Assembly (NCBI RefSeq): GCF_001984155.1
Contig: NZ_MTQO01000054.1
Span: 1-64,000 of the forward strand
Reading direction: 5' to 3'
Origin: Actinosynnema sp. ALI-1.44
Lineage (GTDB): Bacteria > Actinomycetota > Actinomycetes > Mycobacteriales > Pseudonocardiaceae
DNA length: 64,000 nucleotides
Position 1 is the stretch's first letter, and every line of letters starts with the position of its first letter. Under the pieces are notes generated by a model that worked only from the letters and a program-made list of their open reading frames with translations, was not told the DNA's origin and made no database searches. The position numbers and the translations under genes were made by a program. Positions 1 through 64,000 of the stretch are shown here, one piece after another.

Positions 1-91
1 CTGGGCCCGCCTGTTGGGGAGGCGGACCTCTGGACAGCCCGTGGTTGGCTTCGCCCAGGCCGACGGGCAGGAGACACCCCCGAAGCCCACC

Positions 92-175
92 CCTGCGCTT
101 GCGCGCAAGCCGTGAACCCCCTGCGCTTGCGCGCAGGGCCGCAACCGCCTGTGCTTGCGCGCGAGCCTGTGGGGG
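92..175. repeat. Three 28-bp tandem units with a palindromic core
   Basis: Three head-to-tail units begin at 92, 120 and 148, exactly 28 bp apart. All share a core reading CCTG(C/T)GCTTGCGCGC. In the first unit the core extends to GCTTGCGCGCAAGC (97-110), a perfect 14-bp palindrome. Units 2 and 3 keep the left half and vary on the right. The array ends 71 bp before the glycosidase start at 247. It may be an operator array for a sugar regulator or a family-specific intergenic repeat. The function is not known. Confidence 0.75.
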
Positions 176-246
176 CTGCTGTTGCACGGTTGCATCAACC
201 GATCTGGCGGTGTTTTCTGGTCACCGGGAGTGGTGGGATCGCCTGC

Positions 247-3200
247 ATGCGACGGTTCGGCGTGCTGCTGGTTCTGCTACTGGGCGTGACGTTTCTGAGT
301 CCGGTGGCCCATGCTCAACCAGGCGGGCCGGGTATGTTGTCTCGCTTCGGGCTCGCGCGCAAGGATTGCGTCGGTACGGCCCGCAACACCACCAGCAAGG
401 TGTGGTTCACGGTTGCGGACGGTGTGCTTTCCGATGTCTATTCGCCGACGATCGACAACACGAACGTCGAGACGCTCCAGTTCCTTGTCACCGACGGTCG
501 GACGTTCACCGATCTGCAGAGCCGCGACATGCGTTACACCGTTTCCGCCGACTCGACCGGGATGGCCTGTCAGGTGCGTTCCGAAGCTCGTGACTATCGG
601 CTGACCACCGAGTTCATCACCGATCCCGCTCGTGATTCCGTTCTGATCAAGGCGCGGCTGCGTGGTCCCGGCAACCTGAAACTCTATGTCCGGTATGACG
701 CGACCATCAACGGCAACGGCGGTGGCGGGCCGTTGAACGGGGGAGCGGACACCGCGACGGCGGACCTGAACGCACTGGTCAGCGGCGACACGAACACGGT
801 CACCAACGCGCCGAACCGGGACTACGGGGTGCCGCTGTTCGGTGCGTTGAAGGCCGACCGCCCCTACAAGGCGGCCAACAGCGGGTACGTCGGCACGCCG
901 TCCGACGGCCTTGTCCAGTTGGACAAGGACCGTGCGATCAAGCCGAACCTCCAGGCAGCCAACGGGAACGTTGTGCAGACCGCCCAGCTCGACGGGCACG
1001 AGGCCACACTCGCGCTGGGGTTCGGGAAAACGGCCACCCAGGCCGTCGACACCGCCGGTCTGAGCGTGAGAACGCCGTGGCACCGGTCCTATGACCGGTA
1101 CACCCAGCAGTGGCGGGACTACGACCGCATGCTCAAGCCGACCGGTGACTGGGTGTCGGTCAACGTTCTGAAAGCCAGTGAGGACAAGACTTTCCCCGGT
1201 GCCGTCGTCGCCTCCCTCGGCAGTCCGTGGGGTCACGCGGTCAGCGCCGGTGACCTGCCCGACGGCAAGCCCGTGTACTTCGGTTCGTACCGGGAGATCT
1301 TCGCGCGTGACCTGTACGAGAGCTTCACCGGCCTGATGGCCGCGGGTGACCGGGAAACCGCGCGGGCCACTGTCCGGTGGTTGTTCTCCCGACAACAGCA
1401 GCCGGACGGCCGGTTCCCGCGCAACTCCATGGTCAACGGCAAGAAGGCGCCGGACTCCGGCGGCGACCAGCTCGACGAGACCGCCTACCCGATCCTGATG
1501 GCGTTGCAGGCCGGGTTCGACCGGGACCGCGACCTGTACGCGAAGATCCGCAAGGCGGCGGATTTCGTTGTGGCGCACGGCCCTTCGTTCGGTTCCGAGC
1601 GGTGGGAGGAGCAGAGCGGGTACTCGCCGTCGACCATCGCCGCCGAGATCGCCGGGCTCACGGCCGCGGCCGTGATCGCCACGCGCAACGGCGACCAGGA
1701 GCGAGCCAGGATCTACCACGCCACCGCCGACCACTTCCAGCGCAGCGTCAAGGGCTGGACCGTCGTCAACGGCCGTTTCATCCGGCTGTCCAAGACGGGC
1801 GACCCGGCCGCGCCGATCCAGTACAACCTCGGCAACGGCTCGGTCACCGTCGACCAGCGGTCCGTTGTGGACGCCGGATTCCTCGAACTCCCCCGGCTCG
1901 GCATCCTGCCCGCCGACGATCCCGATGTCGCCAGGTCGCTCGAACTCGTCGACCAGACCATCAAACGCCAAACCCCCAACGGCCCCGGCTGGTACCGCTA
2001 CGGCACGTCTGCGCCAGGCAGCGAGGACGGCTACGGCGACTGCTACGAGCCAGACCTGACCGCGTGTGCACCAACCGGAAAACCCTGGCCGACGGGCAAC
2101 GTCGGCAGTGGGCACCTCTGGCCCGTGCTCGCGGGCGAACGCGCTGAGCACCTCGTGCAGACCAATGACAAGCGTGGTGCCAGGCGACTTCTGCACGCCA
2201 TGCACGCCCAGGCATCCGGCGTCGGCCTGATCCCCGAGCAGATCTGGGAGAACGCCCCCGTGGCCAAGTCGCCGTACGGCAGCGACCCCGCCACGGCCAG
2301 CATCGGCTTCGAGCCGGGCGAATCGGTGGGTTCCGCGTCCCCGCTGACCTGGGCGCAGGCCCAGGCGGTCCGGTTGACGCAGAGCATCGCCGCCGGTCGT
2401 CTGGTCGAGCAGCCCGCCGAGGTCCGCGCCCGGTTCGTCGACCACGGCCCACCGGGGACGATCCCGATCTCGGTGCAGGCGCCGGGTGCGGTCTCGACAC
2501 CTACCGTCAAGGTCACGGGAGCGGCCCCGCCCGGCACGAGAGTCGACATCTCCGCCACAGCGACGGACGCCGGTGGCGTGACCACAGTGGTGTCCACATC
2601 GTCCAACGGGACCTTCACCGCCGAGTTGCCCGCCTTGCTCGGCACCAACGTGATCACCGCCGCGGCCACTCAAGGCACCAGGAAAACCGGCTACGCCCAG
2701 GTCGAAGTCGGCTCGGACTTCGTGTCCGGAACGGTGTTGCTGAACGCGACAGACCCGGACAACGACGACAACGGGCCCGGTACCTACGCCTACCCCACGG
2801 CGGGCGACTTCCACCCCGGAGCGTTCGACATCCAGCAGTTCCAGGTGATCGACAGCGGCGACCGCGTCATCCTGCGCACGAAGCTGCGCGACCTCAGCCC
2901 GACGTTCGGTTCGCCGCTCGGCGCCCAACTGCTCACGATCTACGCGCACGATCCCGCGATCCCCGGCGCCTCCACCAAGGCGGCGTACCCGTCGCGCAAC
3001 CACGCGGTCGACCCGTGGAACCGGATGATCGAGGTGCAGGGCTTCGCCGAGCCCGTGTTCGTGGACGCGAACGGTGTCCCGCTGGGCGACGCGTCCGTCC
3101 AGGCGAGTGAGACGTCCCGCTACATCACGGTCAGCGTGCCGAAATCCGCGCTCGGCAACCCGAAGGCGTACGCGGTCGCGCTGACCGGCCAGGAAGGCGA

Positions 3201-3414
3201 CAGCCCGGATCGGGCCCGCAAGTTCACCGCCACGCCCGAGCAGTACACGTTCGGGGTCTGTGCACCGGGCGGCACCGGGCCGATCTGTTCCACGGGACCG
3301 TCGTCGGTGCCGAAGGCGGTGGACGTGATCACGCCGAGTGGTGTGGACCAGTCCGTCGTGCTCGACCCCACGCGCGGACCGGTCGTGATCAAGGCGGTGT
3401 CCTTGTCCCCGTGA
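247..3414 (+). CDS. Secreted GH15 glucodextranase / glucoamylase-type glycosidase
   Basis: A 1055-aa secreted glycosidase predicted to release glucose from the non-reducing ends of alpha-glucans (starch, dextrin or dextran). Residues 1-24 form a signal peptide ending AHA. A beta-sandwich N domain follows (about 25-290), then an (alpha/alpha)6 GH15 catalytic domain (about 300-720). The likely general acid lies in WEEQSGYS (E454/E455) and the likely base is E664 in IPEQIWE. An Ig-like segment (about 760-830) precedes a glucodextranase C-terminal module (about 850-1040) beginning near the NATDPDNDDNGPG stretch. The start at 247 is preferred over an upstream in-frame codon because it puts the signal peptide at the N-terminus. 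The three-copy repeat lies just upstream, and the GH20 gene follows on the same strand. The family call is strong; dextran versus starch preference cannot be decided. Confidence 0.88.
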   Translation: MRRFGVLLVLLLGVTFLSPVAHAQPGGPGMLSRFGLARKDCVGTARNTTSKVWFTVADGVLSDVYSPTIDNTNVETLQFLVTDGRTFTDLQSRDMRYTVSADSTGMACQVRSEARDYRLTTEFITDPARDSVLIKARLRGPGNLKLYVRYDATINGNGGGGPLNGGADTATADLNALVSGDTNTVTNAPNRDYGVPLFGALKADRPYKAANSGYVGTPSDGLVQLDKDRAIKPNLQAANGNVVQTAQLDGHEATLALGFGKTATQAVDTAGLSVRTPWHRSYDRYTQQWRDYDRMLKPTGDWVSVNVLKASEDKTFPGAVVASLGSPWGHAVSAGDLPDGKPVYFGSYREIFARDLYESFTGLMAAGDRETARATVRWLFSRQQQPDGRFPRNSMVNGKKAPDSGGDQLDETAYPILMALQAGFDRDRDLYAKIRKAADFVVAHGPSFGSERWEEQSGYSPSTIAAEIAGLTAAAVIATRNGDQERARIYHATADHFQRSVKGWTVVNGRFIRLSKTGDPAAPIQYNLGNGSVTVDQRSVVDAGFLELPRLGILPADDPDVARSLELVDQTIKRQTPNGPGWYRYGTSAPGSEDGYGDCYEPDLTACAPTGKPWPTGNVGSGHLWPVLAGERAEHLVQTNDKRGARRLLHAMHAQASGVGLIPEQIWENAPVAKSPYGSDPATASIGFEPGESVGSASPLTWAQAQAVRLTQSIAAGRLVEQPAEVRARFVDHGPPGTIPISVQAPGAVSTPTVKVTGAAPPGTRVDISATATDAGGVTTVVSTSSNGTFTAELPALLGTNVITAAATQGTRKTGYAQVEVGSDFVSGTVLLNATDPDNDDNGPGTYAYPTAGDFHPGAFDIQQFQVIDSGDRVILRTKLRDLSPTFGSPLGAQLLTIYAHDPAIPGASTKAAYPSRNHAVDPWNRMIEVQGFAEPVFVDANGVPLGDASVQASETSRYITVSVPKSALGNPKAYAVALTGQEGDSPDRARKFTATPEQYTFGVCAPGGTGPICSTGPSSVPKAVDVITPSGVDQSVVLDPTRGPVVIKAVSLSP

Positions 3415-3490
3415 CGGACCTTGACACCGGAGAGGGGAGAACCGCACATTGGGTGTGTCGCCGCCGAGTCCTGCCAGAAGGGACCCCACT

Positions 3491-5050
3491 GTGCGAAAAT
3501 CCCGATGGTTCGGCGTGGTTCTCACTACGCTCACACTGGTGGCCTCAACGACATTAGCCGCGAGTCAAGCCGCGGCCGCGGTTGCCCCGATCGACAGCGT
3601 CGTACCGGTCCCGGCCTCCGTGCAGGCCGTGCCGAACGTGACCTACAACCTCACGTCGGGCACGCAGATCCGTGCGGCCGAGGGCGCGACGGGGGTGGCT
3701 GACCTGCTGGCGGCCACGCTCCGCCGGTCGACAGGATTCGCCTTGCCGGTGTCGCAGAGCACGGGTGACGGCATCTCGTTGCAGTTGTCCGGTGCTGACC
3801 CGCAAGTGGGTCAACAGGGCTACCAGATCGACGTGTCCGCGACCGGTGTGGCGATCAAGGCGAACACCGCGGCCGGGTTGTTCGCGGGCACACAGACCCT
3901 GCGGCAGTTGCTGCCTGCCAAAGTCGAGGCGCCCAGTGTCCAGGGCGGACCGTGGCCGGTGCCCGGCGCGCGCATCGTCGACCACCCGCGGTTCGCCTAC
4001 CGCGGCGCGATGCTGGACGTGGCACGGCACTTCTTCACCCCGGACGTGGTGAAGCGCTACATCGACGAGATCGCGCTGTACAAGATCAACCACCTGCACC
4101 TGCGCCTGTCGGACGACCAGGGCTGGCGGATCATGATCGACAGCTGGCCCCGGCTCGCGACGTACGGCGGCAGCACCCAGGTCGGCGGCGGACCGGGCGG
4201 TTACTACACGAAGGCGCAGTACAGCGACATCGTCGCCTACGCGGCCGCGCGGCACATCACCATCGTTCCGGAGATCGACATGCCGGGGCACACCAACGCG
4301 GCCCTGGCCTCGTACGCGGAGTTGAACTGCAACAACACCGCGCCACCGCTCTACACCGGCACCAACGTGGGCTTCAGCTCGCTGTGCGTGCTGAAGGACG
4401 TGACGTACCGGTTCGTCGACGACGTGATCCGCGAACTCGCGGCGCTGACCCCGGGGCCGTACATCCACATCGGCGGCGACGAAGCCCAGTCCACATCGGA
4501 CGCGGACTACCGGACCTTCGTCAACAAGGTCCTGCCGATCGTGGCGAAGTACGGCAAGCAGCCGATCGGCTGGCACGAGGTCGCCAAGGTGAACCCACCC
4601 GCGAACTCGACCCCGCAGTTCTGGGGCACGACGACGTCGAACTCGGCCGTGACGGCGGCGGCGAACCGGGGCAGCAAGATCCTGATGTCCCCGGCCACCA
4701 AGTCCTACCTGGACATGAAGTACAACTCCAGCACCCCGATCGGCCTGAACTGGGCGGGCTACATCGAGGTGCGCACGGCGTACGACTGGAATCCCGGCGC
4801 GTACCTCAGCGGTGTCGGCGAAGCCGCGGTGCGCGGCGTGGAAGCTCCGCTGTGGACGGAGACCGTCAGGACCAGGCAGGACATCGAGTACCTGGCCTTC
4901 CCCCGGCTGCCCGCGATCGCGGAACTCGGCTGGTCGCCGTGGGCCAAGCACAACTGGGACGCGTTCCGGCAGCGCCTCGGCGCGCAGGGGCCGCGCTGGC
5001 AGGTGATGGGCGTGAACTACTACCGGTCGACCCAGGTGCCCTGGCCCTGA
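3491..5050 (+). CDS. Secreted GH20 beta-N-acetylhexosaminidase
   Basis: A 519-aa exported enzyme predicted to remove terminal GlcNAc or GalNAc from chitin oligomers or glycans by substrate-assisted catalysis. GTG at 3491 is chosen because AGAAGGGA (3476-3483) sits at good spacing and the protein then starts with a signal peptide (MRKSRW, cleavage near residue 29). A GH20b-type N domain (about 35-150) precedes the TIM barrel (about 155-500). The catalytic pair is D330-E331 in HIGGDEAQ; LRLSDDQGWR and EIDMPGH are further family motifs. It lies 76 bp after the GH15 gene on the same strand and may be co-transcribed. The family is certain; the exact substrate is inferred. Confidence 0.92.
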   Translation: MRKSRWFGVVLTTLTLVASTTLAASQAAAAVAPIDSVVPVPASVQAVPNVTYNLTSGTQIRAAEGATGVADLLAATLRRSTGFALPVSQSTGDGISLQLSGADPQVGQQGYQIDVSATGVAIKANTAAGLFAGTQTLRQLLPAKVEAPSVQGGPWPVPGARIVDHPRFAYRGAMLDVARHFFTPDVVKRYIDEIALYKINHLHLRLSDDQGWRIMIDSWPRLATYGGSTQVGGGPGGYYTKAQYSDIVAYAAARHITIVPEIDMPGHTNAALASYAELNCNNTAPPLYTGTNVGFSSLCVLKDVTYRFVDDVIRELAALTPGPYIHIGGDEAQSTSDADYRTFVNKVLPIVAKYGKQPIGWHEVAKVNPPANSTPQFWGTTTSNSAVTAAANRGSKILMSPATKSYLDMKYNSSTPIGLNWAGYIEVRTAYDWNPGAYLSGVGEAAVRGVEAPLWTETVRTRQDIEYLAFPRLPAIAELGWSPWAKHNWDAFRQRLGAQGPRWQVMGVNYYRSTQVPWP

Positions 5051-5435
5051 GCTGGCCGGGGCTGGCCTCCGGCCCCCGATTTCCAGCCTAGCGTCGTGGG
5101 CTGACGGTTTCGGGCGGTTGGGGGCGGCGGCTGCGGGGGTTGTCCACATGTGGCGGTTGTGCACAGCGAGGCTGCCCTGCCAGTTGACACACCGTGATCC
5201 CGTGCGCCGCGCCCCGGCTTCGGCGTTCTACCGGTGTTCCGCTGCCGGACCCGGTCCTCCGACTGCCGGACGCGTGGAAGAAGCTGCCGCTGACCGGCGA
5301 CCTGGCCAACGCGCTGCCGAAGGACTTGCCGCCGCGGTCCATGGCCGCTGCCGGGAACGGACATCTCGTTCGAAAGGAGGACTCGGCCCGCTTGCCCCGG
5401 CGGTAACGTGCCTGACCGGCATCAAAGGGGGAGCT
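5051..5435. other. Intergenic stretch without a supported gene
   Basis: The 385 bp between the GH20 gene and the Gap-like membrane protein contain a Pro/Arg-rich open frame at 5194-5406. It has no ribosome binding site or recognisable domain and I treat it as non-coding. No convincing hairpin or repeat is seen. The AAAGGGGGAG ribosome binding site of the next gene lies at 5424-5433. Confidence 0.5.
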
Positions 5436-6152
5436 TTGAGCGTTGGTCTCGTTCTGACACTCGCCGGTTTGGCGTTGCTCGACTCGAGCAGCATCGGCAC
5501 GTTGTTCATCCCGATCTGGTTCCTGCTCGCCCCGGGCGGGATCCGGGTCGGCCGGGTGCTGCTGTACCTCGGCACGATCGCCGTCTTCTACTTCGGAATC
5601 GGTGTGCTGATCTCGTTGGGCGCGGGTTCCGTGATCAGCAACTTCGGGGACGCGCTGCGGACGACGGCGGCGCTGTGGGTCCAGTTGGGCATCGGGGTCG
5701 GCTTGTTCGTGCTCAGCTTCCGGTTCGACAGCAAGAAGCAGAAGAACAAGCCGGGTGGTGGCGCCATCCGGCGGTGGCGTGATCGCGCCATGTCCGACGA
5801 GTCGTCGATCCACTGGCTGATGGGTCTGGCGCTGCTGGCCGGGCTGACCGAGATCGCCACGATGCTGCCGTACCTCGGCGCCATCGGCATCATGACGACG
5901 TCCGGCCTCAGCGCGGTCACCGTTCTTGTCCTGCTGGCCGGGTACTGCCTGGTCATGATCCTGCCCGCCGGTGTGCTGCTCACCCTGCGGCTGACCGCCG
6001 CGAAGGTGATCGAGCCGCTGCTGCAACGGTTGAACAACTGGATCATGACCAAGGGAGCCAGCGCCACCGGGTGGATCATCGGCATCGCCGGGTTCCTCGT
6101 CGCCCGCGACGCCGCCGCCCGGTTGTTCTGGCCGGAGATGTTGGGGAAATAA
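5436..6152 (+). CDS. Gap/Sap-like six-helix membrane protein
   Basis: A 238-aa integral membrane protein resembling the GAP family (sulfolipid-addressing Sap and peptidoglycolipid-addressing Gap proteins of mycobacteria), which help move glycolipids to the cell surface. TTG at 5436 is chosen because of the strong AAAGGGGGAG site 2-11 bases upstream. Two clusters of about three hydrophobic helices are separated by a basic cytoplasmic loop (RFDSKKQKNKPGGG) near residues 92-105. The internal GLTEIATMLPYLGAIG stretch fits the family. It stands alone, with an amidase 17 bp downstream. The family is recognised from the pattern; the cargo is unknown and need not be a glycolipid here. Confidence 0.65.
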   Translation: MSVGLVLTLAGLALLDSSSIGTLFIPIWFLLAPGGIRVGRVLLYLGTIAVFYFGIGVLISLGAGSVISNFGDALRTTAALWVQLGIGVGLFVLSFRFDSKKQKNKPGGGAIRRWRDRAMSDESSIHWLMGLALLAGLTEIATMLPYLGAIGIMTTSGLSAVTVLVLLAGYCLVMILPAGVLLTLRLTAAKVIEPLLQRLNNWIMTKGASATGWIIGIAGFLVARDAAARLFWPEMLGK

Positions 6153-6169
6153 AGAGATAGTCTCGCGCT

Positions 6170-7576
6170 GTGGCTGACTTGGCGTACACGACGGCGACGG
6201 ACGCGATCGCGCTTTTCCGCAGCGGGGAGTTGGCGCCCGTCGAACTCATGGCGGCGGTGATCGAACGAGCCCAGCTCACCGAGCCGACCGTCAACGCGTT
6301 CTCCGACCGCTACTTCGAAGACGCTCTCGACCAGGCGCGGGAGGCCGGTGACCGGTACGCCAGAGGCGAGCAGCGCCCGCTGGAGGGCATCCCGGTCGCG
6401 ATCAAGGAGGAGCAGCCGATCGCCGGCCTGCCGTGGCGGGAGGGGTCGTTGTCGATGCGCGACACCGTGGCCACGCAGACGCACCCGGTCGTCGAGCGGA
6501 TCATGGCCGCGGGCGGGATCGTGCACGCGCGGACGACCACACCGGAGTTCTGCTGCGCCGGGTTCACCCACAGCGACCTGTGGGGAGTGACCAGGACACC
6601 GTGGAATCCGGAGTACTCGTCCGGCGGGTCGTCCGGTGGGTCCGGCGCGGCGCTCGCCGCCGGTTCGGCGACGCTCGCGACCGGTTCGGACATCGGCGGT
6701 TCGATCAGGATCCCGGCGTCGTTCAACGGCGTCGTCGGCTTCAAACCGCCGTACGGCCGGGTGCCCGGCATCCCACCGTTCAACCTCGACCACTACTGCC
6801 ACGACGGGCCGCTGGCCAGGACGGTCGCGGACTGCGCGTTGCTGCAGAACGTGATCGCCGGTCCGCATCCGGTGGACCCCGTGTCTTTGCCCGCGTCCGC
6901 GCCCATCGAGATCGGCGCGGTGGACGGACTGCGTGTCGCGCTGTGCATGAACCTCGGTGACTACCCGGTCGAGCCGGACGTGGTAGCCGCGACGCTGAGC
7001 GCCGCGGACGCGTTGAAGCAGGCCGGTGTCCACATCGAGGAGATCGAGTTGCCGTGGACGCGCGCGGAGATCATGGCGGCGGCCTGGGCGCACTACGGCG
7101 CGATCTTCGCGCCGACGATCGAGGCGGCGGCAGGCGGCCACGAGTTGATGCGCTACACCGACGACTTCGTCGAACGGGCGACATCGGCAGGCTCGTTCTT
7201 CGACGCCATGCTGATCGAGGGCAAGGTCCACGACGACCTCGCCGGGCTGTTCCAGCGCTTCGATGCTTTGCTATGCCCCACATCCGGCACGCCTGCGTTG
7301 CTGGCCGGTGAGGACTACGTCGACACCCCGTTGATCGTCGACGGTGTCCGACTGGACCACAACCTCGAAGCACCGCTGACGGTCCCGTTCAACATCGCCA
7401 GCCGCTGCCCGGTGCTCAGCGTCCCGTCCGGACTGGCCACCAACCGGGTGCCGACCGGGGTCCAGGTGGTCGGTCGCCCGTATGACGACCGGACGGTCTT
7501 CGCACTCGGCAACGTCGTGGCGACCGCGAACCCCTGGTACGCCGGGAACTCGTGGTGCCCGCCGCTCGTCAGGTGA
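6170..7576 (+). CDS. Amidase-signature hydrolase
   Basis: A 468-aa cytoplasmic amidase of the GatA/AtzF signature family, which hydrolyses carboxamides through a Ser-cisSer-Lys triad. The triad is visible: K79 in AIKEEQ, the cis-Ser in the Ser-Gly-rich loop (S154/S155), and nucleophile S178 in SDIGGSIR. The length is normal. It is not the tRNA-dependent GatA, which is present at 49136 with its partners; here no GatB or GatC is adjacent, so a stand-alone amidase of unknown substrate is likely. The GTG start at 6170 follows the Gap-like gene by 17 bp. The 3' end overlaps the convergent membrane-protein gene by 8 bp. Confidence 0.88.
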   Translation: MADLAYTTATDAIALFRSGELAPVELMAAVIERAQLTEPTVNAFSDRYFEDALDQAREAGDRYARGEQRPLEGIPVAIKEEQPIAGLPWREGSLSMRDTVATQTHPVVERIMAAGGIVHARTTTPEFCCAGFTHSDLWGVTRTPWNPEYSSGGSSGGSGAALAAGSATLATGSDIGGSIRIPASFNGVVGFKPPYGRVPGIPPFNLDHYCHDGPLARTVADCALLQNVIAGPHPVDPVSLPASAPIEIGAVDGLRVALCMNLGDYPVEPDVVAATLSAADALKQAGVHIEEIELPWTRAEIMAAAWAHYGAIFAPTIEAAAGGHELMRYTDDFVERATSAGSFFDAMLIEGKVHDDLAGLFQRFDALLCPTSGTPALLAGEDYVDTPLIVDGVRLDHNLEAPLTVPFNIASRCPVLSVPSGLATNRVPTGVQVVGRPYDDRTVFALGNVVATANPWYAGNSWCPPLVR

Positions 7577-8291
7577 CGGAGTAGACGATCGCCGCGGCGA
7601 TCAGCACGCCGTACCCGGCTGCCGCGATCCGGGTGAGCAGCAGTTGGGTCGGCTCGGGCCAGCGGGTACGGCCCAGCAACCACGCGAACCCGGGCATGAT
7701 CAGGATGGCGTGCATCGGCACGGCGTGCGCTGGTTTCAAGGCGCCGCCGGTCACGTACGCGAGCGCCGCGTTGCCGGACCGGACCTCGATGACGCCGGTC
7801 GCGATCATCACCGCGCCCACGGCGAGCGCGACGACCAGTGCCGTGAACCCGAACCGCAGCGCGAGTTGCATGCTCCTGGTCTGCACGGTCCGGAACGCCG
7901 CGACGGTGCAGCCGACGATCACCGCGATCAGCACGAAACCGCCGCCTGCCAACGTTGTCGAGATCGACGAGTCGAGCGGTGTCTCGAAGTTGAAGTGCGA
8001 CGGGCGGCCACGCCACGCCTGCACCGTGATCAGCGTGACCTCGACAATGCTCGCCGCGTACAGCACCACGAGCAGGAACGTGCGAACGCCCGGCTTGACC
8101 CGCAGGAACGACGTTGCCCACACCGCCGTGCCGACCGTCAGCCCGAACGAGACGCCGAAGGTCAACGGCTTGCGCATCGACAACGGCCCGAGCCACGTGC
8201 CACCGGTCACCAGCAACACCACGAGGTGGACGAGCCCGCTGAGAAACAACACGCCACCGACGGCGTAGCCGACGCGATCTATGGTCCGCAT
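7569..8291 (-). CDS. Hypothetical polytopic membrane protein
   Basis: A 240-aa protein with about six to seven hydrophobic helices and no catalytic motif I recognise. The start at 8291 (MRTIDRVGYAV) is chosen because the longer frame to 8375 adds an Arg-rich tail unlike a membrane-protein N-terminus. The segment PAHAVPMHAILIMPG carries two His residues in or next to a helix, which could bind a metal or haem; this is speculative. The gene faces the amidase and overlaps it by 8 bp. Function is unknown; similar uncharacterised proteins are common in actinomycetes. Confidence 0.7.
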   Translation of the reverse strand: MRTIDRVGYAVGGVLFLSGLVHLVVLLVTGGTWLGPLSMRKPLTFGVSFGLTVGTAVWATSFLRVKPGVRTFLLVVLYAASIVEVTLITVQAWRGRPSHFNFETPLDSSISTTLAGGGFVLIAVIVGCTVAAFRTVQTRSMQLALRFGFTALVVALAVGAVMIATGVIEVRSGNAALAYVTGGALKPAHAVPMHAILIMPGFAWLLGRTRWPEPTQLLLTRIAAAGYGVLIAAAIVYSVT

Positions 8292-8470
8292 GCGGTCAAT
8301 GCTGGCTTCGGCGCGGGCTCGTGTCGTCCGCCCGGAAGCGACAACCGCGTACGCCCGCGGGCGTACGCGTGTCATCTTAAGTCGAAAGGTAAGTGAGGCA
8401 CGTCACGGCGTTTCGTTGCCGCCATCTGGCCCAGCGGACGGTACTCGTAGGCCTGATCAGCCGTTAGGGT

Positions 8471-8511
8471 GTGGTGTGGGGGGCGCGGGCGCGACACGTC
8501 CCCCACACCAC
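8471..8511. other. 12-bp perfect inverted repeat (hairpin)
   Basis: GTGGTGTGGGGG (8471-8482) pairs perfectly with CCCCCACACCAC (8500-8511) around a 17-nt GC-rich loop. It lies in the 389-bp gap between two divergent genes, so it is not an obvious terminator for either. There is no T-run. It could be a leader structure, a repeat or a binding site. Confidence 0.5.
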
Positions 8512-8586
8512 GTCTTCGCGGCTTCAATCGTTCGCACTGACGAAGCCGTTCGTGTGCGTGTTGTCGCAACGAGTGAGATGACGGTA

Positions 8587-8624
8587 TGTGGCCTAGACCA
8601 TCGAGTCAATGGGTCTAGACCTCC
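8587..8624. promoter_or_regulatory. Two DasR/NagR-type (GntR-HutC) operator candidates
   Basis: TGGCCTAGACCA (8589-8600) and the perfect palindrome GGTCTAGACC (8612-8621) are centred 22 bp apart, two helical turns. Both closely match the core TGGTCTAGACCA of the DasR-responsive element known in Streptomyces: the first has one mismatch over 12 bp, and the second has the whole 10-bp inner core. They end about 59 nt before the MetE-like start. That DasR or another HutC-family regulator binds here is inference. Confidence 0.55.
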
Positions 8625-8680
8625 ATGCTGCATAGCGGTGCGGTGCATTCGTGTGCACAGCCATCGGCCACACTGTCCGT

Positions 8681-9730
8681 GTGCCCACCACGCCCCCGAA
8701 CATGCCTTGGCCGCAGGCGACAGCCACCGGTGTCGGCTCGATGCCCGGCACGGATCCGCTCGAGGCCGCAAACGTTGTCGTCGGCGAACTGCCCGATCTG
8801 CCGCACCTGCCGGAGCTGCCCGGCAGGGGACTCGGCGCCGACATCATCGGCCGGAGCGCGGCACTGCTCGTCGACCTGCCGATCGAGGTCGTCCCGTCCG
8901 GATATCGGACAGCGAGCAGGCCGGGGCACGAGCACCGGCACGCGGTCGACCTGGTCAAGCGTGACATCGACGCCATCGAAGAGGCCTTCGAACGCTCCGG
9001 CGCGCGGCCGTCGGCGGTGAAGATCCAGGCCGCCGGGCCGTGGACGCTCACTGCCGGAATCGAGCTACCCCGAGGCCACCGGGTGCTGACCGATCACGGC
9101 GCGGTGCGCGAGTTCGCGGACTCGCTGGCCGAAGGGCTGTCGGCGCACGCGGCCGAGGTGAGCCGCCGGTTGGAAACGCCTGTGGTGGTCCAGCTCGACG
9201 AGCCCAGCCTGCCGACTGTCCTGGCGGGCGCGTTGTCGACACCGTCCGGCTACGGCACCGTCCCCGCCGTCGCGGAGCCGGACGCCCGGGACCTCCTCGC
9301 CGGGGTGATCAAGACCGTCGCGGGCGCCACCGGCCAGCCCGTGCTCGTGCACTGCTGCGCGCCGAGGCCCCCGATCGGCCTGTTCCGCGAGGCAGGCGCG
9401 GACGCGCTCGTCCTGGACGCCACCCTGCTCGACGGCATCCCCGCGAGCCTGGCCGACGAGCTCGGCGAGGCGTGGGACGCCGGGATGACGATGTTCCTCG
9501 GCCTGGTCGCAGCGACCACCCCCGCCCGCCCGCCGACGCTGGTCGAAGCGGCCAAACCCGCGCTCGACATCGTCGACCGGCTCGGGTTCCCCCGGTCGAT
9601 CCTGGCCGAGCGTGCCGTTCCGACGCCCAAGTGCGGGCTGGCGGGCGCGGACGAGGCGTGGGCCCGCCGGGCGCTGGCGCTCGTGCGCGATGTGGGGAAG
9701 GCATTCGTCGAACCACCCGAAAGCTGGTGA
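8681..9730 (+). CDS. MetE C-terminal-like methionine synthase family protein
   Basis: A 349-aa protein equal to the C-terminal catalytic half of cobalamin-independent methionine synthase (MetE), lacking the N-terminal half, so it may be a core methyltransferase rather than classical MetE. Zinc-ligand motifs are present: H224-C225 in VHCCAP and C318 in TPKCGLAG. The N-terminal ATGVGSMPGTDP stretch is typical of the actinobacterial version. GTG at 8681 is preferred; ATG at 8702 is possible. In M. tuberculosis the equivalent gene (Rv3015c, from memory) is next to ligA; here ligA lies 22 kb away. Two DasR-like palindromes precede it. Its stop overlaps a possible GTG start of the GH26 gene. Confidence 0.8.
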   Translation: MPTTPPNMPWPQATATGVGSMPGTDPLEAANVVVGELPDLPHLPELPGRGLGADIIGRSAALLVDLPIEVVPSGYRTASRPGHEHRHAVDLVKRDIDAIEEAFERSGARPSAVKIQAAGPWTLTAGIELPRGHRVLTDHGAVREFADSLAEGLSAHAAEVSRRLETPVVVQLDEPSLPTVLAGALSTPSGYGTVPAVAEPDARDLLAGVIKTVAGATGQPVLVHCCAPRPPIGLFREAGADALVLDATLLDGIPASLADELGEAWDAGMTMFLGLVAATTPARPPTLVEAAKPALDIVDRLGFPRSILAERAVPTPKCGLAGADEAWARRALALVRDVGKAFVEPPESW

Positions 9731-9738
9731 GTGGTCGG

Positions 9739-10878
9739 ATGTCCCGCATGCCCCAGCTCAACCGGAGGTCCCTGCTGCTCGCGGCAGGCGCCGCCGCGCT
9801 GACCGGGGCCTGCACCGTGCCTGCGACGCAGGCGGACAAGCCGACGCTCGCGCCGTCCGCGCCGGTGAACACGAACCGAAGACCGACCGGACCTGGCGAC
9901 CCCAAGGCGACGCCCGCCGCGCGCGAGCTCCTCGCGTGGCTGACCGCCTTGCCGCAGCGCAAGGAGAACCGCGTGGTGTCCGGGCAGCAGCTCAGCGCCG
10001 ACGCCCGTGAGGACTACGACAAGCTGTTCCACGGCATGACCCGCAAGTTCGGCAAGACCCCGGCCCTGCTCGGCGCCAGCTTCGACGGTTACTGGAAGAA
10101 GGAGACCGTCGGCGTCATGATCGACCACTGGCGGGCAGGCGGGCTCGTCACGATGGAACTGCACCGGCCGAACCCGTTCCTGCCGAAGGTCGACCCGGAG
10201 TCCTACCGGGTCGACCTGTGGGCGCCGAAGAACGACCTGAGCGCGCTGCTGGCCGACGCGCCCGCCAGCCCCGCCCGCAGCCGCTGGCGCGCCGACGTCG
10301 AACTGCTCGGCGACATCATCCAGCAGCTCGACGAGGCGGGCGTGCCGCTGATCCTGCGGCCGTTCCACGAGCTCAACGGGATCTGGTTCTGGTGGGGCCA
10401 GGACCAGCGGACCGGCCGCAGCGAGGTGGTCCGGCTCTACCGCGACCTGTACACGTACATCACCGAGACCCGCGACCTGCACAACGTGCTGTGGGCGTAC
10501 TCGCCCGCCCGGCCGTGGGACGGGCCACGGATGCGGTTCTACCCCGGCGACGACATCGTCGACATCATGGGCCCGACGAGCTACCACAACGTGGTCAGTT
10601 TCGGCCTCGACGGCCAGGTCGAGGACATCTCGGACATGCTCGCCGCGCAGCGGCCGATGGCGCTGCTGGAAGTCGGGTCCGGCGACCCGTACGACGGCAG
10701 CTGGAAAGCGACCGAGATCATCGGCAAGATCCGGACCCGCTACCCGCAGATGACGATGTTCAACTGCTGGCACGGCTGGGTGGACGCGAAGGTGGCGCTG
10801 GTGGAGATCAGCGAGACCGACAAGCTGATGAACGACCCGTGGGTGATGTCACTGGAGACCATCGACTTGCGCCGCTAA
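9739..10878 (+). CDS. Tat-exported GH26 lipoprotein (beta-mannanase-like)
   Basis: A 379-aa glycoside hydrolase of family 26, the family of endo-beta-1,4-mannanases and some beta-1,3-xylanases. The N-terminus has a twin-arginine motif (R9-R10 in LNRRSLLL) and a lipobox with C25 (LTGAC), so it should be exported folded and lipid-anchored outside the membrane. The acid/base is E211 in RPFHELNG and the nucleophile is E311 in ALLEVGS; aromatic residues (WFWW) follow the acid/base. ATG at 9739 is used, but GTG at 9727 overlaps the upstream stop (GTGA) and is an equally plausible coupled start. Its 3' end overlaps the convergent gene by 30 bp. The family call is firm, mannan specificity likely. Confidence 0.9.
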   Translation: MSRMPQLNRRSLLLAAGAAALTGACTVPATQADKPTLAPSAPVNTNRRPTGPGDPKATPAARELLAWLTALPQRKENRVVSGQQLSADAREDYDKLFHGMTRKFGKTPALLGASFDGYWKKETVGVMIDHWRAGGLVTMELHRPNPFLPKVDPESYRVDLWAPKNDLSALLADAPASPARSRWRADVELLGDIIQQLDEAGVPLILRPFHELNGIWFWWGQDQRTGRSEVVRLYRDLYTYITETRDLHNVLWAYSPARPWDGPRMRFYPGDDIVDIMGPTSYHNVVSFGLDGQVEDISDMLAAQRPMALLEVGSGDPYDGSWKATEIIGKIRTRYPQMTMFNCWHGWVDAKVALVEISETDKLMNDPWVMSLETIDLRR

Positions 10879-11259
10879 CCACGCGACAGGGACCGTCATC
10901 GTCTCCCCGGTCGGTCTGCTCACGATCCGGCCGGTCACCGCGTCCTTCAGCACGCCTTCGACGACGTACTCCACATCTGTCGGCAGGCCAAGGCGTTCGG
11001 CCGTCTCCCGGGGCAACGGCGTGCTGATGTGCGAGGTGTCGGCCACGCGGACGCCGGTCACCGCGGGCTCGTCGCCGAGCGTCTGGCCGGTCGCGGTGAC
11101 GGTCAGGTCGAACTCGTGCACCGCTTCCAGCGTCCAGCTCAGCATCAGCAGGTCGGCTTCGGCCTTGCGGGGATCGCCGGTGATGAAACGGGCCGGGTTG
11201 TCCCGCTGGGTGATGCGTACCCGGTACGTGTGGCCGACCTCGACGTCGTGCGGACGCAT
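10849..11259 (-). CDS. Small conserved hypothetical protein
   Basis: A 136-aa soluble protein with no signal peptide or membrane segment and no domain I can name. It starts MRPHDVEVGHTYRVRI and looks beta-rich, like a small barrel or nucleic-acid-binding fold, but this is an impression only. In-frame ATG at 11277 is an alternative start. Codon bias matches the genome, and the frame overlaps the GH26 gene tail by 30 bp in convergent orientation. It is divergent from the secreted peptidase at 11364, with 104 bp between starts. Confidence 0.65.
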   Translation of the reverse strand: MRPHDVEVGHTYRVRITQRDNPARFITGDPRKAEADLLMLSWTLEAVHEFDLTVTATGQTLGDEPAVTGVRVADTSHISTPLPRETAERLGLPTDVEYVVEGVLKDAVTGRIVSRPTGETMTVPVAWLAAQVDGLQ

Positions 11260-11313
11260 GAACTCAGAATGCCTCATCCGGTGCACCGTGTACCCCGTGC
11301 GACTACTCACATC

Positions 11314-11325
11314 GGGGATTTCCCC
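11314..11325. promoter_or_regulatory. Small palindrome in a divergent promoter region
   Basis: GGGGA-TT-TCCCC lies 38 bp before the peptidase start and between two divergent genes. The shape resembles sites used by response regulators of the NarL type, but it is short and might be chance in GC-rich DNA. Confidence 0.3.
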
Positions 11326-11363
11326 TGAAGCGGCGAGCCCGCTGTCCACGCCACGCTGGGTTC

Positions 11364-13115
11364 ATGCGATGGATTACGACGATTCTCGTGCTCCTGGGGG
11401 CTGTCGCGGTACCGGCGGCGGCGAGTGAGACCCGTCATCCCTGCGCCGCCGCGACGACACGGTGTGACGGTGTGCTCGTGGTTCCGCTGAACCACGCGGA
11501 GCCGGGATCCGAAAAGATCTCTGTTCCCTTCTCCTGGTTGCCGCACAGCGACCGCGACCGGCCGTCGGCGGGCACGATCATCGCGTTGCCCGGCGGACCG
11601 GCCGCGGTCATGGGGCAGTTCAACGCCTTCGCGGACACCGTCCGCCCGTTGCTCACCGACTACGACTTCCTCATGGTGGAGCGACGTGGTTTCCCGAGCT
11701 GGCAGTGCCCGCAGGCGGACATCCGTGACGCCGCCAGTGTTCGCGACTGCGCCGCGTTGTCCGGTGATCGGGCACAGTTCTTCACCGCCGACCAGCGAGT
11801 CGCCGACATCGAAGCGGTACGGGCGGCGTTGGACGCACGAAACGTTGTCCTGTATGGCAATTCGTACGGCAGCGTGGAAGCGCCCGCGTACATGAGCCGG
11901 TTCCCCCGGCACGTCAGATCCGCGGTTGTCGACAGCCCCACGGTCTTTCCCGACCGGGCAACGGGGTACGCGGGAGGCAACACCTGGCAGGGGGATCTTG
12001 ACGCCAACCAGCGGGCGATCGACGACGCGTGCCGGCGTTCCCTGTCATGCCGGGCTTTGCCGGGTGACACGGCCGACCGGCTGGCCGAGGTGGTCGCCAT
12101 GAACCGGCGGGACCCCGACATCCCACTGGGCGCGTTGACCGAGGTCGTCCGGGCGTTGGATCCGTTCGTCGCTCGGGACACGAACGCCGCGATGCAGGCC
12201 TACCTGGACGGGGACAAGGCGCCGCTGCGGCGGCTCGTGTCGCTGACAGGCCCGCCGCCAGGCACACCGTCCGACCCGAACCAGGGTTTCCGGACGGGTG
12301 GTGCGGCCGCCCTCGCCTACGTGTGCAACGACTTCGCGTGGCCGTACGCGCGTTCGGCGCCCATCGAGACGCGGCGGGCCCAGTTGTCGGAGTACCGGGC
12401 TCAACACCCGGAACACCCCGTCGCCGCGGTGGAAGCCACTCGCGGGTACGGGGTGTGGGCGGACTGGTGCCTTGGCTGGCCGACGCCACGGCACGCGCCA
12501 CCGGTCGCCGGGGCGTACCCGGACGTCCCTGTCCTGGTCATCGCCGGGTCGTTCGACTCCGACGCCGGTGCCAACGCTGTCACGCTCGCCCGTCAGTTCC
12601 CGCGTGGCCGCGTGGTGAACGTTCCGTTCGCTGGGCACGCTGTTTCGGTGCTGCGGCCGGGTTCCACGTACTCGTCGTGTGCCGCCGAGGGCGTCCGGAA
12701 CTTCATCACCGGTCGGCCGGTGCCGTCGTGCAGCGGCGAGAACTTCCGCGCTGTCGGGCGTTTTCCCGTGACGAGCCACGACCTCGTGACGACCGTGTTC
12801 CGGACCGCGATGGACTCGCTGACCTCGCGGATCCCGAACTCCGTCGGTGTCGCCCGCCGGACCGAACTGCCCGGTCTTCGTGGTGGGAGGGTGGTCTTCG
12901 AGTCGTCGAAGGCCGTGCTCGACCAGGTTCGGTACACCGCCGACACGGTCGTGTCCGGTGGGATTCAGCTGACCGGTGACCAGGCGACCGCCGAGCTGAC
13001 CGCGAACGGCAAGCTCGTGCGGATGACGTGGAAACCGTTCGAGGCCAAGGAGGTCACGCGGGTCACGGGCTCAGTCGACGGCAGGGACTTCGACCGGTTG
13101 CTGTACGTCGGCTAG
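11364..13115 (+). CDS. Secreted S33-type alpha/beta-hydrolase (tripeptidyl aminopeptidase-like)
   Basis: A 583-aa exported hydrolase resembling the actinomycete tripeptidyl/prolyl aminopeptidases of peptidase family S33. A signal peptide covers about residues 1-20. The nucleophile is S167 in YGNSYGS, the acid probably D398 in GSFDSD, and the base H425 in FAGHAV. Paired cysteines (CDGV, WQCPQ, VRDCAAL, CRRSLSC, YVCND) fit a disulfide-bonded extracellular protein. The C-terminal 120 residues (after about 460) form an added beta-rich region beyond the usual catalytic domain. It overlaps the convergent MFS gene by 45 bp. An esterase role cannot be excluded. Confidence 0.8.
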   Translation: MRWITTILVLLGAVAVPAAASETRHPCAAATTRCDGVLVVPLNHAEPGSEKISVPFSWLPHSDRDRPSAGTIIALPGGPAAVMGQFNAFADTVRPLLTDYDFLMVERRGFPSWQCPQADIRDAASVRDCAALSGDRAQFFTADQRVADIEAVRAALDARNVVLYGNSYGSVEAPAYMSRFPRHVRSAVVDSPTVFPDRATGYAGGNTWQGDLDANQRAIDDACRRSLSCRALPGDTADRLAEVVAMNRRDPDIPLGALTEVVRALDPFVARDTNAAMQAYLDGDKAPLRRLVSLTGPPPGTPSDPNQGFRTGGAAALAYVCNDFAWPYARSAPIETRRAQLSEYRAQHPEHPVAAVEATRGYGVWADWCLGWPTPRHAPPVAGAYPDVPVLVIAGSFDSDAGANAVTLARQFPRGRVVNVPFAGHAVSVLRPGSTYSSCAAEGVRNFITGRPVPSCSGENFRAVGRFPVTSHDLVTTVFRTAMDSLTSRIPNSVGVARRTELPGLRGGRVVFESSKAVLDQVRYTADTVVSGGIQLTGDQATAELTANGKLVRMTWKPFEAKEVTRVTGSVDGRDFDRLLYVG

Positions 13116-14318
13116 CGGAGCCCGCTGCCGGATGCCCGGGTGGGCGAAGACGAACACGATCAACCCGATCAGCAGCGCAGTGCCCAGCAGGTAGGGCGCG
13201 GCCGGGGCGATCTCGTACAACGCCGTGCCCACAAGGGGGCCGAAGACGAACGTCAGCGCGTTGCTGGAACCGGTCAACCCGGCGACGGCGCCCTGTTCCT
13301 CCCGGCTGACGAGCAGGGTCGGGCCGGACATGAAACCGGGCATGCAGAACCCCATCCCGGCACCGAGGATCGCCAGCGCGACGGCCACGACGACAGCGGT
13401 CGAGGCGAACACCATGATCGCCGTACCGACGGCCATCACGCTGGCGCCGACCCTGATCAGCCGGGCGGGGCCCCAGCCGACGCGCGGCACCACGATCGCC
13501 TGGACGAGCATCATCAACCCGGCGCAGGCGAGTGTGACGAGGCCGGTCGCCAGCCCGGTCTGCTGTGCGGTCAGCCCAAGCCGGTCCTGCAACAGGAAGC
13601 CGACCGTCAGCAGGACGATCCCGTAGGTCATGAACATGCCGAACCCGGCGAGCAGGAACGGCCAGATCCGCGAGTCGAACGGCCGGACCTTGGCCGAGAC
13701 CACGACCTCGCGGTGCTTGTCGGGCTTGGGCAGGTTGCGCCACACCAGCAAGGCGATCACGGCGATCAGCGCTGGGGCGACGTAGAGCGGGAGCAGCAAG
13801 CCGCCGAACACCAGCAGGCCACCCACGCCGGGCCCGAGTGCCATGCCCAGGCCCTGCGCGGCTCCGATCATGGACATGCCACGCACCCGCGCGGCCTCGC
13901 CTGTGGTCATGTCGGCCACATAGGACTGTGCGGTGACCGGCGTCGCGGCCCACGAGATGCCGAAGACCACGCTGCGGGTGAGCAGGATCAGCGCGAACAG
14001 CAGCGGCACGGCGAGCGTCCCGGCCAGCCCGGCCTGGGCGATCACCGCGAACCCGAGCAGGCCGGCGGTGGCGCCGACGAGCGACGTGAGCAGGACCGCC
14101 CGGTGCCCCCACGCCGCGCCGCGCCGTCCCCACAACGGACTCGCCACGACCGCACCGACGGCGGCGACGGTCATCATGACCCCCAGGTGCAGCTCGCTCA
14201 GCCCGAGCTCGCGGGCGAGCGGCGGCAGGATCGGACCGACCATCTGCTGTCCCGCCATCAGGCCGAACACGGCCAGGCAGACCAGGAACACCGGCCCGCT
14301 CGATGACTTTTCGAACAT
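13071..14318 (-). CDS. MFS drug-efflux transporter (DHA1-like)
   Basis: A 415-aa, roughly 12-helix major facilitator expected to export a small lipophilic compound by proton antiport. Motif A-like WGRRGAAWGHRAVL lies between helices 2 and 3 near residue 70. A TetR regulator is divergently encoded 34 bp away, the classical pump/repressor pair. The ATG at 14318 lies inside a perfect 24-bp palindrome, so the mRNA is either leaderless or starts further in. GTG at codon 10 is an alternative start. Reading towards the gene, TTGACA occurs about 20 bp ahead of the ATG (14338-14343 on the plus strand as TGTCAA). The substrate is unknown. Confidence 0.85.
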   Translation of the reverse strand: MFEKSSSGPVFLVCLAVFGLMAGQQMVGPILPPLARELGLSELHLGVMMTVAAVGAVVASPLWGRRGAAWGHRAVLLTSLVGATAGLLGFAVIAQAGLAGTLAVPLLFALILLTRSVVFGISWAATPVTAQSYVADMTTGEAARVRGMSMIGAAQGLGMALGPGVGGLLVFGGLLLPLYVAPALIAVIALLVWRNLPKPDKHREVVVSAKVRPFDSRIWPFLLAGFGMFMTYGIVLLTVGFLLQDRLGLTAQQTGLATGLVTLACAGLMMLVQAIVVPRVGWGPARLIRVGASVMAVGTAIMVFASTAVVVAVALAILGAGMGFCMPGFMSGPTLLVSREEQGAVAGLTGSSNALTFVFGPLVGTALYEIAPAAPYLLGTALLIGLIVFVFAHPGIRQRAPLADVQQPVEVPAVD

Positions 14319-14329
14319 GTTCGAAAAGT
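14306..14329. promoter_or_regulatory. Perfect 24-bp palindromic operator between MFS and TetR genes
   Basis: ACTTTTCGAACA (14306-14317) is followed immediately by its exact reverse complement (14318-14329). The palindrome spans the start codon of the efflux gene and ends 23 bp before the TetR start. Size and position fit a TetR-family operator controlling both genes. Confidence 0.8.
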
Positions 14330-14352
14330 AGCAGGGCTGTCAAGGTGCAAGG

Positions 14353-14994
14353 ATGAACCCCGTGCCGAGAACTGGTCGCCCACCACGAGTCAACCGGGAC
14401 GCGATCCTGGCCGCCACGCGTGCGCTGATCGACCGGGACGGCTGGGAGAACCTGACCATGCGCAAGCTCGCGGCGGAGGTCGGTGTCGCGGCGACCACGC
14501 TGTACCACCACGTGCGCGACAAAGAGGACCTGCTGATCCAACTGCTCGACTACTACGCCGACGAGATCAAGCGCCCGGAACTACCCGACGACCCGCGCGA
14601 ACGCATCGTGCTGACGGCGCTGGCCATGCACGACGCGTTGGCGGCGTGGCCGTGGATCACCGAAGTGCTCACCGCGGACGACCTGGTCGGCGAATCGGCG
14701 CTGTGGGTGACCGAGGAGATCATGGCCGCGGCCGTCGACAGCGGACAAACGCTGGAGGAGGCCGTTTACGTGTACCGGACCGTCTGGTACTACACGGCCG
14801 GCGAGATCATGATCAAGGCGCGGGGCGCCCGCAGGCGTGCGGAAGGGCAGCCGAACTACCGCGATGCCGTGCTGCGCAAGCAGACGCACCGGCCGACCGT
14901 CTACGCGGTCGCCGAGCGCTGGCCCGAACTGTCCATGCGGGACACGTACGAGGCCGGCCTGCGGGCGTTGGTGAACGGGCTGCTCAGTGCCTAG
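14353..14994 (+). CDS. TetR-family repressor of the adjacent MFS pump
   Basis: A 213-aa one-component regulator. The N-terminal helix-turn-helix is clear ([24 protein letters not shown], about residues 37-60 in outline), and the C-terminal part resembles the TetR C-terminal ligand/dimer domain. It starts 34 bp from the divergent MFS gene, with the perfect palindrome between them, so it most likely represses the pump and itself until a ligand binds. Its stop overlaps the convergent sdhB gene by 11 bp. The ligand is unknown. Confidence 0.88.
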
Positions 14995-15735
14995 CCGGTA
15001 GCTTCGTCGCCGCTTTGAGCACGTCCCGGTTGAGCCGTCCGATCGCCTCCAGCGGAATCCCCTTCGGGCACACCGCTGTGCACTCACCGGAGTTGGTGCA
15101 CCCGCCGAAGCCCAGGTCGTCGTGCGTCTCCACCATGTCGAGCGCGCGGGTGAGCCGCTCGGGCTGTCCCTGCGGCAGCAGGCCGAGGTGTGTCGTCTTC
15201 GCCGCGGTGAACAGCATGCCTGAACCGTTGGGACACGCGGCGACACAAGCGCCGCAACCGATGCACGCCGCCGCCTCGAACGCGTTGTCGGCGTCCGCCT
15301 TGGAGACAGGCACCGCGTGGGCGTCCGGCGCGCTGCCGGTCGGTGCGCTGATGTAACCACCGGACTCGATGATCCGGTCGAACGACGACCGGTCCACCAC
15401 CAGGTCCTTGATCACCGGGAACGGCTTGGCGCGCCACGGTTCGATCGTGATGGCCTCGTTCTCGCTGAAGCTGCGCATGTGCAGCTGACACGTGGTGGTC
15501 AGCTTGTTCGGGCCGTGCGCGTTGCCGTTGATCATCAGGCCGCACATGCCGCAGATGCCCTCGCGGCAGTCGTGGTCGAACGCGATCGGCTCCTCGCCGT
15601 CCTTGATCAGCCGTTCGTTGAGCACGTCGAGCATCTCGAGGAAGGACATGTCCGGCGAGATGTCGTCGACGACGTACATCACCAGCCTGCCCTTGTCGAA
15701 CTGGTTGTCCTGGCGCCAGACGCGCAGGGTGAACT

Positions 15736-15739
<4 letters not shown>
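14984..15739 (-). CDS. sdhB: Succinate dehydrogenase iron-sulfur subunit
   Basis: A 251-aa electron-transfer subunit joining the flavoprotein to the membrane anchor. Ligands are visible for all three clusters: C58, C63, C66 and C84 for the [2Fe-2S] ferredoxin domain; C159, C162, C165 with C224 for [4Fe-4S]; C169, C214 and C220 for [3Fe-4S]. Start codon ATG at 15739 overlaps the sdhA stop (ATGA), a mark of translational coupling. A much longer upstream open frame exists but overlaps sdhA and is spurious. The size and order (C-A-B) match the Sdh1 type of mycobacteria rather than the four-subunit Sdh2 operon. Confidence 0.95.
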
Positions 15740-17655
<1,916 letters not shown>

Positions 17656-17658
17656 CGG

Positions 17659-18360
17659 CTATCCCACCAATCCGGTCAGTACGGCGAACGGCACGGCCAG
17701 GAATCCCACGGTGATCAGGAAGGCGACCGCGAACGCGAAGCTCTGGATGGCCCGTTGCCGCGCGGCGGTGGACGCCCCGAGGCTCTGCAACCCGCTCCAC
17801 AGCCCGTGCCGGATGTGGAAACCCAGTGCGATGACGGCCGCGGCGTAGAACAGGACCACGTACCAGCGCTGGAAATCAGCGACCACGTTGTCGTACACCG
17901 CGAGGTGCACGCCGTTCGGGTTCAGCACACCCGCGGTCAGGTCGAGGATGTGGTAAACGATGAACAACGCCAGAATCACGCCGCCCCAACGCATCGTGCG
18001 CGCGGCGTAGCTGCCCTGGACCTTGGCGCGGTGCTGGTATGCCTTGGGCCGCGCCTTCCGCGCCCGTCGCGCCAGTTGGATGGCGGCCGTCATGTGCAGC
18101 ACGACGCAGGCGACAAGACCGATCCGGGCCACCCAGACGAAGCCCTCGTAACCCAGCAGCCCGTCGAGGAGGTGGCGCAGCCACGAGGCGTAGCCGTCGA
18201 TGTTCTCGCGCCCGAAGAAGATCTTGAGGTTGGACGCCATGTGCACGATCACATAGATCAGCATGAGCAGCCCGGTGACGCCCATCACGGCTTTCTTGCC
18301 GATGGTGGACGACCAGATTCGCCCCGGGGTGGTGCGCCGGGCCGCATCGAGCACTGTCAC
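17659..18360 (-). CDS. sdhC: Succinate dehydrogenase membrane anchor, cytochrome b558-like
   Basis: A 233-aa, five-helix membrane subunit of the single-anchor type, passing electrons to menaquinone. Conserved His residues suited to cofactor ligation lie in or near helices: H40 (IVHMASN), H89 (VLHMTAA), H137 (VYHILDL) and H182/H185 (GFHIRHG). It is first in the operon and reads away from a divergent LysR regulator 71 bp off. The GTG start at 18360 follows the ATCGA-N5-TCGAT box. Whether the cofactor is haem or, as reported for a mycobacterial Sdh1, a membrane FeS cluster cannot be told from sequence reading. Confidence 0.9.
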   Translation of the reverse strand: MTVLDAARRTTPGRIWSSTIGKKAVMGVTGLLMLIYVIVHMASNLKIFFGRENIDGYASWLRHLLDGLLGYEGFVWVARIGLVACVVLHMTAAIQLARRARKARPKAYQHRAKVQGSYAARTMRWGGVILALFIVYHILDLTAGVLNPNGVHLAVYDNVVADFQRWYVVLFYAAAVIALGFHIRHGLWSGLQSLGASTAARQRAIQSFAFAVAFLITVGFLAVPFAVLTGLVG

Positions 18361-18400
18361 AGCACTCAGTAAGCATGGTCGGGACCGAGTCGTCCAATAT

Positions 18401-18415
18401 ATCGAAACCCTCGAT
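18401..18415. promoter_or_regulatory. LysR-type box between sdhC and the LysR gene
   Basis: ATCGA-AACCC-TCGAT is a 15-bp interrupted palindrome with the T-N11-A arrangement common for LysR regulators. It is in the only space between the divergent sdhC and LysR genes, in a local AT-rich patch likely to hold the promoters. Confidence 0.6.
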
Positions 18416-18431
18416 TTGATAGCCTCGGCCT

Positions 18432-19340
18432 ATGGAGAAGGTTGACCGGCTCACCTTGCAGCAGCTCAGGTACTTCCTGGCGGTGGCCGACACCAAGCAC
18501 TTCACCAGGGCCGCGGAGCAGGCAGGTGTGGCGCAACCCTCACTGTCCAAGCAGGTGCAAAGCCTGGAAACCGAGCTCGGCACGCCCCTGTTCAGCCGGG
18601 TGCGCGGCAACGTCACGCTGACCCCGGCAGGCGAGGCACTGCTGCCGATCGCCCGCCGCATCCTGGCCGACGTGGACACAGCGCGTCACGAGGTGGCCGA
18701 GCTGGTCGGCCTCCGTCGCGGGCGGCTGCGCGTCGGCGCCACTCCCAGCCTGTGCGCTTCGGTCTTCGCTGACGTGTTGAGCCGGTTCCACCACGCCTAC
18801 CCGGGCATCCGGCTGTTGGTGGAGGAAGGCGGCTCGCGGGACTTGTCCCGGTCCTTGCTGCGCGGGGATCTGGACCTGGCGTTGATCATCGTCCCGCCGG
18901 AAGGGCCGGACCCGGCTTTGACCACGCGGGTGGTTCTGCGTGAGGACCTGCTTGTGGCTTCAGCGGCGCGCCTGCCTGCTCTGGTCAACCGTCCGACTAT
19001 TCGGCTGATCGATCTGCGCGACCGCTCGATGGTGATGTTCCGCCAGGGCTATGACTTGCGTGAGACGACTATCCAGGCGTGCCGTGGCGTCGGATATGAG
19101 CCGCGTATGTCCGTCGAGGGCGGGGAGATGGATGCCGTGCTTCGGTTCGTGGAAGCCGGTTTGGGGATTGCCATCGTGCCCAGCATGGTCCTGGCCAACC
19201 GGCCCGCATTGCGGGGCATTCCTATCGCGCCGCCCGGGCTGAGTCGCACTGTTGCTTTGGCTCAGCGGACAGACGTGCCACCGACGAACGCGGCTCGGGC
19301 GTTCAGCGATGTGTTGATGGCATACCTGGAGACCTTGTGA
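18432..19340 (+). CDS. LysR-family regulator, probable sdhCAB regulator
   Basis: A 302-aa LysR-type transcription factor with N-terminal winged HTH (TLQQLRYFLAVADTKHFTRA onwards) and a periplasmic-binding-like effector domain from about residue 90. It is divergent from sdhCAB with a LysR-type box between. The arrangement suggests it senses a metabolite and adjusts succinate oxidation; this is inferred from position. The ATG at 18432 has no clear ribosome binding site, so the message may be leaderless. The 3' end overlaps the Uma2 remnant by 38 bp. Confidence 0.88.
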   Translation: MEKVDRLTLQQLRYFLAVADTKHFTRAAEQAGVAQPSLSKQVQSLETELGTPLFSRVRGNVTLTPAGEALLPIARRILADVDTARHEVAELVGLRRGRLRVGATPSLCASVFADVLSRFHHAYPGIRLLVEEGGSRDLSRSLLRGDLDLALIIVPPEGPDPALTTRVVLREDLLVASAARLPALVNRPTIRLIDLRDRSMVMFRQGYDLRETTIQACRGVGYEPRMSVEGGEMDAVLRFVEAGLGIAIVPSMVLANRPALRGIPIAPPGLSRTVALAQRTDVPPTNAARAFSDVLMAYLETL

Positions 19341-19799
19341 CTCGTCGAGACGTGAGGTCGTCGAGGTGGAACGTGACCGGAGCGGGGAAGTTGGTGCTGA
19401 ACATGCCGGTGATCTCGACGCCCCGGTGGTAATGGCCATTCCGGAGTGAATGCGGTGTCAACGAGACCGCATCGTCGAGATCGATCTGCCAGTAGGCGGG
19501 AATCCCAGCCTCGGCGTACTCGACGTGATTCACCAGCCGGTCGAATCGGCTCGACATGATCTCTCCACCGCGCACAGGACATCGGTGGCGGAGATCTGCG
19601 GTGGTTCTGCCACGAACGCACTTGACCTGGCGATGACCAGATTCGGTGTTCGTTCGACTGGTGGAGGGCCGGGTGACACGATGATGTCGTAGTGCACTGC
19701 TTCGAGGTCGTCGGGAAGTTGCTCGTCGAGCCAATGAGTCAGCCGCTGTCTCGCCCTTTGATGGAACGGTGGAGGTCGGTGTTCCCTTGGCCCAGTCAC
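19303..19799 (-). pseudogene. Broken Uma2-family (DUF820) nuclease-fold gene
   Basis: Two minus-strand frames together read as one Uma2-family protein. The first (19799 leftwards) gives RARQRLTHWLDEQLPDDLEAV and continues to DVLCAVE. The second resumes with IMSSRFDRLVNHVEYAEAGIPAYW, then WQIDLDDAVSLT and a normal C-terminus. The break is at a TC dinucleotide run (19560-19565), where two extra bases explain the frame change. About 40 residues of the usual N-terminus are also missing. The intact family has a restriction-endonuclease-like fold and is often very numerous in actinomycetes. Both defects make activity unlikely. Confidence 0.75.
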
Positions 19800-19831
19800 T
19801 GCTCAAGGGTCTCATGGCAAAGGGAAAGCAG

Positions 19832-20266
19832 TTACCCGCTGTACACGGTCGTGTTGGTGGTGATGAACTGCGCTGTTCCCGGTTTCACCGCGACAGGATC
19901 CGGAACGGGACCGCCCGGAGTCGGCTGCATGGCCGGAGCCTGCACGGTGAAGGTCGCCGTGAAAGTCATTCCCTTGATCAGCACCTTGGGCCCGTTCTGC
20001 GACTGGATCGTCAGGTTCGACGGGGCCAGCGTGAGCGTCAACGTCCCGGTCCCGGGCGTGACGAAAGGTGGTGCGGTGTAAGGCAACGGGCCACGCAGCA
20101 CCTGCGGCAGCTCGTCACCCTGCAGGCAGACGAACTGGTTGTTGACCTGCACGTTCGTGCTCGATCCCCGGAGCGGCACCGGGGCCTGGATGGCCGGCAC
20201 GATCACCGGCGGCGGGATCGTGATCTTGATCATGTCCCCCGTCTTGATGATGAAGTCGCTCGGCAC
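19832..20266 (-). CDS. Beta-rich conserved hypothetical protein
   Basis: A 144-aa protein starting with GTG (MPSDFIIKTGDMIKI). It has no signal peptide or membrane helix and is rich in Pro, Thr and Val, with many short beta-prone repeats (TGTLTLTLAPSN, FTATFTV). One pair of features, early GDxxxITIPPP and late PGTAQFITTN, recalls small PAAR-like or spike-tip proteins. I cannot confirm any such family, and no secretion-system genes are nearby. It is separated from the GH4 gene by 51 bp on the same strand and may be transcribed with it. Confidence 0.6.
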   Translation of the reverse strand: MPSDFIIKTGDMIKITIPPPVIVPAIQAPVPLRGSSTNVQVNNQFVCLQGDELPQVLRGPLPYTAPPFVTPGTGTLTLTLAPSNLTIQSQNGPKVLIKGMTFTATFTVQAPAMQPTPGGPVPDPVAVKPGTAQFITTNTTVYSG

Positions 20267-20317
20267 CCCAGCAGGCTCTCACGCTGCCGCCGGGGCGCCA
20301 ATGCACCTTCGGGCAGT

Positions 20318-21658
20318 TCAAGGTGCCCGAAACGCGCTGAGCTCGGGGAACGCGGCCACGTAGCCGTCGAGCGTCGCCGCCGCGGCGGCCACCGAGTCCA
20401 CGAGCGGGTGCGTCGACATCGCCAGCAGGGCGTCCGCGCGGCTGCCGGTCTTCGCCGCACGGATCACTGCCTGCTCGCACGCCTTCACCTGGAGCATCAG
20501 GCCCAGGCTGTGCGGGTCGACGGGCCCGGTCGCGACCGGCCGCGGTCCGTTGCCGTCCACGAAACACGGCACCTCCACCACGGAGTTGTCCAGTCCGGCA
20601 ACGACTCCGCGGTTGCGTACGTTCAGGATCAGCTGGTCCGGGCGGTTGCGCGTGATCGAGTTCATCAGCCTCAGCGCCACCTGCTCGTAGCCGCCGCCGT
20701 CCATGTCGCACGCGGCGCGTTCCGCCATCCCGGCGATCGCCCTGCCTTCGGCCAGATACGTGTTCTCCCGTTCCGACCGGGTTTCCATCCAGGTTCGCAA
20801 CGCCGCCCGCGGATCGTTGCCGATCCGTTCGTAGAACGACTTCTGTTGGTCGGAGAGGAACTCGCCGCGCGTGGTTTCCTGCGCGCGCAACTGTTCGAGC
20901 GTCTCCCGGGCGAAGTAGTAGTAGTGCAGGTACTCGTTCGGCACTGAACGCAACGTCCGCAACCACTGCGCGCCGAACAGCTTGCCCTCTTCGAACGAGG
21001 TCAGCGCGGTCTCGTCGTCGAACAGCTCCGGTAGCCGGTCGCGGCCGTCGACCAGCACCCGGCGCAGCCAGCCGAGGTGGTTGAGCCCGATGTAGTCGAA
21101 CGTCGCGTCCTGTTCGGACACACCGAGGGCGCCTGCCACCCTGCGGCACAGGCCGACCGGCGAGTCGCAGATACCGATCACCCGGTCACCCAGCACCGCC
21201 GACATCGCCTCGGTGACGATCCCGGCCGGGTTGGTGAAGTTGATCAGCCAGGCGTCCGGCGCGTGCCGCTCCACCTGCCGTGCGATGTCCAACGCGACCG
21301 GCACGGTCCGCAGCGCGTAGCAGATCCCGCCTGGACCAACGGTTTCCTGGCCGATCAGGCCGTGCTTCAACGGCACCCGCTCATCCAGGCTGCGTCCGCC
21401 GAGACCGCCGACCCTGATCGCCGAGAACACCACGTCCGCGCCGGACAACGCGTCCTCCAGCGACGTCGTCATCCGGATCCGCGGCCGCCACGACGCGCCC
21501 TGCGCCTGCTGGTCGAGCACCGCGCCGATCGCCGTCAGCCGCTGCACCAGCACGTCCTGCAGGACGATCTCGTCGACCAGCCGGTCCGGGTCGGCCAGCA
21601 GGCTTTGGTGCACGAGCGGCACGCGGAACCCGCCACCGCCGAGGATCACCAGCTTCAT
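20318..21658 (-). CDS. GH4 NAD-dependent glycosidase (6-phospho-beta-glucosidase type)
   Basis: A 446-aa cytoplasmic enzyme of glycoside hydrolase family 4, which cleaves glycosides by an NAD+- and Mn2+-dependent oxidation/elimination route. The N-terminal Rossmann loop GGGGFR (7-12) binds NAD. Metal ligands are C164 in GICDSPVG and H194 in GLNHLGW; NFTNPAG (140-146) is another family motif. GH4 members of this type usually act on 6-phosphoglycosides, yet no PTS genes are here. The facing operon supplies a CUT1 importer and a PfkB kinase, which may provide the phosphate. It overlaps the DeoR gene by 4 nt (ATGA). Confidence 0.85.
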   Translation of the reverse strand: MKLVILGGGGFRVPLVHQSLLADPDRLVDEIVLQDVLVQRLTAIGAVLDQQAQGASWRPRIRMTTSLEDALSGADVVFSAIRVGGLGGRSLDERVPLKHGLIGQETVGPGGICYALRTVPVALDIARQVERHAPDAWLINFTNPAGIVTEAMSAVLGDRVIGICDSPVGLCRRVAGALGVSEQDATFDYIGLNHLGWLRRVLVDGRDRLPELFDDETALTSFEEGKLFGAQWLRTLRSVPNEYLHYYYFARETLEQLRAQETTRGEFLSDQQKSFYERIGNDPRAALRTWMETRSERENTYLAEGRAIAGMAERAACDMDGGGYEQVALRLMNSITRNRPDQLILNVRNRGVVAGLDNSVVEVPCFVDGNGPRPVATGPVDPHSLGLMLQVKACEQAVIRAAKTGSRADALLAMSTHPLVDSVAAAAATLDGYVAAFPELSAFRAP

Positions 21659-22407
21659 CCGTCGAGCACCTCCACACCCGCCTCCCGCATGGCGGACAGG
21701 CCTGCCCCGGCCGTGTCCGCGTTGGTCACCAGCACGTCGATCTCCTCGGCCCCGCAGATCCGGGCCAGTCCGCCGCCGGGGAACTTGCCGCGGTCGGCGA
21801 GCAGCACCACCTGGTCGGCCGCGGCGAGCATGGCCCGTTTCAACGGGACCTCCACGACCGTGTCGTCCATGACCGACCCGTCGTCACGTACGCCAGCCGC
21901 GCCAAGGAACACGCGGTCCGCCCTGACCTGTCGTAACGCGTCCTCGGTCAGAAACCCGACCATGGAACGGTAATTGCGCCGCACGACCCCGCCGAGCAGG
22001 ATCAGTTCGACCGCTTGGTCGTCCGCCAGTTCCTCGTACACGGCGAGATTGCTCGTCAGCACGGTGATGTCACGGCCGTGCAGGTGTGCGGCCAGCCGGT
22101 GCGTGGTCGTGCCGATGTCCAGCAGGACGGATTCCCCGTCTCGCACAAGCGTTGCCGCTGCCCTGGCCACCTCGTCCTTCACGTCGCCGTCCTCGCGGGC
22201 GACGCGGTCGAACGGCCGTTCCTGCGACGGCGCCAGCACCGCGCCGCCGTGCACCCTGGTGAGGACTCCTTCACGCTCCAGGCAGATCAGGTCACGGCGG
22301 ATGGTGGCCGCGCTCGTGGCCAGTTGTGAGCACAGCGCCGTCACCGACGCCGACCCCTCCTGGGTGAGACAGCGCAGGATCTCGGCATGGCGCCGCTGCG
22401 GGAGCAC
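21655..22407 (-). CDS. DeoR-family sugar-responsive repressor
   Basis: A 250-aa regulator with an N-terminal DeoR winged HTH (RHAEILRCLTQEGSASVTAL onwards) and a C-terminal sugar-phosphate-binding domain (SVLLDIGTTTHRLA; DRVFLGAAGV). DeoR proteins normally sense a phosphosugar made by the pathway they control. It is translationally coupled to the GH4 gene and divergent from the kinase/ABC/deacetylase operon, with repeat motifs in the 90-bp gap between, so it probably controls both directions. Confidence 0.9.
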   Translation of the reverse strand: MLPQRRHAEILRCLTQEGSASVTALCSQLATSAATIRRDLICLEREGVLTRVHGGAVLAPSQERPFDRVAREDGDVKDEVARAAATLVRDGESVLLDIGTTTHRLAAHLHGRDITVLTSNLAVYEELADDQAVELILLGGVVRRNYRSMVGFLTEDALRQVRADRVFLGAAGVRDDGSVMDDTVVEVPLKRAMLAAADQVVLLADRGKFPGGGLARICGAEEIDVLVTNADTAGAGLSAMREAGVEVLDG

Positions 22408-22422
22408 AACTGAACAATATCA

Positions 22423-22451
22423 GTCATTTTGCGTCAGACAACTTGTCATTT
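22423..22451. promoter_or_regulatory. Direct repeats GTCATTT, probable DeoR sites
   Basis: GTCATTT occurs at 22423-22429 and 22445-22451, exactly 22 bp apart, in an AT-rich stretch between the DeoR gene and the kinase operon. Both copies are followed by a GC dinucleotide and CAGA-like sequence. Direct repeats at helical spacing are typical of DeoR-family operators. Confidence 0.5.
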
Positions 22452-22497
22452 CTTTGCAGATGGGTGCAGACTCACCGGATCGAACGAGGAGGGCGCG

Positions 22498-23547
22498 GTG
22501 CCGGACGAGCAGGCCGCTGGGGGCCCGGAGCTGGACATTCTCCTGTCGGGGACGGTGTTCTTGGACATCATCTTCACCGGACTCGACCACCTGCCCCAGC
22601 CGGGTACGGAGGTGTGGGCGACCGGGCTGGGATCCAGCCCGGGCGGGATCGCCAACCTGGCGGTCGCGTTGAGCCGTCTGCAGTTGCGGACGGGACTGGC
22701 CGCAGCGTTCGGGGAGGACGCGTACGGCGACTTCTGCTGGGATGTCCTCGCCTCACAAGAGGGCGTCGACCTCACGTATTCACGGCGGTTCTACGGCTGG
22801 CACTCGCCGTTGACCGTCTCCATGGCCATCGACCGGGACCGGGCGATGGTCACCCACGGTCATCCCTCGCCGGTCGGCGCGGACGAACTGCTCGACCCGC
22901 CGCCCGCGACGAAGGCGTGTTTCGTGCACGTGGACCTGCACTCCGACCAGTGGGTGAAGAAGTCGAAGCAACAGGGCGCGCTGCTGTTCGCCGACGTCGG
23001 CTGGGACCCGACCGAGCGCTGGGAGCCGTCCATGCTGCGGCAGCTGCTCGACGGCTACGACGTGTTCCTGCCCAACAGCGTCGAGGCGATCAGCTACACC
23101 AAGTCCGACGACGTGAAAGCCGCGGCGAGGGCGCTCGCGGAGATAGTCCCGGTCGTGGTGGTCACCAGAGGCGGCAACGGCGCGTACGCGGTCGACGCGA
23201 ACACCGGCGAGGAAACCGAGGTGGGCGGGCTGAACGTGGCCGCGCTCGACCCCACCGGCGCCGGTGACGTGTTCGGTGCGGGGTTCGTGGTCGGCACGCT
23301 CGGGGGTTGGCCGTTGACCGATCGGGTGCATTTCGCCAACCTCTGCGCGGCCTTGTCCGTGCAACACTTCGGCGGCTCGCAGTCCGCGCCGGGCTGGGGT
23401 GACATCGCGGCATGGTGGCGCCTGGTCGGCCGCCGGGACGAGCGTGAGCTGCGTGGCTACACGTTCCTCAACGACCTGCTGCCCAGCCACGCCGGTACCC
23501 AGGTCCGCCGAGCGAGCGCGACCATCGGATTGCGAGGGATCTCTTGA
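22498..23547 (+). CDS. PfkB-family carbohydrate kinase
   Basis: A 349-aa ribokinase-like sugar kinase. The N-terminal GG-type pattern (GSSPGGIANLAVALSRL) and C-terminal DPTGAGDVFGAGF with catalytic D257 are clear. GTG at 22498 is chosen because GAGGAGGG lies just upstream; an earlier in-frame codon lacks this. It is first in an operon with an ABC sugar importer and a secreted deacetylase. It may phosphorylate the imported sugar or glycoside and so make the substrate for the GH4 enzyme, but PfkB enzymes usually act on monosaccharides and the acceptor is unknown. The stop overlaps the next start (TTGA). Confidence 0.88.
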   Translation: MPDEQAAGGPELDILLSGTVFLDIIFTGLDHLPQPGTEVWATGLGSSPGGIANLAVALSRLQLRTGLAAAFGEDAYGDFCWDVLASQEGVDLTYSRRFYGWHSPLTVSMAIDRDRAMVTHGHPSPVGADELLDPPPATKACFVHVDLHSDQWVKKSKQQGALLFADVGWDPTERWEPSMLRQLLDGYDVFLPNSVEAISYTKSDDVKAAARALAEIVPVVVVTRGGNGAYAVDANTGEETEVGGLNVAALDPTGAGDVFGAGFVVGTLGGWPLTDRVHFANLCAALSVQHFGGSQSAPGWGDIAAWWRLVGRRDERELRGYTFLNDLLPSHAGTQVRRASATIGLRGIS

Positions 23548-24860
23548 GGAAACTGCCGGTGATCGTGGCCGTCGCGGCGCTGCTCGCCGCGTGCGCGCCC
23601 GGATCGGACAACAAACCCGCGCAGCAGCCCGCCGGGCAGGTGCGCAAGGACGTCGGCGCGCTCGGCGACGTGACGCTGACCATCTGGGACCAGGAGACGC
23701 GCCCGGCGCAGGAAGCCCAGATCAAGGCGTTGAACGCGCAGTTCCAGTCGAAGTACCCGAACATCAGGCTCAACCGGGTCGGGCGCTCCTTCGACGACCT
23801 GCGCAGCACGATCAAGCTCGGCCTGACCGCCAACGACGCGCCGGACGTCGCCCAGGTCAACAACGGCAAGCAGGACATGGGCGCGTTCGTCAAGGCGGGC
23901 CTGCTGCGGCCGATGGACCCGTACGCCGAGGCGTACGGCTGGAACCAGCGGTTCCCTGAGTTCGTCCGCAAGCTCGCCAGCTACCCCGACAGCGGCGACT
24001 CGCTCGGCGAGGGCAAGCTGTACGGCGTTCCGCAGACCGGTGAGCTGGTCGGCATCTGGTACAACAAGGCCAAGTTGAGCCAGCTCGGCGTGCAGCCGCC
24101 GAAGACGTGGGACGAGTTCGACGCGGCGCTGGCGAAGGCCAAGACGGCGGGCCAGCTGCCGATCCAGGTGGGCAACCTGGAGAAGAGCTCGGGCCCGTTG
24201 CTGTACGCCTTGGCCATGCACCGGTTCGGCAACCCGGCCGACGAGACCGAACTGGCCACCGGTCGCGCCGACGCGAACTGGAAGACCGAGCCGAACCGGC
24301 AGGCCGCGCGGCAGGTCGCCGACTGGGTCGACAAGGGCTACCTGACTCCCGGTTTCGCGGGTCTGAAAGGCGACGACGCCACCGAGAAGTTCGGCAAGGG
24401 CGAAGGCGTCTTCCACGTCAACGGCACGTGGAGCCTGGCGGCGCTCAAGGCGGCCATGGCGGACAACGTCGGGTTCGTCCTGCCGCCTGGTGGCACGGTG
24501 ACCGGTGGAACCGGGCTGCCGTGGGCGGTCAGTTCGAAGTCGAAGAACCCGGACGCGGCGGCCGCGTACATCGACTTCATCACCAGTCCTGACGCGATGC
24601 GCACGGTCGCGTCCAGCGGCAACCTGCCGGTCGTCAAGGCGGGTGACCAGGCAGGCACCGGTCCGGAACGGGACGTGCTCGACAAGTGGCAGGAAGCGTC
24701 CGCGTCGCGGAAACTCGTGCCGTACCTGGACTACGCGACGCCCAACGCGTACGAGGTGGTCAGCAACTCCGTCGAGCAGTTGATGGCCAAGCAACTGGAT
24801 GTGGAGGCGTTCCTCGGCAAACTCCAGGCGGACCTGGAGTCGAGCCGTGGCGGTCGGTGA
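23544..24860 (+). CDS. ABC sugar-binding lipoprotein (CUT1 type)
   Basis: A 438-aa extracellular solute-binding protein. A short signal peptide ends in lipobox LLAAC with C17 as lipid-attachment site. The rest is a family-1 binding protein ([42 protein letters not shown]). It should capture oligosaccharides outside the membrane and deliver them to the two permeases that follow. TTG at 23544 overlaps the kinase stop. Neighbouring enzymes suggest a beta-glycoside or amino-sugar glycoside as ligand. Confidence 0.93.
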   Translation: MRKLPVIVAVAALLAACAPGSDNKPAQQPAGQVRKDVGALGDVTLTIWDQETRPAQEAQIKALNAQFQSKYPNIRLNRVGRSFDDLRSTIKLGLTANDAPDVAQVNNGKQDMGAFVKAGLLRPMDPYAEAYGWNQRFPEFVRKLASYPDSGDSLGEGKLYGVPQTGELVGIWYNKAKLSQLGVQPPKTWDEFDAALAKAKTAGQLPIQVGNLEKSSGPLLYALAMHRFGNPADETELATGRADANWKTEPNRQAARQVADWVDKGYLTPGFAGLKGDDATEKFGKGEGVFHVNGTWSLAALKAAMADNVGFVLPPGGTVTGGTGLPWAVSSKSKNPDAAAAYIDFITSPDAMRTVASSGNLPVVKAGDQAGTGPERDVLDKWQEASASRKLVPYLDYATPNAYEVVSNSVEQLMAKQLDVEAFLGKLQADLESSRGGR

Positions 24861-25707
24861 GCCGAGGCGGGTGGGGTACCTCTACGCCCTGCCCGCCCTG
24901 CTCGTCTACGCGGCTTTCCTGCTGTTCCCGTTGCTGCACGGCGGATGGCTGTCACTGTTCAAGTGGGACGGCCTGTCGCTCGGGACGTTCACGGGTTTCT
25001 CCAACTACGGTGACATGTTCGCCGAGGAAGGCGCGTTGGCGGCGTTCGGGCACGTCGGTGTGCTGATCCTGTTCTTCTCGGTTCTTCCCGTCTGCATAGG
25101 ACTCGTCCTTGCGACGGCGCTCCATAGGGTTCGTATACGTGGGTTGCCGTTTTTCCGGACCGTCCTGTTCCTGCCACAGGTGATCGCTATGGTCGTGGTC
25201 GCGGTGGCATGGCAAAGGATCTTCGCGCCGGATGGTGCGTTGAATTTTCTCCTTGGCACAGAAGGAAAAGCGTGGCTGGGCGACTCCTCGACGGCCCTGC
25301 TGGCTGTCGGGATTGTCGGTACCTGGGTGCAGACTGGGCTCGCAATGGTTTTGTTCCTCGGTGGGATCGGAAAGGTCTCGGCCGACCTGTTCGACGCCGC
25401 CCGGCTGGACGGTGCCGGACCGGCCGGCGAGTTCCGTTCGGTGATCCTGCCCGCGCTGCGAGGGGAGATCGGGGTGGCGCTGACGCTGACCGTGATCGCC
25501 GCTTTGCGCACGTTCGACCTGGTCTACATGATGACCCCGTTGGGCGGCCCGGGCGGCTCGACCACGGTGCCCGCGTACGAGATCTACCAGCGCGCCTTCC
25601 ACACCGGGCAGGTCGGCTCGGCGGCGGCGATCGGCGTGGTGATCACGGTGCTCGCGTTCCTCGTGACGTACGTGATCACGCGGATCACGGGAAGGGAGCG
25701 CGTGTAG
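24847..25707 (+). CDS. ABC sugar permease 1 (MalF/UgpA type)
   Basis: A 286-aa, six-helix inner-membrane permease. The EAA loop for contact with the ATPase reads DAARLDGAGPAGEFRSVILP near residues 177-196. GTG at 24847 overlaps the binding-protein gene by 14 nt. An internal stretch (about 25085-25270) is clearly poorer in G+C than its surroundings and uses rare ATA codons, suggesting a patch of foreign origin or a relaxed segment. No ATPase is encoded in the locus; CUT1 systems of actinomycetes often share a distant MsiK-type ATPase. Confidence 0.92.
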   Translation: MAVGEPRRVGYLYALPALLVYAAFLLFPLLHGGWLSLFKWDGLSLGTFTGFSNYGDMFAEEGALAAFGHVGVLILFFSVLPVCIGLVLATALHRVRIRGLPFFRTVLFLPQVIAMVVVAVAWQRIFAPDGALNFLLGTEGKAWLGDSSTALLAVGIVGTWVQTGLAMVLFLGGIGKVSADLFDAARLDGAGPAGEFRSVILPALRGEIGVALTLTVIAALRTFDLVYMMTPLGGPGGSTTVPAYEIYQRAFHTGQVGSAAAIGVVITVLAFLVTYVITRITGRERV

Positions 25708-26510
25708 TGGTCTCCCGTGCCGAACGTGCCGGTACCTATCTCGTTCTCGGTGTCTTCGCTGTCTTCGCGTTGTACCCCATGCTGTCCATCGTCGTCACCG
25801 CGCTGCGCTCCGAAGTGGCCGGCCGCGGCGGGATCCACTGGGAGAACTTCGGCAAGGCGTGGGCCGAGGCCCGCTTCGGCAGCTACCTGTTCTCCAGCCT
25901 GGTCGTCAGTGTCAGCGTCGTCGCGATCACGGTCGTGCTGTCCGTCCTGGCCGCGTATGCCTTCGGCACGATGAGTTTCCGCGGCAGGGACGCGTTGTTC
26001 TACTTGCTGCTGCTCGGGTTGACCGTGCCGGGTGAGGCCGTGGTCGTCCCGTTGTACTACGACCTGCGCGATCTGGGCCTGACGGACACGTACGCCGCGC
26101 TGATCCTGCCGCAGGTCGCGCAGTCCGTGGCGTTCGGCGCGTTCTGGCTGCGGACGTACTTCCGGTCCACCTCGCGGAGTGTGGTCGAGGCCGCCCGGCT
26201 GGACGGCGCCGGGCACTGGCAGACGCTGTGGCGCGTGCTCGTGCCCATGGGTCGTCCGGCGCTGGTCACGTTGATCGTCCTGGTGTTCATGTGGACGTGG
26301 AACGAGTTCCTGCTGGCCAGGGTGATGATCACCGGTGAGGCGTTACGCACCGCCCCGCTCGGCCTGCAGTTCTTCTCGGGCAGATCGGACACGAGCGTGC
26401 CGCTGCTGGCGGCCGCGTCGGTGCTGGTCGCACTGCCCGTCGTGGTGGTTTACCTGTTCCTGCAAAGACATTTCATCCGCGGCATGGTCGATGGCGCGGT
26501 CAAGGGTTAG
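25707..26510 (+). CDS. ABC sugar permease 2 (MalG/UgpE type)
   Basis: A 267-aa, six-helix permease that would pair with the preceding one. The EAA loop reads EAARLDGAGHWQTLWRVLVP. GTG at 25707 shares one base with the upstream TAG stop (TAGTG), so translation is coupled; GGGAG lies about 10 nt upstream. It is followed after 19 bp by the PIG-L deacetylase gene in the same operon. Confidence 0.92.
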   Translation: MVSRAERAGTYLVLGVFAVFALYPMLSIVVTALRSEVAGRGGIHWENFGKAWAEARFGSYLFSSLVVSVSVVAITVVLSVLAAYAFGTMSFRGRDALFYLLLLGLTVPGEAVVVPLYYDLRDLGLTDTYAALILPQVAQSVAFGAFWLRTYFRSTSRSVVEAARLDGAGHWQTLWRVLVPMGRPALVTLIVLVFMWTWNEFLLARVMITGEALRTAPLGLQFFSGRSDTSVPLLAAASVLVALPVVVVYLFLQRHFIRGMVDGAVKG

Positions 26511-26529
26511 CGACTGACTGGGAGGAAAC

Positions 26530-28986
26530 GTGCGCTGGGGTGCTTTGCTACCCGTTGTACTCCTCGCTGGTACGGCGGTTCCCGTACACGCCGCCGGGGC
26601 GGACAGCGGACGAGGTCGTGCCGAGTTGGACGTGCTGTTCATCGGCGCCCACCCGGACGACGAAGCGTTCTCACTGGCCACGCTCGGCCAGTTCAAGGTG
26701 CGCTCCGGTGTCGTCACGGTGACCAGGGGCGAAGGCGGCGGGAACGCCGTCGGCCCCGAGGAAGGGCCGGAACTCGGCCGGATCCGGGAGGCCGAGGAGC
26801 GGCGCGCGGTCGGCAAGGCCGGGATCACGGACGTGTACAACCTCGACAAGGCGGACTTCTACTACACGGTCTCGTCGCCGCTGACCGAGCAGGCGTGGGG
26901 GCACGAGGACACGCTCGGCAAGGTCGTCCGCGTGATCCGGCAGACCAAGCCCAAGGTCGTGATCACCATGGACCCGGCCCCGTCGCCGGGCAACCACGGC
27001 AACCACCAGTACGCCGCACGGCTCGCGGTCGAGGCGTACGAGCGGGCCGCGGATCCGAAGGCGTTCCCCGGTCAGGGCCTGCGGCCGTGGGCGGTGTCGC
27101 GGCTGTTCACCGGTGGGTTCGACGGCAAGTCGACCAAGGGCCCCGGGTGCGTGCGCGACTTCACCCAGGACGAGCCGACGGACCGCGTCTGGGGTGCGTG
27201 GGCCGGCGAGCCGGCGCACGACGGCAAGACGTGGGCTCAGATCGAGCGGGCCGCGCAGCGTGAGTACGCCAGTCAGGGCTGGGCCGGGTTCGGCGACGTG
27301 CCAACGGATCCCGCGCAGATCGGCTGCGACTACTTCACCCAGGTGGCCAGCCGGGTGCCGTACCGCCCGGACTCGCGCGGCGCGCGCGGCATGCTCGAGG
27401 GCGCGATCGTGCCCGGCGAACTGCCGCTGGGCACGAAGCTGTCCGCCAAGCCGTCGCGTTACGAGGTGACAGCGGGTTCGTCGGTGAAGATCGACGTGAC
27501 GTCGTCGGTTCGCGGCCGGACCACGGTGATTCCGCCGCCCGGCTGGACTGTCGACGGCGAGACCGTCACGGTGCCCGCCAACGCCCAGCCAGGCAAGGCA
27601 AGCATCGGCGTACGGGTGGCCGGCGGCGGAAAGTCGGGCTTCACGGAGGCACTGGTCGAGGTCGTTCCGGTGCTCAGCGCCGCGCAGCAACCCCTGCCGC
27701 AGGTCGCGCAGTACCAGCAATGGGCACGCCAGGTCGGGCATCCCGAGTTGGCCGGTCTGGTCGCGCCGGTGCTGACGTTGCCGTCCGGTGGCAGCCGAGA
27801 AATCGAGGTGACGATCCGGAACAACGGAGCTGTCGCCCGGGACGGTGCCGTCTCGTTGACGATGCCCGCCGGTTTCGAGGCAAGTCCCGAGCAGCGCTTC
27901 CCCAGTGTCGCCCCGGGAGCGAGCACGGTCGCCAGGTTCACGGTCCGCAACACGGACGCCGCCCTGCCGACCGGGATGCGTGGCGGCGACTACCGGTACA
28001 CCATCAACGTCCCGGGTGGTTCGGCGCGCCCGGCGCTCGAACTCGTCCCGGCGACCACGATTTCCCAGGCCGGTGTTTCCCCTGTGGTGGACGGGATCGC
28101 TGGGGCAGGGGAGTACCCAGGGCCGGAAATCGACATCTCGTCCCGGTGGGAAGGTGACGAGTGCACGTCCGCCGCGGACTGTTCGGCGACCGCCCGGCTG
28201 TCCTGGCGGGACGACACGGTGTACGGGCTGGTCACGGTGACCGACGACGTCCTCGGTACCAAACTGGCCACGGCGGACTGCAAACGGCACTGGCGCACCG
28301 ACTCGGTCGAGCTGACGATCGACCCGCGCGGACGTTCGGAGAACACCTCGACCACGTACAAACTCGCGGTCCTGCCCGTGACCGCGGAAGGCCCGCCGTG
28401 CGCGTTGCGGGACGCGGACAACAAACAGGGCAGTGCGCCCGGCGTCAAGGTGGCGTCCAAGCTCACGGGCACGGGATATGTCGTGGAGTTCGCGGTTCCG
28501 CTCGCGGAGGTTCCCGGCGCGGTGGATCCGGCGTCCGCGGGGGTGAACGTCCTGGTGTACGACTCGGACACGCAGGACAAGAGCGGCCAGACGCGGATCG
28601 GCTGGTCCACTTGGGGCGGAGTGCAGGGCGACCCGTACCGATGGGGGCGGGCCAAGCTGGACGGGTACACCCCGCCGCCGGGCCGTCCGATCGATCCGCC
28701 CGCACCGGTCCTGCCGCTGGAAGCACTGCTCTCAGTGGACTCGCCGCAGTCCATTGCCCAATCCGTACGCCTCGGCCTCGCCCCAGGCGCGGCCCCGGCG
28801 ACACGACCGATCCGCGTCATCCACGGATACCTGCTGGCGACGGAGAAGGGGACCGCGTACGTGTATGCCAACGGGCAACGAAAAGTCCTCCCAGTCGCTC
28901 CAGGACTGACGAAACTGCCGCAAGGCCAACTTCTGTTGGGGTTCATCACACCAAAGGGAGCAACGGCAGCGGCTGAATCACGCTAA
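26530..28986 (+). CDS. Secreted PIG-L deacetylase with NEW3- and CBM9-like modules
   Basis: An 818-aa exported protein. After a signal peptide (about 1-22) comes a PIG-L/LmbE zinc deacetylase domain (about 33-310) with H41-P-D-D-E45 and a later NHGNHQ motif as metal-site elements. This family removes N-acetyl groups from GlcNAc-containing substrates. A NEW3-like beta domain (about 395-490) and a DOMON/CBM9-like sugar-binding domain (about 530-720) follow. GTG start has GGAGG at good spacing. It is last in the kinase/ABC operon. I infer extracellular de-N-acetylation of an amino-sugar glycan before uptake. Substrate is not shown by the sequence. Confidence 0.85.
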   Translation: MRWGALLPVVLLAGTAVPVHAAGADSGRGRAELDVLFIGAHPDDEAFSLATLGQFKVRSGVVTVTRGEGGGNAVGPEEGPELGRIREAEERRAVGKAGITDVYNLDKADFYYTVSSPLTEQAWGHEDTLGKVVRVIRQTKPKVVITMDPAPSPGNHGNHQYAARLAVEAYERAADPKAFPGQGLRPWAVSRLFTGGFDGKSTKGPGCVRDFTQDEPTDRVWGAWAGEPAHDGKTWAQIERAAQREYASQGWAGFGDVPTDPAQIGCDYFTQVASRVPYRPDSRGARGMLEGAIVPGELPLGTKLSAKPSRYEVTAGSSVKIDVTSSVRGRTTVIPPPGWTVDGETVTVPANAQPGKASIGVRVAGGGKSGFTEALVEVVPVLSAAQQPLPQVAQYQQWARQVGHPELAGLVAPVLTLPSGGSREIEVTIRNNGAVARDGAVSLTMPAGFEASPEQRFPSVAPGASTVARFTVRNTDAALPTGMRGGDYRYTINVPGGSARPALELVPATTISQAGVSPVVDGIAGAGEYPGPEIDISSRWEGDECTSAADCSATARLSWRDDTVYGLVTVTDDVLGTKLATADCKRHWRTDSVELTIDPRGRSENTSTTYKLAVLPVTAEGPPCALRDADNKQGSAPGVKVASKLTGTGYVVEFAVPLAEVPGAVDPASAGVNVLVYDSDTQDKSGQTRIGWSTWGGVQGDPYRWGRAKLDGYTPPPGRPIDPPAPVLPLEALLSVDSPQSIAQSVRLGLAPGAAPATRPIRVIHGYLLATEKGTAYVYANGQRKVLPVAPGLTKLPQGQLLLGFITPKGATAAAESR

Positions 28987-28994
28987 GGGCGGTA

Positions 28995-29027
28995 CTCCTA
29001 CGGTGTCCTCTTGGGTCACCGTAGGAG
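28995..29027 (+). terminator. 11-bp hairpin after the deacetylase operon
   Basis: CTCCTACGGTG (28995-29005) pairs exactly with CACCGTAGGAG (29017-29027) around an 11-nt loop, starting 9 nt after the stop. There is no T-run, as is common for actinomycete terminators. It also lies 33 bp before the small Cys-rich gene, so a leader role is possible. Confidence 0.6.
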
Positions 29028-29059
29028 CTTCGGTCCCCTACGTTCCAGAAGGGTGCTCG

Positions 29060-29368
29060 ATGACGGCTTTACCCGGCCAACGCATGCACTACTGCGGCAA
29101 GTGCGTGTCCGGCGAGCACGACCTCGACATCGACAGCTGGAAGACCGAGTTCTGCCGTTTGCAGCGCGAACACTGCCAGTGCGATTGCGACTGTCCCTAC
29201 TACCGGGTCCTAATCGAGGAACCCCGCTGCCACCGTCGCCGAACCCCACGCCGATGGCACACCACAAGCCGCCACTCCCGAGCATGGACCCGCCGCCACC
29301 TCCACGAGACGATCGGCTACCCGATCCTCAGCCCAGAGGAGTACATCGAAGGCAAGACAGCGCCCTGA
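29060..29368 (+). CDS. Small Cys-rich, Arg/His-rich protein
   Basis: A 102-aa protein not assigned to a family. Eight Cys residues lie in the first 57 positions: C12-x2-C15, C32, C39, C41, C43, C45 and C57, with CQCDCDC as a striking core. The second half is rich in Arg and His (HRRRTPRRWHTT) and ends in GYPILSPEEYIEGK. The pattern suggests zinc or FeS binding and contact with nucleic acid. The WhiB arrangement is not seen. ATG at 29060 is chosen for AGAAGGG at 29047-29053. The 3' half has lower third-position GC than neighbours, which may mean transfer. Confidence 0.6.
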   Translation: MTALPGQRMHYCGKCVSGEHDLDIDSWKTEFCRLQREHCQCDCDCPYYRVLIEEPRCHRRRTPRRWHTTSRHSRAWTRRHLHETIGYPILSPEEYIEGKTAP

Positions 29369-29548
29369 TCAGGCACAGGCCGGTCGGCTCGGCTACTGGC
29401 TGTGTGTCTGCTTGCTGTCGGCTCTTGGTGGGACGGCTCGGCGCATGCTCGGTTGCTTGCGTCCCGGTGGGTTGGGGCGCGTCTGGGTTTCAGGCCCACC
29501 CCTCCTGCTTTGAGGTGCCCGGCCATGGACCGCAGTCGCCGACACCCA

Positions 29549-29568
29549 CCGAAGGTCATACCCTTCGG
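29549..29568. promoter_or_regulatory. Inverted repeat just ahead of the LysR gene
   Basis: CCGAAGG (29549-29555) and CCTTCGG (29562-29568) form a perfect 7-bp dyad with a 6-bp spacer ending 2 bp before the LysR start codon. This fits an autoregulatory site. Confidence 0.5.
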
Positions 29569-29570
29569 CT

Positions 29571-30482
29571 ATGACTCCTGACCTGGAGTCGTTGCGTCTG
29601 CTTGTCCTGGTCGGCGAACTGGGCAGTATCGGCAGGGCAGCGGCCAAACTGGGGATCGCGCAGCCGTCTGCCAGCAAGCGGCTGGCGAGTCTTGAGCGCA
29701 AGCTGGGGCTGGCGCTCGTCGACCGGACGCGCCGGGGTTCCGCGTTGACGCCCGACGGCCGTGTCGTCACGGATTGGGCAAGGCGGGTGCTCGACGAGTT
29801 GAACGTGCTGGTCACCGGTGCTGAGGCGTTGCGGTCTCGGCGGGCCGCCGAATTGCGGGTCGCGGCCAGCCTCACTGTTGCCGAGCACCTCGCGCCGGGG
29901 TGGATCGGGGAGTTGCGGCGTGCCCGGACCGATCTCTACGTCGGGCTTGTCGTGACGAACTCCAGCCTGGTTTGCGATCTTGTCCGGGGCGGGGAGGTCG
30001 ATCTCGGGTTCGTCGAGTCGCCGACTGTTCCCGCCGAGTTGTCCGCGCGCCGGGTCGCCACCGACCGGCTCGCTGTCGTCGTCCCGCCCAACCACGCGTG
30101 GGCGCGGCGGCGGAAGGCCCTGACCGCCGCCGAACTCGCCGGGACTCCGCTTGTCGTGCGGGAACGGGGTTCCGGTACGAGGGAAACCCTGGAACGCGCA
30201 CTGCGCAGGGCCAAGGTCGGCGATCTCATCCCGGTCGCCGAACTCGGGTCGACGACTGCCGTGCGCAGCGCTGTCGTCGACGGCGCCGGGCCCGCCGTGC
30301 TCAGTGTTCTCGCCGTCGACGCCGACCTGTCCGAAGGACGGCTGATCGAGGTCAGTGTCGAAGGTCTGGACCTGCGCCGCCAGCTCAGGGCTGTGTGGCC
30401 CGGTGGTCGCCGCCTGCTCGGGTCTGCCGCCGAGTTGCTCGCGGTCGCCCTGCGCGCCTCCGGGTTCGACCGCGACGGCTGA
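29571..30482 (+). CDS. LysR-family transcriptional regulator
   Basis: A 303-aa LysR regulator. HTH is at the N-terminus (GSIGRAAAKLGIAQPSASKRL), and the effector-binding domain follows from about residue 90. The ATG start has no clear ribosome binding site. A perfect dyad abuts the start. No divergent target gene exists in the 200 bp upstream, so its regulon is unclear. Relatives that I remember often sit beside transporters, which are absent here; the partner may have been lost. Confidence 0.85.
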   Translation: MTPDLESLRLLVLVGELGSIGRAAAKLGIAQPSASKRLASLERKLGLALVDRTRRGSALTPDGRVVTDWARRVLDELNVLVTGAEALRSRRAAELRVAASLTVAEHLAPGWIGELRRARTDLYVGLVVTNSSLVCDLVRGGEVDLGFVESPTVPAELSARRVATDRLAVVVPPNHAWARRRKALTAAELAGTPLVVRERGSGTRETLERALRRAKVGDLIPVAELGSTTAVRSAVVDGAGPAVLSVLAVDADLSEGRLIEVSVEGLDLRRQLRAVWPGGRRLLGSAAELLAVALRASGFDRDG

Positions 30483-30553
30483 CCACGGCGAGCGGCCGCG
30501 GCTGCCGGATTTCGTGTGGAACGCGTGGGCTGCCCGGTGCCAGAATCCCCGGC

Positions 30554-31075
30554 ATGCCCGAGTTGATCATCCGCCCCCGTGTCGACAGTGATCTCGACGC
30601 GTGTGTTTCCGCGATGGCAGAGGTCCACTCCACGGACCAGTACCCCACGAACTGGCCGGACAACCCGATCCGCTGGCTGACCCCGGACGGTCTGCTCGCC
30701 AGCTGGGTCGCCGAGTCCGACGGCGCGATCGTCGGGCATGTGGCCCTGCAGCACGGCCACGGGGCGAGCACTGTGCCCGCGGTCATCGAAGCGGCCGGTG
30801 TCGAGCCTGCTGCACTCGCGAGCGTCGCGAGGTTGCTCGTCGTGCCCGCCGTGCGCCGCCAGGGAGTGGCCGCCGCGCTGATGGACGCCCTTGGTGAGGA
30901 GGCAGCGCGACGTGGGCTACGTCTTGCCTTGGACACTGTCGGCCATGCCCCGGCCGCGATGGCGTTCTATGAGCGCACGGGCTGGCGTCGTGTGGTCAGC
31001 GAGACCGCACCGTGGACACGGCCGGACGGTAGCGCGGTCATCAAGCACTACTACCTCGAAAGTCCCACTGGCTGA
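30554..31075 (+). CDS. GNAT-family acetyltransferase
   Basis: A 173-aa acetyl-CoA-dependent N-acyltransferase. The acetyl-CoA pyrophosphate loop is RRQGVAAALM near residue 100, preceded by beta strand LLVVPAV, and the late FYERTGWRRV motif is characteristic. Acceptor unknown. It starts 71 bp after the LysR gene on the same strand and 25 bp before the next hypothetical gene. Confidence 0.85.
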   Translation: MPELIIRPRVDSDLDACVSAMAEVHSTDQYPTNWPDNPIRWLTPDGLLASWVAESDGAIVGHVALQHGHGASTVPAVIEAAGVEPAALASVARLLVVPAVRRQGVAAALMDALGEEAARRGLRLALDTVGHAPAAMAFYERTGWRRVVSETAPWTRPDGSAVIKHYYLESPTG

Positions 31076-31100
31076 GCGCGCTGGCACTAGGTTGGGACGG

Positions 31101-33870
<2,770 letters not shown>

Positions 33871-33887
33871 GAGCGCGGTACACCCCC

Positions 33888-33936
33888 GGGTGGCCGGGCC
33901 ACCCCCGCCGGTCGGCTGGTTGCGCCACCCGACCGG
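33888..33936 (+). terminator. Two adjacent hairpins after ligA
   Basis: GGGTGGC-CGG-GCCACCC (33888-33904) and CCGGTCGG (33908-33915) with CCGACCGG (33929-33936) form consecutive GC-rich stems from 18 nt after the ligA stop. They fit actinomycete terminators without a T-tract. Confidence 0.6.
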
Positions 33937-34043
33937 ATGGTCCTTGCTGCCCGAAGCCATCCTTTTTCCGTAACAGGCGTCTACCTCACCGAATACCCAC
34001 CTTCGATCATGAAGGTGACGAGTCGGGGACAGGGTGAGGGACC

Positions 34044-35354
34044 GTGTTGGACACCGTGCTGGACTGGGACCTGGTGAACGGCAAGGCGCCGATCGTGGCC
34101 ACTGTGGTCGCCGTGCTGGCCTGCTGCGCGTTGCTGGTCAGGCGTGATCGCCGGTGGTGGACCCGGACGATCCCCATCCTGGTCGCGGTCAGCGTGGCCG
34201 TGACGTTGCTGGCCTGGTGGCTGGTCGAGGGCGTGTGGCAGCCGTTCCCGGATGCGCTGCCGTTGCGGGTGGTCGGGTGGACGGGCTGTGCGGTGGCCGG
34301 TGTCGGCCTCGGTGTCGTGTCGCTGTGGAAAACCTCGTGGCGCCGGCGGGTCGCTGCGGTGGTGGTGGCGGTTCTGGCCGTCGTCGCGTCGATGCTGAAC
34401 ATCAACGCCTACTACGGGCAGTACCCGAGTCTGCGCGGTGCGCTGGGCATGCCGCCCGCCAACGAGATCCCGTTCACCGATTTGACGCCGCCGACTGAGA
34501 CGCCGTTCCCCTCGGAGCCGGGACGGCCGCTGATCGACAGTTGGAAGCCACCGCCGAACATGCCGAAGCAGGGCAAGGTCACCCAGGCGACCATCCCCAG
34601 CCCGATCTCCAAGTTCCCGACGACCCGCCAGGCCTACCTGTACCTGCCGCCCGCGTACCTGACGGACGCTCGCCCGCTGCTGCCGGTGCTGGTCGCGCTG
34701 CCGGGCCAGCCGGGCGGGCCGACCGACTGGATCAACGGTGGCCAGATCGCCGCGACGATGGACAGGTACGCGGCGGCGCACAACGGCCTCGCCCCGATCG
34801 TCGTGATGCCGGACGCCACGGGCAGTGCCCTCAACAACCCGCTGTGCGTCGACTCGAAGCTCGGTGCCAACGAGACGTACCTGACCAGGGACGTGCCGGA
34901 CTGGATCCGGCAGAACCTCCAGGTCGACCCGGACGCCCGGCACTGGGCGGTCGCCGGGTTCTCCTACGGCGGCACGTGCGCGTTGCAGCTCGCGCTGCGC
35001 CAGCCCCAGGTCTACCCGACCTTTGTGGACATCTCCGGTCAGCAGGAGCCGTCGCTCGGCACCCGTGAGAAGACCGTCAAGGAGATCTTCGACGGCGACG
35101 AGGCCGCGTTCCGTGCGATCAACCCGTTGGACCTGCTGGCCACCCGGAAGTACCCGGACTCGGCGGGCGCGTTCACGGTCGGCTCGGTGGACGCCTACCT
35201 CCCGCAGCAGAAGGTCGTGTACGACGCGGCTCTGCGCAACGGCCTCGCCGCCGAGTGGTTCGAGGTGCCAGGCCCGCACAACTGGCACTCGTGGGCTGCC
35301 GGGTTCGTCAAGTCGCTGGACTGGCTGACCAGCCGGATGGGATTGACGCGGTGA
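34044..35354 (+). CDS. Membrane-anchored alpha/beta-hydrolase (esterase-D-like)
   Basis: A 436-aa protein with about four N-terminal transmembrane helices (residues 15-125) followed by an extracytoplasmic alpha/beta-hydrolase of the esterase D/mycolyltransferase shape. The nucleophile is S307 in AGFSYGG; the likely base is one of the His residues in GPHNWHSW near 412-415. GTG at 34044 follows GGGTGAGGG. Its stop overlaps the start of the DUF2156 lipid aminoacylase candidate (GTGA). Esterases next to aminoacyl-lipid synthases are known in Corynebacterium, where they hydrolyse aminoacyl lipids; a similar role is inferred here. Confidence 0.8.
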   Translation: MLDTVLDWDLVNGKAPIVATVVAVLACCALLVRRDRRWWTRTIPILVAVSVAVTLLAWWLVEGVWQPFPDALPLRVVGWTGCAVAGVGLGVVSLWKTSWRRRVAAVVVAVLAVVASMLNINAYYGQYPSLRGALGMPPANEIPFTDLTPPTETPFPSEPGRPLIDSWKPPPNMPKQGKVTQATIPSPISKFPTTRQAYLYLPPAYLTDARPLLPVLVALPGQPGGPTDWINGGQIAATMDRYAAAHNGLAPIVVMPDATGSALNNPLCVDSKLGANETYLTRDVPDWIRQNLQVDPDARHWAVAGFSYGGTCALQLALRQPQVYPTFVDISGQQEPSLGTREKTVKEIFDGDEAAFRAINPLDLLATRKYPDSAGAFTVGSVDAYLPQQKVVYDAALRNGLAAEWFEVPGPHNWHSWAAGFVKSLDWLTSRMGLTR

Positions 35355-37792
35355 AGGTTCTGCTGCGCCGTGCTCCGTTCACCGTCGTGCTCGTGGTCGT
35401 CGTGTGGACGGTCGCGATCCTCACCAAGAGCCTGTCCACCGGGCCGTCGGACGAACTGATCGACCGGGTCGGCTTCGGTCCGGACCAGTTCAGCATCGGC
35501 CACTGGTGGAGTCCGGTGTCCTCGATGTTCTTCTCCGGCGGCCTGAGCGGCTACGTCTGGGCCACGCTGCTGATCGCGTGGCTGTGCGGGCTGGCGGAGA
35601 TGCGGATCGGCACGATCAGGACGGCGGTGATCTTCGTCGTCACGCACATCCTGGGCACGTCGCTGGCGGCGGGTATGATCGCGCTCAGCATGCGGACCGG
35701 GGACTGGTGGCCGACCGGCCTGGCGGTCGAAGTCGATCCCGCTGTCGGCGCGATCGGTGTGGGGTTCGCACTGAGTTTCCAGCTGACACCGACCTGGCGG
35801 CGCAGGTTGCGGGTCGTGCTGAGCCTCGCCTTGGTCATGTGTGCGCTGTACATCGGCTCGATGGTCGACCTGGCCCGGTTGTTCGCGGTGCTGCCCGGTC
35901 TTCTCGCCGGGGCGGTCGTGGCGGGCAGGAAGTGGCACACGGGCGGTCAGCCGTCCAGCGTGGAGACCCGCCTGCTCGTCGCGCTGGTCGTGGCGGCCTC
36001 GGCGGTGGGTCCGCTCGTCGCGACAGTGACGCAGACGGCGAACGGTCCGCTGTCGGTGCTCCAGTCCTTGTTCGTCGGCGACCAGCCGGACGCGATCGAC
36101 CTCGAGTACGTCTGCGGCGATCCGTCGGCCGTGCAGGACTGCCAGAACCTGCGTGCCCTGCTGCGGATGAGCGGGGTCGGCTCGGCGATCCTCTCGATCG
36201 TCCCGGTGCTGCTGCTGCTCGTGCTGGCCGAAGGGCTGCGCCGCGGCCGCAAGTTCGCATGGTGGGTGACGGCCGGGTTGAACATCGCGCTCACCTGGCT
36301 CGGCGTGCTGCTGCTGATGTCGTATCCGGCGGACGCGCTGCCGACGACCACTCAGGACTGGATCCAGCTGCTCGTGCCATTGGCCCAACCGCTGGTGATC
36401 GTGGTCCTGCTGCTGGCGACAAGGAAGAAGTTCCGGGTTTCCGCGCCACCGGGGACGTACATGAAGTTCGCGGTGATCACGCTCGGCACGGTCGTCGCCT
36501 GTTGCGTGATCTACGTCGGCGGCGCGTGGCTGCTGCGTGACCAGTTCGAGTCGCAGCCGGGTCTGCACGCGATCCTGGCCGACCTGCCGACCCGGTTCGC
36601 ACCGCCGGGGTACCTCGGCCTGGTGGACTTCGCCGTCGTGCCGACCGGGTGGTGGTCGATGCACCTGCACCACTGGATCGGCGTGGTGTTCTGGGCCGTG
36701 GTCATCATCGGCGGGCTGGTCACGTTCCGGAAGGCGATCGTCGAACGGCGTGCCGCGGACCGGTCGCGAGCCCGTGAACTGCTCGCCGAGTACGGCGGGT
36801 CCTCCATGTCACACATGATCACCTGGCGTGGCAACGACTACTGGTTCACGCCGGACGGCAAGGCGGTGATCGCCTACCGCGTGATCTCCGCTGTGGCGTT
36901 GACGACCGGCGAACCGGTCGGCGAAGCCGAGTCGAAGAGCGCGGCCGTCCAGCAGTTCACCCAGTTCTGTGCCACGAACGGCTGGACGCCGTGTTTCTAC
37001 AGCGTTGGCGAGTCGTTGCGGACCGAGCTGTCGTCGTGGAGCTCCGTGCAGGTCGCCGAGGAAACCGTCGTTCCCCTGCCGGGGCTGGAGTTCCGCGGCA
37101 AGAAGTGGCAGGACGTGCGCACGGCGATGAACAAGGCGGGCAACTTCGGCGTCACCGCGCAGTGGACGAGCTACCGGGACGCGCCGCCGTGGATGACCGA
37201 GCAGATCGCGGCGTTGTCCGACGCCTGGCTGGCCGACAAGGGCCTGCCGGAGATGGGGTTCACGCTCGGCACGCTCGAGGAACTCGCCGACGACGAGGTC
37301 CGGTGTCTCGTCGCCGTCGACGAGGACCGCAAGGTGCACGGGGTGACCAGCTGGTTGCCGGTCCGCCAGGACGGCGAGATCGTCGCGTGGACGTTGGACT
37401 TCATGCGCCGCAGCAATTCGGCGTTCACCGGGGTGATGGAGTTCCTGATCGCGTCGATGGCGATCCGCTGCCGTGACGAGGGGGTGGAGTACATCAGCCT
37501 GTCCGGTGCGCCGCTGGCCCGGCGACGCGACCGCGGCGAGAAGGTGCCTCTCCTGCAGCGGCTGCTCGACGTCGTCGGCCGGTTGCTTGAGCCGGTGTAC
37601 GGGTTCCGCTCGCTGCTGGCGTTCAAGGCGAAGTTCCAGCCGCAGTACCGGCCGTTGTTCATGAGCTACCCGGACGCGTCGGCGTTGCCGAGCATCGGCA
37701 ACGCGATCACCAAGGCGTACTTGCCGAGGATCACCCTCCGCCAGGCCGGGCGGCTGGCCGGGAAACTGATCATTCGCCGCTACCCTCGGTGA
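35351..37792 (+). CDS. DUF2156 aminoacyl-phospholipid synthase candidate with rhomboid-like membrane domain
   Basis: An 813-aa protein. The N-terminal half (about 1-480) has many transmembrane helices; its first part (GHWWSPVSSMFFSGG; helices with a conserved TH) looks rhomboid-like. The C-terminal part (about 495-800) is a DUF2156/LPG-synthase C domain of the GNAT fold, which in MprF and LysX transfers an amino acid from aminoacyl-tRNA to a membrane lipid. There is no attached lysyl-tRNA synthetase, unlike LysX. It overlaps the esterase gene by 4 nt and is followed by a two-component system after 16 bp. Predicted job: tuning surface charge. Amino acid and lipid are unknown. Confidence 0.8.
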   Translation: MKVLLRRAPFTVVLVVVVWTVAILTKSLSTGPSDELIDRVGFGPDQFSIGHWWSPVSSMFFSGGLSGYVWATLLIAWLCGLAEMRIGTIRTAVIFVVTHILGTSLAAGMIALSMRTGDWWPTGLAVEVDPAVGAIGVGFALSFQLTPTWRRRLRVVLSLALVMCALYIGSMVDLARLFAVLPGLLAGAVVAGRKWHTGGQPSSVETRLLVALVVAASAVGPLVATVTQTANGPLSVLQSLFVGDQPDAIDLEYVCGDPSAVQDCQNLRALLRMSGVGSAILSIVPVLLLLVLAEGLRRGRKFAWWVTAGLNIALTWLGVLLLMSYPADALPTTTQDWIQLLVPLAQPLVIVVLLLATRKKFRVSAPPGTYMKFAVITLGTVVACCVIYVGGAWLLRDQFESQPGLHAILADLPTRFAPPGYLGLVDFAVVPTGWWSMHLHHWIGVVFWAVVIIGGLVTFRKAIVERRAADRSRARELLAEYGGSSMSHMITWRGNDYWFTPDGKAVIAYRVISAVALTTGEPVGEAESKSAAVQQFTQFCATNGWTPCFYSVGESLRTELSSWSSVQVAEETVVPLPGLEFRGKKWQDVRTAMNKAGNFGVTAQWTSYRDAPPWMTEQIAALSDAWLADKGLPEMGFTLGTLEELADDEVRCLVAVDEDRKVHGVTSWLPVRQDGEIVAWTLDFMRRSNSAFTGVMEFLIASMAIRCRDEGVEYISLSGAPLARRRDRGEKVPLLQRLLDVVGRLLEPVYGFRSLLAFKAKFQPQYRPLFMSYPDASALPSIGNAITKAYLPRITLRQAGRLAGKLIIRRYPR

Positions 37793-37808
37793 GCAGAGGA
37801 GGAGCATC

Positions 37809-38462
37809 GTGATTCGGGTAGTGGTGGTCGACGACGAGGCGCTGATCCGGTCGGGCTTCGAGCTCATCCTGCGCGCGGCGGGCGACATCGACGTGGTGGC
37901 CACGACGACGGGCGCCGACGCGGTGCGGGAGATCGGCTCGCACAAGCCGGACGTCGTGCTGCTGGACATCCGGATGCCGGACGTCGACGGGCTGACCATC
38001 CTGCGGCAGCTGCGTGAGCTGCCGGATCCGCCCGTCGTGGCCATGTTGACGACGTTCGACGCCGACGAGTACATCGCGGCGGCGTTGCGGTCGGGCGCGT
38101 CGGGGTTCCTGCTCAAGGACACCGACCCGGAGCAACTCGCCCAGGTGGTCCGCACGCTGGCCAGCGGCGGAGTCGTGTTGTCACCGAAGGTCACCAAGGC
38201 GGTGGTGGACGGCTACCTGGACACGGGCGCGGGTTCGGCCGCGGCAGGCCGGGTCGCGCAGCTGACCGATCGGGAACGCGACGTACTGGTGCTCATCGCG
38301 GAAGGACTGTCCAACGCGGACATCGGTACCCGGGTGCACTTGAGCGTCGGCACGGTCAAGGACCACGTCAGCGCCATTCTCACCAAGCTCAGAGTGGGCA
38401 GCCGGGTGCAGGCGGCGTTGCTCGCGCAGCGCGCCGGGCTGTTGCGGGACACTGAGTTGTGA
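37809..38462 (+). CDS. NarL/LuxR-type response regulator
   Basis: A 217-aa regulator. The receiver domain holds acidic residues D8/D9, phospho-acceptor D53 (LLDIRMPD) and K near 103 (LLKDTD). The LuxR-type HTH (LTDRERDVLVLIAEGLSNADI) is at the C-terminus. A strong AGAGGAGGAG site precedes the GTG start. It overlaps the histidine kinase gene by 4 nt and lies 16 bp after the lipid-synthase gene, so it may belong to that operon and could respond to envelope stress. Confidence 0.93.
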   Translation: MIRVVVVDDEALIRSGFELILRAAGDIDVVATTTGADAVREIGSHKPDVVLLDIRMPDVDGLTILRQLRELPDPPVVAMLTTFDADEYIAAALRSGASGFLLKDTDPEQLAQVVRTLASGGVVLSPKVTKAVVDGYLDTGAGSAAAGRVAQLTDRERDVLVLIAEGLSNADIGTRVHLSVGTVKDHVSAILTKLRVGSRVQAALLAQRAGLLRDTEL

Positions 38463-39568
38463 CCGTTCGGGACCGTGCGACCGACGCCTTGTTCGTGGGC
38501 GTGGCTCTCGGGGATGTCTGGCTGAGCACCGGGATCTTCACGGACGAGGACGTCGACTACGTGTCGATCACCGCAGCCCTGATCGCGGCGTTCGCGTTGG
38601 TCGTGCGACGGCGTTGGCCGTACGTGTCCTTCGCGGTGACGGTGCCCGCGATGTTCATCTCCGAGGCCGCGGTGGCCACGTTGATCGGGCTGTACACGGT
38701 CGCCAGGCTCAGGCACAACCGGCGTGCGCTGGTGATGTGTGCGCTGCTGGTCGCCGTCGGCTATGCCAGTCCGTGGCCGCCGTTCGACTTCTCGGACATT
38801 CCGGGCAAAGCGTTCCTGCTCAACATCGTCTACGCCACCATGACGGCGGCCGCGCCCGCGTTCCTCGGCGAGTTGGTGCGCACCCGCCACGATCTTTCGT
38901 TGCGGCTGCGGGAAATCGACGAAGCGCGGGAGCACGAGCGGGAGCTGATCGAGCAGAACGTGCTGGCGAAGGAACGCGCCCAGCTGGCGCGGGAGATGCA
39001 CGACGTGGTGTCCCACCAGGTCAGCCTGATCGCCGTACGGGCGGGGGCGTTGCAGGTCAGCACGCCTGATCCGGGTACGAAGGACGCGGCGCAGACGATC
39101 CGCAAACTCAGCATCGACACGCTCGACGAACTGCGCCACATGGTGAACCTGTTGCGTGCGTCCGGCAGCCTGGAGACCGAGCTCACGCCCCAGCCGACGC
39201 TCGCCGATCTGGAGCGGCTGATTGCGAGCAGCGGCATCGAGGTCCGGATGGAAGGCGGTGTACCGACCGGGCTCGGCGCGCACTCCCAGCGCACGATCTA
39301 CCGCACAGTGCAGGAAGCGCTGACCAACGTGCGCAAGCACGCCCCTGGTGCCACGGCTGTCGTGCGGATCGAGCATGTCGGCGCCGATCTGATCGTCACG
39401 ATCACCAACACCCGTCCGACCCGGCCGACTGTGCCGCTGCCCAGCGCCCGGCACGGTCTGATGGGCCTGCGTGAACGCGCGGAACTGCTCGGTGGCGTGG
39501 TGGAGACGGGGCCGACGGACGGGGGCGGGTTCCGCGTGCGGCTGTCCTTGTCGGCCACCGAGGAATGA
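38459..39568 (+). CDS. Membrane sensor histidine kinase (HisKA_3 type)
   Basis: A 369-aa kinase with about four to five N-terminal transmembrane helices (to about residue 135) and no large extracellular domain, so it may sense the membrane itself. The coiled segment before the phospho-site ends in REMHDVVSHQVSLI with H181 as phospho-acceptor. The C-terminal ATPase domain has NVRKHAPGATA (N box) and GHxGLMGLRERAELLGG-like G motifs. It is coupled to the response regulator by a GTGA overlap. Confidence 0.92.
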   Translation: MTVRDRATDALFVGVALGDVWLSTGIFTDEDVDYVSITAALIAAFALVVRRRWPYVSFAVTVPAMFISEAAVATLIGLYTVARLRHNRRALVMCALLVAVGYASPWPPFDFSDIPGKAFLLNIVYATMTAAAPAFLGELVRTRHDLSLRLREIDEAREHERELIEQNVLAKERAQLAREMHDVVSHQVSLIAVRAGALQVSTPDPGTKDAAQTIRKLSIDTLDELRHMVNLLRASGSLETELTPQPTLADLERLIASSGIEVRMEGGVPTGLGAHSQRTIYRTVQEALTNVRKHAPGATAVVRIEHVGADLIVTITNTRPTRPTVPLPSARHGLMGLRERAELLGGVVETGPTDGGGFRVRLSLSATEE

Positions 39569-39585
39569 CGTCCACACCAGCCGCC

Positions 39586-39622
39586 GTGAAGGCCCCCTCA
39601 CCGGCATCGGACGCCCCAAAGG
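39586..39622. repeat. Intergenic palindromic repeat fragments
   Basis: GTGAAGGCCCCCTCAC (39586-39601) is an imperfect palindrome, followed by CCCCAAAGGGTCCCCTCAC (39604 onwards), which ends in a similar half. They occupy the 60-bp gap between convergent genes. I recall such GTGAAGG/GGGTCCC repeats as common in Amycolatopsis-type genomes; this is from memory. Confidence 0.5.
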
Positions 39623-39628
39623 GTCCCC

Positions 39629-40402
39629 TCACAGCGCGTCGAGCTTGCGCTGGATCTTGTTCATCCCGGCGATCCAGCGGTCGTTCTGGGTCGCGCGGGC
39701 CGCGTAGTAGTCGGCGACCTCGGGGTGCGGCAGGATCAGGAACGAGTCGCCGCCCAAGGCGGCGACCACGTCGTCGGCGACCTGTTCGGCGGAGATCGCG
39801 CTGTCGCCCATCAGGAACTTCCCGGCCGGCCCGGTCGCCTCCAGCATCTGCGTGCGAACACCCTGCGGGCACAGGGCTTGCACGCCGATGCCGCGATGCT
39901 TGTACGTGGCGAGCAGCCATTCGGCGTACGCGAGCGCGGCGTGTTTGGTGACCGAGTAGGACGCCGAGCCGAGGGTGGTCAGCAGCCCGGCGGCGGACAC
40001 CGTCGCCAGGAAGTGGCCGCGGCCGCGTGCCAGCCAGGCGGGCAGCAGTGCCCGTGACGCCCGCACGTGCGACATCACGTTCACGTCCCAGGTGCGGGCC
40101 CAGTCCTCTTCCGGCGCGTCCGGGCCGCCCATCGGCGCGACGCCCGCGTTCGCGCAGTACATGTCGACCTCGCCGAGGGCCGCACGGGCCCGCGCGATGA
40201 GCTCGTCGACGCCTTCCTCACCGGCGGCGTCACCGACGACCGCGGTCGCGCCGAGCTCGGACGCCACCGCATCGACCGAACTGTCCACATCGGCCAGCAC
40301 CAGCCGTGCGCCCTCACGGGCGAACCGGCGGGCCAGCGCGGCGCCGATGCCCCGGCCCGCGCCGGTGATGACGACGCCCGCGCCGTCCAGCGCGAAGGTC
40401 AC
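39629..40402 (-). CDS. Short-chain dehydrogenase/reductase
   Basis: A 257-aa classical SDR. NAD(P) motif GAGRGIGAALA is at residues 14-24, D of the LADVDSS segment near 40 suggests NAD preference, NAG motif reads CANAGVAPMGG, and the catalytic Y-x3-K is YSVTKHAAL. It is coupled to the preceding SDR gene by a 4-nt overlap (40399-40402). Context with TetR regulators, enoyl-CoA hydratase and acyl-CoA dehydrogenase suggests lipid or steroid-like substrates. Confidence 0.88.
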   Translation of the reverse strand: MTFALDGAGVVITGAGRGIGAALARRFAREGARLVLADVDSSVDAVASELGATAVVGDAAGEEGVDELIARARAALGEVDMYCANAGVAPMGGPDAPEEDWARTWDVNVMSHVRASRALLPAWLARGRGHFLATVSAAGLLTTLGSASYSVTKHAALAYAEWLLATYKHRGIGVQALCPQGVRTQMLEATGPAGKFLMGDSAISAEQVADDVVAALGGDSFLILPHPEVADYYAARATQNDRWIAGMNKIQRKLDAL

Positions 40403-41151
40403 AGCCCACCACCCAGCGAGACGCCGCCGTCGAGCACGATCGTCTGCCCGGTGATCCAGCTCGCCTCCGCCGACAACAGGAACACGACCGCGTTGGCGAT
40501 GTCGGCGGGCACGCCGAGCCGCTTGAGCGGGTAGGCCTGCGCGATGGCCTCCTCGTTGTCCTGGATCAGCGCACCGGCGAACTTCGTCTTCACGATCGCG
40601 GGCGCGACCGCGTTCACCCTGATGTCCGGGCCCAGGTCGACGGCGAGTTCCATGGTCAGCCTGATCAGCGCCGCCTTGCTGACGCCGTACAGGCCGATGC
40701 CGGGCGAGGCGCGCAGCCCGGCGATGGAGGACACGTTCACGATCGACCCGCCGTGCTCACCCATCCACGCGTCGCGCGCTTTGCGCGTCCACGACAGCGG
40801 CGCGAGCACGTTCACGGCGAGGATCTTGGCGGCCGCGCCCATGTCGATGTCCACGGTCGGGCCGAACACCGGGTTGATGCCGGTGTTGTTGACCAGCATG
40901 TCGACCCGGCCGAACGCCTCCAGCGTGCGGGCGATCGCCTCGTCCTGGTGGTCGGTGTCGTCGGCCTTGCCCGGGACGAAGATCGCGTTGTCCGGTCCGC
41001 CGAGCGACGTGGCGGCCTCTTCGAGCGCCTCGGGCTTGCGCGCGGTGATGCAGACCTTCGCGCCGCGCTCGGTCAGTTCCTTCGCGATGCCGAGGCCGAT
41101 GCCACGGCTGGCGCCGGTGACGATCGCCACCCTGTCCTTCAACGACGTCAC
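40399..41151 (-). CDS. FabG-like short-chain dehydrogenase/reductase
   Basis: A 250-aa SDR predicted to reduce or oxidise a 3-oxoacyl/3-hydroxyacyl substrate. Motifs are GASRGIGLGIA, NNTGINPVFG and catalytic YGVSKAAL, with VNAVAPAIVKTKF and a C-terminal GQTIVLDGG that closes the fold. GTG at 41151 is chosen because GGAAAGGA precedes it; a longer frame continues through the divergent TetR gene and is spurious. A CTAAGC-N4-GCTTAG palindrome lies 15 bp upstream. Confidence 0.88.
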   Translation of the reverse strand: MTSLKDRVAIVTGASRGIGLGIAKELTERGAKVCITARKPEALEEAATSLGGPDNAIFVPGKADDTDHQDEAIARTLEAFGRVDMLVNNTGINPVFGPTVDIDMGAAAKILAVNVLAPLSWTRKARDAWMGEHGGSIVNVSSIAGLRASPGIGLYGVSKAALIRLTMELAVDLGPDIRVNAVAPAIVKTKFAGALIQDNEEAIAQAYPLKRLGVPADIANAVVFLLSAEASWITGQTIVLDGGVSLGGGL

Positions 41152-41165
41152 TTCGGCGTCCTTTC

Positions 41166-41181
41166 CTAAGCACACGCTTAG
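41166..41181. promoter_or_regulatory. CTAAGC-N4-GCTTAG palindrome, site 1
   Basis: CTAAGC-ACAC-GCTTAG lies in the 51-bp gap between the SDR operon and the divergent TetR gene. The same palindrome recurs at 42700 and, imperfectly, at 41872. It is the natural operator candidate for the TetR protein encoded at 41203. Confidence 0.75.
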
Positions 41182-41202
41182 CGTGCGGCTACTGTTGCTG
41201 CC

Positions 41203-41817
41203 ATGACGATGTCGCTGCCCGCCGACCTGTGGCCGGACGTCAAGCCGGACGCGGCCAGACGACTGATGTACGCGGCGGTGGAGTCCTTCGCCAAGGTCGG
41301 CTTCCACGGCACGACCACCAGGGACATCGCCACCGCGGCCGGGATGAGCCCGGCTGCCCTGTACGTGCACTTCTCGTCGAAGGCGGCGTTGCTGTTCGCG
41401 ATCAGCCGCGACGGGCACGAACGGACCCTCGAAATGGTCCAACGGGTCGCCGGTACCGACGGCTCGCCCGTCGACCGGGTGCGCCTGCTGGTCGAGCGGT
41501 TCGTCGAGTGGCACGCGCGGCGGCACGTCGTCGCCCGTGTCGTGCAGTACGAACTGGAGGCGTTGCCCGCGGACGAGTACACGACCGTGGCGGCCTTGCG
41601 GCGCCGGATCGAGCAGGTCGTCCAGTCGCTGATCGCCGACGGTGTCAAGGACGGCTCGTTCACCGTTCCCGACGAGAAGATCGCCGCGCGGGCGGTGCTG
41701 TCGCTGGGGATCGACGTGGCCCGGTGGTACAGCGAGCGGGCGCGCAAGACGCCGAAGGCGCTGGGGCGTGAGTACGCCACCCTCGTCCTGCGCATGCTCG
41801 GCTCCTCTGCCCAGTAA
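41203..41817 (+). CDS. TetR-family regulator of acyl-CoA/SDR genes
   Basis: A 204-aa TetR regulator with a clear HTH (TTRDIATAAGMSPAALYVHF). It is divergent from the SDR pair, with palindrome site 1 between, and the same palindrome lies ahead of the enoyl-CoA hydratase gene and near the downstream TetR. It therefore probably represses this small regulon, likely relieved by an acyl-CoA; the ligand is inferred. An alternative ATG lies two codons downstream of the first. Confidence 0.88.
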   Translation: MTMSLPADLWPDVKPDAARRLMYAAVESFAKVGFHGTTTRDIATAAGMSPAALYVHFSSKAALLFAISRDGHERTLEMVQRVAGTDGSPVDRVRLLVERFVEWHARRHVVARVVQYELEALPADEYTTVAALRRRIEQVVQSLIADGVKDGSFTVPDEKIAARAVLSLGIDVARWYSERARKTPKALGREYATLVLRMLGSSAQ

Positions 41818-41871
41818 GCGAGTTCCGGTGTCCCATAGGCATACCTACCAGTCGGTACCCGAGTTCGCATA

Positions 41872-41887
41872 CTAAGCGGTTGCTCAC
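41872..41887. promoter_or_regulatory. CTAAGC-N4-GCTTAG palindrome, imperfect site 2
   Basis: CTAAGC-GGTT-GCTCAC keeps the left arm and spacer of site 3 and has two changes in the right arm. It lies between the convergent TetR and enoyl-CoA hydratase genes, an unusual place for an operator, so it may be a weak or relic site. Confidence 0.45.
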
Positions 41888-41906
41888 CTCACAGCGACGG
41901 CGCCGG

Positions 41907-42698
41907 TCACCCCGGGTACGGCGGGAACCGCGGTGGCCGTCGCTCCAGCCAGCTGACCACGCCTTCCTTCGACTCCGGGTGCGTGAACGAGTCGTTCATC
42001 AGCGCGGCGGCCCGCAGACCGGACTCCTCCAGCGGGATCGACGCCTCGTCCAGGATCTGCCGCTTCATCACGGCCATCGACCGCGGCGCGCTGAAGGCGG
42101 CCAGTTCGGCCGCGTACGCCTGGGCGGCGGAGAGCAGCTCGTCAGCCGGGAGAACCTCCTGGACCAGGCCGTACGACTGGGCCTGCTCGGCGGTGAAGGT
42201 CCGGCCGGACAGCAGCAGGTCCATCGCCCGGCCGCGGCCGACCAGACCGGGCAGCAGGTGTGCGACGCCGTACTCCGCGATCAGGCCACGTCGCGCGAAC
42301 GCGGTCGTGAACTTCGCCCCGGCCGCGGCGAACCGCACGTCGGCGGTGCAGGCGATGACGAAGCCGAGGCCGGCGCAGCCGCCGTTGATCGCCGCGATCA
42401 CGGGCTTGCCGACGAACGCGGCCGCCTGCACGTGCTCGACCTGGAAGTCGATCTGGTTGCCCGGCGTGACACCGGCGAGGACGTCCAGGTCGGCGCCGGG
42501 GCAGAAGGCCCGGCCCGCGCCGGTCAGCACGATGGCCCGCGCACTCGTGTCGGCCTCCAGCGAGCGCAGCAGCTCCCCGTACCGGCGCTCCATCGCCAGG
42601 TCCATCGAGTTGTTGCGGTCCGGCCGGTCGAAAGTCACGGTCGCCACGCCGTCGGTCACCGAGCAGCGCACGCCGTCCTCGAGTGTCATGGTTGACAT
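41907..42698 (-). CDS. Enoyl-CoA hydratase/isomerase family protein
   Basis: A 263-aa crotonase-fold protein. The oxyanion-hole segments GRAFCPGADL and INGGCAGLGFVIA are present. One of the two usual catalytic Glu positions seems to hold another residue (AEYGVAHLLPGLVG region retains one E), so hydratase versus isomerase activity is open. It is transcribed leftwards from a gap that holds palindrome site 3 and a second palindrome, and is divergent from the second TetR gene. Confidence 0.85.
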   Translation of the reverse strand: MSTMTLEDGVRCSVTDGVATVTFDRPDRNNSMDLAMERRYGELLRSLEADTSARAIVLTGAGRAFCPGADLDVLAGVTPGNQIDFQVEHVQAAAFVGKPVIAAINGGCAGLGFVIACTADVRFAAAGAKFTTAFARRGLIAEYGVAHLLPGLVGRGRAMDLLLSGRTFTAEQAQSYGLVQEVLPADELLSAAQAYAAELAAFSAPRSMAVMKRQILDEASIPLEESGLRAAALMNDSFTHPESKEGVVSWLERRPPRFPPYPG

Positions 42699-42699
42699 G

Positions 42700-42715
42700 C
42701 TAAGCGGTTGCTTAG
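42700..42715. promoter_or_regulatory. CTAAGC-N4-GCTTAG palindrome, site 3
   Basis: CTAAGC-GGTT-GCTTAG begins 1 bp beyond the start codon of the enoyl-CoA hydratase gene. It is identical in both arms to site 1, which supports one TetR protein acting at both places. Confidence 0.75.
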
Positions 42716-42738
42716 GTCACGTCGAGGTTTGCCGATCA

Positions 42739-42754
42739 CATACCGAGCGGTATG
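42739..42754. promoter_or_regulatory. CATACCG-AG-CGGTATG palindrome ahead of second TetR operon
   Basis: Perfect 7-bp arms with a 2-bp spacer, 35 bp before the TetR gene at 42790. It differs from the CTAAGC sites, so it is probably the operator of the second TetR protein and controls the TetR-FabG-MaoC-phosphotransferase-dehydrogenase operon. Confidence 0.75.
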
Positions 42755-42789
42755 GTTGCCGTGTCTGGGAATACGGAGGTACGCCGACG

Positions 42790-43386
42790 ATGAGCCGCAG
42801 GCCCGCGAATGCGTCCGGTGTGGACGACCGGCTGCTTGCCGAGGCCACGAGGCTGTTCGCCAGACAGGGCTTCGACCGGACGTCGGTCCAGGAGGTCGTC
42901 GAGGCCGCCGGGGTCACCAAGGGCGCGATGTACCACTACTTCGGCTCCAAGGACGACCTGCTGCACGAGATCTACGGCCGCGTGCTGCGCGACCAGACCG
43001 CCCGGCTGGAGAAGTTCGCGGCAGGCGAGGCCCCCGCGCCGCAGCGGCTGCGGGACGCGGCCGCCGACGTCGTCGTCACCACCATCGAGAACCTGGACGA
43101 CTTCAAGATCTTCACGCAGTCCATGCACCACCTCAGTGCGGCGAAACAACGCGCGGTGCGCGCCGAACGGCGCAAGTACCACGAGAGGTTCCGCTCGCTG
43201 GTCGAGGAAGGGCAGCGCGACGGCGATTTCCGCGCCGACGTGCCCGCCGACCTGGTGGTGGACTACTTCTTCGGGTCCGTGCACCACCTGGGTGTGTGGT
43301 ACCGCCGCAACGGCAGGCTCACGCCCGCCCAGATCGCCGATCACTACGCAGATCTGCTGCTGACATCACTGAAGGAGATTCCATGA
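42790..43386 (+). CDS. TetR-family regulator, first gene of the hydroxyacyl-CoA operon
   Basis: A 198-aa TetR regulator with HTH TSVQEVVEAAGVTKGAMYHYF. The ATG at 42790 follows ACGGAGGTA. The CATACCG palindrome lies 35 bp upstream, which indicates autoregulation of the operon. The stop overlaps the FabG-like start (ATGA). An acyl-CoA or free hydroxyacid ligand would fit the downstream enzymes. Confidence 0.9.
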   Translation: MSRRPANASGVDDRLLAEATRLFARQGFDRTSVQEVVEAAGVTKGAMYHYFGSKDDLLHEIYGRVLRDQTARLEKFAAGEAPAPQRLRDAAADVVVTTIENLDDFKIFTQSMHHLSAAKQRAVRAERRKYHERFRSLVEEGQRDGDFRADVPADLVVDYFFGSVHHLGVWYRRNGRLTPAQIADHYADLLLTSLKEIP

Positions 43387-44132
43387 GCAAGGTCGCGATC
43401 GTCACCGGCGCCGCGCGCGGCATCGGGGCGGCCGTAGCGCGCAGGCTGGCGTCCGACGGGTTCGCCGTCGCACTGTTGGACCTGCAGGACGCGGGCGTCA
43501 AGGAAGGCGCGGCGGCGATCACGGCCGACGGCGGCAAGGCGATCGGCCTCGTGGTCGACGTCAGCGACACCGAGCAGGTCGAGGCCGCGGTCGCCAAGGT
43601 GGCCGAGGAACTCGGCCCGCCGGTGGTCCTGGTCAACAACGCCGGGATCACCAGGGACAACCTGCTGTTCAAGATGACCGACGGCGACTGGGACTCGGTG
43701 ATCGGCGTGCACCTGCGCGGCTCGTTCCTGATGAGCCGGGCGGCGCAGAAGTACATGACGCAGCAGAAGTGGGGCCGGATCGTCAACCTGTCCAGCACGT
43801 CCGCGCTGGGCAACCGCGGCCAGGCGAACTACTCGGCGGCCAAGGCCGGTCTGCAGGGCTTCACCAAGACGCTGGCGATCGAACTCGGCAAGTTCGGCGT
43901 CACGGTGAACGCCATCGCGCCGGGCTTCATCGCCACCGAGATGACCGCGGCGACGGCCGAGCGGCTCGGCGTCTCCTTCGAGGACTTCAAGGCGGGCGCG
44001 GCCACGCAGATCCCGGTCGGCCGGGTCGGCGAGCCGGAGGACATCGCCCACCTGGTGTCGTTCTTCGCCAGCGAGGGTTCGGGCTTCGTCTCCGGCCAGG
44101 TCGTGTACGCGGCCGGCGGGCCACAGGACTGA
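43383..44132 (+). CDS. FabG-like 3-oxoacyl/3-hydroxyacyl reductase
   Basis: A 249-aa SDR. NAD(P) motif GAARGIGAAVA, LVNNAGITRDN, and catalytic YSAAKAGL are all present, and the C-terminus GQVVYAAGGPQD is typical of FabG-like enzymes. It is coupled to TetR upstream and lies 13 bp before the MaoC gene. In the proposed 4-hydroxyacyl-CoA route it could handle the hydroxy/oxo step of the shortened acyl-CoA; the direction and chain length are unknown. Confidence 0.88.
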   Translation: MSKVAIVTGAARGIGAAVARRLASDGFAVALLDLQDAGVKEGAAAITADGGKAIGLVVDVSDTEQVEAAVAKVAEELGPPVVLVNNAGITRDNLLFKMTDGDWDSVIGVHLRGSFLMSRAAQKYMTQQKWGRIVNLSSTSALGNRGQANYSAAKAGLQGFTKTLAIELGKFGVTVNAIAPGFIATEMTAATAERLGVSFEDFKAGAATQIPVGRVGEPEDIAHLVSFFASEGSGFVSGQVVYAAGGPQD

Positions 44133-44145
44133 GAGGACGCTGACC

Positions 44146-44598
44146 ATGCGGGTTTTCAAGGACGCGGACGAGCTGGCGGCGGCCAAGGGCGAGGTGCTCG
44201 GCACCGGCGAATGGCACGAGATCACCCAGGAGGCGGTGAACCTCTTCGCCGACGCGACCGGCGACCACCAGTGGATCCACGTGGACGTGGAGAAGGCGAA
44301 GGCCGGGCCGTTCGGCGGGCCGATCGCCCACGGGTACATGACGCTGTCGCTGGTGCCGGTGCTCGTCAGGGACATCTACAAGATCGAGAACGTGGCCATG
44401 GTGGTGAACTACGGATCCAACAAGGTCCGGTTCCCCTCGCCGGTCCGCGTCGGCGCCAGGGTCCGCGCGACCTCGGAGCTGGTGGACGTCACGGACGTCC
44501 AGGGTGGCAAGCAGGCGATCACCAAGGTGACCGTGGAGATCGAGGGCAGCGACAAGCCCGCTTGTGTCGCCGAGATCGTGAGCAGGGTCGTCCGATGA
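44146..44598 (+). CDS. MaoC-like acyl-CoA dehydratase
   Basis: A 150-aa hot-dog-fold protein. The hydratase-2 motif region reads FADATGDHQWIHVDVEKA with Asp and His as the catalytic pair, then GPIAHGYMTLSL. It should interconvert 2-enoyl-CoA and (3R)-hydroxyacyl-CoA. It overlaps the phosphotransferase gene by 4 nt and thus is tightly built into the operon. Confidence 0.88.
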   Translation: MRVFKDADELAAAKGEVLGTGEWHEITQEAVNLFADATGDHQWIHVDVEKAKAGPFGGPIAHGYMTLSLVPVLVRDIYKIENVAMVVNYGSNKVRFPSPVRVGARVRATSELVDVTDVQGGKQAITKVTVEIEGSDKPACVAEIVSRVVR

Positions 44599-45584
44599 GC
44601 CTGCCGGGTCTGGACCTCGACAAACTGGGCGGCAAGCTCGGCGACGGCCCGCTGTCGGCGCAGCTCGTGGAGGGCGGCCGCTCGAACCTGACCTACGTCG
44701 TCACCGACGGCAAGCAGAAGTGGGTCGTCCGCAGGCCTCCGCTGGGGCACGTGCTGCCCACCGCGCACGACATGTCCCGCGAGTACCGCGTGATCACGGC
44801 GTTGCGGGACACGGCCGTACCCGTTCCGGCCACGTACTTCCTCTGCGACGACACCGAAGTGCTCGGTGCGCCGTTCTACGTCATGGAGTTCATGCCGGGA
44901 GTTCCCTACCGCAGCAAGGACGAACTCGGCAAGCTCGGTCCGGAAAGGACACGAGCGATCGCGCTCGCCATGGTCGACACACTGGCCGACCTGCACGCGG
45001 TGGACCCGGATTCGGTCGGGCTCGGCGACTTCGGGCGGCCGGCGGGCTACCTGGAACGCCAGCTCAGGCGCTGGGGCAAGCAGTTGGACGCGTCCCGCAG
45101 CCGTGACCTGCCCGGCATCGACCGGCTGCACGAGCGACTGGCCGCACGGCTGCCCGCGTCGACCGAGGCGACGATCCTGCACGGCGACTACCGCCTGGAC
45201 AACACGCTGGTGCTCGACGACAGGATCACGGCGGTGCTGGACTGGGAGATGTCGACGCTCGGCGATCCGCTCGCCGACCTCGGGCTGACCCTGGCGTACG
45301 CGTCCCGCGAGACACCGGACGACTCGATCATCTCCAACGTCAGCGGCGCGCCCGGCTACCCGAGCGCCGACGAGGTGATCGACCACTACGCCACGCGCAC
45401 CGGCCGTGACGTGTCCGACCTGGACTGGTACATCGCGTTCTCGTTCTTCAAGCTCGCGGTGATCACCGAGGGCATCTACTACCGGTTCAGCCAGGGAAAG
45501 ACGGTCGGCCAGGGCTTCGAGAAGATCGGCGCGCTCGTCGAACCCGTCGTCGCGCAGGGCAACGCCACCCTCAAGGAGAGCTGA
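44595..45584 (+). CDS. APH-like phosphotransferase, ACAD10/11 kinase-domain / LvaA type
   Basis: A 329-aa kinase-fold protein of the aminoglycoside-phosphotransferase family. Nucleotide-binding G(R)SNLTYVV, the catalytic HGDYRLDN and the metal-binding DWEMSTLGDPLADLG are all present. The pattern SNLTY...RRPPLGHVLPTAHDMSREY is like the kinase domain of mammalian ACAD10/11 and LvaA of the Pseudomonas levulinate pathway, which phosphorylate 4-hydroxyacyl-CoA. It shares one base with the following acyl-CoA dehydrogenase gene. Antibiotic resistance is much less likely given this context. Confidence 0.82.
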   Translation: MSLPGLDLDKLGGKLGDGPLSAQLVEGGRSNLTYVVTDGKQKWVVRRPPLGHVLPTAHDMSREYRVITALRDTAVPVPATYFLCDDTEVLGAPFYVMEFMPGVPYRSKDELGKLGPERTRAIALAMVDTLADLHAVDPDSVGLGDFGRPAGYLERQLRRWGKQLDASRSRDLPGIDRLHERLAARLPASTEATILHGDYRLDNTLVLDDRITAVLDWEMSTLGDPLADLGLTLAYASRETPDDSIISNVSGAPGYPSADEVIDHYATRTGRDVSDLDWYIAFSFFKLAVITEGIYYRFSQGKTVGQGFEKIGALVEPVVAQGNATLKES

Positions 45585-46792
45585 TGCACTTCGGCTACGA
45601 CGACCGCACCGAGGAACTCCGCGGCCGGTTGAACGCGTTCATGGACGAGTTCGTCTACCCGGCCGAGCCGGTGTTCGAACAGCAGATGGCAGCAGGAGAC
45701 CCGTGGAGCCCGCCGCCGGTGGTGGAGGAACTCAAGGCAGAGGCCCGAAAACGCGGCCTGTGGAACTTCTTCCTGCCCGGCGAGCACGGCGCGGGCCTGA
45801 CGAACCTGCAGTACGCGCCGCTCGCGGAGATCACCGGCCGCAGCCCGCACCTGGCGCCGACCGCGATCAACTGCGCGGCGCCGGACACCGGCAATATGGA
45901 AGTGCTGTCCATGTTCGGCACCGAGCAGCAGCGCAAGCAGTGGCTGAACCCGTTGCTGGAAGGCGAGATCCGCTCGGCGTTCGCGATGACCGAGCCGGAC
46001 GTGGCCTCGTCGGACGCGCGCAACATCGCCACCCGGATCGAGCGGGACGGCGGCGACTACGTGATCAACGGCAAGAAGTGGTTCATCTCCGGTGCGATGA
46101 ACCCGCGCTGCCAGATCTTCATCGTGATGGGCAAGACGGACCCGGACGGCGAGCCGCACCGCCAGCAGAGCATGATCCTGGTCCCGCGTGACACGCCGGG
46201 TATGGACATCAAGCGCGGCATGCATGTCTTCGGGTACACCGACGGCGACCACGGCGGCCACGCGGAGATCGAGTTCACCGACGTGCGGGTGCCGGCGGAG
46301 AACCTGATCGGCGAGGAGGGCGGCGGTTTCGCCGTCGCGCAGGCCCGCCTCGGCCCCGGCCGGATCCACCACTGCATGCGCCTGATCGGGATGGCCGAAC
46401 GTGCCATCGAGCTGATGTGCGAGCGGGCGGTGTCGCGGACGGCGTTCGGCAAGCCGATCGCGCAGCAGGGTGTCGTGCAGGACTGGATCGCCGAATCCCG
46501 CGTGCGGGTGGAACAGTTGCGCCTGCTCGTGCTCAAGACGGCGTGGCTGATGGACACGGTCGGCAACCAGGGCGCGCACACCGAGATCCAGTCCATCAAG
46601 ATCGCCACCCCGATCCAGGTCGAGTGGATCCTGGACAAGGCCATCCAGGCGCACGGCGCGGGCGGCGTCAGCCAGGACACCCCGTTGGCCGGACTGTGGG
46701 CGCACGCCCGCACGCTGCGACTGGCGGACGGGCCGGACGAGGTCCACAAGCGCTCACTCGCCCGGCGCGAACTCGCCAAGCACCTCCCCTGA
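45584..46792 (+). CDS. Acyl-CoA dehydrogenase, ACAD10/11 / LvaC type
   Basis: A 402-aa flavoprotein of the acyl-CoA dehydrogenase superfamily. Signatures NCAAPDTGNMEVL, FAMTEPDVASSDA, ARLGPGRIHHCMR and LADGPDEVHK match, from memory, the dehydrogenase domain of ACAD10/11 rather than ordinary fatty-acyl dehydrogenases. In mammals this domain is fused to the APH kinase; here they are adjacent genes sharing a base. Predicted role: eliminate phosphate from 4-phosphoacyl-CoA to bring the chain back to beta-oxidation. A long inverted repeat follows the stop. Confidence 0.88.
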   Translation: MHFGYDDRTEELRGRLNAFMDEFVYPAEPVFEQQMAAGDPWSPPPVVEELKAEARKRGLWNFFLPGEHGAGLTNLQYAPLAEITGRSPHLAPTAINCAAPDTGNMEVLSMFGTEQQRKQWLNPLLEGEIRSAFAMTEPDVASSDARNIATRIERDGGDYVINGKKWFISGAMNPRCQIFIVMGKTDPDGEPHRQQSMILVPRDTPGMDIKRGMHVFGYTDGDHGGHAEIEFTDVRVPAENLIGEEGGGFAVAQARLGPGRIHHCMRLIGMAERAIELMCERAVSRTAFGKPIAQQGVVQDWIAESRVRVEQLRLLVLKTAWLMDTVGNQGAHTEIQSIKIATPIQVEWILDKAIQAHGAGGVSQDTPLAGLWAHARTLRLADGPDEVHKRSLARRELAKHLP

Positions 46793-46794
46793 AA

Positions 46795-46855
46795 AGCCCT
46801 CGTGAGTGTTCAAGCGGGTTTGGGTTCCCACCGGCCTGAACACTCACGAGGGGCT
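46795..46855. repeat. Long near-perfect inverted repeat CCTCGTGAGTGTTCA
   Basis: Left arm 46795-46812 and right arm 46837-46855 are complementary over 18 positions with one bulged base, around a 24-nt loop. It begins 3 nt after the dehydrogenase stop and may terminate transcription. I recall the CCTCGTGAGTGTTCA element as a frequent intergenic repeat in Amycolatopsis-like genomes. Confidence 0.75.
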
Positions 46856-46904
46856 CGGTCACCCGGGAGAATGACGTGGTCGCGGGACCGGTTAGCCTGC
46901 CCGT

Positions 46905-48068
46905 GTGGTGGGGCGTGTCGGGGCTTTGCTGGGCGCGGTGGCAGCGGCAGGTGTCACCTTGTGGCTGCTGCTGACCTACGGCAGCTCGAACATCGAACGC
47001 GTGCTGGCCACGGACATGAGCTGGCACCCCGACTTCGACACCTTCCACAAGTCGGCCATCGCGTTGGTGAACGGCAACCCGATCTACGACACCGGCGCGA
47101 CGGTGGTCAACCTCAACCCGCCGTTCTGGTCGGTCCTGATGGCGCCCTTCGCGCCACTGGATCTGCTGACCGCCTACCGGCTGTTCGGCGTGATCACCGT
47201 GTTCCTCGTGCTGGCTGGCCTGCTGCTTGTCGCGTGGGACCTCCGTGCTCCGTACTGGACGTGGTGGGTGGTGTCGGCCGCGGTGCTCGCCTCGTCGCCG
47301 TTGCTGGGCACGTTCGCGCTCGGCCAGGTGTACGGCGTGCTGGCGATCGGCCTCGCGCTGGCGTGGTTCCTGCAGCGGCGCGGCAGACCGATCCTCGCAG
47401 GGATCGCGTTCGGCCTGGTGATCGCGATCAAACCGACGCTGGCGCCGATCCTGCTGTTGCCTGTCGTGCAACGGCAGTGGAAGACACTGCAGGCGGCCGT
47501 CGCCGCGGGTGTCGTGGCCACGCTCGTCGGCGTGCTCGTCGCGGGCCCGGAGGAGACCCTGCGCTGGTGGGAGGTGCTGCGGGCCGAGCACCTCAGCACG
47601 TTCCTCGACAACGCCTCCCTACCCAGCCTGGTCTCGCGGCTCGGTGGGCCCGCATGGGTGGGGTTCGTGCTCGGCGCGGCGGTGTTGGCGTTCACCTTGC
47701 GCCGGATGCGGCACGACCCGGACATGGGGCTGTGGGCGGTCACCGCGGCGACGCTGCTCTTCTCCCCGGTCGCCTGGCACAACTACCTGGTGCTTTGTTT
47801 CCCGGGTGTGTTCGTCGTGTTGCTGCGCCGCCGGTTCGCCACGGCCACGTTGCTGCTCACCATGCCCCTGATCGGGGTGGAGTGGGGGTTCTACTGGCAG
47901 GGCGACAGCCTGGTCGATCACATCGGCCAGTCGTTGTACTTCCTGGTCCTGCTGATCTACTGGGCGGCGCTAACCGTCAAGCACGACGGCGACGATCCCG
48001 GCGAGGTGCGCCAGCCGGGCCACCTCCGCGGCGCGGAACATCGGCCCGCCTGGACGGCCGACCAGTAG
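46905..48068 (+). CDS. GT87-like polytopic mannosyltransferase family protein
   Basis: A 387-aa membrane protein with about nine to ten helices, of the DUF2029/GT87 group of polyprenyl-phosphate-mannose-dependent transferases. The first extracytoplasmic loop carries acidic DMSWHPDFDTFHK, the usual place of the catalytic Asp. Predicted role: adding alpha-mannose to lipoglycans such as lipomannan. GTG at 46905 is used; GTG at 46903 is out of frame. The last 33 codons overlap the convergent ACT gene (99 bp), an unusually long overlap; the true protein may end as hydrophilic tail read from the complementary strand. Confidence 0.78.
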   Translation: MVGRVGALLGAVAAAGVTLWLLLTYGSSNIERVLATDMSWHPDFDTFHKSAIALVNGNPIYDTGATVVNLNPPFWSVLMAPFAPLDLLTAYRLFGVITVFLVLAGLLLVAWDLRAPYWTWWVVSAAVLASSPLLGTFALGQVYGVLAIGLALAWFLQRRGRPILAGIAFGLVIAIKPTLAPILLLPVVQRQWKTLQAAVAAGVVATLVGVLVAGPEETLRWWEVLRAEHLSTFLDNASLPSLVSRLGGPAWVGFVLGAAVLAFTLRRMRHDPDMGLWAVTAATLLFSPVAWHNYLVLCFPGVFVVLLRRRFATATLLLTMPLIGVEWGFYWQGDSLVDHIGQSLYFLVLLIYWAALTVKHDGDDPGEVRQPGHLRGAEHRPAWTADQ

Positions 48069-48623
48069 CACCCGGTCCGGCTTGCCCAACGGCGTCGCCG
48101 CCAGTTCGGTGCCCAGCTCACGCCACGTTTCCGGGACCCAGTCGTCCTCGCCGTCCAGCACGGTCGCCTTGGCGAGCGGCATGAACGGCAGGTCGATGGT
48201 GAGGATCTGCGGGGCCGCCGGGCTGGTCGCCAGCGGCTGCGTGCCGCTCGCGTCGTGCTGGATCACCACGGCCCAGCCCGCCCGGATGATCTTCGGCACG
48301 CCCTCGGTGAACGTGACGAGGCCGTCCTTCGGCTCGGCCGCGACCTCTTCGACCAGTTCGAGCTCGCGGTGCGTGTCGAGCACACCGGCGTAGGGCCGGA
48401 CCGCGTCCACCTCGACGCCTTCGATCGACTCGGCCGCGGTGATCAACATGTCGGGCAGCCTGCCGGACGGCAGTTCGACCACGAGGTCGTCCACGGCCAC
48501 GCCACCCCCGCGCTCGACCACGTCGACGCTGAGGATGTCGGCACCGATCCCGCCGAGCGCGGACGCCACCGCGCCCAGAGTTCCCGGGCTGTCCGGGAGT
48601 TGCACCCGGATCAGGAAGGACAA
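47970..48623 (-). CDS. ACT-domain protein (Rv3013-like)
   Basis: A 217-aa protein whose first 75 residues form an ACT amino-acid-binding domain (FLIRVQLPDSPGTLGAVASAL; DILSVDVVERGGG). The rest is an alpha/beta domain with GAVAIDGKPDRVLLVGRPG-like loops near the end. ACT domains sense amino acids. Orientation opposite to ligA and gatC is the same as I recall for Rv3013. It overlaps the GT87-like gene by 99 bp at the 3' end. The regulated partner is unknown. Confidence 0.82.
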   Translation of the reverse strand: MSFLIRVQLPDSPGTLGAVASALGGIGADILSVDVVERGGGVAVDDLVVELPSGRLPDMLITAAESIEGVEVDAVRPYAGVLDTHRELELVEEVAAEPKDGLVTFTEGVPKIIRAGWAVVIQHDASGTQPLATSPAAPQILTIDLPFMPLAKATVLDGEDDWVPETWRELGTELAATPLGKPDRVLLVGRPGGPMFRAAEVARLAHLAGIVAVVLDG

Positions 48624-48839
48624 GGCGAACGCCTCCTGCGTCGTGCGCGGAACCCTGCCGTCCGCGCATGCTGCCGGGCGCCGATTCTCGCAGATGGGCA
48701 GGTTCCCCTAGGAGTAGGCGTCCGAGTCGCGTGGGTTACGAATCCAAGGAGCCCCGGATAACCCGTTCGGGCCGCGGCCAACCCTCGCCATAGACTCACC
48801 GGGTCCCAGATGAAACGCAATCCCCCGGGGGTTCGTGGA

Positions 48840-49139
48840 GTGCCAACCATCTCCCGCGACGAGGTCGCGCACCTCGCCCGGCTCGCCCGGCTCGCCGTGA
48901 CCGAGCAAGAGCTCGACAAGTTCGCAGGCCAGCTGGACATCATCCTGCAGTCGGTCGCCCAGGTGACCGAGGTCGCAGCCGAGGATGTGCCGCCGACGTC
49001 GCACGCCGTGCCGCTGACCAACGTCTTCCGAGACGACGTCGTCCGCCCGGGACTGACCCAGCAACAGGCGCTGTCCGGCGCCCCAGCGGCTGAGGACGGC
49101 CGGTTCCGCGTGCCCCGCATCCTGGGAGAAGAGCAGTGA
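48840..49139 (+). CDS. gatC: Asp/Glu-tRNA amidotransferase subunit C
   Basis: A 99-aa subunit that wraps around GatA and GatB and holds the complex together. [20 protein letters not shown] and the [10 protein letters not shown] segment are diagnostic. GTG at 48840 is chosen by similarity to other GatC N-termini; the upstream ATG at 48810 is less likely. A TAGACT hexamer (48791-48796) could be the -10 element. GatA follows with 4-nt overlap. The complex makes Gln-tRNA(Gln), and Asn-tRNA(Asn) where needed, from misacylated tRNA. Confidence 0.95.
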
Positions 49140-50653
49140 GCGAACTCACCCGGATGACCGCGGCCGAACTGGCCGCCAAGATCCAGGCCAAGGAGGTCTC
49201 GGCGGTCGAGGTCACGCAGGCCCACCTCGACCGGATCGCCGACGTCGACCCGGCCGTCCACGCCTTCCTGCACGTGAGCACGGACAGCGCGCTCGCGCAG
49301 GCCCGTGCCGTCGACGAGGACGTCGCCGCGGGCAACCAGCCCGCCTCGCCGCTGGCCGGTGTGCCGCTGGCGCTCAAGGACGTCGTGACGATGCAGGGGG
49401 CGCCGACGACCGTCGGCTCCAGGATGCTCGAGGGCTGGGAACCGCCGTACGACGCGACGATCACCACGCGCATGCTCGAAGCGGGCATCGTGATCCTGGG
49501 CAAGACCAACATGGACGAGTTCGCGATGGGCTCCTCCACCGAGAACTCCGCGTACGGCCCCACGCACAACCCGTGGGACCTCGACCGCATCCCCGGCGGC
49601 TCCGGCGGCGGCTCGTCGGCCGCGCTGGCCTCGTTCGAAGCGGCGCTCGCGATCGGTACGGACACCGGTGGCTCGATCCGTCAGCCCGGTGCCGTGACCG
49701 GCACGGTTGGCGTGAAGCCGACGTACGGCGGTGTCTCGCGGTACGGGCTGGTGGCGTTCTCGTCGTCGCTCGACCAGGCTGGTCCGTGCGCCCGGACGGT
49801 CATGGACGCGGCGTTGCTGCACGAGGTGATCGGTGGGCACGACCCGTTGGACGCCACGTCCATCAACGAGCCGGTGCCGCCCGTCGTCCAGGCGGTGCGC
49901 GAGGGCGCGATCGGTGACCTGCGCGGCGTGAAGATCGGTGTGGTCAAGGAGTTCTCCGGCGAGGGCTACGACCCGGGCGTCATGGTCTCGTTCAACGAGG
50001 CCGTCGAGCAGTTGCGCGTGCTCGGTGCCGAGATCGTCGAGATCTCGTGCCCGCACTTCAAGTACGCGTTGTCGGCGTACTACCTGATCGCGCCGAGTGA
50101 GTGCTCGTCGAACCTCGCCCGCTTCGACGCGATGCGCTACGGCATCCGCGTCGGTGACAACGGTGAGCGCAGCGCCGAAGAGGTCATGTCGCTGACCCGT
50201 GAGGCCGGGTTCGGCGCGGAGGTCAAGCGCCGCATCATGATCGGCACGTACGCGCTGTCCTCGGGTTACTACGACGCCTACTACGGCTCGGCGCAGAAGG
50301 TCCGCACGCTGATCAAGCGTGACTTCGACGCCGCGTACGAGAAGGTGGACGTGCTGGTCTCGCCGACCACGCCGACCACCGCGTTCCCGATCGGCGAGCG
50401 CGCCGACAACCCGATGGCGATGTACCTCGCCGACCTGTGCACGATTCCGGCGAGCATGGCTGGGCACCCTGCGATGAGCGTGCCGAGCAAGCTCTCGGGC
50501 ATCGACGGTCTGCCGGTCGGCCTGCAGATCATGGCTCCGGCCCTGCAGGAGACCCGGATGTACCGGGTGGCCGCGGCGTACGAGGTGGCACGCAACGAGT
50601 CCGATGGCGGCCCGCTGATCAGCCGGGTTCCCGAACTGGAGGTGGCACGATGA
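49136..50653 (+). CDS. gatA: Asp/Glu-tRNA amidotransferase subunit A
   Basis: A 505-aa glutaminase subunit. Amidase triad: K81 in LALKDVVTM, cis-Ser in the Gly-Ser loop near residue 155, and nucleophile S180 in [11 protein letters not shown]. It releases ammonia from glutamine and channels it to GatB. GTG start overlaps gatC (GTGA); its stop overlaps the small protein gene (ATGA). This is the genuine GatA, unlike the amidase at 6170. Confidence 0.97.
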
Positions 50654-50841
50654 AGAAGGCACGTGGTCTGATCGGTCTGGTCGGTTCCGTCTTCGGCGCG
50701 GTGAGCGCGATACAGGGCTTCCGCAACGCGCGCAAGGACAAGGACAAGCTGTTGCTCGTCAACGCTTCGGCCAGCATCCTCGTCGCGATCACCGGTGTCG
50801 CGCTGACGATCCGTTCGATACGTAAGGACGAGCTGAAGTGA
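50650..50841 (+). CDS. 63-aa small membrane-associated protein between gatA and gatB
   Basis: A 63-aa basic protein with two short hydrophobic stretches ([15 protein letters not shown] and [19 protein letters not shown]) separated by a charged RNARKDKDK loop, so it could be a helical hairpin in the membrane. It is coupled to gatA (ATGA) and gatB (GTGA) at both ends, so it is translated with the amidotransferase. In M. tuberculosis the gene between gatA and gatB is pfkA, as I recall. Function unknown. Confidence 0.85.
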
Positions 50842-52343
50842 CCGCTGCTGCGGAGCTGATGGACTACGACGAGGTCATCGAGCGCTTCGACCCGGTGCTC
50901 GGCCTGGAAGTCCACGTCGAGCTGTCGACGAGTACGAAGATGTTCTGCGGCTGCCCGGTCGTCTTCGGTGCGGAGCCCAACACGCAGGTGTGCCCGACGT
51001 GCCTTGGCCTGCCCGGTGCGCTCCCGGTGGTGAACGCGAAGGGGATCGAGGCGGCGATCCGGATCGGTCTTGCGCTCAACTGCGAGATCGCCGAGTGGTG
51101 CCGGTTCGCGCGCAAGAACTACTTCTACCCGGACATGCCGAAGAACTTCCAGACCTCGCAGTACGACGAGCCGATCGCCTTCAACGGCTGGCTCGACGTC
51201 GAGCTGGAGGACGGAACCGTTGTGCGCGTGGACATCGAGCGCGCACACATGGAAGAGGACACCGGCAAGTCGCTGCACGTGGGCGGCTCGACCGGCCGGA
51301 TCCACGGCGCGGAGCACTCGCTGCTGGACTACAACCGGGCGGGTGTGCCGCTGATCGAGATCGTGACCAAGCCGATCACCGGAACCGGCGCCCGCGCACC
51401 GGAGGTCGCGCGTGCCTATGTGACGGCCCTGCGAGATCTGCTGCGCGCCTTGGAGGTTTCCGACGTCCGGATGGACCAGGGCTCGGTTCGCTGTGACGCC
51501 AACGTGTCCCTGATGGCCAAGGACGCCACGGAGTTCGGCACGCGCACGGAGACGAAGAACGTCAACTCGCTGCGCTCGGTGGAACGGGCGGTGCGTTTCG
51601 AGATGACGCGCCAGGCGGCCGTGCTGGCCGAAGGTGGCACGATCCGCCTGGAGACCCGGCACTTCGACGAGTCGACCGGGAGCACGTCGTCGGGGCGTCC
51701 GAAGGAGACCTCGGAGGACTACCGGTACTTCCCGGAGCCGGACCTGGTCCCGATCGCGCCGTCCCGCGAGTGGGTGGAGGAACTGCGCAAGACGCTGCCG
51801 GAGATGCCCGCCGCGCGTCGCAAGCGCATCCAGGTCGAGTGGAACCTGACGGATCTGGAACTGCGCGACCTGCTGAACGTGGGAGCGGTGGACGTCATCG
51901 CGGCCACAGTGGACGCGGGCGCCTCCCCGGCGGAAGCGAGGGCGTGGTGGGTCAGCCACCTGGCGCAGGAGGCCAACACCCGGGGCGTGGAACTGGCGGA
52001 CCTGCCGATCACCCCGGCCCAGGTGGCCGACGTGATCAAACTGGTGGCCGCCGGAACCCTCACGAACAAGCTGGCCCGCTCGGTGGTCGAGGGAGTGCTG
52101 GCCGGCGAGGGCGAACCGGTTGAGGTCGTGGAGAAGCGCGGCCTGAAGGTCGTGTCCGACGACTCGGCCCTGATCGTGGCGGTCGACGAGGCACTGGCCG
52201 GGCAGCCGGACGTGCTGGAGAAGATCCGCAGCGGCAAGGTCGCCGCCGCGGGCGCCATCGTCGGCGCGGTGATGAAGGCGACGAAGGGCCAGGCGGACGC
52301 GAAGCGTGTCCGTGAACTGATCCTGGAACGCGCCAACGCGTAG
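50838..52343 (+). CDS. gatB: Asp/Glu-tRNA amidotransferase subunit B
   Basis: A 501-aa subunit that binds misacylated tRNA and activates the side-chain carboxylate with ATP. The cradle domain begins [10 protein letters not shown], with zinc-site-like Cys in [10 protein letters not shown] and [10 protein letters not shown], and [15 protein letters not shown] is a family signature. The C-terminal YqeY-like tail domain (about 355-500) contacts tRNA. Its start overlaps the 63-aa gene, and a strong rho-independent terminator follows 7 nt after the stop. Confidence 0.97.
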
Positions 52344-52349
52344 AGGCAC

Positions 52350-52394
52350 AACGAAAAGTGCGGGCCACCCCCCGAGGTGGCCCGCACTTTCGTT
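52350..52394. terminator. Strong bidirectional terminator after gatB
   Basis: AAAGTGCGGGCCACC and GGTGGCCCGCACTTT make a 15-bp perfect stem with a 6-nt loop; AACG/CGTT extends it with one bulged A. CGTTTT follows on the plus strand, and a matching A-rich run lies on the other side, so it can stop both gatB and the convergent MFS gene. Confidence 0.92.
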
Positions 52395-52428
52395 TTCCCC
52401 TGCCAGACGGCTTTGTCGGCGTGGGGGC

Positions 52429-53988
52429 TCAGTCGACCAGGGCCGGAACCGGCTTGGCGGTCTCCTTGTCGCTGGACGCGACGGTGAACCCGCGCAGCGG
52501 CTCGGACTTGAGCAGCCACGACACGGCGAAGCCGATCGCCAGGAACACGCTGGCCCACAGGAACACGGTCTGGATGCCGGAGACCATGCCGCCGGTGTAG
52601 GCATCCCGCACTGGTGCGGGCAGGGCCTCGAGCATCTTCGGGCTGAGCTGTCCGCCGGTGCTGGTGAGCTGGGAGCCCGCCGAGCCGAGTGCCGAGGTCA
52701 TGCTGTCGGTGATCCGGCCGGTGAAGATCGAGCCGAGGACCGCGACGCCGAGCGAGCCGCCCATGCTGCGGGCGAACGTCGCCGTGCTGGTCGCCACGCC
52801 GAGTTCACGCATGTCCACGCTGTTCTGCGCGATCAGGTTCGTCGTGCCCATCAGCAGGCCCAGTCCCGCGCCCATCACCACGAGGTACAGGCTTGAGGTG
52901 AACGAGCTCGTCGTCGCGTCCAGCTGGGTCAGCAGCAGCGTGCCGACCGCCATCACGGCCATGCCGACGATGGGGAACGTGCGGTAGTGGCCGGTCCGGC
53001 TGGTCAGCTGGCCGGTCACGGTCGAGAACACGAGCATTCCCGCCATCAACGGCAGCAGCAACAGCCCGCTGTTCGTCGCCGACTCGCCCTGCACGATCTG
53101 CTGGTACTGCGGCAGGAAGCTGACCGCGCCGAACATCGCGAAGCCGGACATGAAGGACAGGGTCGACGCGAGGGTGAAGTTGCGGATCTTGAACAGGCGC
53201 AGCGGCAGGATCGGCTCCTGCACCCGGCGTTCCACCCACACGAACGCCGCGAGCGACACGACGGTCAACGCGCCGAGGCCGATGATCTGCCACGAGCCCC
53301 AGGGGTACTCCGTGCCGCCCCAGGTCGCGAACAGCACCAGCGAACCGATGCCCGCGGTCAGCAGTGCGGCGCCCCAGTAGTCGATCACGGCCTTGCCCGC
53401 GCGCTTCGGCAGGTTCAGCGACGACAGGCCTACCACGAGCAGTGCGATGACGCCCAGCGGCAGGTTGACGTAGAACGACCAGCGCCAGTCGAGGTTGTCC
53501 GTGATGAATCCGCCGAGGAACGGGCCGCCGACCATGGCGATCGGCATCACGGCCGCGAACAGGCCCTGCGTCTTGCCCCTGTCCTTCGGCGCGACCATCT
53601 CGGCCATGATCGCCATCGCGCCGACCATCAGACCGCCTGCGCCGAGTCCTTGTACGGCCCGGTACGCGATCAGTTCGGTCATCGACCCCGATGTGCCTGC
53701 CAGCGCCGAGCCGATCAGGAACACCACGATCGAGGTCATGAACATGCCTTTGCGACCGTAGAGGTCGCTGAGTTTGCCCCAGATCGGTGTGGAGACGGCC
53801 GACGCCAGGGTGTACGCCGTCACCACCCATGCGAAGTGGTTGAGGCCACCGAGGTCCCCGACGATGGTCGGCATGGCGGTGCCGACGATCATGTTGTCGA
53901 GCATGGCCAACAGGATGCCGATCATCAGTCCGGCGAAGACTGTGTACTGCTTGCGTTTCGTGAGAGGTGCTTCGAGTGGTGCGTTCAT
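52429..53988 (-). CDS. DHA2-family (EmrB/QacA) drug-efflux transporter
   Basis: A 519-aa, about 14-helix MFS exporter. Motif A GKLSDLYGRKGMFM (about residue 71-84) and motif C-like VGGPFLGGFITD are visible. Its divergent partner is a TetR regulator 103 bp away, with a large nested dyad between. It should export a lipophilic toxic compound. A GGGACGGGA site precedes the ATG. Substrate unknown. Confidence 0.9.
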   Translation of the reverse strand: MNAPLEAPLTKRKQYTVFAGLMIGILLAMLDNMIVGTAMPTIVGDLGGLNHFAWVVTAYTLASAVSTPIWGKLSDLYGRKGMFMTSIVVFLIGSALAGTSGSMTELIAYRAVQGLGAGGLMVGAMAIMAEMVAPKDRGKTQGLFAAVMPIAMVGGPFLGGFITDNLDWRWSFYVNLPLGVIALLVVGLSSLNLPKRAGKAVIDYWGAALLTAGIGSLVLFATWGGTEYPWGSWQIIGLGALTVVSLAAFVWVERRVQEPILPLRLFKIRNFTLASTLSFMSGFAMFGAVSFLPQYQQIVQGESATNSGLLLLPLMAGMLVFSTVTGQLTSRTGHYRTFPIVGMAVMAVGTLLLTQLDATTSSFTSSLYLVVMGAGLGLLMGTTNLIAQNSVDMRELGVATSTATFARSMGGSLGVAVLGSIFTGRITDSMTSALGSAGSQLTSTGGQLSPKMLEALPAPVRDAYTGGMVSGIQTVFLWASVFLAIGFAVSWLLKSEPLRGFTVASSDKETAKPVPALVD

Positions 53989-54006
53989 GGTCCCGTCCCC
54001 GCTATG

Positions 54007-54077
54007 CTTACTTGCCGTCCGGCTAGGTAACTTGCTAGCCGTACGGTAAGCTAGTCGCTAGCCGGTCGTCAAGTAAG
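54007..54077. promoter_or_regulatory. 71-bp nested dyad, TetR operator region
   Basis: Three complementary pairs share one centre near 54042: outer CTTACTTG/CAAGTAAG (54007-54014, 54070-54077), middle CCGGCTAG/CTAGCCGG (54019-54026, 54058-54065) and inner CCGTACGG (54039-54046). The set fills most of the gap between MFS and TetR genes and probably holds two or more TetR dimers. Confidence 0.75.
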
Positions 54078-54091
54078 TTCTGGGAGTGAGC

Positions 54092-54643
54092 ATGGCCACA
54101 CGGTCCGACACGAAGGCCAAGATCCAAGACGTCGCCCTCGAGCTCTTCGGCGAACAGGGCTACGACAAGACGTCGCTGCGCGAGATCGCCGAGCGCCTCG
54201 GCGTGACGAAGGCGGCGCTGTACTACCACTTCAAGACCAAGGAAGAGATCATCACCAGCCTCATGCAGGAGACGGGTGACAAGCTCCAGGAGGTCGCCGA
54301 CTGGCTGGCCGACAAGGAGCCGACGCAGGCCAATCGCGAGGAGCTGCTGCGCCGCTACTCCGCGGCGATCGTCGACACGGACAGGCACTTCAGGCTGATC
54401 CGCCTCATGCAGGAGAACCAGCCCGCGCTGCGGGAGCTCGCCGCGGGCATGAAGGGCCACGAGCGGGCCAAGGTCTTCTTCGAGTTCATGACCGGCCCGG
54501 ACGCGTCACTGGCCGACCAGCTGCGCGCACGCCTGGCCGTCATGGTGCAGCACATGGGCATGTTCGCGCTCCAGGAAACCGGCGCGTCCGAGGAGGACAG
54601 GAGGGCCGCCGCGCTCGAGGTCGGCATGGACCTGATCAGGTAG
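54092..54643 (+). CDS. TetR-family repressor of the DHA2 pump
   Basis: A 183-aa TetR regulator with HTH TSLREIAERLGVTKAALYYHF. ATG at 54092 is preferred (GGGAG five bases upstream); GTG at 54086 would add two residues. It is divergent from the DHA2 transporter with the 71-bp dyad between. The C-terminal domain has several Met residues (VMVQHMGMFALQ) that could line a lipophilic ligand pocket. Tandem hairpin repeats follow the stop. Confidence 0.9.
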   Translation: MATRSDTKAKIQDVALELFGEQGYDKTSLREIAERLGVTKAALYYHFKTKEEIITSLMQETGDKLQEVADWLADKEPTQANREELLRRYSAAIVDTDRHFRLIRLMQENQPALRELAAGMKGHERAKVFFEFMTGPDASLADQLRARLAVMVQHMGMFALQETGASEEDRRAAALEVGMDLIR

Positions 54644-54649
54644 GCCTGT

Positions 54650-54732
54650 GCAACCAATGTGGCCTTCGTTGCGGAAAACGCAACCAATGTGGCCTTCGTT
54701 GCGGAAAACGCAACCAAGGCGGCATTCGTTGC
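54650..54732. repeat. 30-bp tandem repeats with GCAAC/GTTGC dyads
   Basis: Units start at 54650, 54680 and 54710. The first two are identical over 30 bp, and the third is partial and diverged. Each unit begins GCAACCAA and ends its first part with TTCGTTGC, so each can form a small hairpin. They follow a TetR gene and precede the convergent oxidoreductase end. They may act as terminator or be an intergenic repeat family. Confidence 0.8.
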
Positions 54733-54772
54733 ATCCAGGCCGGTGCGTTTCAGGCACAGAAGGCGGCACTGG

Positions 54773-57256
54773 TCATCGCAGCACTTCGATGCGAGCGGGC
54801 ACGTTCTTGTGGTTGGGGTTGCCGAAGAACTTGTCGCGCCGCGAGTTCGTGGTCAACGTGTTGAGCGGGACGCCGACGACCGTCGCGGTGCCGTCCTCGC
54901 CCGGATAGGTCACGCCGAGTCCGTTGGGCAGTGAGACGTGGCCGGGCCGCATCATGGCGTTGACTTCGACCACGGTTTCCGCCGCGCCCGCCTCGGTGAC
55001 GACACGCACGCGGTCGCCGGTGGTGACGCCCAGGTCCGCCGCGTCGTCCTCGCCGATCCGCAGCGCGCCTTCCGCGTCACGGCGGCGCCACTCGGGATTG
55101 CGGATGATCACGTTGGCGGTGAAGGCCCGGCGTTCCCCGGCGGACAGCACGAACGGGAACTCCGCGGACGTGTGGTCCGACTCGATCTCGTTGAGCCGCT
55201 TGAGCTCGTCGAGCAGCAGCGGGATGGACGCGTGGATCTTGCGGTCGGGGTGCCGGACGTAACTCCAGGCGTCCTCGTAGCTGTCGTCGCTGAACAACAC
55301 GCCTTCCCTGTTGTCGCGGAATGCCTCGAACAGCTGCTCGCCCTTGGCGAACCCGCGTGCGGTGAATCCGGCCCGGCCGACCGCGTCCGGGTAGCCGATC
55401 GCGCACACCTGAGCCATGCCCCAGACCAACGCCATGGGCCGCTCGCCGTCGGGCATGGTCGTGCCGAGCGTCCGGTACAGCAGGTACGGGAGCAACCCGG
55501 CCAGCTCCGGCTGGTGTTCGACAGTCGAGAACAGCGCGAGGGCGAACGCGCGGTGGCTCACTGTGGCCGCGGCCGTGAGGTCGTCGATGAGCCGCTGATC
55601 CACGAGACCGAGCCGGTCGACGATCGCGGCGTAGATCTCGGGCTCGGGCCGGGTGCCCGGCAGCGGGTCCATCAACGGCCTGCGCACCTGGAACGTGTTG
55701 TGCGGGAAGTGCAGCGTGAAGAAGGATGCCTCGTACTTCTCGAACTGGCTGGCCGCGGGCAGCACGTAGTCGGCTTGCCGCGCGGTCTCGGTGAAGGCGA
55801 CGTCGACCACGACCGACACCGCCAGTGACCGCATCGCCTCGGCGAACCGCGCTGTGCCCGGCAGCGAGTGGACCGGGTTCGACGCGTCGATCCACATCGC
55901 ACGCAACCGGTCGGGGTGGTCGGTGAGGATCTCCTCGACGATGGAGTTGCACGGGATCAGCCCGCCGATCGCGGCCGCGCCCGTCACCGGGGTCGTGCCC
56001 AGCTCGTCGGAGTCCACAAAGGTGAGCCGGTCGGTCAGCCGTTGCGCGAGCGGAACGGAGAGCGGTTCGAAGAACACGCGCAGCGCGGCGTCGGCGGCTC
56101 GGTCGGCCATCGCACGGGACCAGGCTCGCCCGCTGCTCCCGCTGAGCAACCGGCGCAGGAGCTTTGCGCTGTGCCGCATCATCTTCGTCCCGATGACCCG
56201 TCGCGCGCCCTCGGCCCACACCGGGCCGTCCTGTCGGGGAACGGCGTGCCACCGGCCGGCGATGGGAACCACCCAGGAGTGCAGGTTCACGCCGCCTGGT
56301 TTGCCGAAGTTGCCGGTGAGCAGCCACAACATCTTGTGCATGTAGGCCACCAGTGTGCTGTTCGACGAGTGCTGCACACCGAGGTCTTCGTACGTGGAGA
56401 CGGACTCGGCCGCGGCGATGCGTCGCGCGGCGGCGCGGATCAGGTCCTCGGGGACGTCACAACGACCGGCGTGGTCCGTGATGTCCACGCGGCGCAGGAA
56501 AGCGAGCACGTCCTCCACGCCGACCGCGTGTTCGTCGAGCCAGTCCCGCGCGATCAGGTTCTCCTGCACGAGGGTCGCGGCGATCGCCGACACGCACCAC
56601 AGGTCGGTGCCCGGCTTGAGCTGGAGGTGGAAGTCGGCGAGTTCCGCGGTCTCCGACCGGCGCGGGTCGATGACGATGATCGACCGCTTGGGGTCACGGG
56701 CCAGTTCCCGCAGTGTGGGGCGGGCGCGGGCGACGCCGTGGGACTGCCACGGGTTCTTCCCGATGAAGACCGCGACCTCGGCGTTCTCGAAGTCCCCGGT
56801 GACGTGTGTGCCGCACATCTCGTGGGTGACCCACGCCTCGCTGGTCTTCTCCTGTGCCAGCGCGTTGGAGAAGTACTTGACTCCCAACGCCGCCATGAGC
56901 GCCCGGCCGTAGGCGCCGCCGAGGTGGTTGCCCTGACCGCCGCCCCCGTAGTAGAAGATCTTGTCGCCACCATGGGTGTCACGGACCGCGGCCAGCTTTC
57001 CGGCGATCTCGTCGAGCGCGGTGTCCCAGTCGATCTCCTCGTAGGTGCCGTCGGGACGGCGGCGCAACGGGCTGTCGAGGCGATGCGGCCCGTTCTGGTA
57101 GCGGTCCAGCCGCAACGGCTTCTCGCAGGTGTAGCCCGCGGAGCCGGGGTGGTCCTTGTCGCCGCGGATCTTGAGCAGCCGCCGGTCGGCGACCTGCATC
57201 TCCAGTCCGCAGTTGCACTCGCAGAGGATGCAGGCGGTCTTGGCCCACTCAGTCAT
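54773..57256 (-). CDS. Molybdopterin oxidoreductase, formate-dehydrogenase-like
   Basis: An 827-aa Mo-bisMGD enzyme of the formate dehydrogenase/nitrate reductase family. The N-terminal [4Fe-4S] site is C9-x2-C12-x3-C16 with C44 (YTCEKP). C148 in THEMCGTH is the likely Mo ligand in place of selenocysteine. Molybdopterin-binding segments follow (GKNPWQSHG; WIDASNPVHS), and the C-terminal dinucleotide-binding domain starts near 710. There is no Tat signal, so it is cytoplasmic. No diaphorase or membrane partner is adjacent. ATG at 57256 has GGGAGGG upstream. Substrate (formate or other) is open. Confidence 0.85.
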   Translation of the reverse strand: MTEWAKTACILCECNCGLEMQVADRRLLKIRGDKDHPGSAGYTCEKPLRLDRYQNGPHRLDSPLRRRPDGTYEEIDWDTALDEIAGKLAAVRDTHGGDKIFYYGGGGQGNHLGGAYGRALMAALGVKYFSNALAQEKTSEAWVTHEMCGTHVTGDFENAEVAVFIGKNPWQSHGVARARPTLRELARDPKRSIIVIDPRRSETAELADFHLQLKPGTDLWCVSAIAATLVQENLIARDWLDEHAVGVEDVLAFLRRVDITDHAGRCDVPEDLIRAAARRIAAAESVSTYEDLGVQHSSNSTLVAYMHKMLWLLTGNFGKPGGVNLHSWVVPIAGRWHAVPRQDGPVWAEGARRVIGTKMMRHSAKLLRRLLSGSSGRAWSRAMADRAADAALRVFFEPLSVPLAQRLTDRLTFVDSDELGTTPVTGAAAIGGLIPCNSIVEEILTDHPDRLRAMWIDASNPVHSLPGTARFAEAMRSLAVSVVVDVAFTETARQADYVLPAASQFEKYEASFFTLHFPHNTFQVRRPLMDPLPGTRPEPEIYAAIVDRLGLVDQRLIDDLTAAATVSHRAFALALFSTVEHQPELAGLLPYLLYRTLGTTMPDGERPMALVWGMAQVCAIGYPDAVGRAGFTARGFAKGEQLFEAFRDNREGVLFSDDSYEDAWSYVRHPDRKIHASIPLLLDELKRLNEIESDHTSAEFPFVLSAGERRAFTANVIIRNPEWRRRDAEGALRIGEDDAADLGVTTGDRVRVVTEAGAAETVVEVNAMMRPGHVSLPNGLGVTYPGEDGTATVVGVPLNTLTTNSRRDKFFGNPNHKNVPARIEVLR

Positions 57257-57290
57257 GGTCCCTCCCGGCACCGGTACCTACTTGGGAGTA

Positions 57291-57319
57291 ACTATGACTC
57301 ATGACATATATTCGGTCAA
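57291..57319 (-). promoter_or_regulatory. Promoter candidate for the molybdopterin oxidoreductase
   Basis: On the minus strand, TTGACC (57314-57319) and CATAGT (57291-57296) are separated by 17 bp. They lie in an unusually AT-rich gap between the TetR stop and the oxidoreductase start, giving a leader of about 28 nt. TGAC...GTCA dyads overlap the spacer and could bind the TetR protein. Confidence 0.5.
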
Positions 57320-57331
57320 TGCCGTGGGTGA

Positions 57332-57895
57332 TCAGGTGAACAGCGGAGAGAGCTCCTCGGCGACGTCGTCGAGCGGATCGGCGCTGCGCTGAACGCGACA
57401 CAGGATGACGGCGCCCTCGATGGCGGCGATCGCCAGCGTCGCCAGCCGCCGTGCTCGCTCGTCCGGCATGCCGTTCGCGGTGAGTCGGGCGCTGATCTTG
57501 TCCTGCCACGCGGTGAAGATCTCCCGCGTGAGATCCATGGCGCCGGGGAGGTCGCGGCCGCCGTCCACAGCGACGGCGAGGATCGGGCACCCGGCGCGGA
57601 AATCGCTGTCCGTGAGCACCTGCTTCCACAGGTCGACGAACCTGCCGAAGGCGCGTCGCGGGTCGGTGTGGTCTGTCTGCTCGATGACGGACGCGATGAA
57701 GTCGCCCGCGGCCCTGGTCGCGTCGATGATCATCTCGTTGCGGCCGCCGGGGAAGTAGTGGTAGACCGAGCCTCTCGGGGTCCGGCTGTGTGCGAGTACC
57801 GCGTCGAGACTGGCTCCGGCTACGCCGTGTTCGCGCATCAGGGCGATTGTGCTGGTGAGCATTCGCTCACGTCCTTGCCCGGGTTTTCGCCCCAT
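57332..57895 (-). CDS. TetR-family regulator upstream of the oxidoreductase
   Basis: A 187-aa TetR regulator. HTH reads GASLDAVLAHSRTPRGSVYHYF. The C-terminal domain (FRAGCPILAVAVDGG) is of the YxaF/LmrA-like type. ATG at 57895 is chosen for GAGGAAGG upstream. It is on the same strand as, and 75 bp ahead of, the molybdopterin oxidoreductase and may control it. An imperfect dyad overlaps its own start. Confidence 0.87.
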   Translation of the reverse strand: MGRKPGQGRERMLTSTIALMREHGVAGASLDAVLAHSRTPRGSVYHYFPGGRNEMIIDATRAAGDFIASVIEQTDHTDPRRAFGRFVDLWKQVLTDSDFRAGCPILAVAVDGGRDLPGAMDLTREIFTAWQDKISARLTANGMPDERARRLATLAIAAIEGAVILCRVQRSADPLDDVAEELSPLFT

Positions 57896-57928
57896 GCTCA
57901 CCTTCCTCGTCTTTATGAGGGTCAGCAT
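57894..57928. promoter_or_regulatory. Dyad at the TetR start codon
   Basis: ATGCTCACC (57894-57902) and GGTCAGCAT (57920-57928) are complementary at 8 of 9 positions with a 17-bp spacer that contains the ribosome binding site. It could be an autoregulatory site. Confidence 0.35.
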
Positions 57929-58003
57929 AGGTATCGGGTTCGGGGTTGGCCCCTCGCCGGGTGGCAGACCTCTGGGCAGCTGGTCCGCGAAGCCGCCGTG
58001 CGC

Positions 58004-59185
58004 CTAGTCCTTGCCGCCGCCGGGGCCGTTGGGTGGTGGGATCGTCAGCAGGACTACCCGGTCGTCGCTGGACACCGGTGTACCGCCTGTCTTGTTCACG
58101 GTTCCCACCATGGCCAGGTTGGAGTTCAGCACGGCCATCGCGCCCAGTCGCCCGAAGCCTTCCTTCTCCGCCAGGGACACGGTGGGTTTGGCGGTGATCA
58201 CGCCCTCCGGGTTCAGGGGCAGGATCTGCAGGTTTCCCGCTGTCGAGGTCACCACCGCCAGCATGGACGGGGTGACCACGCAGCCCGCCACGCCTGGCTT
58301 GTCCGGCCAGCGCCATGCCGGGTTGCCCAGGGGTTTGCCCGGGTCCACGCGGTAGATCGCGTCTTCCTGTGCCGAGCGGTCGGTCACCCAGGGCCTGCTG
58401 TCGATTCCTATGCAGATGCTCGCCGGGTTTTGCAGGCCGGCAGCTATCACCGCTGTGCTCGGGTCCGGGTTGCCCTTCGCGGGTTTTCCGGCCGTGTCGA
58501 TCCTCAGCAGTTTTCCGGCGAGGGACTTCGGGTCGGCCGCCAGTGCCGGGTCGCCCGCGTTGCCGGTTGCCACCAGGAGGTTGCCTGCGCGGTCACGGGT
58601 CATCGAGCCGCGGTTCCCGGCGGGCCCGCGGGGGATTCCGGTCAGCACCGGCTTCGGGACGTCACCGGCGGTGAACCGCACCACACGGTTGTCCGTCGGT
58701 GTCGTGATGTACGCGTAGACCAGTTGGTCTTCGGGGTAGCTCGGGGACAGCGCCAGACCCAGCAGGCCACCGTCCGCCGTTCCGTCGACCGGCAGGGTGA
58801 TCACCGCGTTCGGGGCGCTGCCGCGTTGCACCTGCATCACGCGCCCCGACTTGCGTTCTCCTGCCAGGCCCGCGGGCGGCTCGCTGTTGGGGAACGGCGC
58901 CACCGCGTCGATCGTGTCCAAGCACGTGCCGATCACCGCGGGGTTGAAGTCCCTGCAGCCTTCCGGTGGCGGGATCGGGCCCTGCGGGCCGCCTCCACCG
59001 CCTCCGCCTCCTTCACCTCCGCCACGGGATGGCCCGCCGCCTGAGTCAGGTCCGGTTTCCGGCGCCAACTGCGGCTGGGTGGTCCACTTCGCCGGCGGGG
59101 GTTGTTCTGCGAACGACACGCAGCCGCTGAGCGCGAGGCCTGCGGCGACGCAGCACGCGGCGAGCCGCCATCCGGAACGAGACAC
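58004..59185 (-). CDS. lppZ: LppZ-like lipoprotein, glucose/sorbosone-dehydrogenase fold
   Basis: A 393-aa exported lipoprotein. Lipobox LALSGC places the lipid on C22. A Gly-rich linker of about 25 residues (near 49-72) follows, then a six-bladed beta-propeller similar to PQQ-dependent sugar dehydrogenases (GLLGLALSPSYPEDQLVYAY; AGNRGSMTRDRAGNLLVATG, shown in part). It resembles M. tuberculosis LppZ (Rv3006) by fold and by position between gatB and doxX. PQQ or sugar oxidation has not been shown from this sequence. It is followed closely, on the same strand, by an alpha/beta-hydrolase gene start side. Confidence 0.8.
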   Translation of the reverse strand: MSRSGWRLAACCVAAGLALSGCVSFAEQPPPAKWTTQPQLAPETGPDSGGGPSRGGGEGGGGGGGGPQGPIPPPEGCRDFNPAVIGTCLDTIDAVAPFPNSEPPAGLAGERKSGRVMQVQRGSAPNAVITLPVDGTADGGLLGLALSPSYPEDQLVYAYITTPTDNRVVRFTAGDVPKPVLTGIPRGPAGNRGSMTRDRAGNLLVATGNAGDPALAADPKSLAGKLLRIDTAGKPAKGNPDPSTAVIAAGLQNPASICIGIDSRPWVTDRSAQEDAIYRVDPGKPLGNPAWRWPDKPGVAGCVVTPSMLAVVTSTAGNLQILPLNPEGVITAKPTVSLAEKEGFGRLGAMAVLNSNLAMVGTVNKTGGTPVSSDDRVVLLTIPPPNGPGGGKD

Positions 59186-59195
59186 GTCACCCAGG

Positions 59196-60158
59196 CTAGG
59201 TACGGAGCCGTGAACCGTAGGTAAGCGCGGGCGGGATCAACGCGTCGATCGGGTCCCGGCTCGGCGGTCGCGCCAACTGCATGGCCCGTTCCACCGCGGC
59301 CGTGCGGCGCAGCAGCAGCCGCAACTCCTCCACGACCACCTCTGGCGCTTCGAGCGGCAGGAAATGGCTGGTCGGGACCACGCGCACCCTGGCCTGCGGG
59401 AGCATCGCCACCGGTTTCGCCGTGCGGTCCGGCGCCGCGAGCACGTCGTACTGGCCGGACAACACCGTGACCGGGCAGGTCAGTCCGTGCAGTTCACGTG
59501 CGGGCACCGAGCTGATCGCCAGCGCCAGGGTGAAGTACCACCGCCAGTCATGCCGCACGAACCGCTTCAGCGTGTGCACGACCGCCTGGGTGTCGGCTCC
59601 CGGCAGCATCAGGCCGCTGTGCTGGGCCAGCGTCGCGGTGAACGGGTTCACCGGAATCCGGTGCATCACCGCGTCGACCAGGGGCGACATCGCGCGCAAG
59701 GCGTGCGTGCCGGTGAGCGCGACCGCGCGGCGCAGCACGGCAGGGAAGCCGAACAGGCCGAACATGGCCCCGAACAGGTCACCCGGCACTCCCGCGGCGA
59801 ACATCAGACCGGAGACGCGGTCGGGGTGCCTGCGGGCCAGCTCCGCGGCCACCATCACACCCACCGACCAGCCCATCACCACGCAGCGCCGCACTCCGGC
59901 GGCGTCGAGCACGGCCAACGCGTCCGCGACGTGGTCGGCCAGTTCGATCCGGCTCTCGTCCGCCGGGCGTTCCGACCCCATGGTGCCGCGGTGGTACCAG
60001 GACAGCACCCGGACGCCCGCGTTCGGCAGCAGCAACGCCGGCCAGGCTTCCGGTGTGGTGCCCAGCCCCGGGCACAGCAACACGGGCGGCCCCGGGTTGT
60101 CCGTGCGCCATGCGCGAATCCTCGTCCCGTCCGGGGAGGTCACGTCGTGTTCGTGCAT
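59196..60158 (-). CDS. Alpha/beta-hydrolase
   Basis: A 320-aa cytoplasmic hydrolase. Oxyanion-side motif CPGLGTTPEAW and nucleophile elbow GWSVGV (Ser near residue 98) are present; the late TSHFLPLEAPE carries the probable catalytic His. ATG at 60158 is chosen; the longer frame to 60227 overlaps the divergent dehydrogenase start. There is no good ribosome binding site, so a leaderless message is possible. It lies 10 bp upstream of the LppZ-like gene on the same strand, so they are probably co-transcribed. Substrate unknown. Confidence 0.8.
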   Translation of the reverse strand: MHEHDVTSPDGTRIRAWRTDNPGPPVLLCPGLGTTPEAWPALLLPNAGVRVLSWYHRGTMGSERPADESRIELADHVADALAVLDAAGVRRCVVMGWSVGVMVAAELARRHPDRVSGLMFAAGVPGDLFGAMFGLFGFPAVLRRAVALTGTHALRAMSPLVDAVMHRIPVNPFTATLAQHSGLMLPGADTQAVVHTLKRFVRHDWRWYFTLALAISSVPARELHGLTCPVTVLSGQYDVLAAPDRTAKPVAMLPQARVRVVPTSHFLPLEAPEVVVEELRLLLRRTAAVERAMQLARPPSRDPIDALIPPALTYGSRLRT

Positions 60159-60216
60159 CGGGGGAGAGTCTGCCCTAGTCGCGGCCGCCGTTTCGACACG
60201 GCTTAGTGTTGTTTTC

Positions 60217-61131
60217 GTGCCGATCACTGTTCTGGTGCCTGATGATCACGGAATGTCCGCACTGGCGGAGCTCGACGGCGTCACCCCGCTCCGGTTCGAG
60301 CTCGGCGAGCCGCTGCCGCCGGGTTCGGCGGACGCCGAGGTGATCGTGCCCGGCATGCAGGCGGGCAGGCTGGCGGTGGACTACCTGCCGCACCTGCCGA
60401 AGCTCAAGCTCGTCCAGCTGCTCTCGGCCGGGGTGGAGAACTGGATCGGGCAGTTGCCCGACGGGATCATGCTCGCCAACTGCCGCGGCGCGCACGGCGG
60501 CAGCACGGCCGAGTGGGTCATGGCGGCGCTGCTGACGATCTACCGGGAGATGCGCGAGTTCGACGCCGCCCAGCGTGACCGCCGCTGGGACTTCCACAAG
60601 ACCGACTCGCTGCAGGGCAAACGCGTGCTGACAATCGGCGCGGGTGATCTGGGGAGTCAGCTCAAACGCAGGCTGGAAGCGTTCGACGCGCTCGTCACAG
60701 TCGTCGGCACGACCGCTCGGGAAGGCGTTCGCGGCGCCGACGAACTCCCCGATCTGCTCGGTGCGCACGACGCCGTGGTTCTGGTGGTGCCCGTCACCCC
60801 GAAAACCGTCGGAATGGTAGATGCGAAATTCTTGTCCCTGATGGCGGACGGGGCCGTGCTGGTGAACGCGGCACGCGGTTCGGTTGTGGTCACCAACGAC
60901 CTGCTCGCCGAACTGCGACAGGGCAGGTTGCGGGCCGCGCTCGACGTCACCGACCCGGAGCCGCTGCCGTCGGATCATCCACTGTGGACCGCCCCTGGCC
61001 TGCTGCTCACCCCGCACGTCGCCGGGACATGCGCGGGGAACATCGAACGCGCCTATGCCGTCGCGGCTGGTCAGATCGCGATGTTCGCCGCCGGGGAGAA
61101 ACCGTCGAATCTCGTGCGCGGAGAGTATTAA
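60217..61131 (+). CDS. D-2-hydroxyacid dehydrogenase family protein
   Basis: A 304-aa NAD(P)-dependent reductase. The Rossmann motif is GAGDLGSQL (141-149); catalytic residues are R220 (NAARGS), E248 (DPEPLP) and H267 (TPHVAG). The family reduces 2-oxoacids such as glyoxylate, hydroxypyruvate or phosphohydroxypyruvate in reverse. It lacks the C-terminal ACT region of SerA, so it is GhrA-like rather than biosynthetic SerA. GTG at 60217 starts 58 bp from the divergent hydrolase. Confidence 0.88.
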   Translation: MPITVLVPDDHGMSALAELDGVTPLRFELGEPLPPGSADAEVIVPGMQAGRLAVDYLPHLPKLKLVQLLSAGVENWIGQLPDGIMLANCRGAHGGSTAEWVMAALLTIYREMREFDAAQRDRRWDFHKTDSLQGKRVLTIGAGDLGSQLKRRLEAFDALVTVVGTTAREGVRGADELPDLLGAHDAVVLVVPVTPKTVGMVDAKFLSLMADGAVLVNAARGSVVVTNDLLAELRQGRLRAALDVTDPEPLPSDHPLWTAPGLLLTPHVAGTCAGNIERAYAVAAGQIAMFAAGEKPSNLVRGEY

Positions 61132-61180
61132 CAAGAACTTTGTAGAGCGTTTCGCCGGGCAATCCAATAGCCTACCGGCC

Positions 61181-61876
61181 GTGAGTACCGACGATGACCG
61201 CTCGACATCAGCGGGCGGCTACCCAGGGGTGTATTCCTCGGGCGGGGCACACCGGATGACCGAGCCCGCGGACGAGGACTACGGCCGGTATGACGACGAC
61301 GAAGCCGGTTTCACCGGCAGTTCGTCCACGACAAGTGTGCTGTCCAGACCGGAGGAGTCGCAGGAACGCGCCAAACCCGTCTACGCGTGGCACGGCGGTC
61401 TCGATCTCGGTCTGCTGGTGCTGCGCCTGGTGCTCGGCGGGACGTTCGTCGCGCACGCGCTGCAGAAGCTGTTCGGCCTGTTCGGCGGCCCGGGCATCGA
61501 CGGCTTCGCGCAGTACCTCGGCAGCTTCGGGTTCACGCAGCCCACACTGCTGGCCTGGGTCACCGGCGTGTCCGAGCTGGTCGGCGGCGCACTGCTGGTG
61601 ATCGGCCTGTTCACCCCGATCGGCGCGGCCGCCGTGCTCGGGGTGATGGCCAACGTGGTCTACCTGAAGTGGGGTGGCGGGTTCTTCGGCCCGCCGAAGG
61701 GCTTCGAATGGGACCTGGCGCTCGGCACGGTCGCGTTCGTGCTGCTGTTCACCGGTCCCGGCCGGATCTCGCTCGACCGGCCCACGCCGTGGGGCCGCCG
61801 CCCGGTCCCGCTCGGGCTGTTCATGCTGATCGTGGCGGCGGGCTTGTCCGTGGTCACGCTGGTCGTGTTCCGGTAG
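61181..61876 (+). CDS. DoxX-family membrane protein (Rv3005c-like)
   Basis: A 231-aa protein. An acidic, Ser/Thr-rich cytoplasmic N-terminus (about 1-70) precedes four transmembrane helices with DoxX motifs (LVLRLVLGGTFVAHALQKLF in part; GVSELVGGALLVIGLFTP in part). In M. tuberculosis the homologue joins SodA and SseA in a membrane oxidoreductase complex against oxidative and thiol stress. GTG at 61181 starts 49 bp after the dehydrogenase gene. Same place relative to lppZ as in mycobacteria. Confidence 0.85.
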   Translation: MSTDDDRSTSAGGYPGVYSSGGAHRMTEPADEDYGRYDDDEAGFTGSSSTTSVLSRPEESQERAKPVYAWHGGLDLGLLVLRLVLGGTFVAHALQKLFGLFGGPGIDGFAQYLGSFGFTQPTLLAWVTGVSELVGGALLVIGLFTPIGAAAVLGVMANVVYLKWGGGFFGPPKGFEWDLALGTVAFVLLFTGPGRISLDRPTPWGRRPVPLGLFMLIVAAGLSVVTLVVFR

Positions 61877-61978
61877 GCGCTTCGGAGTCCGGCTTGGCGG
61901 CCAGCGTGCCGAACGACACGCTGGCCGCCGAGACGGACCCGGTCGCTCGCAGCGCGGCTTCGTCGACCACCTCACTGG

Positions 61979-62590
61979 TCACGAGACCCGCTGCCACCTG
62001 CCGACGATGGCGCGGACCAGCAGGTACGCCACTGTGGACAGCAGGAGGTACGCGGGCAGCCCGCCGATGACCTGGTGCATCATCTTGGCCAAGTCGGTGT
62101 ACGGGGTCGGTGCGGGCATGGCCATCGACGGATCGCCGAAGTGGTGCGTGATCAGGTTCGCGAGCGGGGTTCCCCGCGCGACAAGCAGATCGTGCACGAG
62201 CGGGCCGGGGATCGTCACGACGGTGAACAGCCCGCCGAGCAGCACGGGGAACACCCATCGGGGTTTGCCGAGAGCGAATCGGGTCGTCAACGGCAGCAGG
62301 ACGGCGATGGCCGGGGTCAGGCCGACGAACCCCACGGTCGAGTCGATGAACCAGTGCAGGTACGGGCTGATGGCCGGCCCGCCTTCGTTGAAGTAGATGC
62401 CGTGCACGTAGAACATCGCCGCGCCACCGACGTAGCACAGCAACACCGACGTGATGACCAACGTCAGTCGCGCGACCGGGTCGCGGTAGAACGCGATGAA
62501 CGCGCGCAGGAATCCTTTGTGGATACCGAGGTCCACCGAAGTCCTGCCGAACACGGGGCGGATATCTGGAGCGGCAACGGGTTTCGTCAT
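61979..62590 (-). CDS. Hypothetical membrane protein
   Basis: A 203-aa protein with about five hydrophobic helices and several His in loops or helix ends (YLHWFID, THHFGD, MMHQVIGG), which could bind metal. I recognise no family. ATG at 62590 is used; ATG at 62599 adds three residues, and there is no clear ribosome binding site for either. It lies between doxX (convergent) and ilvD (same strand). The upstream part of its longer frame is Cys/Arg-rich and not credible. Confidence 0.7.
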   Translation of the reverse strand: MTKPVAAPDIRPVFGRTSVDLGIHKGFLRAFIAFYRDPVARLTLVITSVLLCYVGGAAMFYVHGIYFNEGGPAISPYLHWFIDSTVGFVGLTPAIAVLLPLTTRFALGKPRWVFPVLLGGLFTVVTIPGPLVHDLLVARGTPLANLITHHFGDPSMAMPAPTPYTDLAKMMHQVIGGLPAYLLLSTVAYLLVRAIVGRWQRVS

Positions 62591-62743
62591 TTGACACATT
62601 TCTGTGCGGTCCGGTGACAGGGCGCGCCGATGCCTCAGAGTGCAACACAGAGTAGTGGTGCGCAAATGACGTGAAGACCTGACAAAAAACGCTGTGCCGA
62701 CACGAGAGTCGTGTCGGCACAACGGTTTCTGGAGTCGTTCGGA

Positions 62744-64000
62744 TTATGGAACGCGCCGCACCGCGCCGGTGGAGGCGTCGGTGGCCATGTGCGCGTAGGC
62801 ACGCAGCGCGGTCGTGACCGGCCGCTCGCGGTCGACCGGCTGCCACGGCCGTTCGCTCGATTCCATCTTGGCCCGCCGCTCGGCCAGCACCTCGTCGGGC
62901 ACAAGCAGTTCGAGGGTGCGGGTGGTGACGTCGATCAGGATCTCGTCGCCGTCCCGCACGAGGCCGATGGTCCCGGCGCCAGCCGCCTCGGGGGAGATGT
63001 GCCCGACCGACAGTCCCGACGAACCGCCGGAGAACCGGCCGTCGGTGATCAGCGCGCACTTCTTGCCGAGCCCGGCGCCCTTGAGGAACGCGGTGGGGTG
63101 CAGCATCTCCTGCATCCCCGGGCCGCCTGCCGGGCCTTCGTAACGCACGACCAGCACGTCACCCGGCTGGATCTCCTTGTTCAGGATCACCGAGACGGCC
63201 TGCTCCTGGCTTTCGACCACGCGGGCCGGTCCCTGGAACCGGAACAACGACGGGTCGATCCCGGCGGACTTGATGACAGCGCCGTTCTCGGCCAGGTTCC
63301 CGCGCAGCACGGCCAGGCCGCCGTCGGCGGTGTACGCGTGCTCCTTGTCACGGATGCAGCCGCCGGCCGCGTCGGTGTCCAAGGACGACCAGCGGTTGGT
63401 GGTGGAGAACGCCTCGGTGGTCCGCACGCCGCCGGGCGCCGCGTGGAAGAGTTCGATGGCCTCGTCGGACGCGTGGCCGGACCGGACGTCCCACTCGGAC
63501 AGCCACTGCTCGAGGTTGGGGCTGTGCACCGAGTGGACGTCCCGGTTGAGCAGTCCGGCGCGGTCGAGTTCGCCGAGGATCGCGGGGATGCCGCCGGCCC
63601 GGTGCACGTCCTCCATGTGGTAGTCGGAGTTCGGCGAGACCTTCGACAGGCACGGCACGCGGCGGCTGGTCGCGTCGATGTCGTCGAGCGTGAAGCCGAC
63701 CTCGCCCTCCTGCGCGGCGGCGAGGATGTGCAGGACCGTGTTGGTCGACCCGCCCATCGCCATGTCCAGCGCCATCGCGTTCTCGAACGCCTTGCGGGAC
63801 GCGATCGAACGCGGCAGGACGCTCTCGTCGTCCTCGCCGTACCAGCGCTTGCACAGTTCGACCACCGTCGTCCCGGCCCGGGAGAACAGCGCGCGGCGGG
63901 CGGCGTGCGTGGCCAGTGTGGACCCGTTGCCCGGCAGGGCGAGACCGAGCGCCTCGGTCAGGCAGTTCATCGAGTTGGCCGTGAACATCCCGGAGCACGA
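62744..64000 (-). CDS. ilvD: Dihydroxy-acid dehydratase, 5' end outside the window
   Basis: The C-terminal 418 residues of IlvD, which dehydrates dihydroxy-isovalerate and dihydroxy-methylvalerate in valine, leucine and isoleucine synthesis. The window cuts it within [13 protein letters not shown], whose Cys helps bind the FeS cluster. Other signatures are [32 protein letters not shown] (in part) and [11 protein letters not shown]. The insertion with [16 protein letters not shown] marks the long form of about 613 residues, so roughly 195 N-terminal residues lie beyond 64000. Confidence 0.96.

Follow-up and report, generated by a model that had tools for sequence, protein, structure and literature searches.

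The 64,000-nucleotide stretch of the Actinosynnema sp. ALI-1.44 genome analysed here (the window) harbors an operon that, judged by sequence comparison, very probably feeds 4-hydroxyacyl-CoA into beta-oxidation through a kinase, an acyl-CoA dehydrogenase, a MaoC enzyme and a FabG-like enzyme. Gene order, family membership, signature residues, co-occurrence of the genes in relatives and the local confinement of a palindrome were observed directly. Five genes lie head to tail on the forward strand at 42790–46792: a TetR-family regulator (TetRb, 42790–43386; PF00440, 71.3 bits, and PF17932, 98 bits), a FabG-like SDR, putatively an (R)-3-hydroxyacyl-CoA dehydrogenase (43383–44132; PF13561, 206.8 bits), a MaoC-fold protein, putatively an (R)-specific 2-enoyl-CoA hydratase (44146–44598; PF01575, 107.5 bits), an APH-fold kinase of the ACAD10/11 kinase-domain type, the candidate 4-hydroxyacyl-CoA kinase (44595–45584), and an ACAD10/11-type acyl-CoA dehydrogenase, the candidate phosphate-eliminating enzyme for 4-phosphoacyl-CoA (45584–46792). 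The gene families named in the first-pass annotation were recovered with Pfam for all five products. The TetR and FabG genes overlap by four bases, as do the MaoC and kinase genes, and the one-base overlap reported between the kinase and dehydrogenase genes was confirmed, the kinase TGA and the dehydrogenase ATG having one base in common. A long hairpin on the forward strand just past the dehydrogenase stop (46797–46853) likely marks the operon end; the region 46785–46870 folds at −47.7 kcal/mol (z −5.0 against 200 shuffles).

The module is wider than these five genes. It includes an enoyl-CoA hydratase/isomerase gene divergent from the operon (41907–42698, reverse strand; PF00378, 164.8 bits), a second TetR-family regulator (TetRa, 41203–41817, forward strand; PF17932, 101.9 bits), an SDR oxidoreductase gene divergent from TetRa (40399–41178, reverse strand; PF13561, 195.3 bits) and, after it, an ORF recognized by eye as a second SDR from sequence similarity (39629–40402, reverse strand). 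All four are kept alongside in six close-kin loci (L049–L053 and L058). The cluster table from a simple home-made gene caller, which yielded many antisense frames, served as a lead only.

The first-pass annotation had likened the kinase and the dehydrogenase to the two halves of ACAD10/11, and alignment with ACAD11 supported this, with 37.4% identity across 297 aligned residues for the kinase, 55.2% across 393 (462 bits) for the dehydrogenase, and signature residues kept in both. The five motifs it had quoted are all present; GRIHHCMR and ADGPDEVH are the same in ACAD11, NCAAPDTGNMEVL is one residue off, and HGDYRLDN and SNLTY are two residues off each. In the PDB ranking, the dehydrogenase matched ACAD11 at 462, 460 and 450 bits, followed by 4hr3 (428 bits), the best other dehydrogenase reaching 149.7 bits; entries 8v3u and 8v3v are presumably from mouse and 2wbi from human. 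Residues R626, R631, H634, R637 and D753 of ACAD11 correspond to R255, R260, H263, R266 and D382 of the dehydrogenase, all identical; D753 is the catalytic Asp of ACAD11, and R626, H634 and R637, together with R631, make up its phosphate-binding set. Of the 146 loci rows sharing 50% or more identity with the window dehydrogenase, many of which overlap or repeat species, 145 have these five residues intact, and the lone exception (L212) stops short of the Asp; position-wise reading revealed the Asp in all five bacterial rows that a narrower text pattern had missed. The set was found in none of the seven own-genome paralogue rows. Phylogenetic analysis, with midpoint rooting only, split 13 rows including ACAD11 from these seven paralogue rows and one cluster dehydrogenase with a support of 99/98. 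Having the signature residues and grouping with ACAD11, the dehydrogenase belongs to the ACAD10/11-LvaC type, and it is predicted from characterised homologues to remove phosphate from 4-phosphoacyl-CoA without an external electron acceptor.

The closest PDB entries to the kinase were 9o56, for which nothing was found in the open-access literature, 3dxp and ACAD11; 3ats, which we take to be Rv3168, scored 65 bits and MphH 31.8 bits. The catalytic Asp D220, N225 and the CoA-contacting R176 of ACAD11 correspond to D198, N203 and R155 of the kinase, and the alpha-C Arg-Glu pair to R62 and E63. The kinase did not reach the cut-off of the curated aminoglycoside-resistance models (best APH_3p, 38.3 bits against 205). 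The kinase tree, which leaves out five own-genome APH loci that gave no hit and contains two identical own-genome rows (L006 and L008), parts the window kinase and ACAD11 from the own-genome paralogues. By these comparisons the kinase belongs to the ACAD10/11-LvaA type, and its action on 4-hydroxyacyl-CoA is predicted from characterised homologues. The database label "phosphotransferase" on such kinases is not to be taken for antibiotic resistance. The alpha-C Arg is printed as R86 in the accessible part of PMC12440821; the chain numbering puts the Arg beside the Glu at 84.

Similar to ACAD11 (8v3u, 8v3v), the window pair has both catalytic domains, the signature residues and the kinase-then-dehydrogenase order; ACAD11 is one fused protein, whereas the window encodes two, accompanied in the operon by MaoC, FabG and TetR. 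The available portions of PMC12440821, where M. musculus ACAD11 was used, describe the conversion by ACAD10/11 of 4-hydroxyacyl-CoA through 4-phosphoacyl-CoA to 2-enoyl-CoA, with D220, R626, H634, R637 and D753 implicated, and state that LvaC has the Asp and active-site residues in common with ACAD10/11. LvaA and LvaC of the Pseudomonas putida lva operon, compared here by description, are likewise a separate kinase and dehydrogenase of the same two families; unlike the lva operon, the window cluster has no CoA ligase gene and has MaoC and FabG-like genes instead. From the part of PMC11342911 available to us, LvaA is 29% identical to the ACAD10/11 kinase domains, as against 37% between the window kinase and ACAD11. 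The same portion reports that stand-alone kinase and dehydrogenase orthologues of Burkholderia replaced the ACAD10 parts in vitro (PMC11342911); these are separate proteins as in the window, but from another phylum. The kinase–dehydrogenase pair is of a known kind, and the operon form found here is new. No account of such an operon in actinobacteria was found in the open-access literature, where the sole match concerns Paraburkholderia.

Among 60 genomes (the own genome and 59 relatives), 53 have both genes and six have neither; one has the kinase only and none the dehydrogenase only. The adjacency of the two genes is not due to chance, because 47 of the 80 named loci have the kinase gene directly upstream of the dehydrogenase gene, with gaps of 2–60 nt. 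A kinase homologue is absent from the flanks in 33 of the 80, loci whose genera we take to be Streptosporangiaceae, as the tree rows show for Nonomuraea. The idea of "kinase-less" ACAD11-type enzymes was rejected, as a kinase 52–56% identical was present in each of the 20 genomes tested out of those 33.

Two further acyl-CoA dehydrogenase genes were present in the flanks of 71 of the 80 loci, right after the ACAD11-type gene in the loci read. One of these paired dehydrogenases, searched against the PDB, gave as best matches Tcur3481 (6wy8) and 4x28, which are presumably parts of steroid-CoA dehydrogenase pairs. The same two reactions may act on a bulky hydroxyacyl-CoA, such as a steroid or polyketide side-chain intermediate, and not on simple 4-hydroxy fatty acids. 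KstR2 is also among the PDB relatives of TetRb, a regulator with a homologue in the dehydrogenase flanks of 72 of the 80 loci. However, a bulky substrate is unlikely: the dehydrogenase pair is absent from the cluster in the six close-kin loci, KstR2 ranks only fifth and sixth for TetRb (59 bits), and ACAD11 works on simple 4-hydroxyacyl-CoA, as stated in the accessible text of PMC12440821. Nothing on fadE36/fadE2 was found in the open-access literature. Breakdown of levulinate (4-oxopentanoate), for which the Pseudomonas lva operon has the CoA ligase LvaE and the reductase LvaD along with LvaA and LvaC, is less probable still; one SDR would here reduce levulinyl-CoA to 4-hydroxyvaleryl-CoA. 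The two enzymes are of the same kind as LvaA and LvaC, and two further SDR genes adjoin the operon, but the cluster is without a ligase gene and the SDR genes flank only 12 and 16 of the 80 loci (16 for the second SDR). An ordinary beta-oxidation operon, in which a conventional acyl-CoA dehydrogenase adjoins an unrelated antibiotic- or sugar-kinase-like neighbour, is hardly credible and is refuted at the sequence level, since Pfam and NCBIfam give only broad families but ACAD11, as a match to the window dehydrogenase, outscores every ordinary dehydrogenase in the PDB listing by 312 bits or more, the APH cut-off is missed, ACAD11-only residues are retained, the two genes co-occur, and both trees set ACAD11 and the proteins of the window apart from paralogues of the own genome, the opposite of the grouping that the first-pass annotation had named as fatal to its proposal.

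In the favoured route into beta-oxidation, a ligase encoded elsewhere would turn 4-hydroxy fatty acids, either free or derived from gamma-lactones, into CoA esters. The kinase (44595) would phosphorylate the 4-hydroxyl to give 4-phosphoacyl-CoA, from which the dehydrogenase (45584) would eliminate phosphate by an internal FAD oxidation–elimination–reduction cycle, yielding trans-2-enoyl-CoA. The MaoC enzyme would hydrate this to (R)-3-hydroxyacyl-CoA, the FabG-like enzyme would oxidise the latter to 3-oxoacyl-CoA, and a thiolase encoded elsewhere would carry out the cleavage. The best PDB match of the MaoC protein is Rv0130 (2c2i; 189.5 bits across the whole single domain, residues 1–149, with the Asp/His motif GDHQWIH identical), which we take to be an (R)-specific hydratase, and that of the FabG-like protein is the (3R)-hydroxyacyl-CoA dehydrogenase 2et6 (227 bits). 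One or both TetR proteins would switch the module on at CTAAGC-N4-GCTTAG and CATACCG-N2-CGGTATG, probably upon acyl-CoA. The (R)-route via MaoC and FabG, the assignment of each TetR to its site and the natural substrate are proposed more tentatively.

Perfect CTAAGC-N4-GCTTAG palindromes are located in the hydratase/operon promoter (42700–42715) and the SDR/TetRa promoter (41166–41181), and a copy with two mismatches lies between the TetRa end and the hydratase gene end (41872–41887). A second palindrome, CATACCGAGCGGTATG, is positioned upstream of TetRb (42739–42754), and five of the six close-kin loci (not L051) have a perfect palindrome of this type there. The 11.7-Mb own genome contains just two perfect CTAAGC palindromes, both in the cluster, and the 16 found across eight genomes of the genus, this one among them, are all no more than 4.5 kb away from the kinase gene. 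The palindrome core lies upstream in 16 FabG loci, 13 of which have TetRa in the flank, versus none of the 12 FabG loci without the core, and TetRa is the likely, predicted binder of this palindrome. Outside the genus, the palindrome is also found beside other dehydrogenase genes and genes that are presumably thiolase-like. With one mismatch allowed, the own genome has fewer matches to the palindrome (5) than to its reversed control (17), and the use of the palindrome as a finder of further regulon genes was hence dropped; three extra one-mismatch sites adjoin genes in which no fatty-acid link was visible by eye.

The first-pass annotation had suggested that the module could be self-contained, which did not hold, as neither ORFs nor Pfam revealed a CoA ligase, thiolase or lactonase gene in the cluster. 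Some relatives carry them, and the plasmid operon of one joins thiolase, FabG, MaoC, kinase, dehydrogenase, phosphotriesterase-family and ligase genes. The own-genome ligases showed at most 38% identity to a relative's cluster ligase. The closest PDB entry to the lactonase-like protein of this same relative was 4if2, presumably from M. tuberculosis (2vc5 being presumably SsoPox). No homologue of this protein was found in the own genome at E≤1e-10; the same query matched 21 of the 60 genomes, only two of the 21 (G022 and G027) having the homologue 5 kb or less from the module, and homologues flank 8 of the 80 loci. PLL enzymes are native lactonases, and the substrates of SisLac include gamma-lactones, according to the available part of PMC3468530. 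The gamma-lactone reading is weakened, as a lactonase homologue is linked in a minority only and is missing from the own genome.

ACAD10 has the domain order HAD–kinase–dehydrogenase. A full-length HAD homologue was found in 25 relatives (42 rows listed; a single full-length row per genome kept, at E≤2.9e-26, and 17 weaker or partial rows dropped), and 13 of these have the HAD gene directly upstream of the kinase gene, i.e., in this order. The second catalytic Asp of the DxD motif is missing in all 22 HADs examined (from 21 of the 25 genomes and a Tsukamurella plasmid), and the accessible part of PMC11342911 likewise reports the ACAD10 HAD without it. Two HADs tested scored 74 and 81 bits on TIGR02247, under the cut-off of 125.4. 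No HAD homologue was found in the eight genomes of the window's genus at E≤1e-15, and a full-length match is absent in 32 of the 53 genomes having both kinase and dehydrogenase, this genus included. The likeness of the relatives' trio to ACAD10 lies in gene order and the HAD motif, and the window is without HAD. It is conceivable, at somewhat less than even chances, that HAD–kinase–dehydrogenase is an old unit seen as an actinobacterial operon in ACAD10's order, that the Asp-less HAD brakes or senses the kinase, that ACAD10 is the fused form, and that the window's lineage, with a MaoC gene before the kinase gene, lost the HAD. As the actinobacterial parts are separate proteins in natural operons, restraint of the kinase by HAD could be tested by adding or omitting one protein.

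Breakdown of 4-hydroxy acids by ACAD10 and ACAD11 in mammals was shown only in 2024–2025. A soil actinomycete has as neighbouring genes what mammals fuse into ACAD10 and ACAD11. The operon supplies kinase–dehydrogenase pairs for lactone or levulinate conversion, and it predicts a route by which soil actinomycetes would use 4-hydroxy acids and perhaps gamma-lactones.

The genome of Actinosynnema sp. ALI-1.44 (11.7 Mb) harbors a five-gene operon at 42790-46792 on the forward strand, in which genes for a TetR regulator (TetRb), a FabG-like SDR, a MaoC protein, an APH-type kinase and an acyl-CoA dehydrogenase are arranged head to tail. The stop of the kinase gene (44595-45584) and the start of the dehydrogenase gene (45584-46792) have one base in common, as noted in the first-pass annotation and confirmed from the gene coordinates. 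The neighboring enoyl-CoA hydratase gene (41907-42698, reverse strand) points away from TetRb, and a second TetR gene, TetRa (41203-41817, forward strand), and two SDR genes (40399-41178 and 39629-40402, reverse strand) lie farther out. The six named loci closest to this one (L049-L053 and L058) retain all nine cluster genes (6/6), with the TetRa/SDR block of L053 in inverted orientation. The nearest named relatives belong to Kibdelosporangium (dehydrogenase identity 92-94%). L050 (JOAA01000008.1), whose record names Rhodococcus rhodnii NRRL B-16535 as the source, has the complete cluster, arranged as in Kibdelosporangium and 82-94% identical; this record is probably mislabelled or mixed. A long inverted repeat or hairpin, CCCTCGTGAGTGTTCA ... 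TGAACACTCACGAGGG (46797-46853, folding z -5.0), is placed directly 3' of the dehydrogenase stop; its core is found in L050 as an inverted pair at 19.2 kb, at a position not 3' of the operon.

Comparison of the dehydrogenase with the PDB sequence set showed ACAD11 as the best match (462, 460 and 450 bits), followed by 4hr3 (428 bits), with the next enzyme at 149.7 bits; 217 of 393 residues were identical to ACAD11 as counted on the PDB-search alignment. The ACAD11 residues R626, R631, H634, R637 and D753, described in PMC12440821 as important for catalysis or substrate binding, all have identical counterparts in the window dehydrogenase. This five-position set was intact in 145 of the 146 locus rows whose identity with the window protein is 50% or higher, rows which overlap and repeat species, and in 0/7 own-genome paralogue rows; the single exception, L212, stops short of the Asp. 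The kinase matched 9o56 (239 bits), 3dxp (197 bits) and ACAD11 (179 and 175 bits), with 3ats (65 bits), 9fsg (54 bits) and MphH (32 bits) lower down, and shared 111 of 297 residues with ACAD11 on the same type of alignment. The counterparts of D220, N225 and R176, to which the same paper assigns kinase catalysis or substrate binding, are identical, and the Arg-Glu pair formed by the alpha-C Glu and its adjoining Arg (printed as R86 in that paper, 84 by chain numbering) is also kept. In midpoint-rooted trees, in which several long end branches make the inner order unsure, 13 dehydrogenase rows including ACAD11 split off from the own-genome dehydrogenases (support 99/98), and 11 kinase rows including ACAD11 from one own-genome APH protein and 3ats (support 100/99). 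The best score of the window kinase against aminoglycoside-kinase models was far under the cut-off of the model. Both proteins group with ACAD11, apart from the own-genome paralogues compared. The earlier proposal, a regulated operon in which an ACAD10/11-type kinase and dehydrogenase are encoded as separate proteins, was right in substance, as judged by PDB scores, conserved residues and trees. The own-genome dehydrogenase adjoining the ACAD11-side group, L002 (G000:C13:22161-23171; 36-39% identical), has the residue set R, R, R, R, D, keeping three Arg and the Asp with Arg for His. It is possible from these residues that L002 is a divergent relative acting on another phosphorylated substrate.

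In the ACAD10/11 system, as described in PMC12440821 and PMC11342911, the kinase yields 4-phosphoacyl-CoA, and the dehydrogenase, with internal use of FAD, gives trans-2-enoyl-CoA. The FabG-like protein (43383-44132) matched a (3R)-hydroxyacyl-CoA dehydrogenase best among PDB sequences (227 bits), with ordinary FabG reductases close behind (221 bits). The MaoC protein (44146-44598) was closest to Rv0130 (189.5 bits), which is (R)-specific. MaoC would hydrate the 2-enoyl-CoA to (R)-3-hydroxyacyl-CoA, and the FabG-like enzyme would oxidize the latter to 3-oxoacyl-CoA. These two sequence likenesses suggest an (R)-route for the second half of the pathway. The neighboring enoyl-CoA hydratase gene may serve an (S)-route.

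Among 60 related genomes (own and 59 relatives, hence not 60 independent trials), the kinase and dehydrogenase were both present in 53, neither in six, the kinase alone in one (G048, 82% complete) and the dehydrogenase alone in none, at analyst-chosen cut-offs of E<=1e-100 for the dehydrogenase and E<=1e-45 for the kinase. The kinase gene lies immediately upstream of the dehydrogenase gene in 47/80 named loci, the two being 2-60 nt apart. The flanks of the remaining 33/80, among them L068, L069, L100 and other Nonomuraea/Streptosporangium-type loci, showed no kinase homologue; all 20 genomes tested among those 33 contain a kinase (52-56% identical). In three of the four such kinase loci read, the kinase gene is followed by another SDR gene.

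A HAD gene is part of the gene row in some relatives, namely G014 (G014:C41:211638-212291; 7639-8292 in L185), where it immediately precedes the kinase gene, and a Tsukamurella plasmid. The G014 protein found full-length matches in 25/60 genomes (E<=2.9e-26). In 13 of the 25 (G014 and 12 others), the HAD gene immediately precedes the kinase gene on the same strand, with gaps of 5-134 nt, and in 18 it lies no more than 2 kb from the kinase or dehydrogenase gene. Three of the other seven lack both kinase and dehydrogenase, and a full-length HAD match is absent from 32 of the 53 kinase-and-dehydrogenase genomes, including 8/8 of the window's genus; both observations count against a fixed unit. 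The gene order HAD, kinase, dehydrogenase of the 13 relatives matches that of the domains in ACAD10. In every HAD sequence read (22/22), the first Asp of the DxD motif is conserved and the second is replaced by Gly. ACAD10, by its description in PMC11342911, likewise lacks the second Asp, and altering its first Asp raises kinase activity. Gly also occupies the second position in 2b0c, a different HAD phosphatase, and the two HADs scored on TIGR02247 were both under the cut-off.

Loci of relatives show more of the pathway. Two further acyl-CoA dehydrogenase genes occur in the flanks of 71/80 loci. Such a pair, 3' of the ACAD11-type gene (L181, 7237-9530, and homologues), is not part of the cluster in the closest relatives of the window. 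A phosphotriesterase-family protein is found in the flanks of 8/80 and an acyl-CoA ligase in 10/80. In the relative G022 (L181), one same-strand row is made up of ligase, lactonase-like gene and TetRb, with the CTAAGC-N4-GCTTAG palindrome in its upstream region; the lactonase-like protein matched 4if2 (443 bits), then 2vc5 (243 bits), in a family described in PMC3468530 as native lactonases. On the Tsukamurella tyrosinosolvens plasmid NZ_LR134470.1 (L201, 34.8-47.8 kb), a compact row on one strand comprises thiolase, two SDR, quinone oxidoreductase, HAD phosphatase, FabG, MaoC, phosphotransferase, three dehydrogenase, phosphotriesterase and ligase genes. The distribution of the lactonase homologue speaks against a role in lactone use: it was found in 21/60 genomes, within 5 kb of the module in only two; none was found in the own genome, and the three in the eight genus genomes are all away from the module, two with an internal stop. 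Lactone use by the module should be taken as a lead and not as an established result.

The palindrome CTAAGC-N4-GCTTAG has two perfect copies in the whole own genome, both in the cluster (41166-41181 and 42700-42715); the window has three copies in all when up to two mismatches are allowed, against 0.29 expected. In the eight genus genomes (own included), every perfect site (16/16) falls at a distance of 1.9-4.4 kb from the kinase gene, and the reversed control pattern gave six perfect sites, anywhere; with one mismatch allowed in the own genome, the control was commoner than the palindrome (17 vs 5). Of the 28 named loci that have the FabG gene, 16 carry the core upstream of the operon. TetRa occurs in the flank of 13/16 loci with the core and 0/12 without it, although in these 12 it could sit elsewhere in the genome; of the three core-bearing loci without TetRa, two are on short contigs and L071 shows 13.5 kb in which TetRa is lacking. 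Because of this co-variation, TetRa is the likely binder of the palindrome. Outside the genus, 12 perfect palindromes occur in 6/29 genomes, and some adjoin other dehydrogenase and thiolase-like genes; hence, the palindrome is not exclusive to the module at the family level. Upstream of TetRb (42790-43386), other palindromes are found, differing from group to group. In Streptosporangiales loci (e.g., L068, L100 and L112), ACCGACCAGTCGGT recurs upstream of the TetRb homologue and is perhaps its operator.

Searches of open-access literature found no description of the operon in this group of organisms, in agreement with the first-pass annotation, and nothing on ACAD10 with bacterial HAD operons beyond PMC12440821 and PMC11342911. 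The chemistry of the kinase-dehydrogenase pair is of a known kind; the added interest lies in its arrangement as an operon whose second half is probably (R)-specific, in the locally confined palindrome, and in the HAD-kinase-dehydrogenase operons of some relatives.
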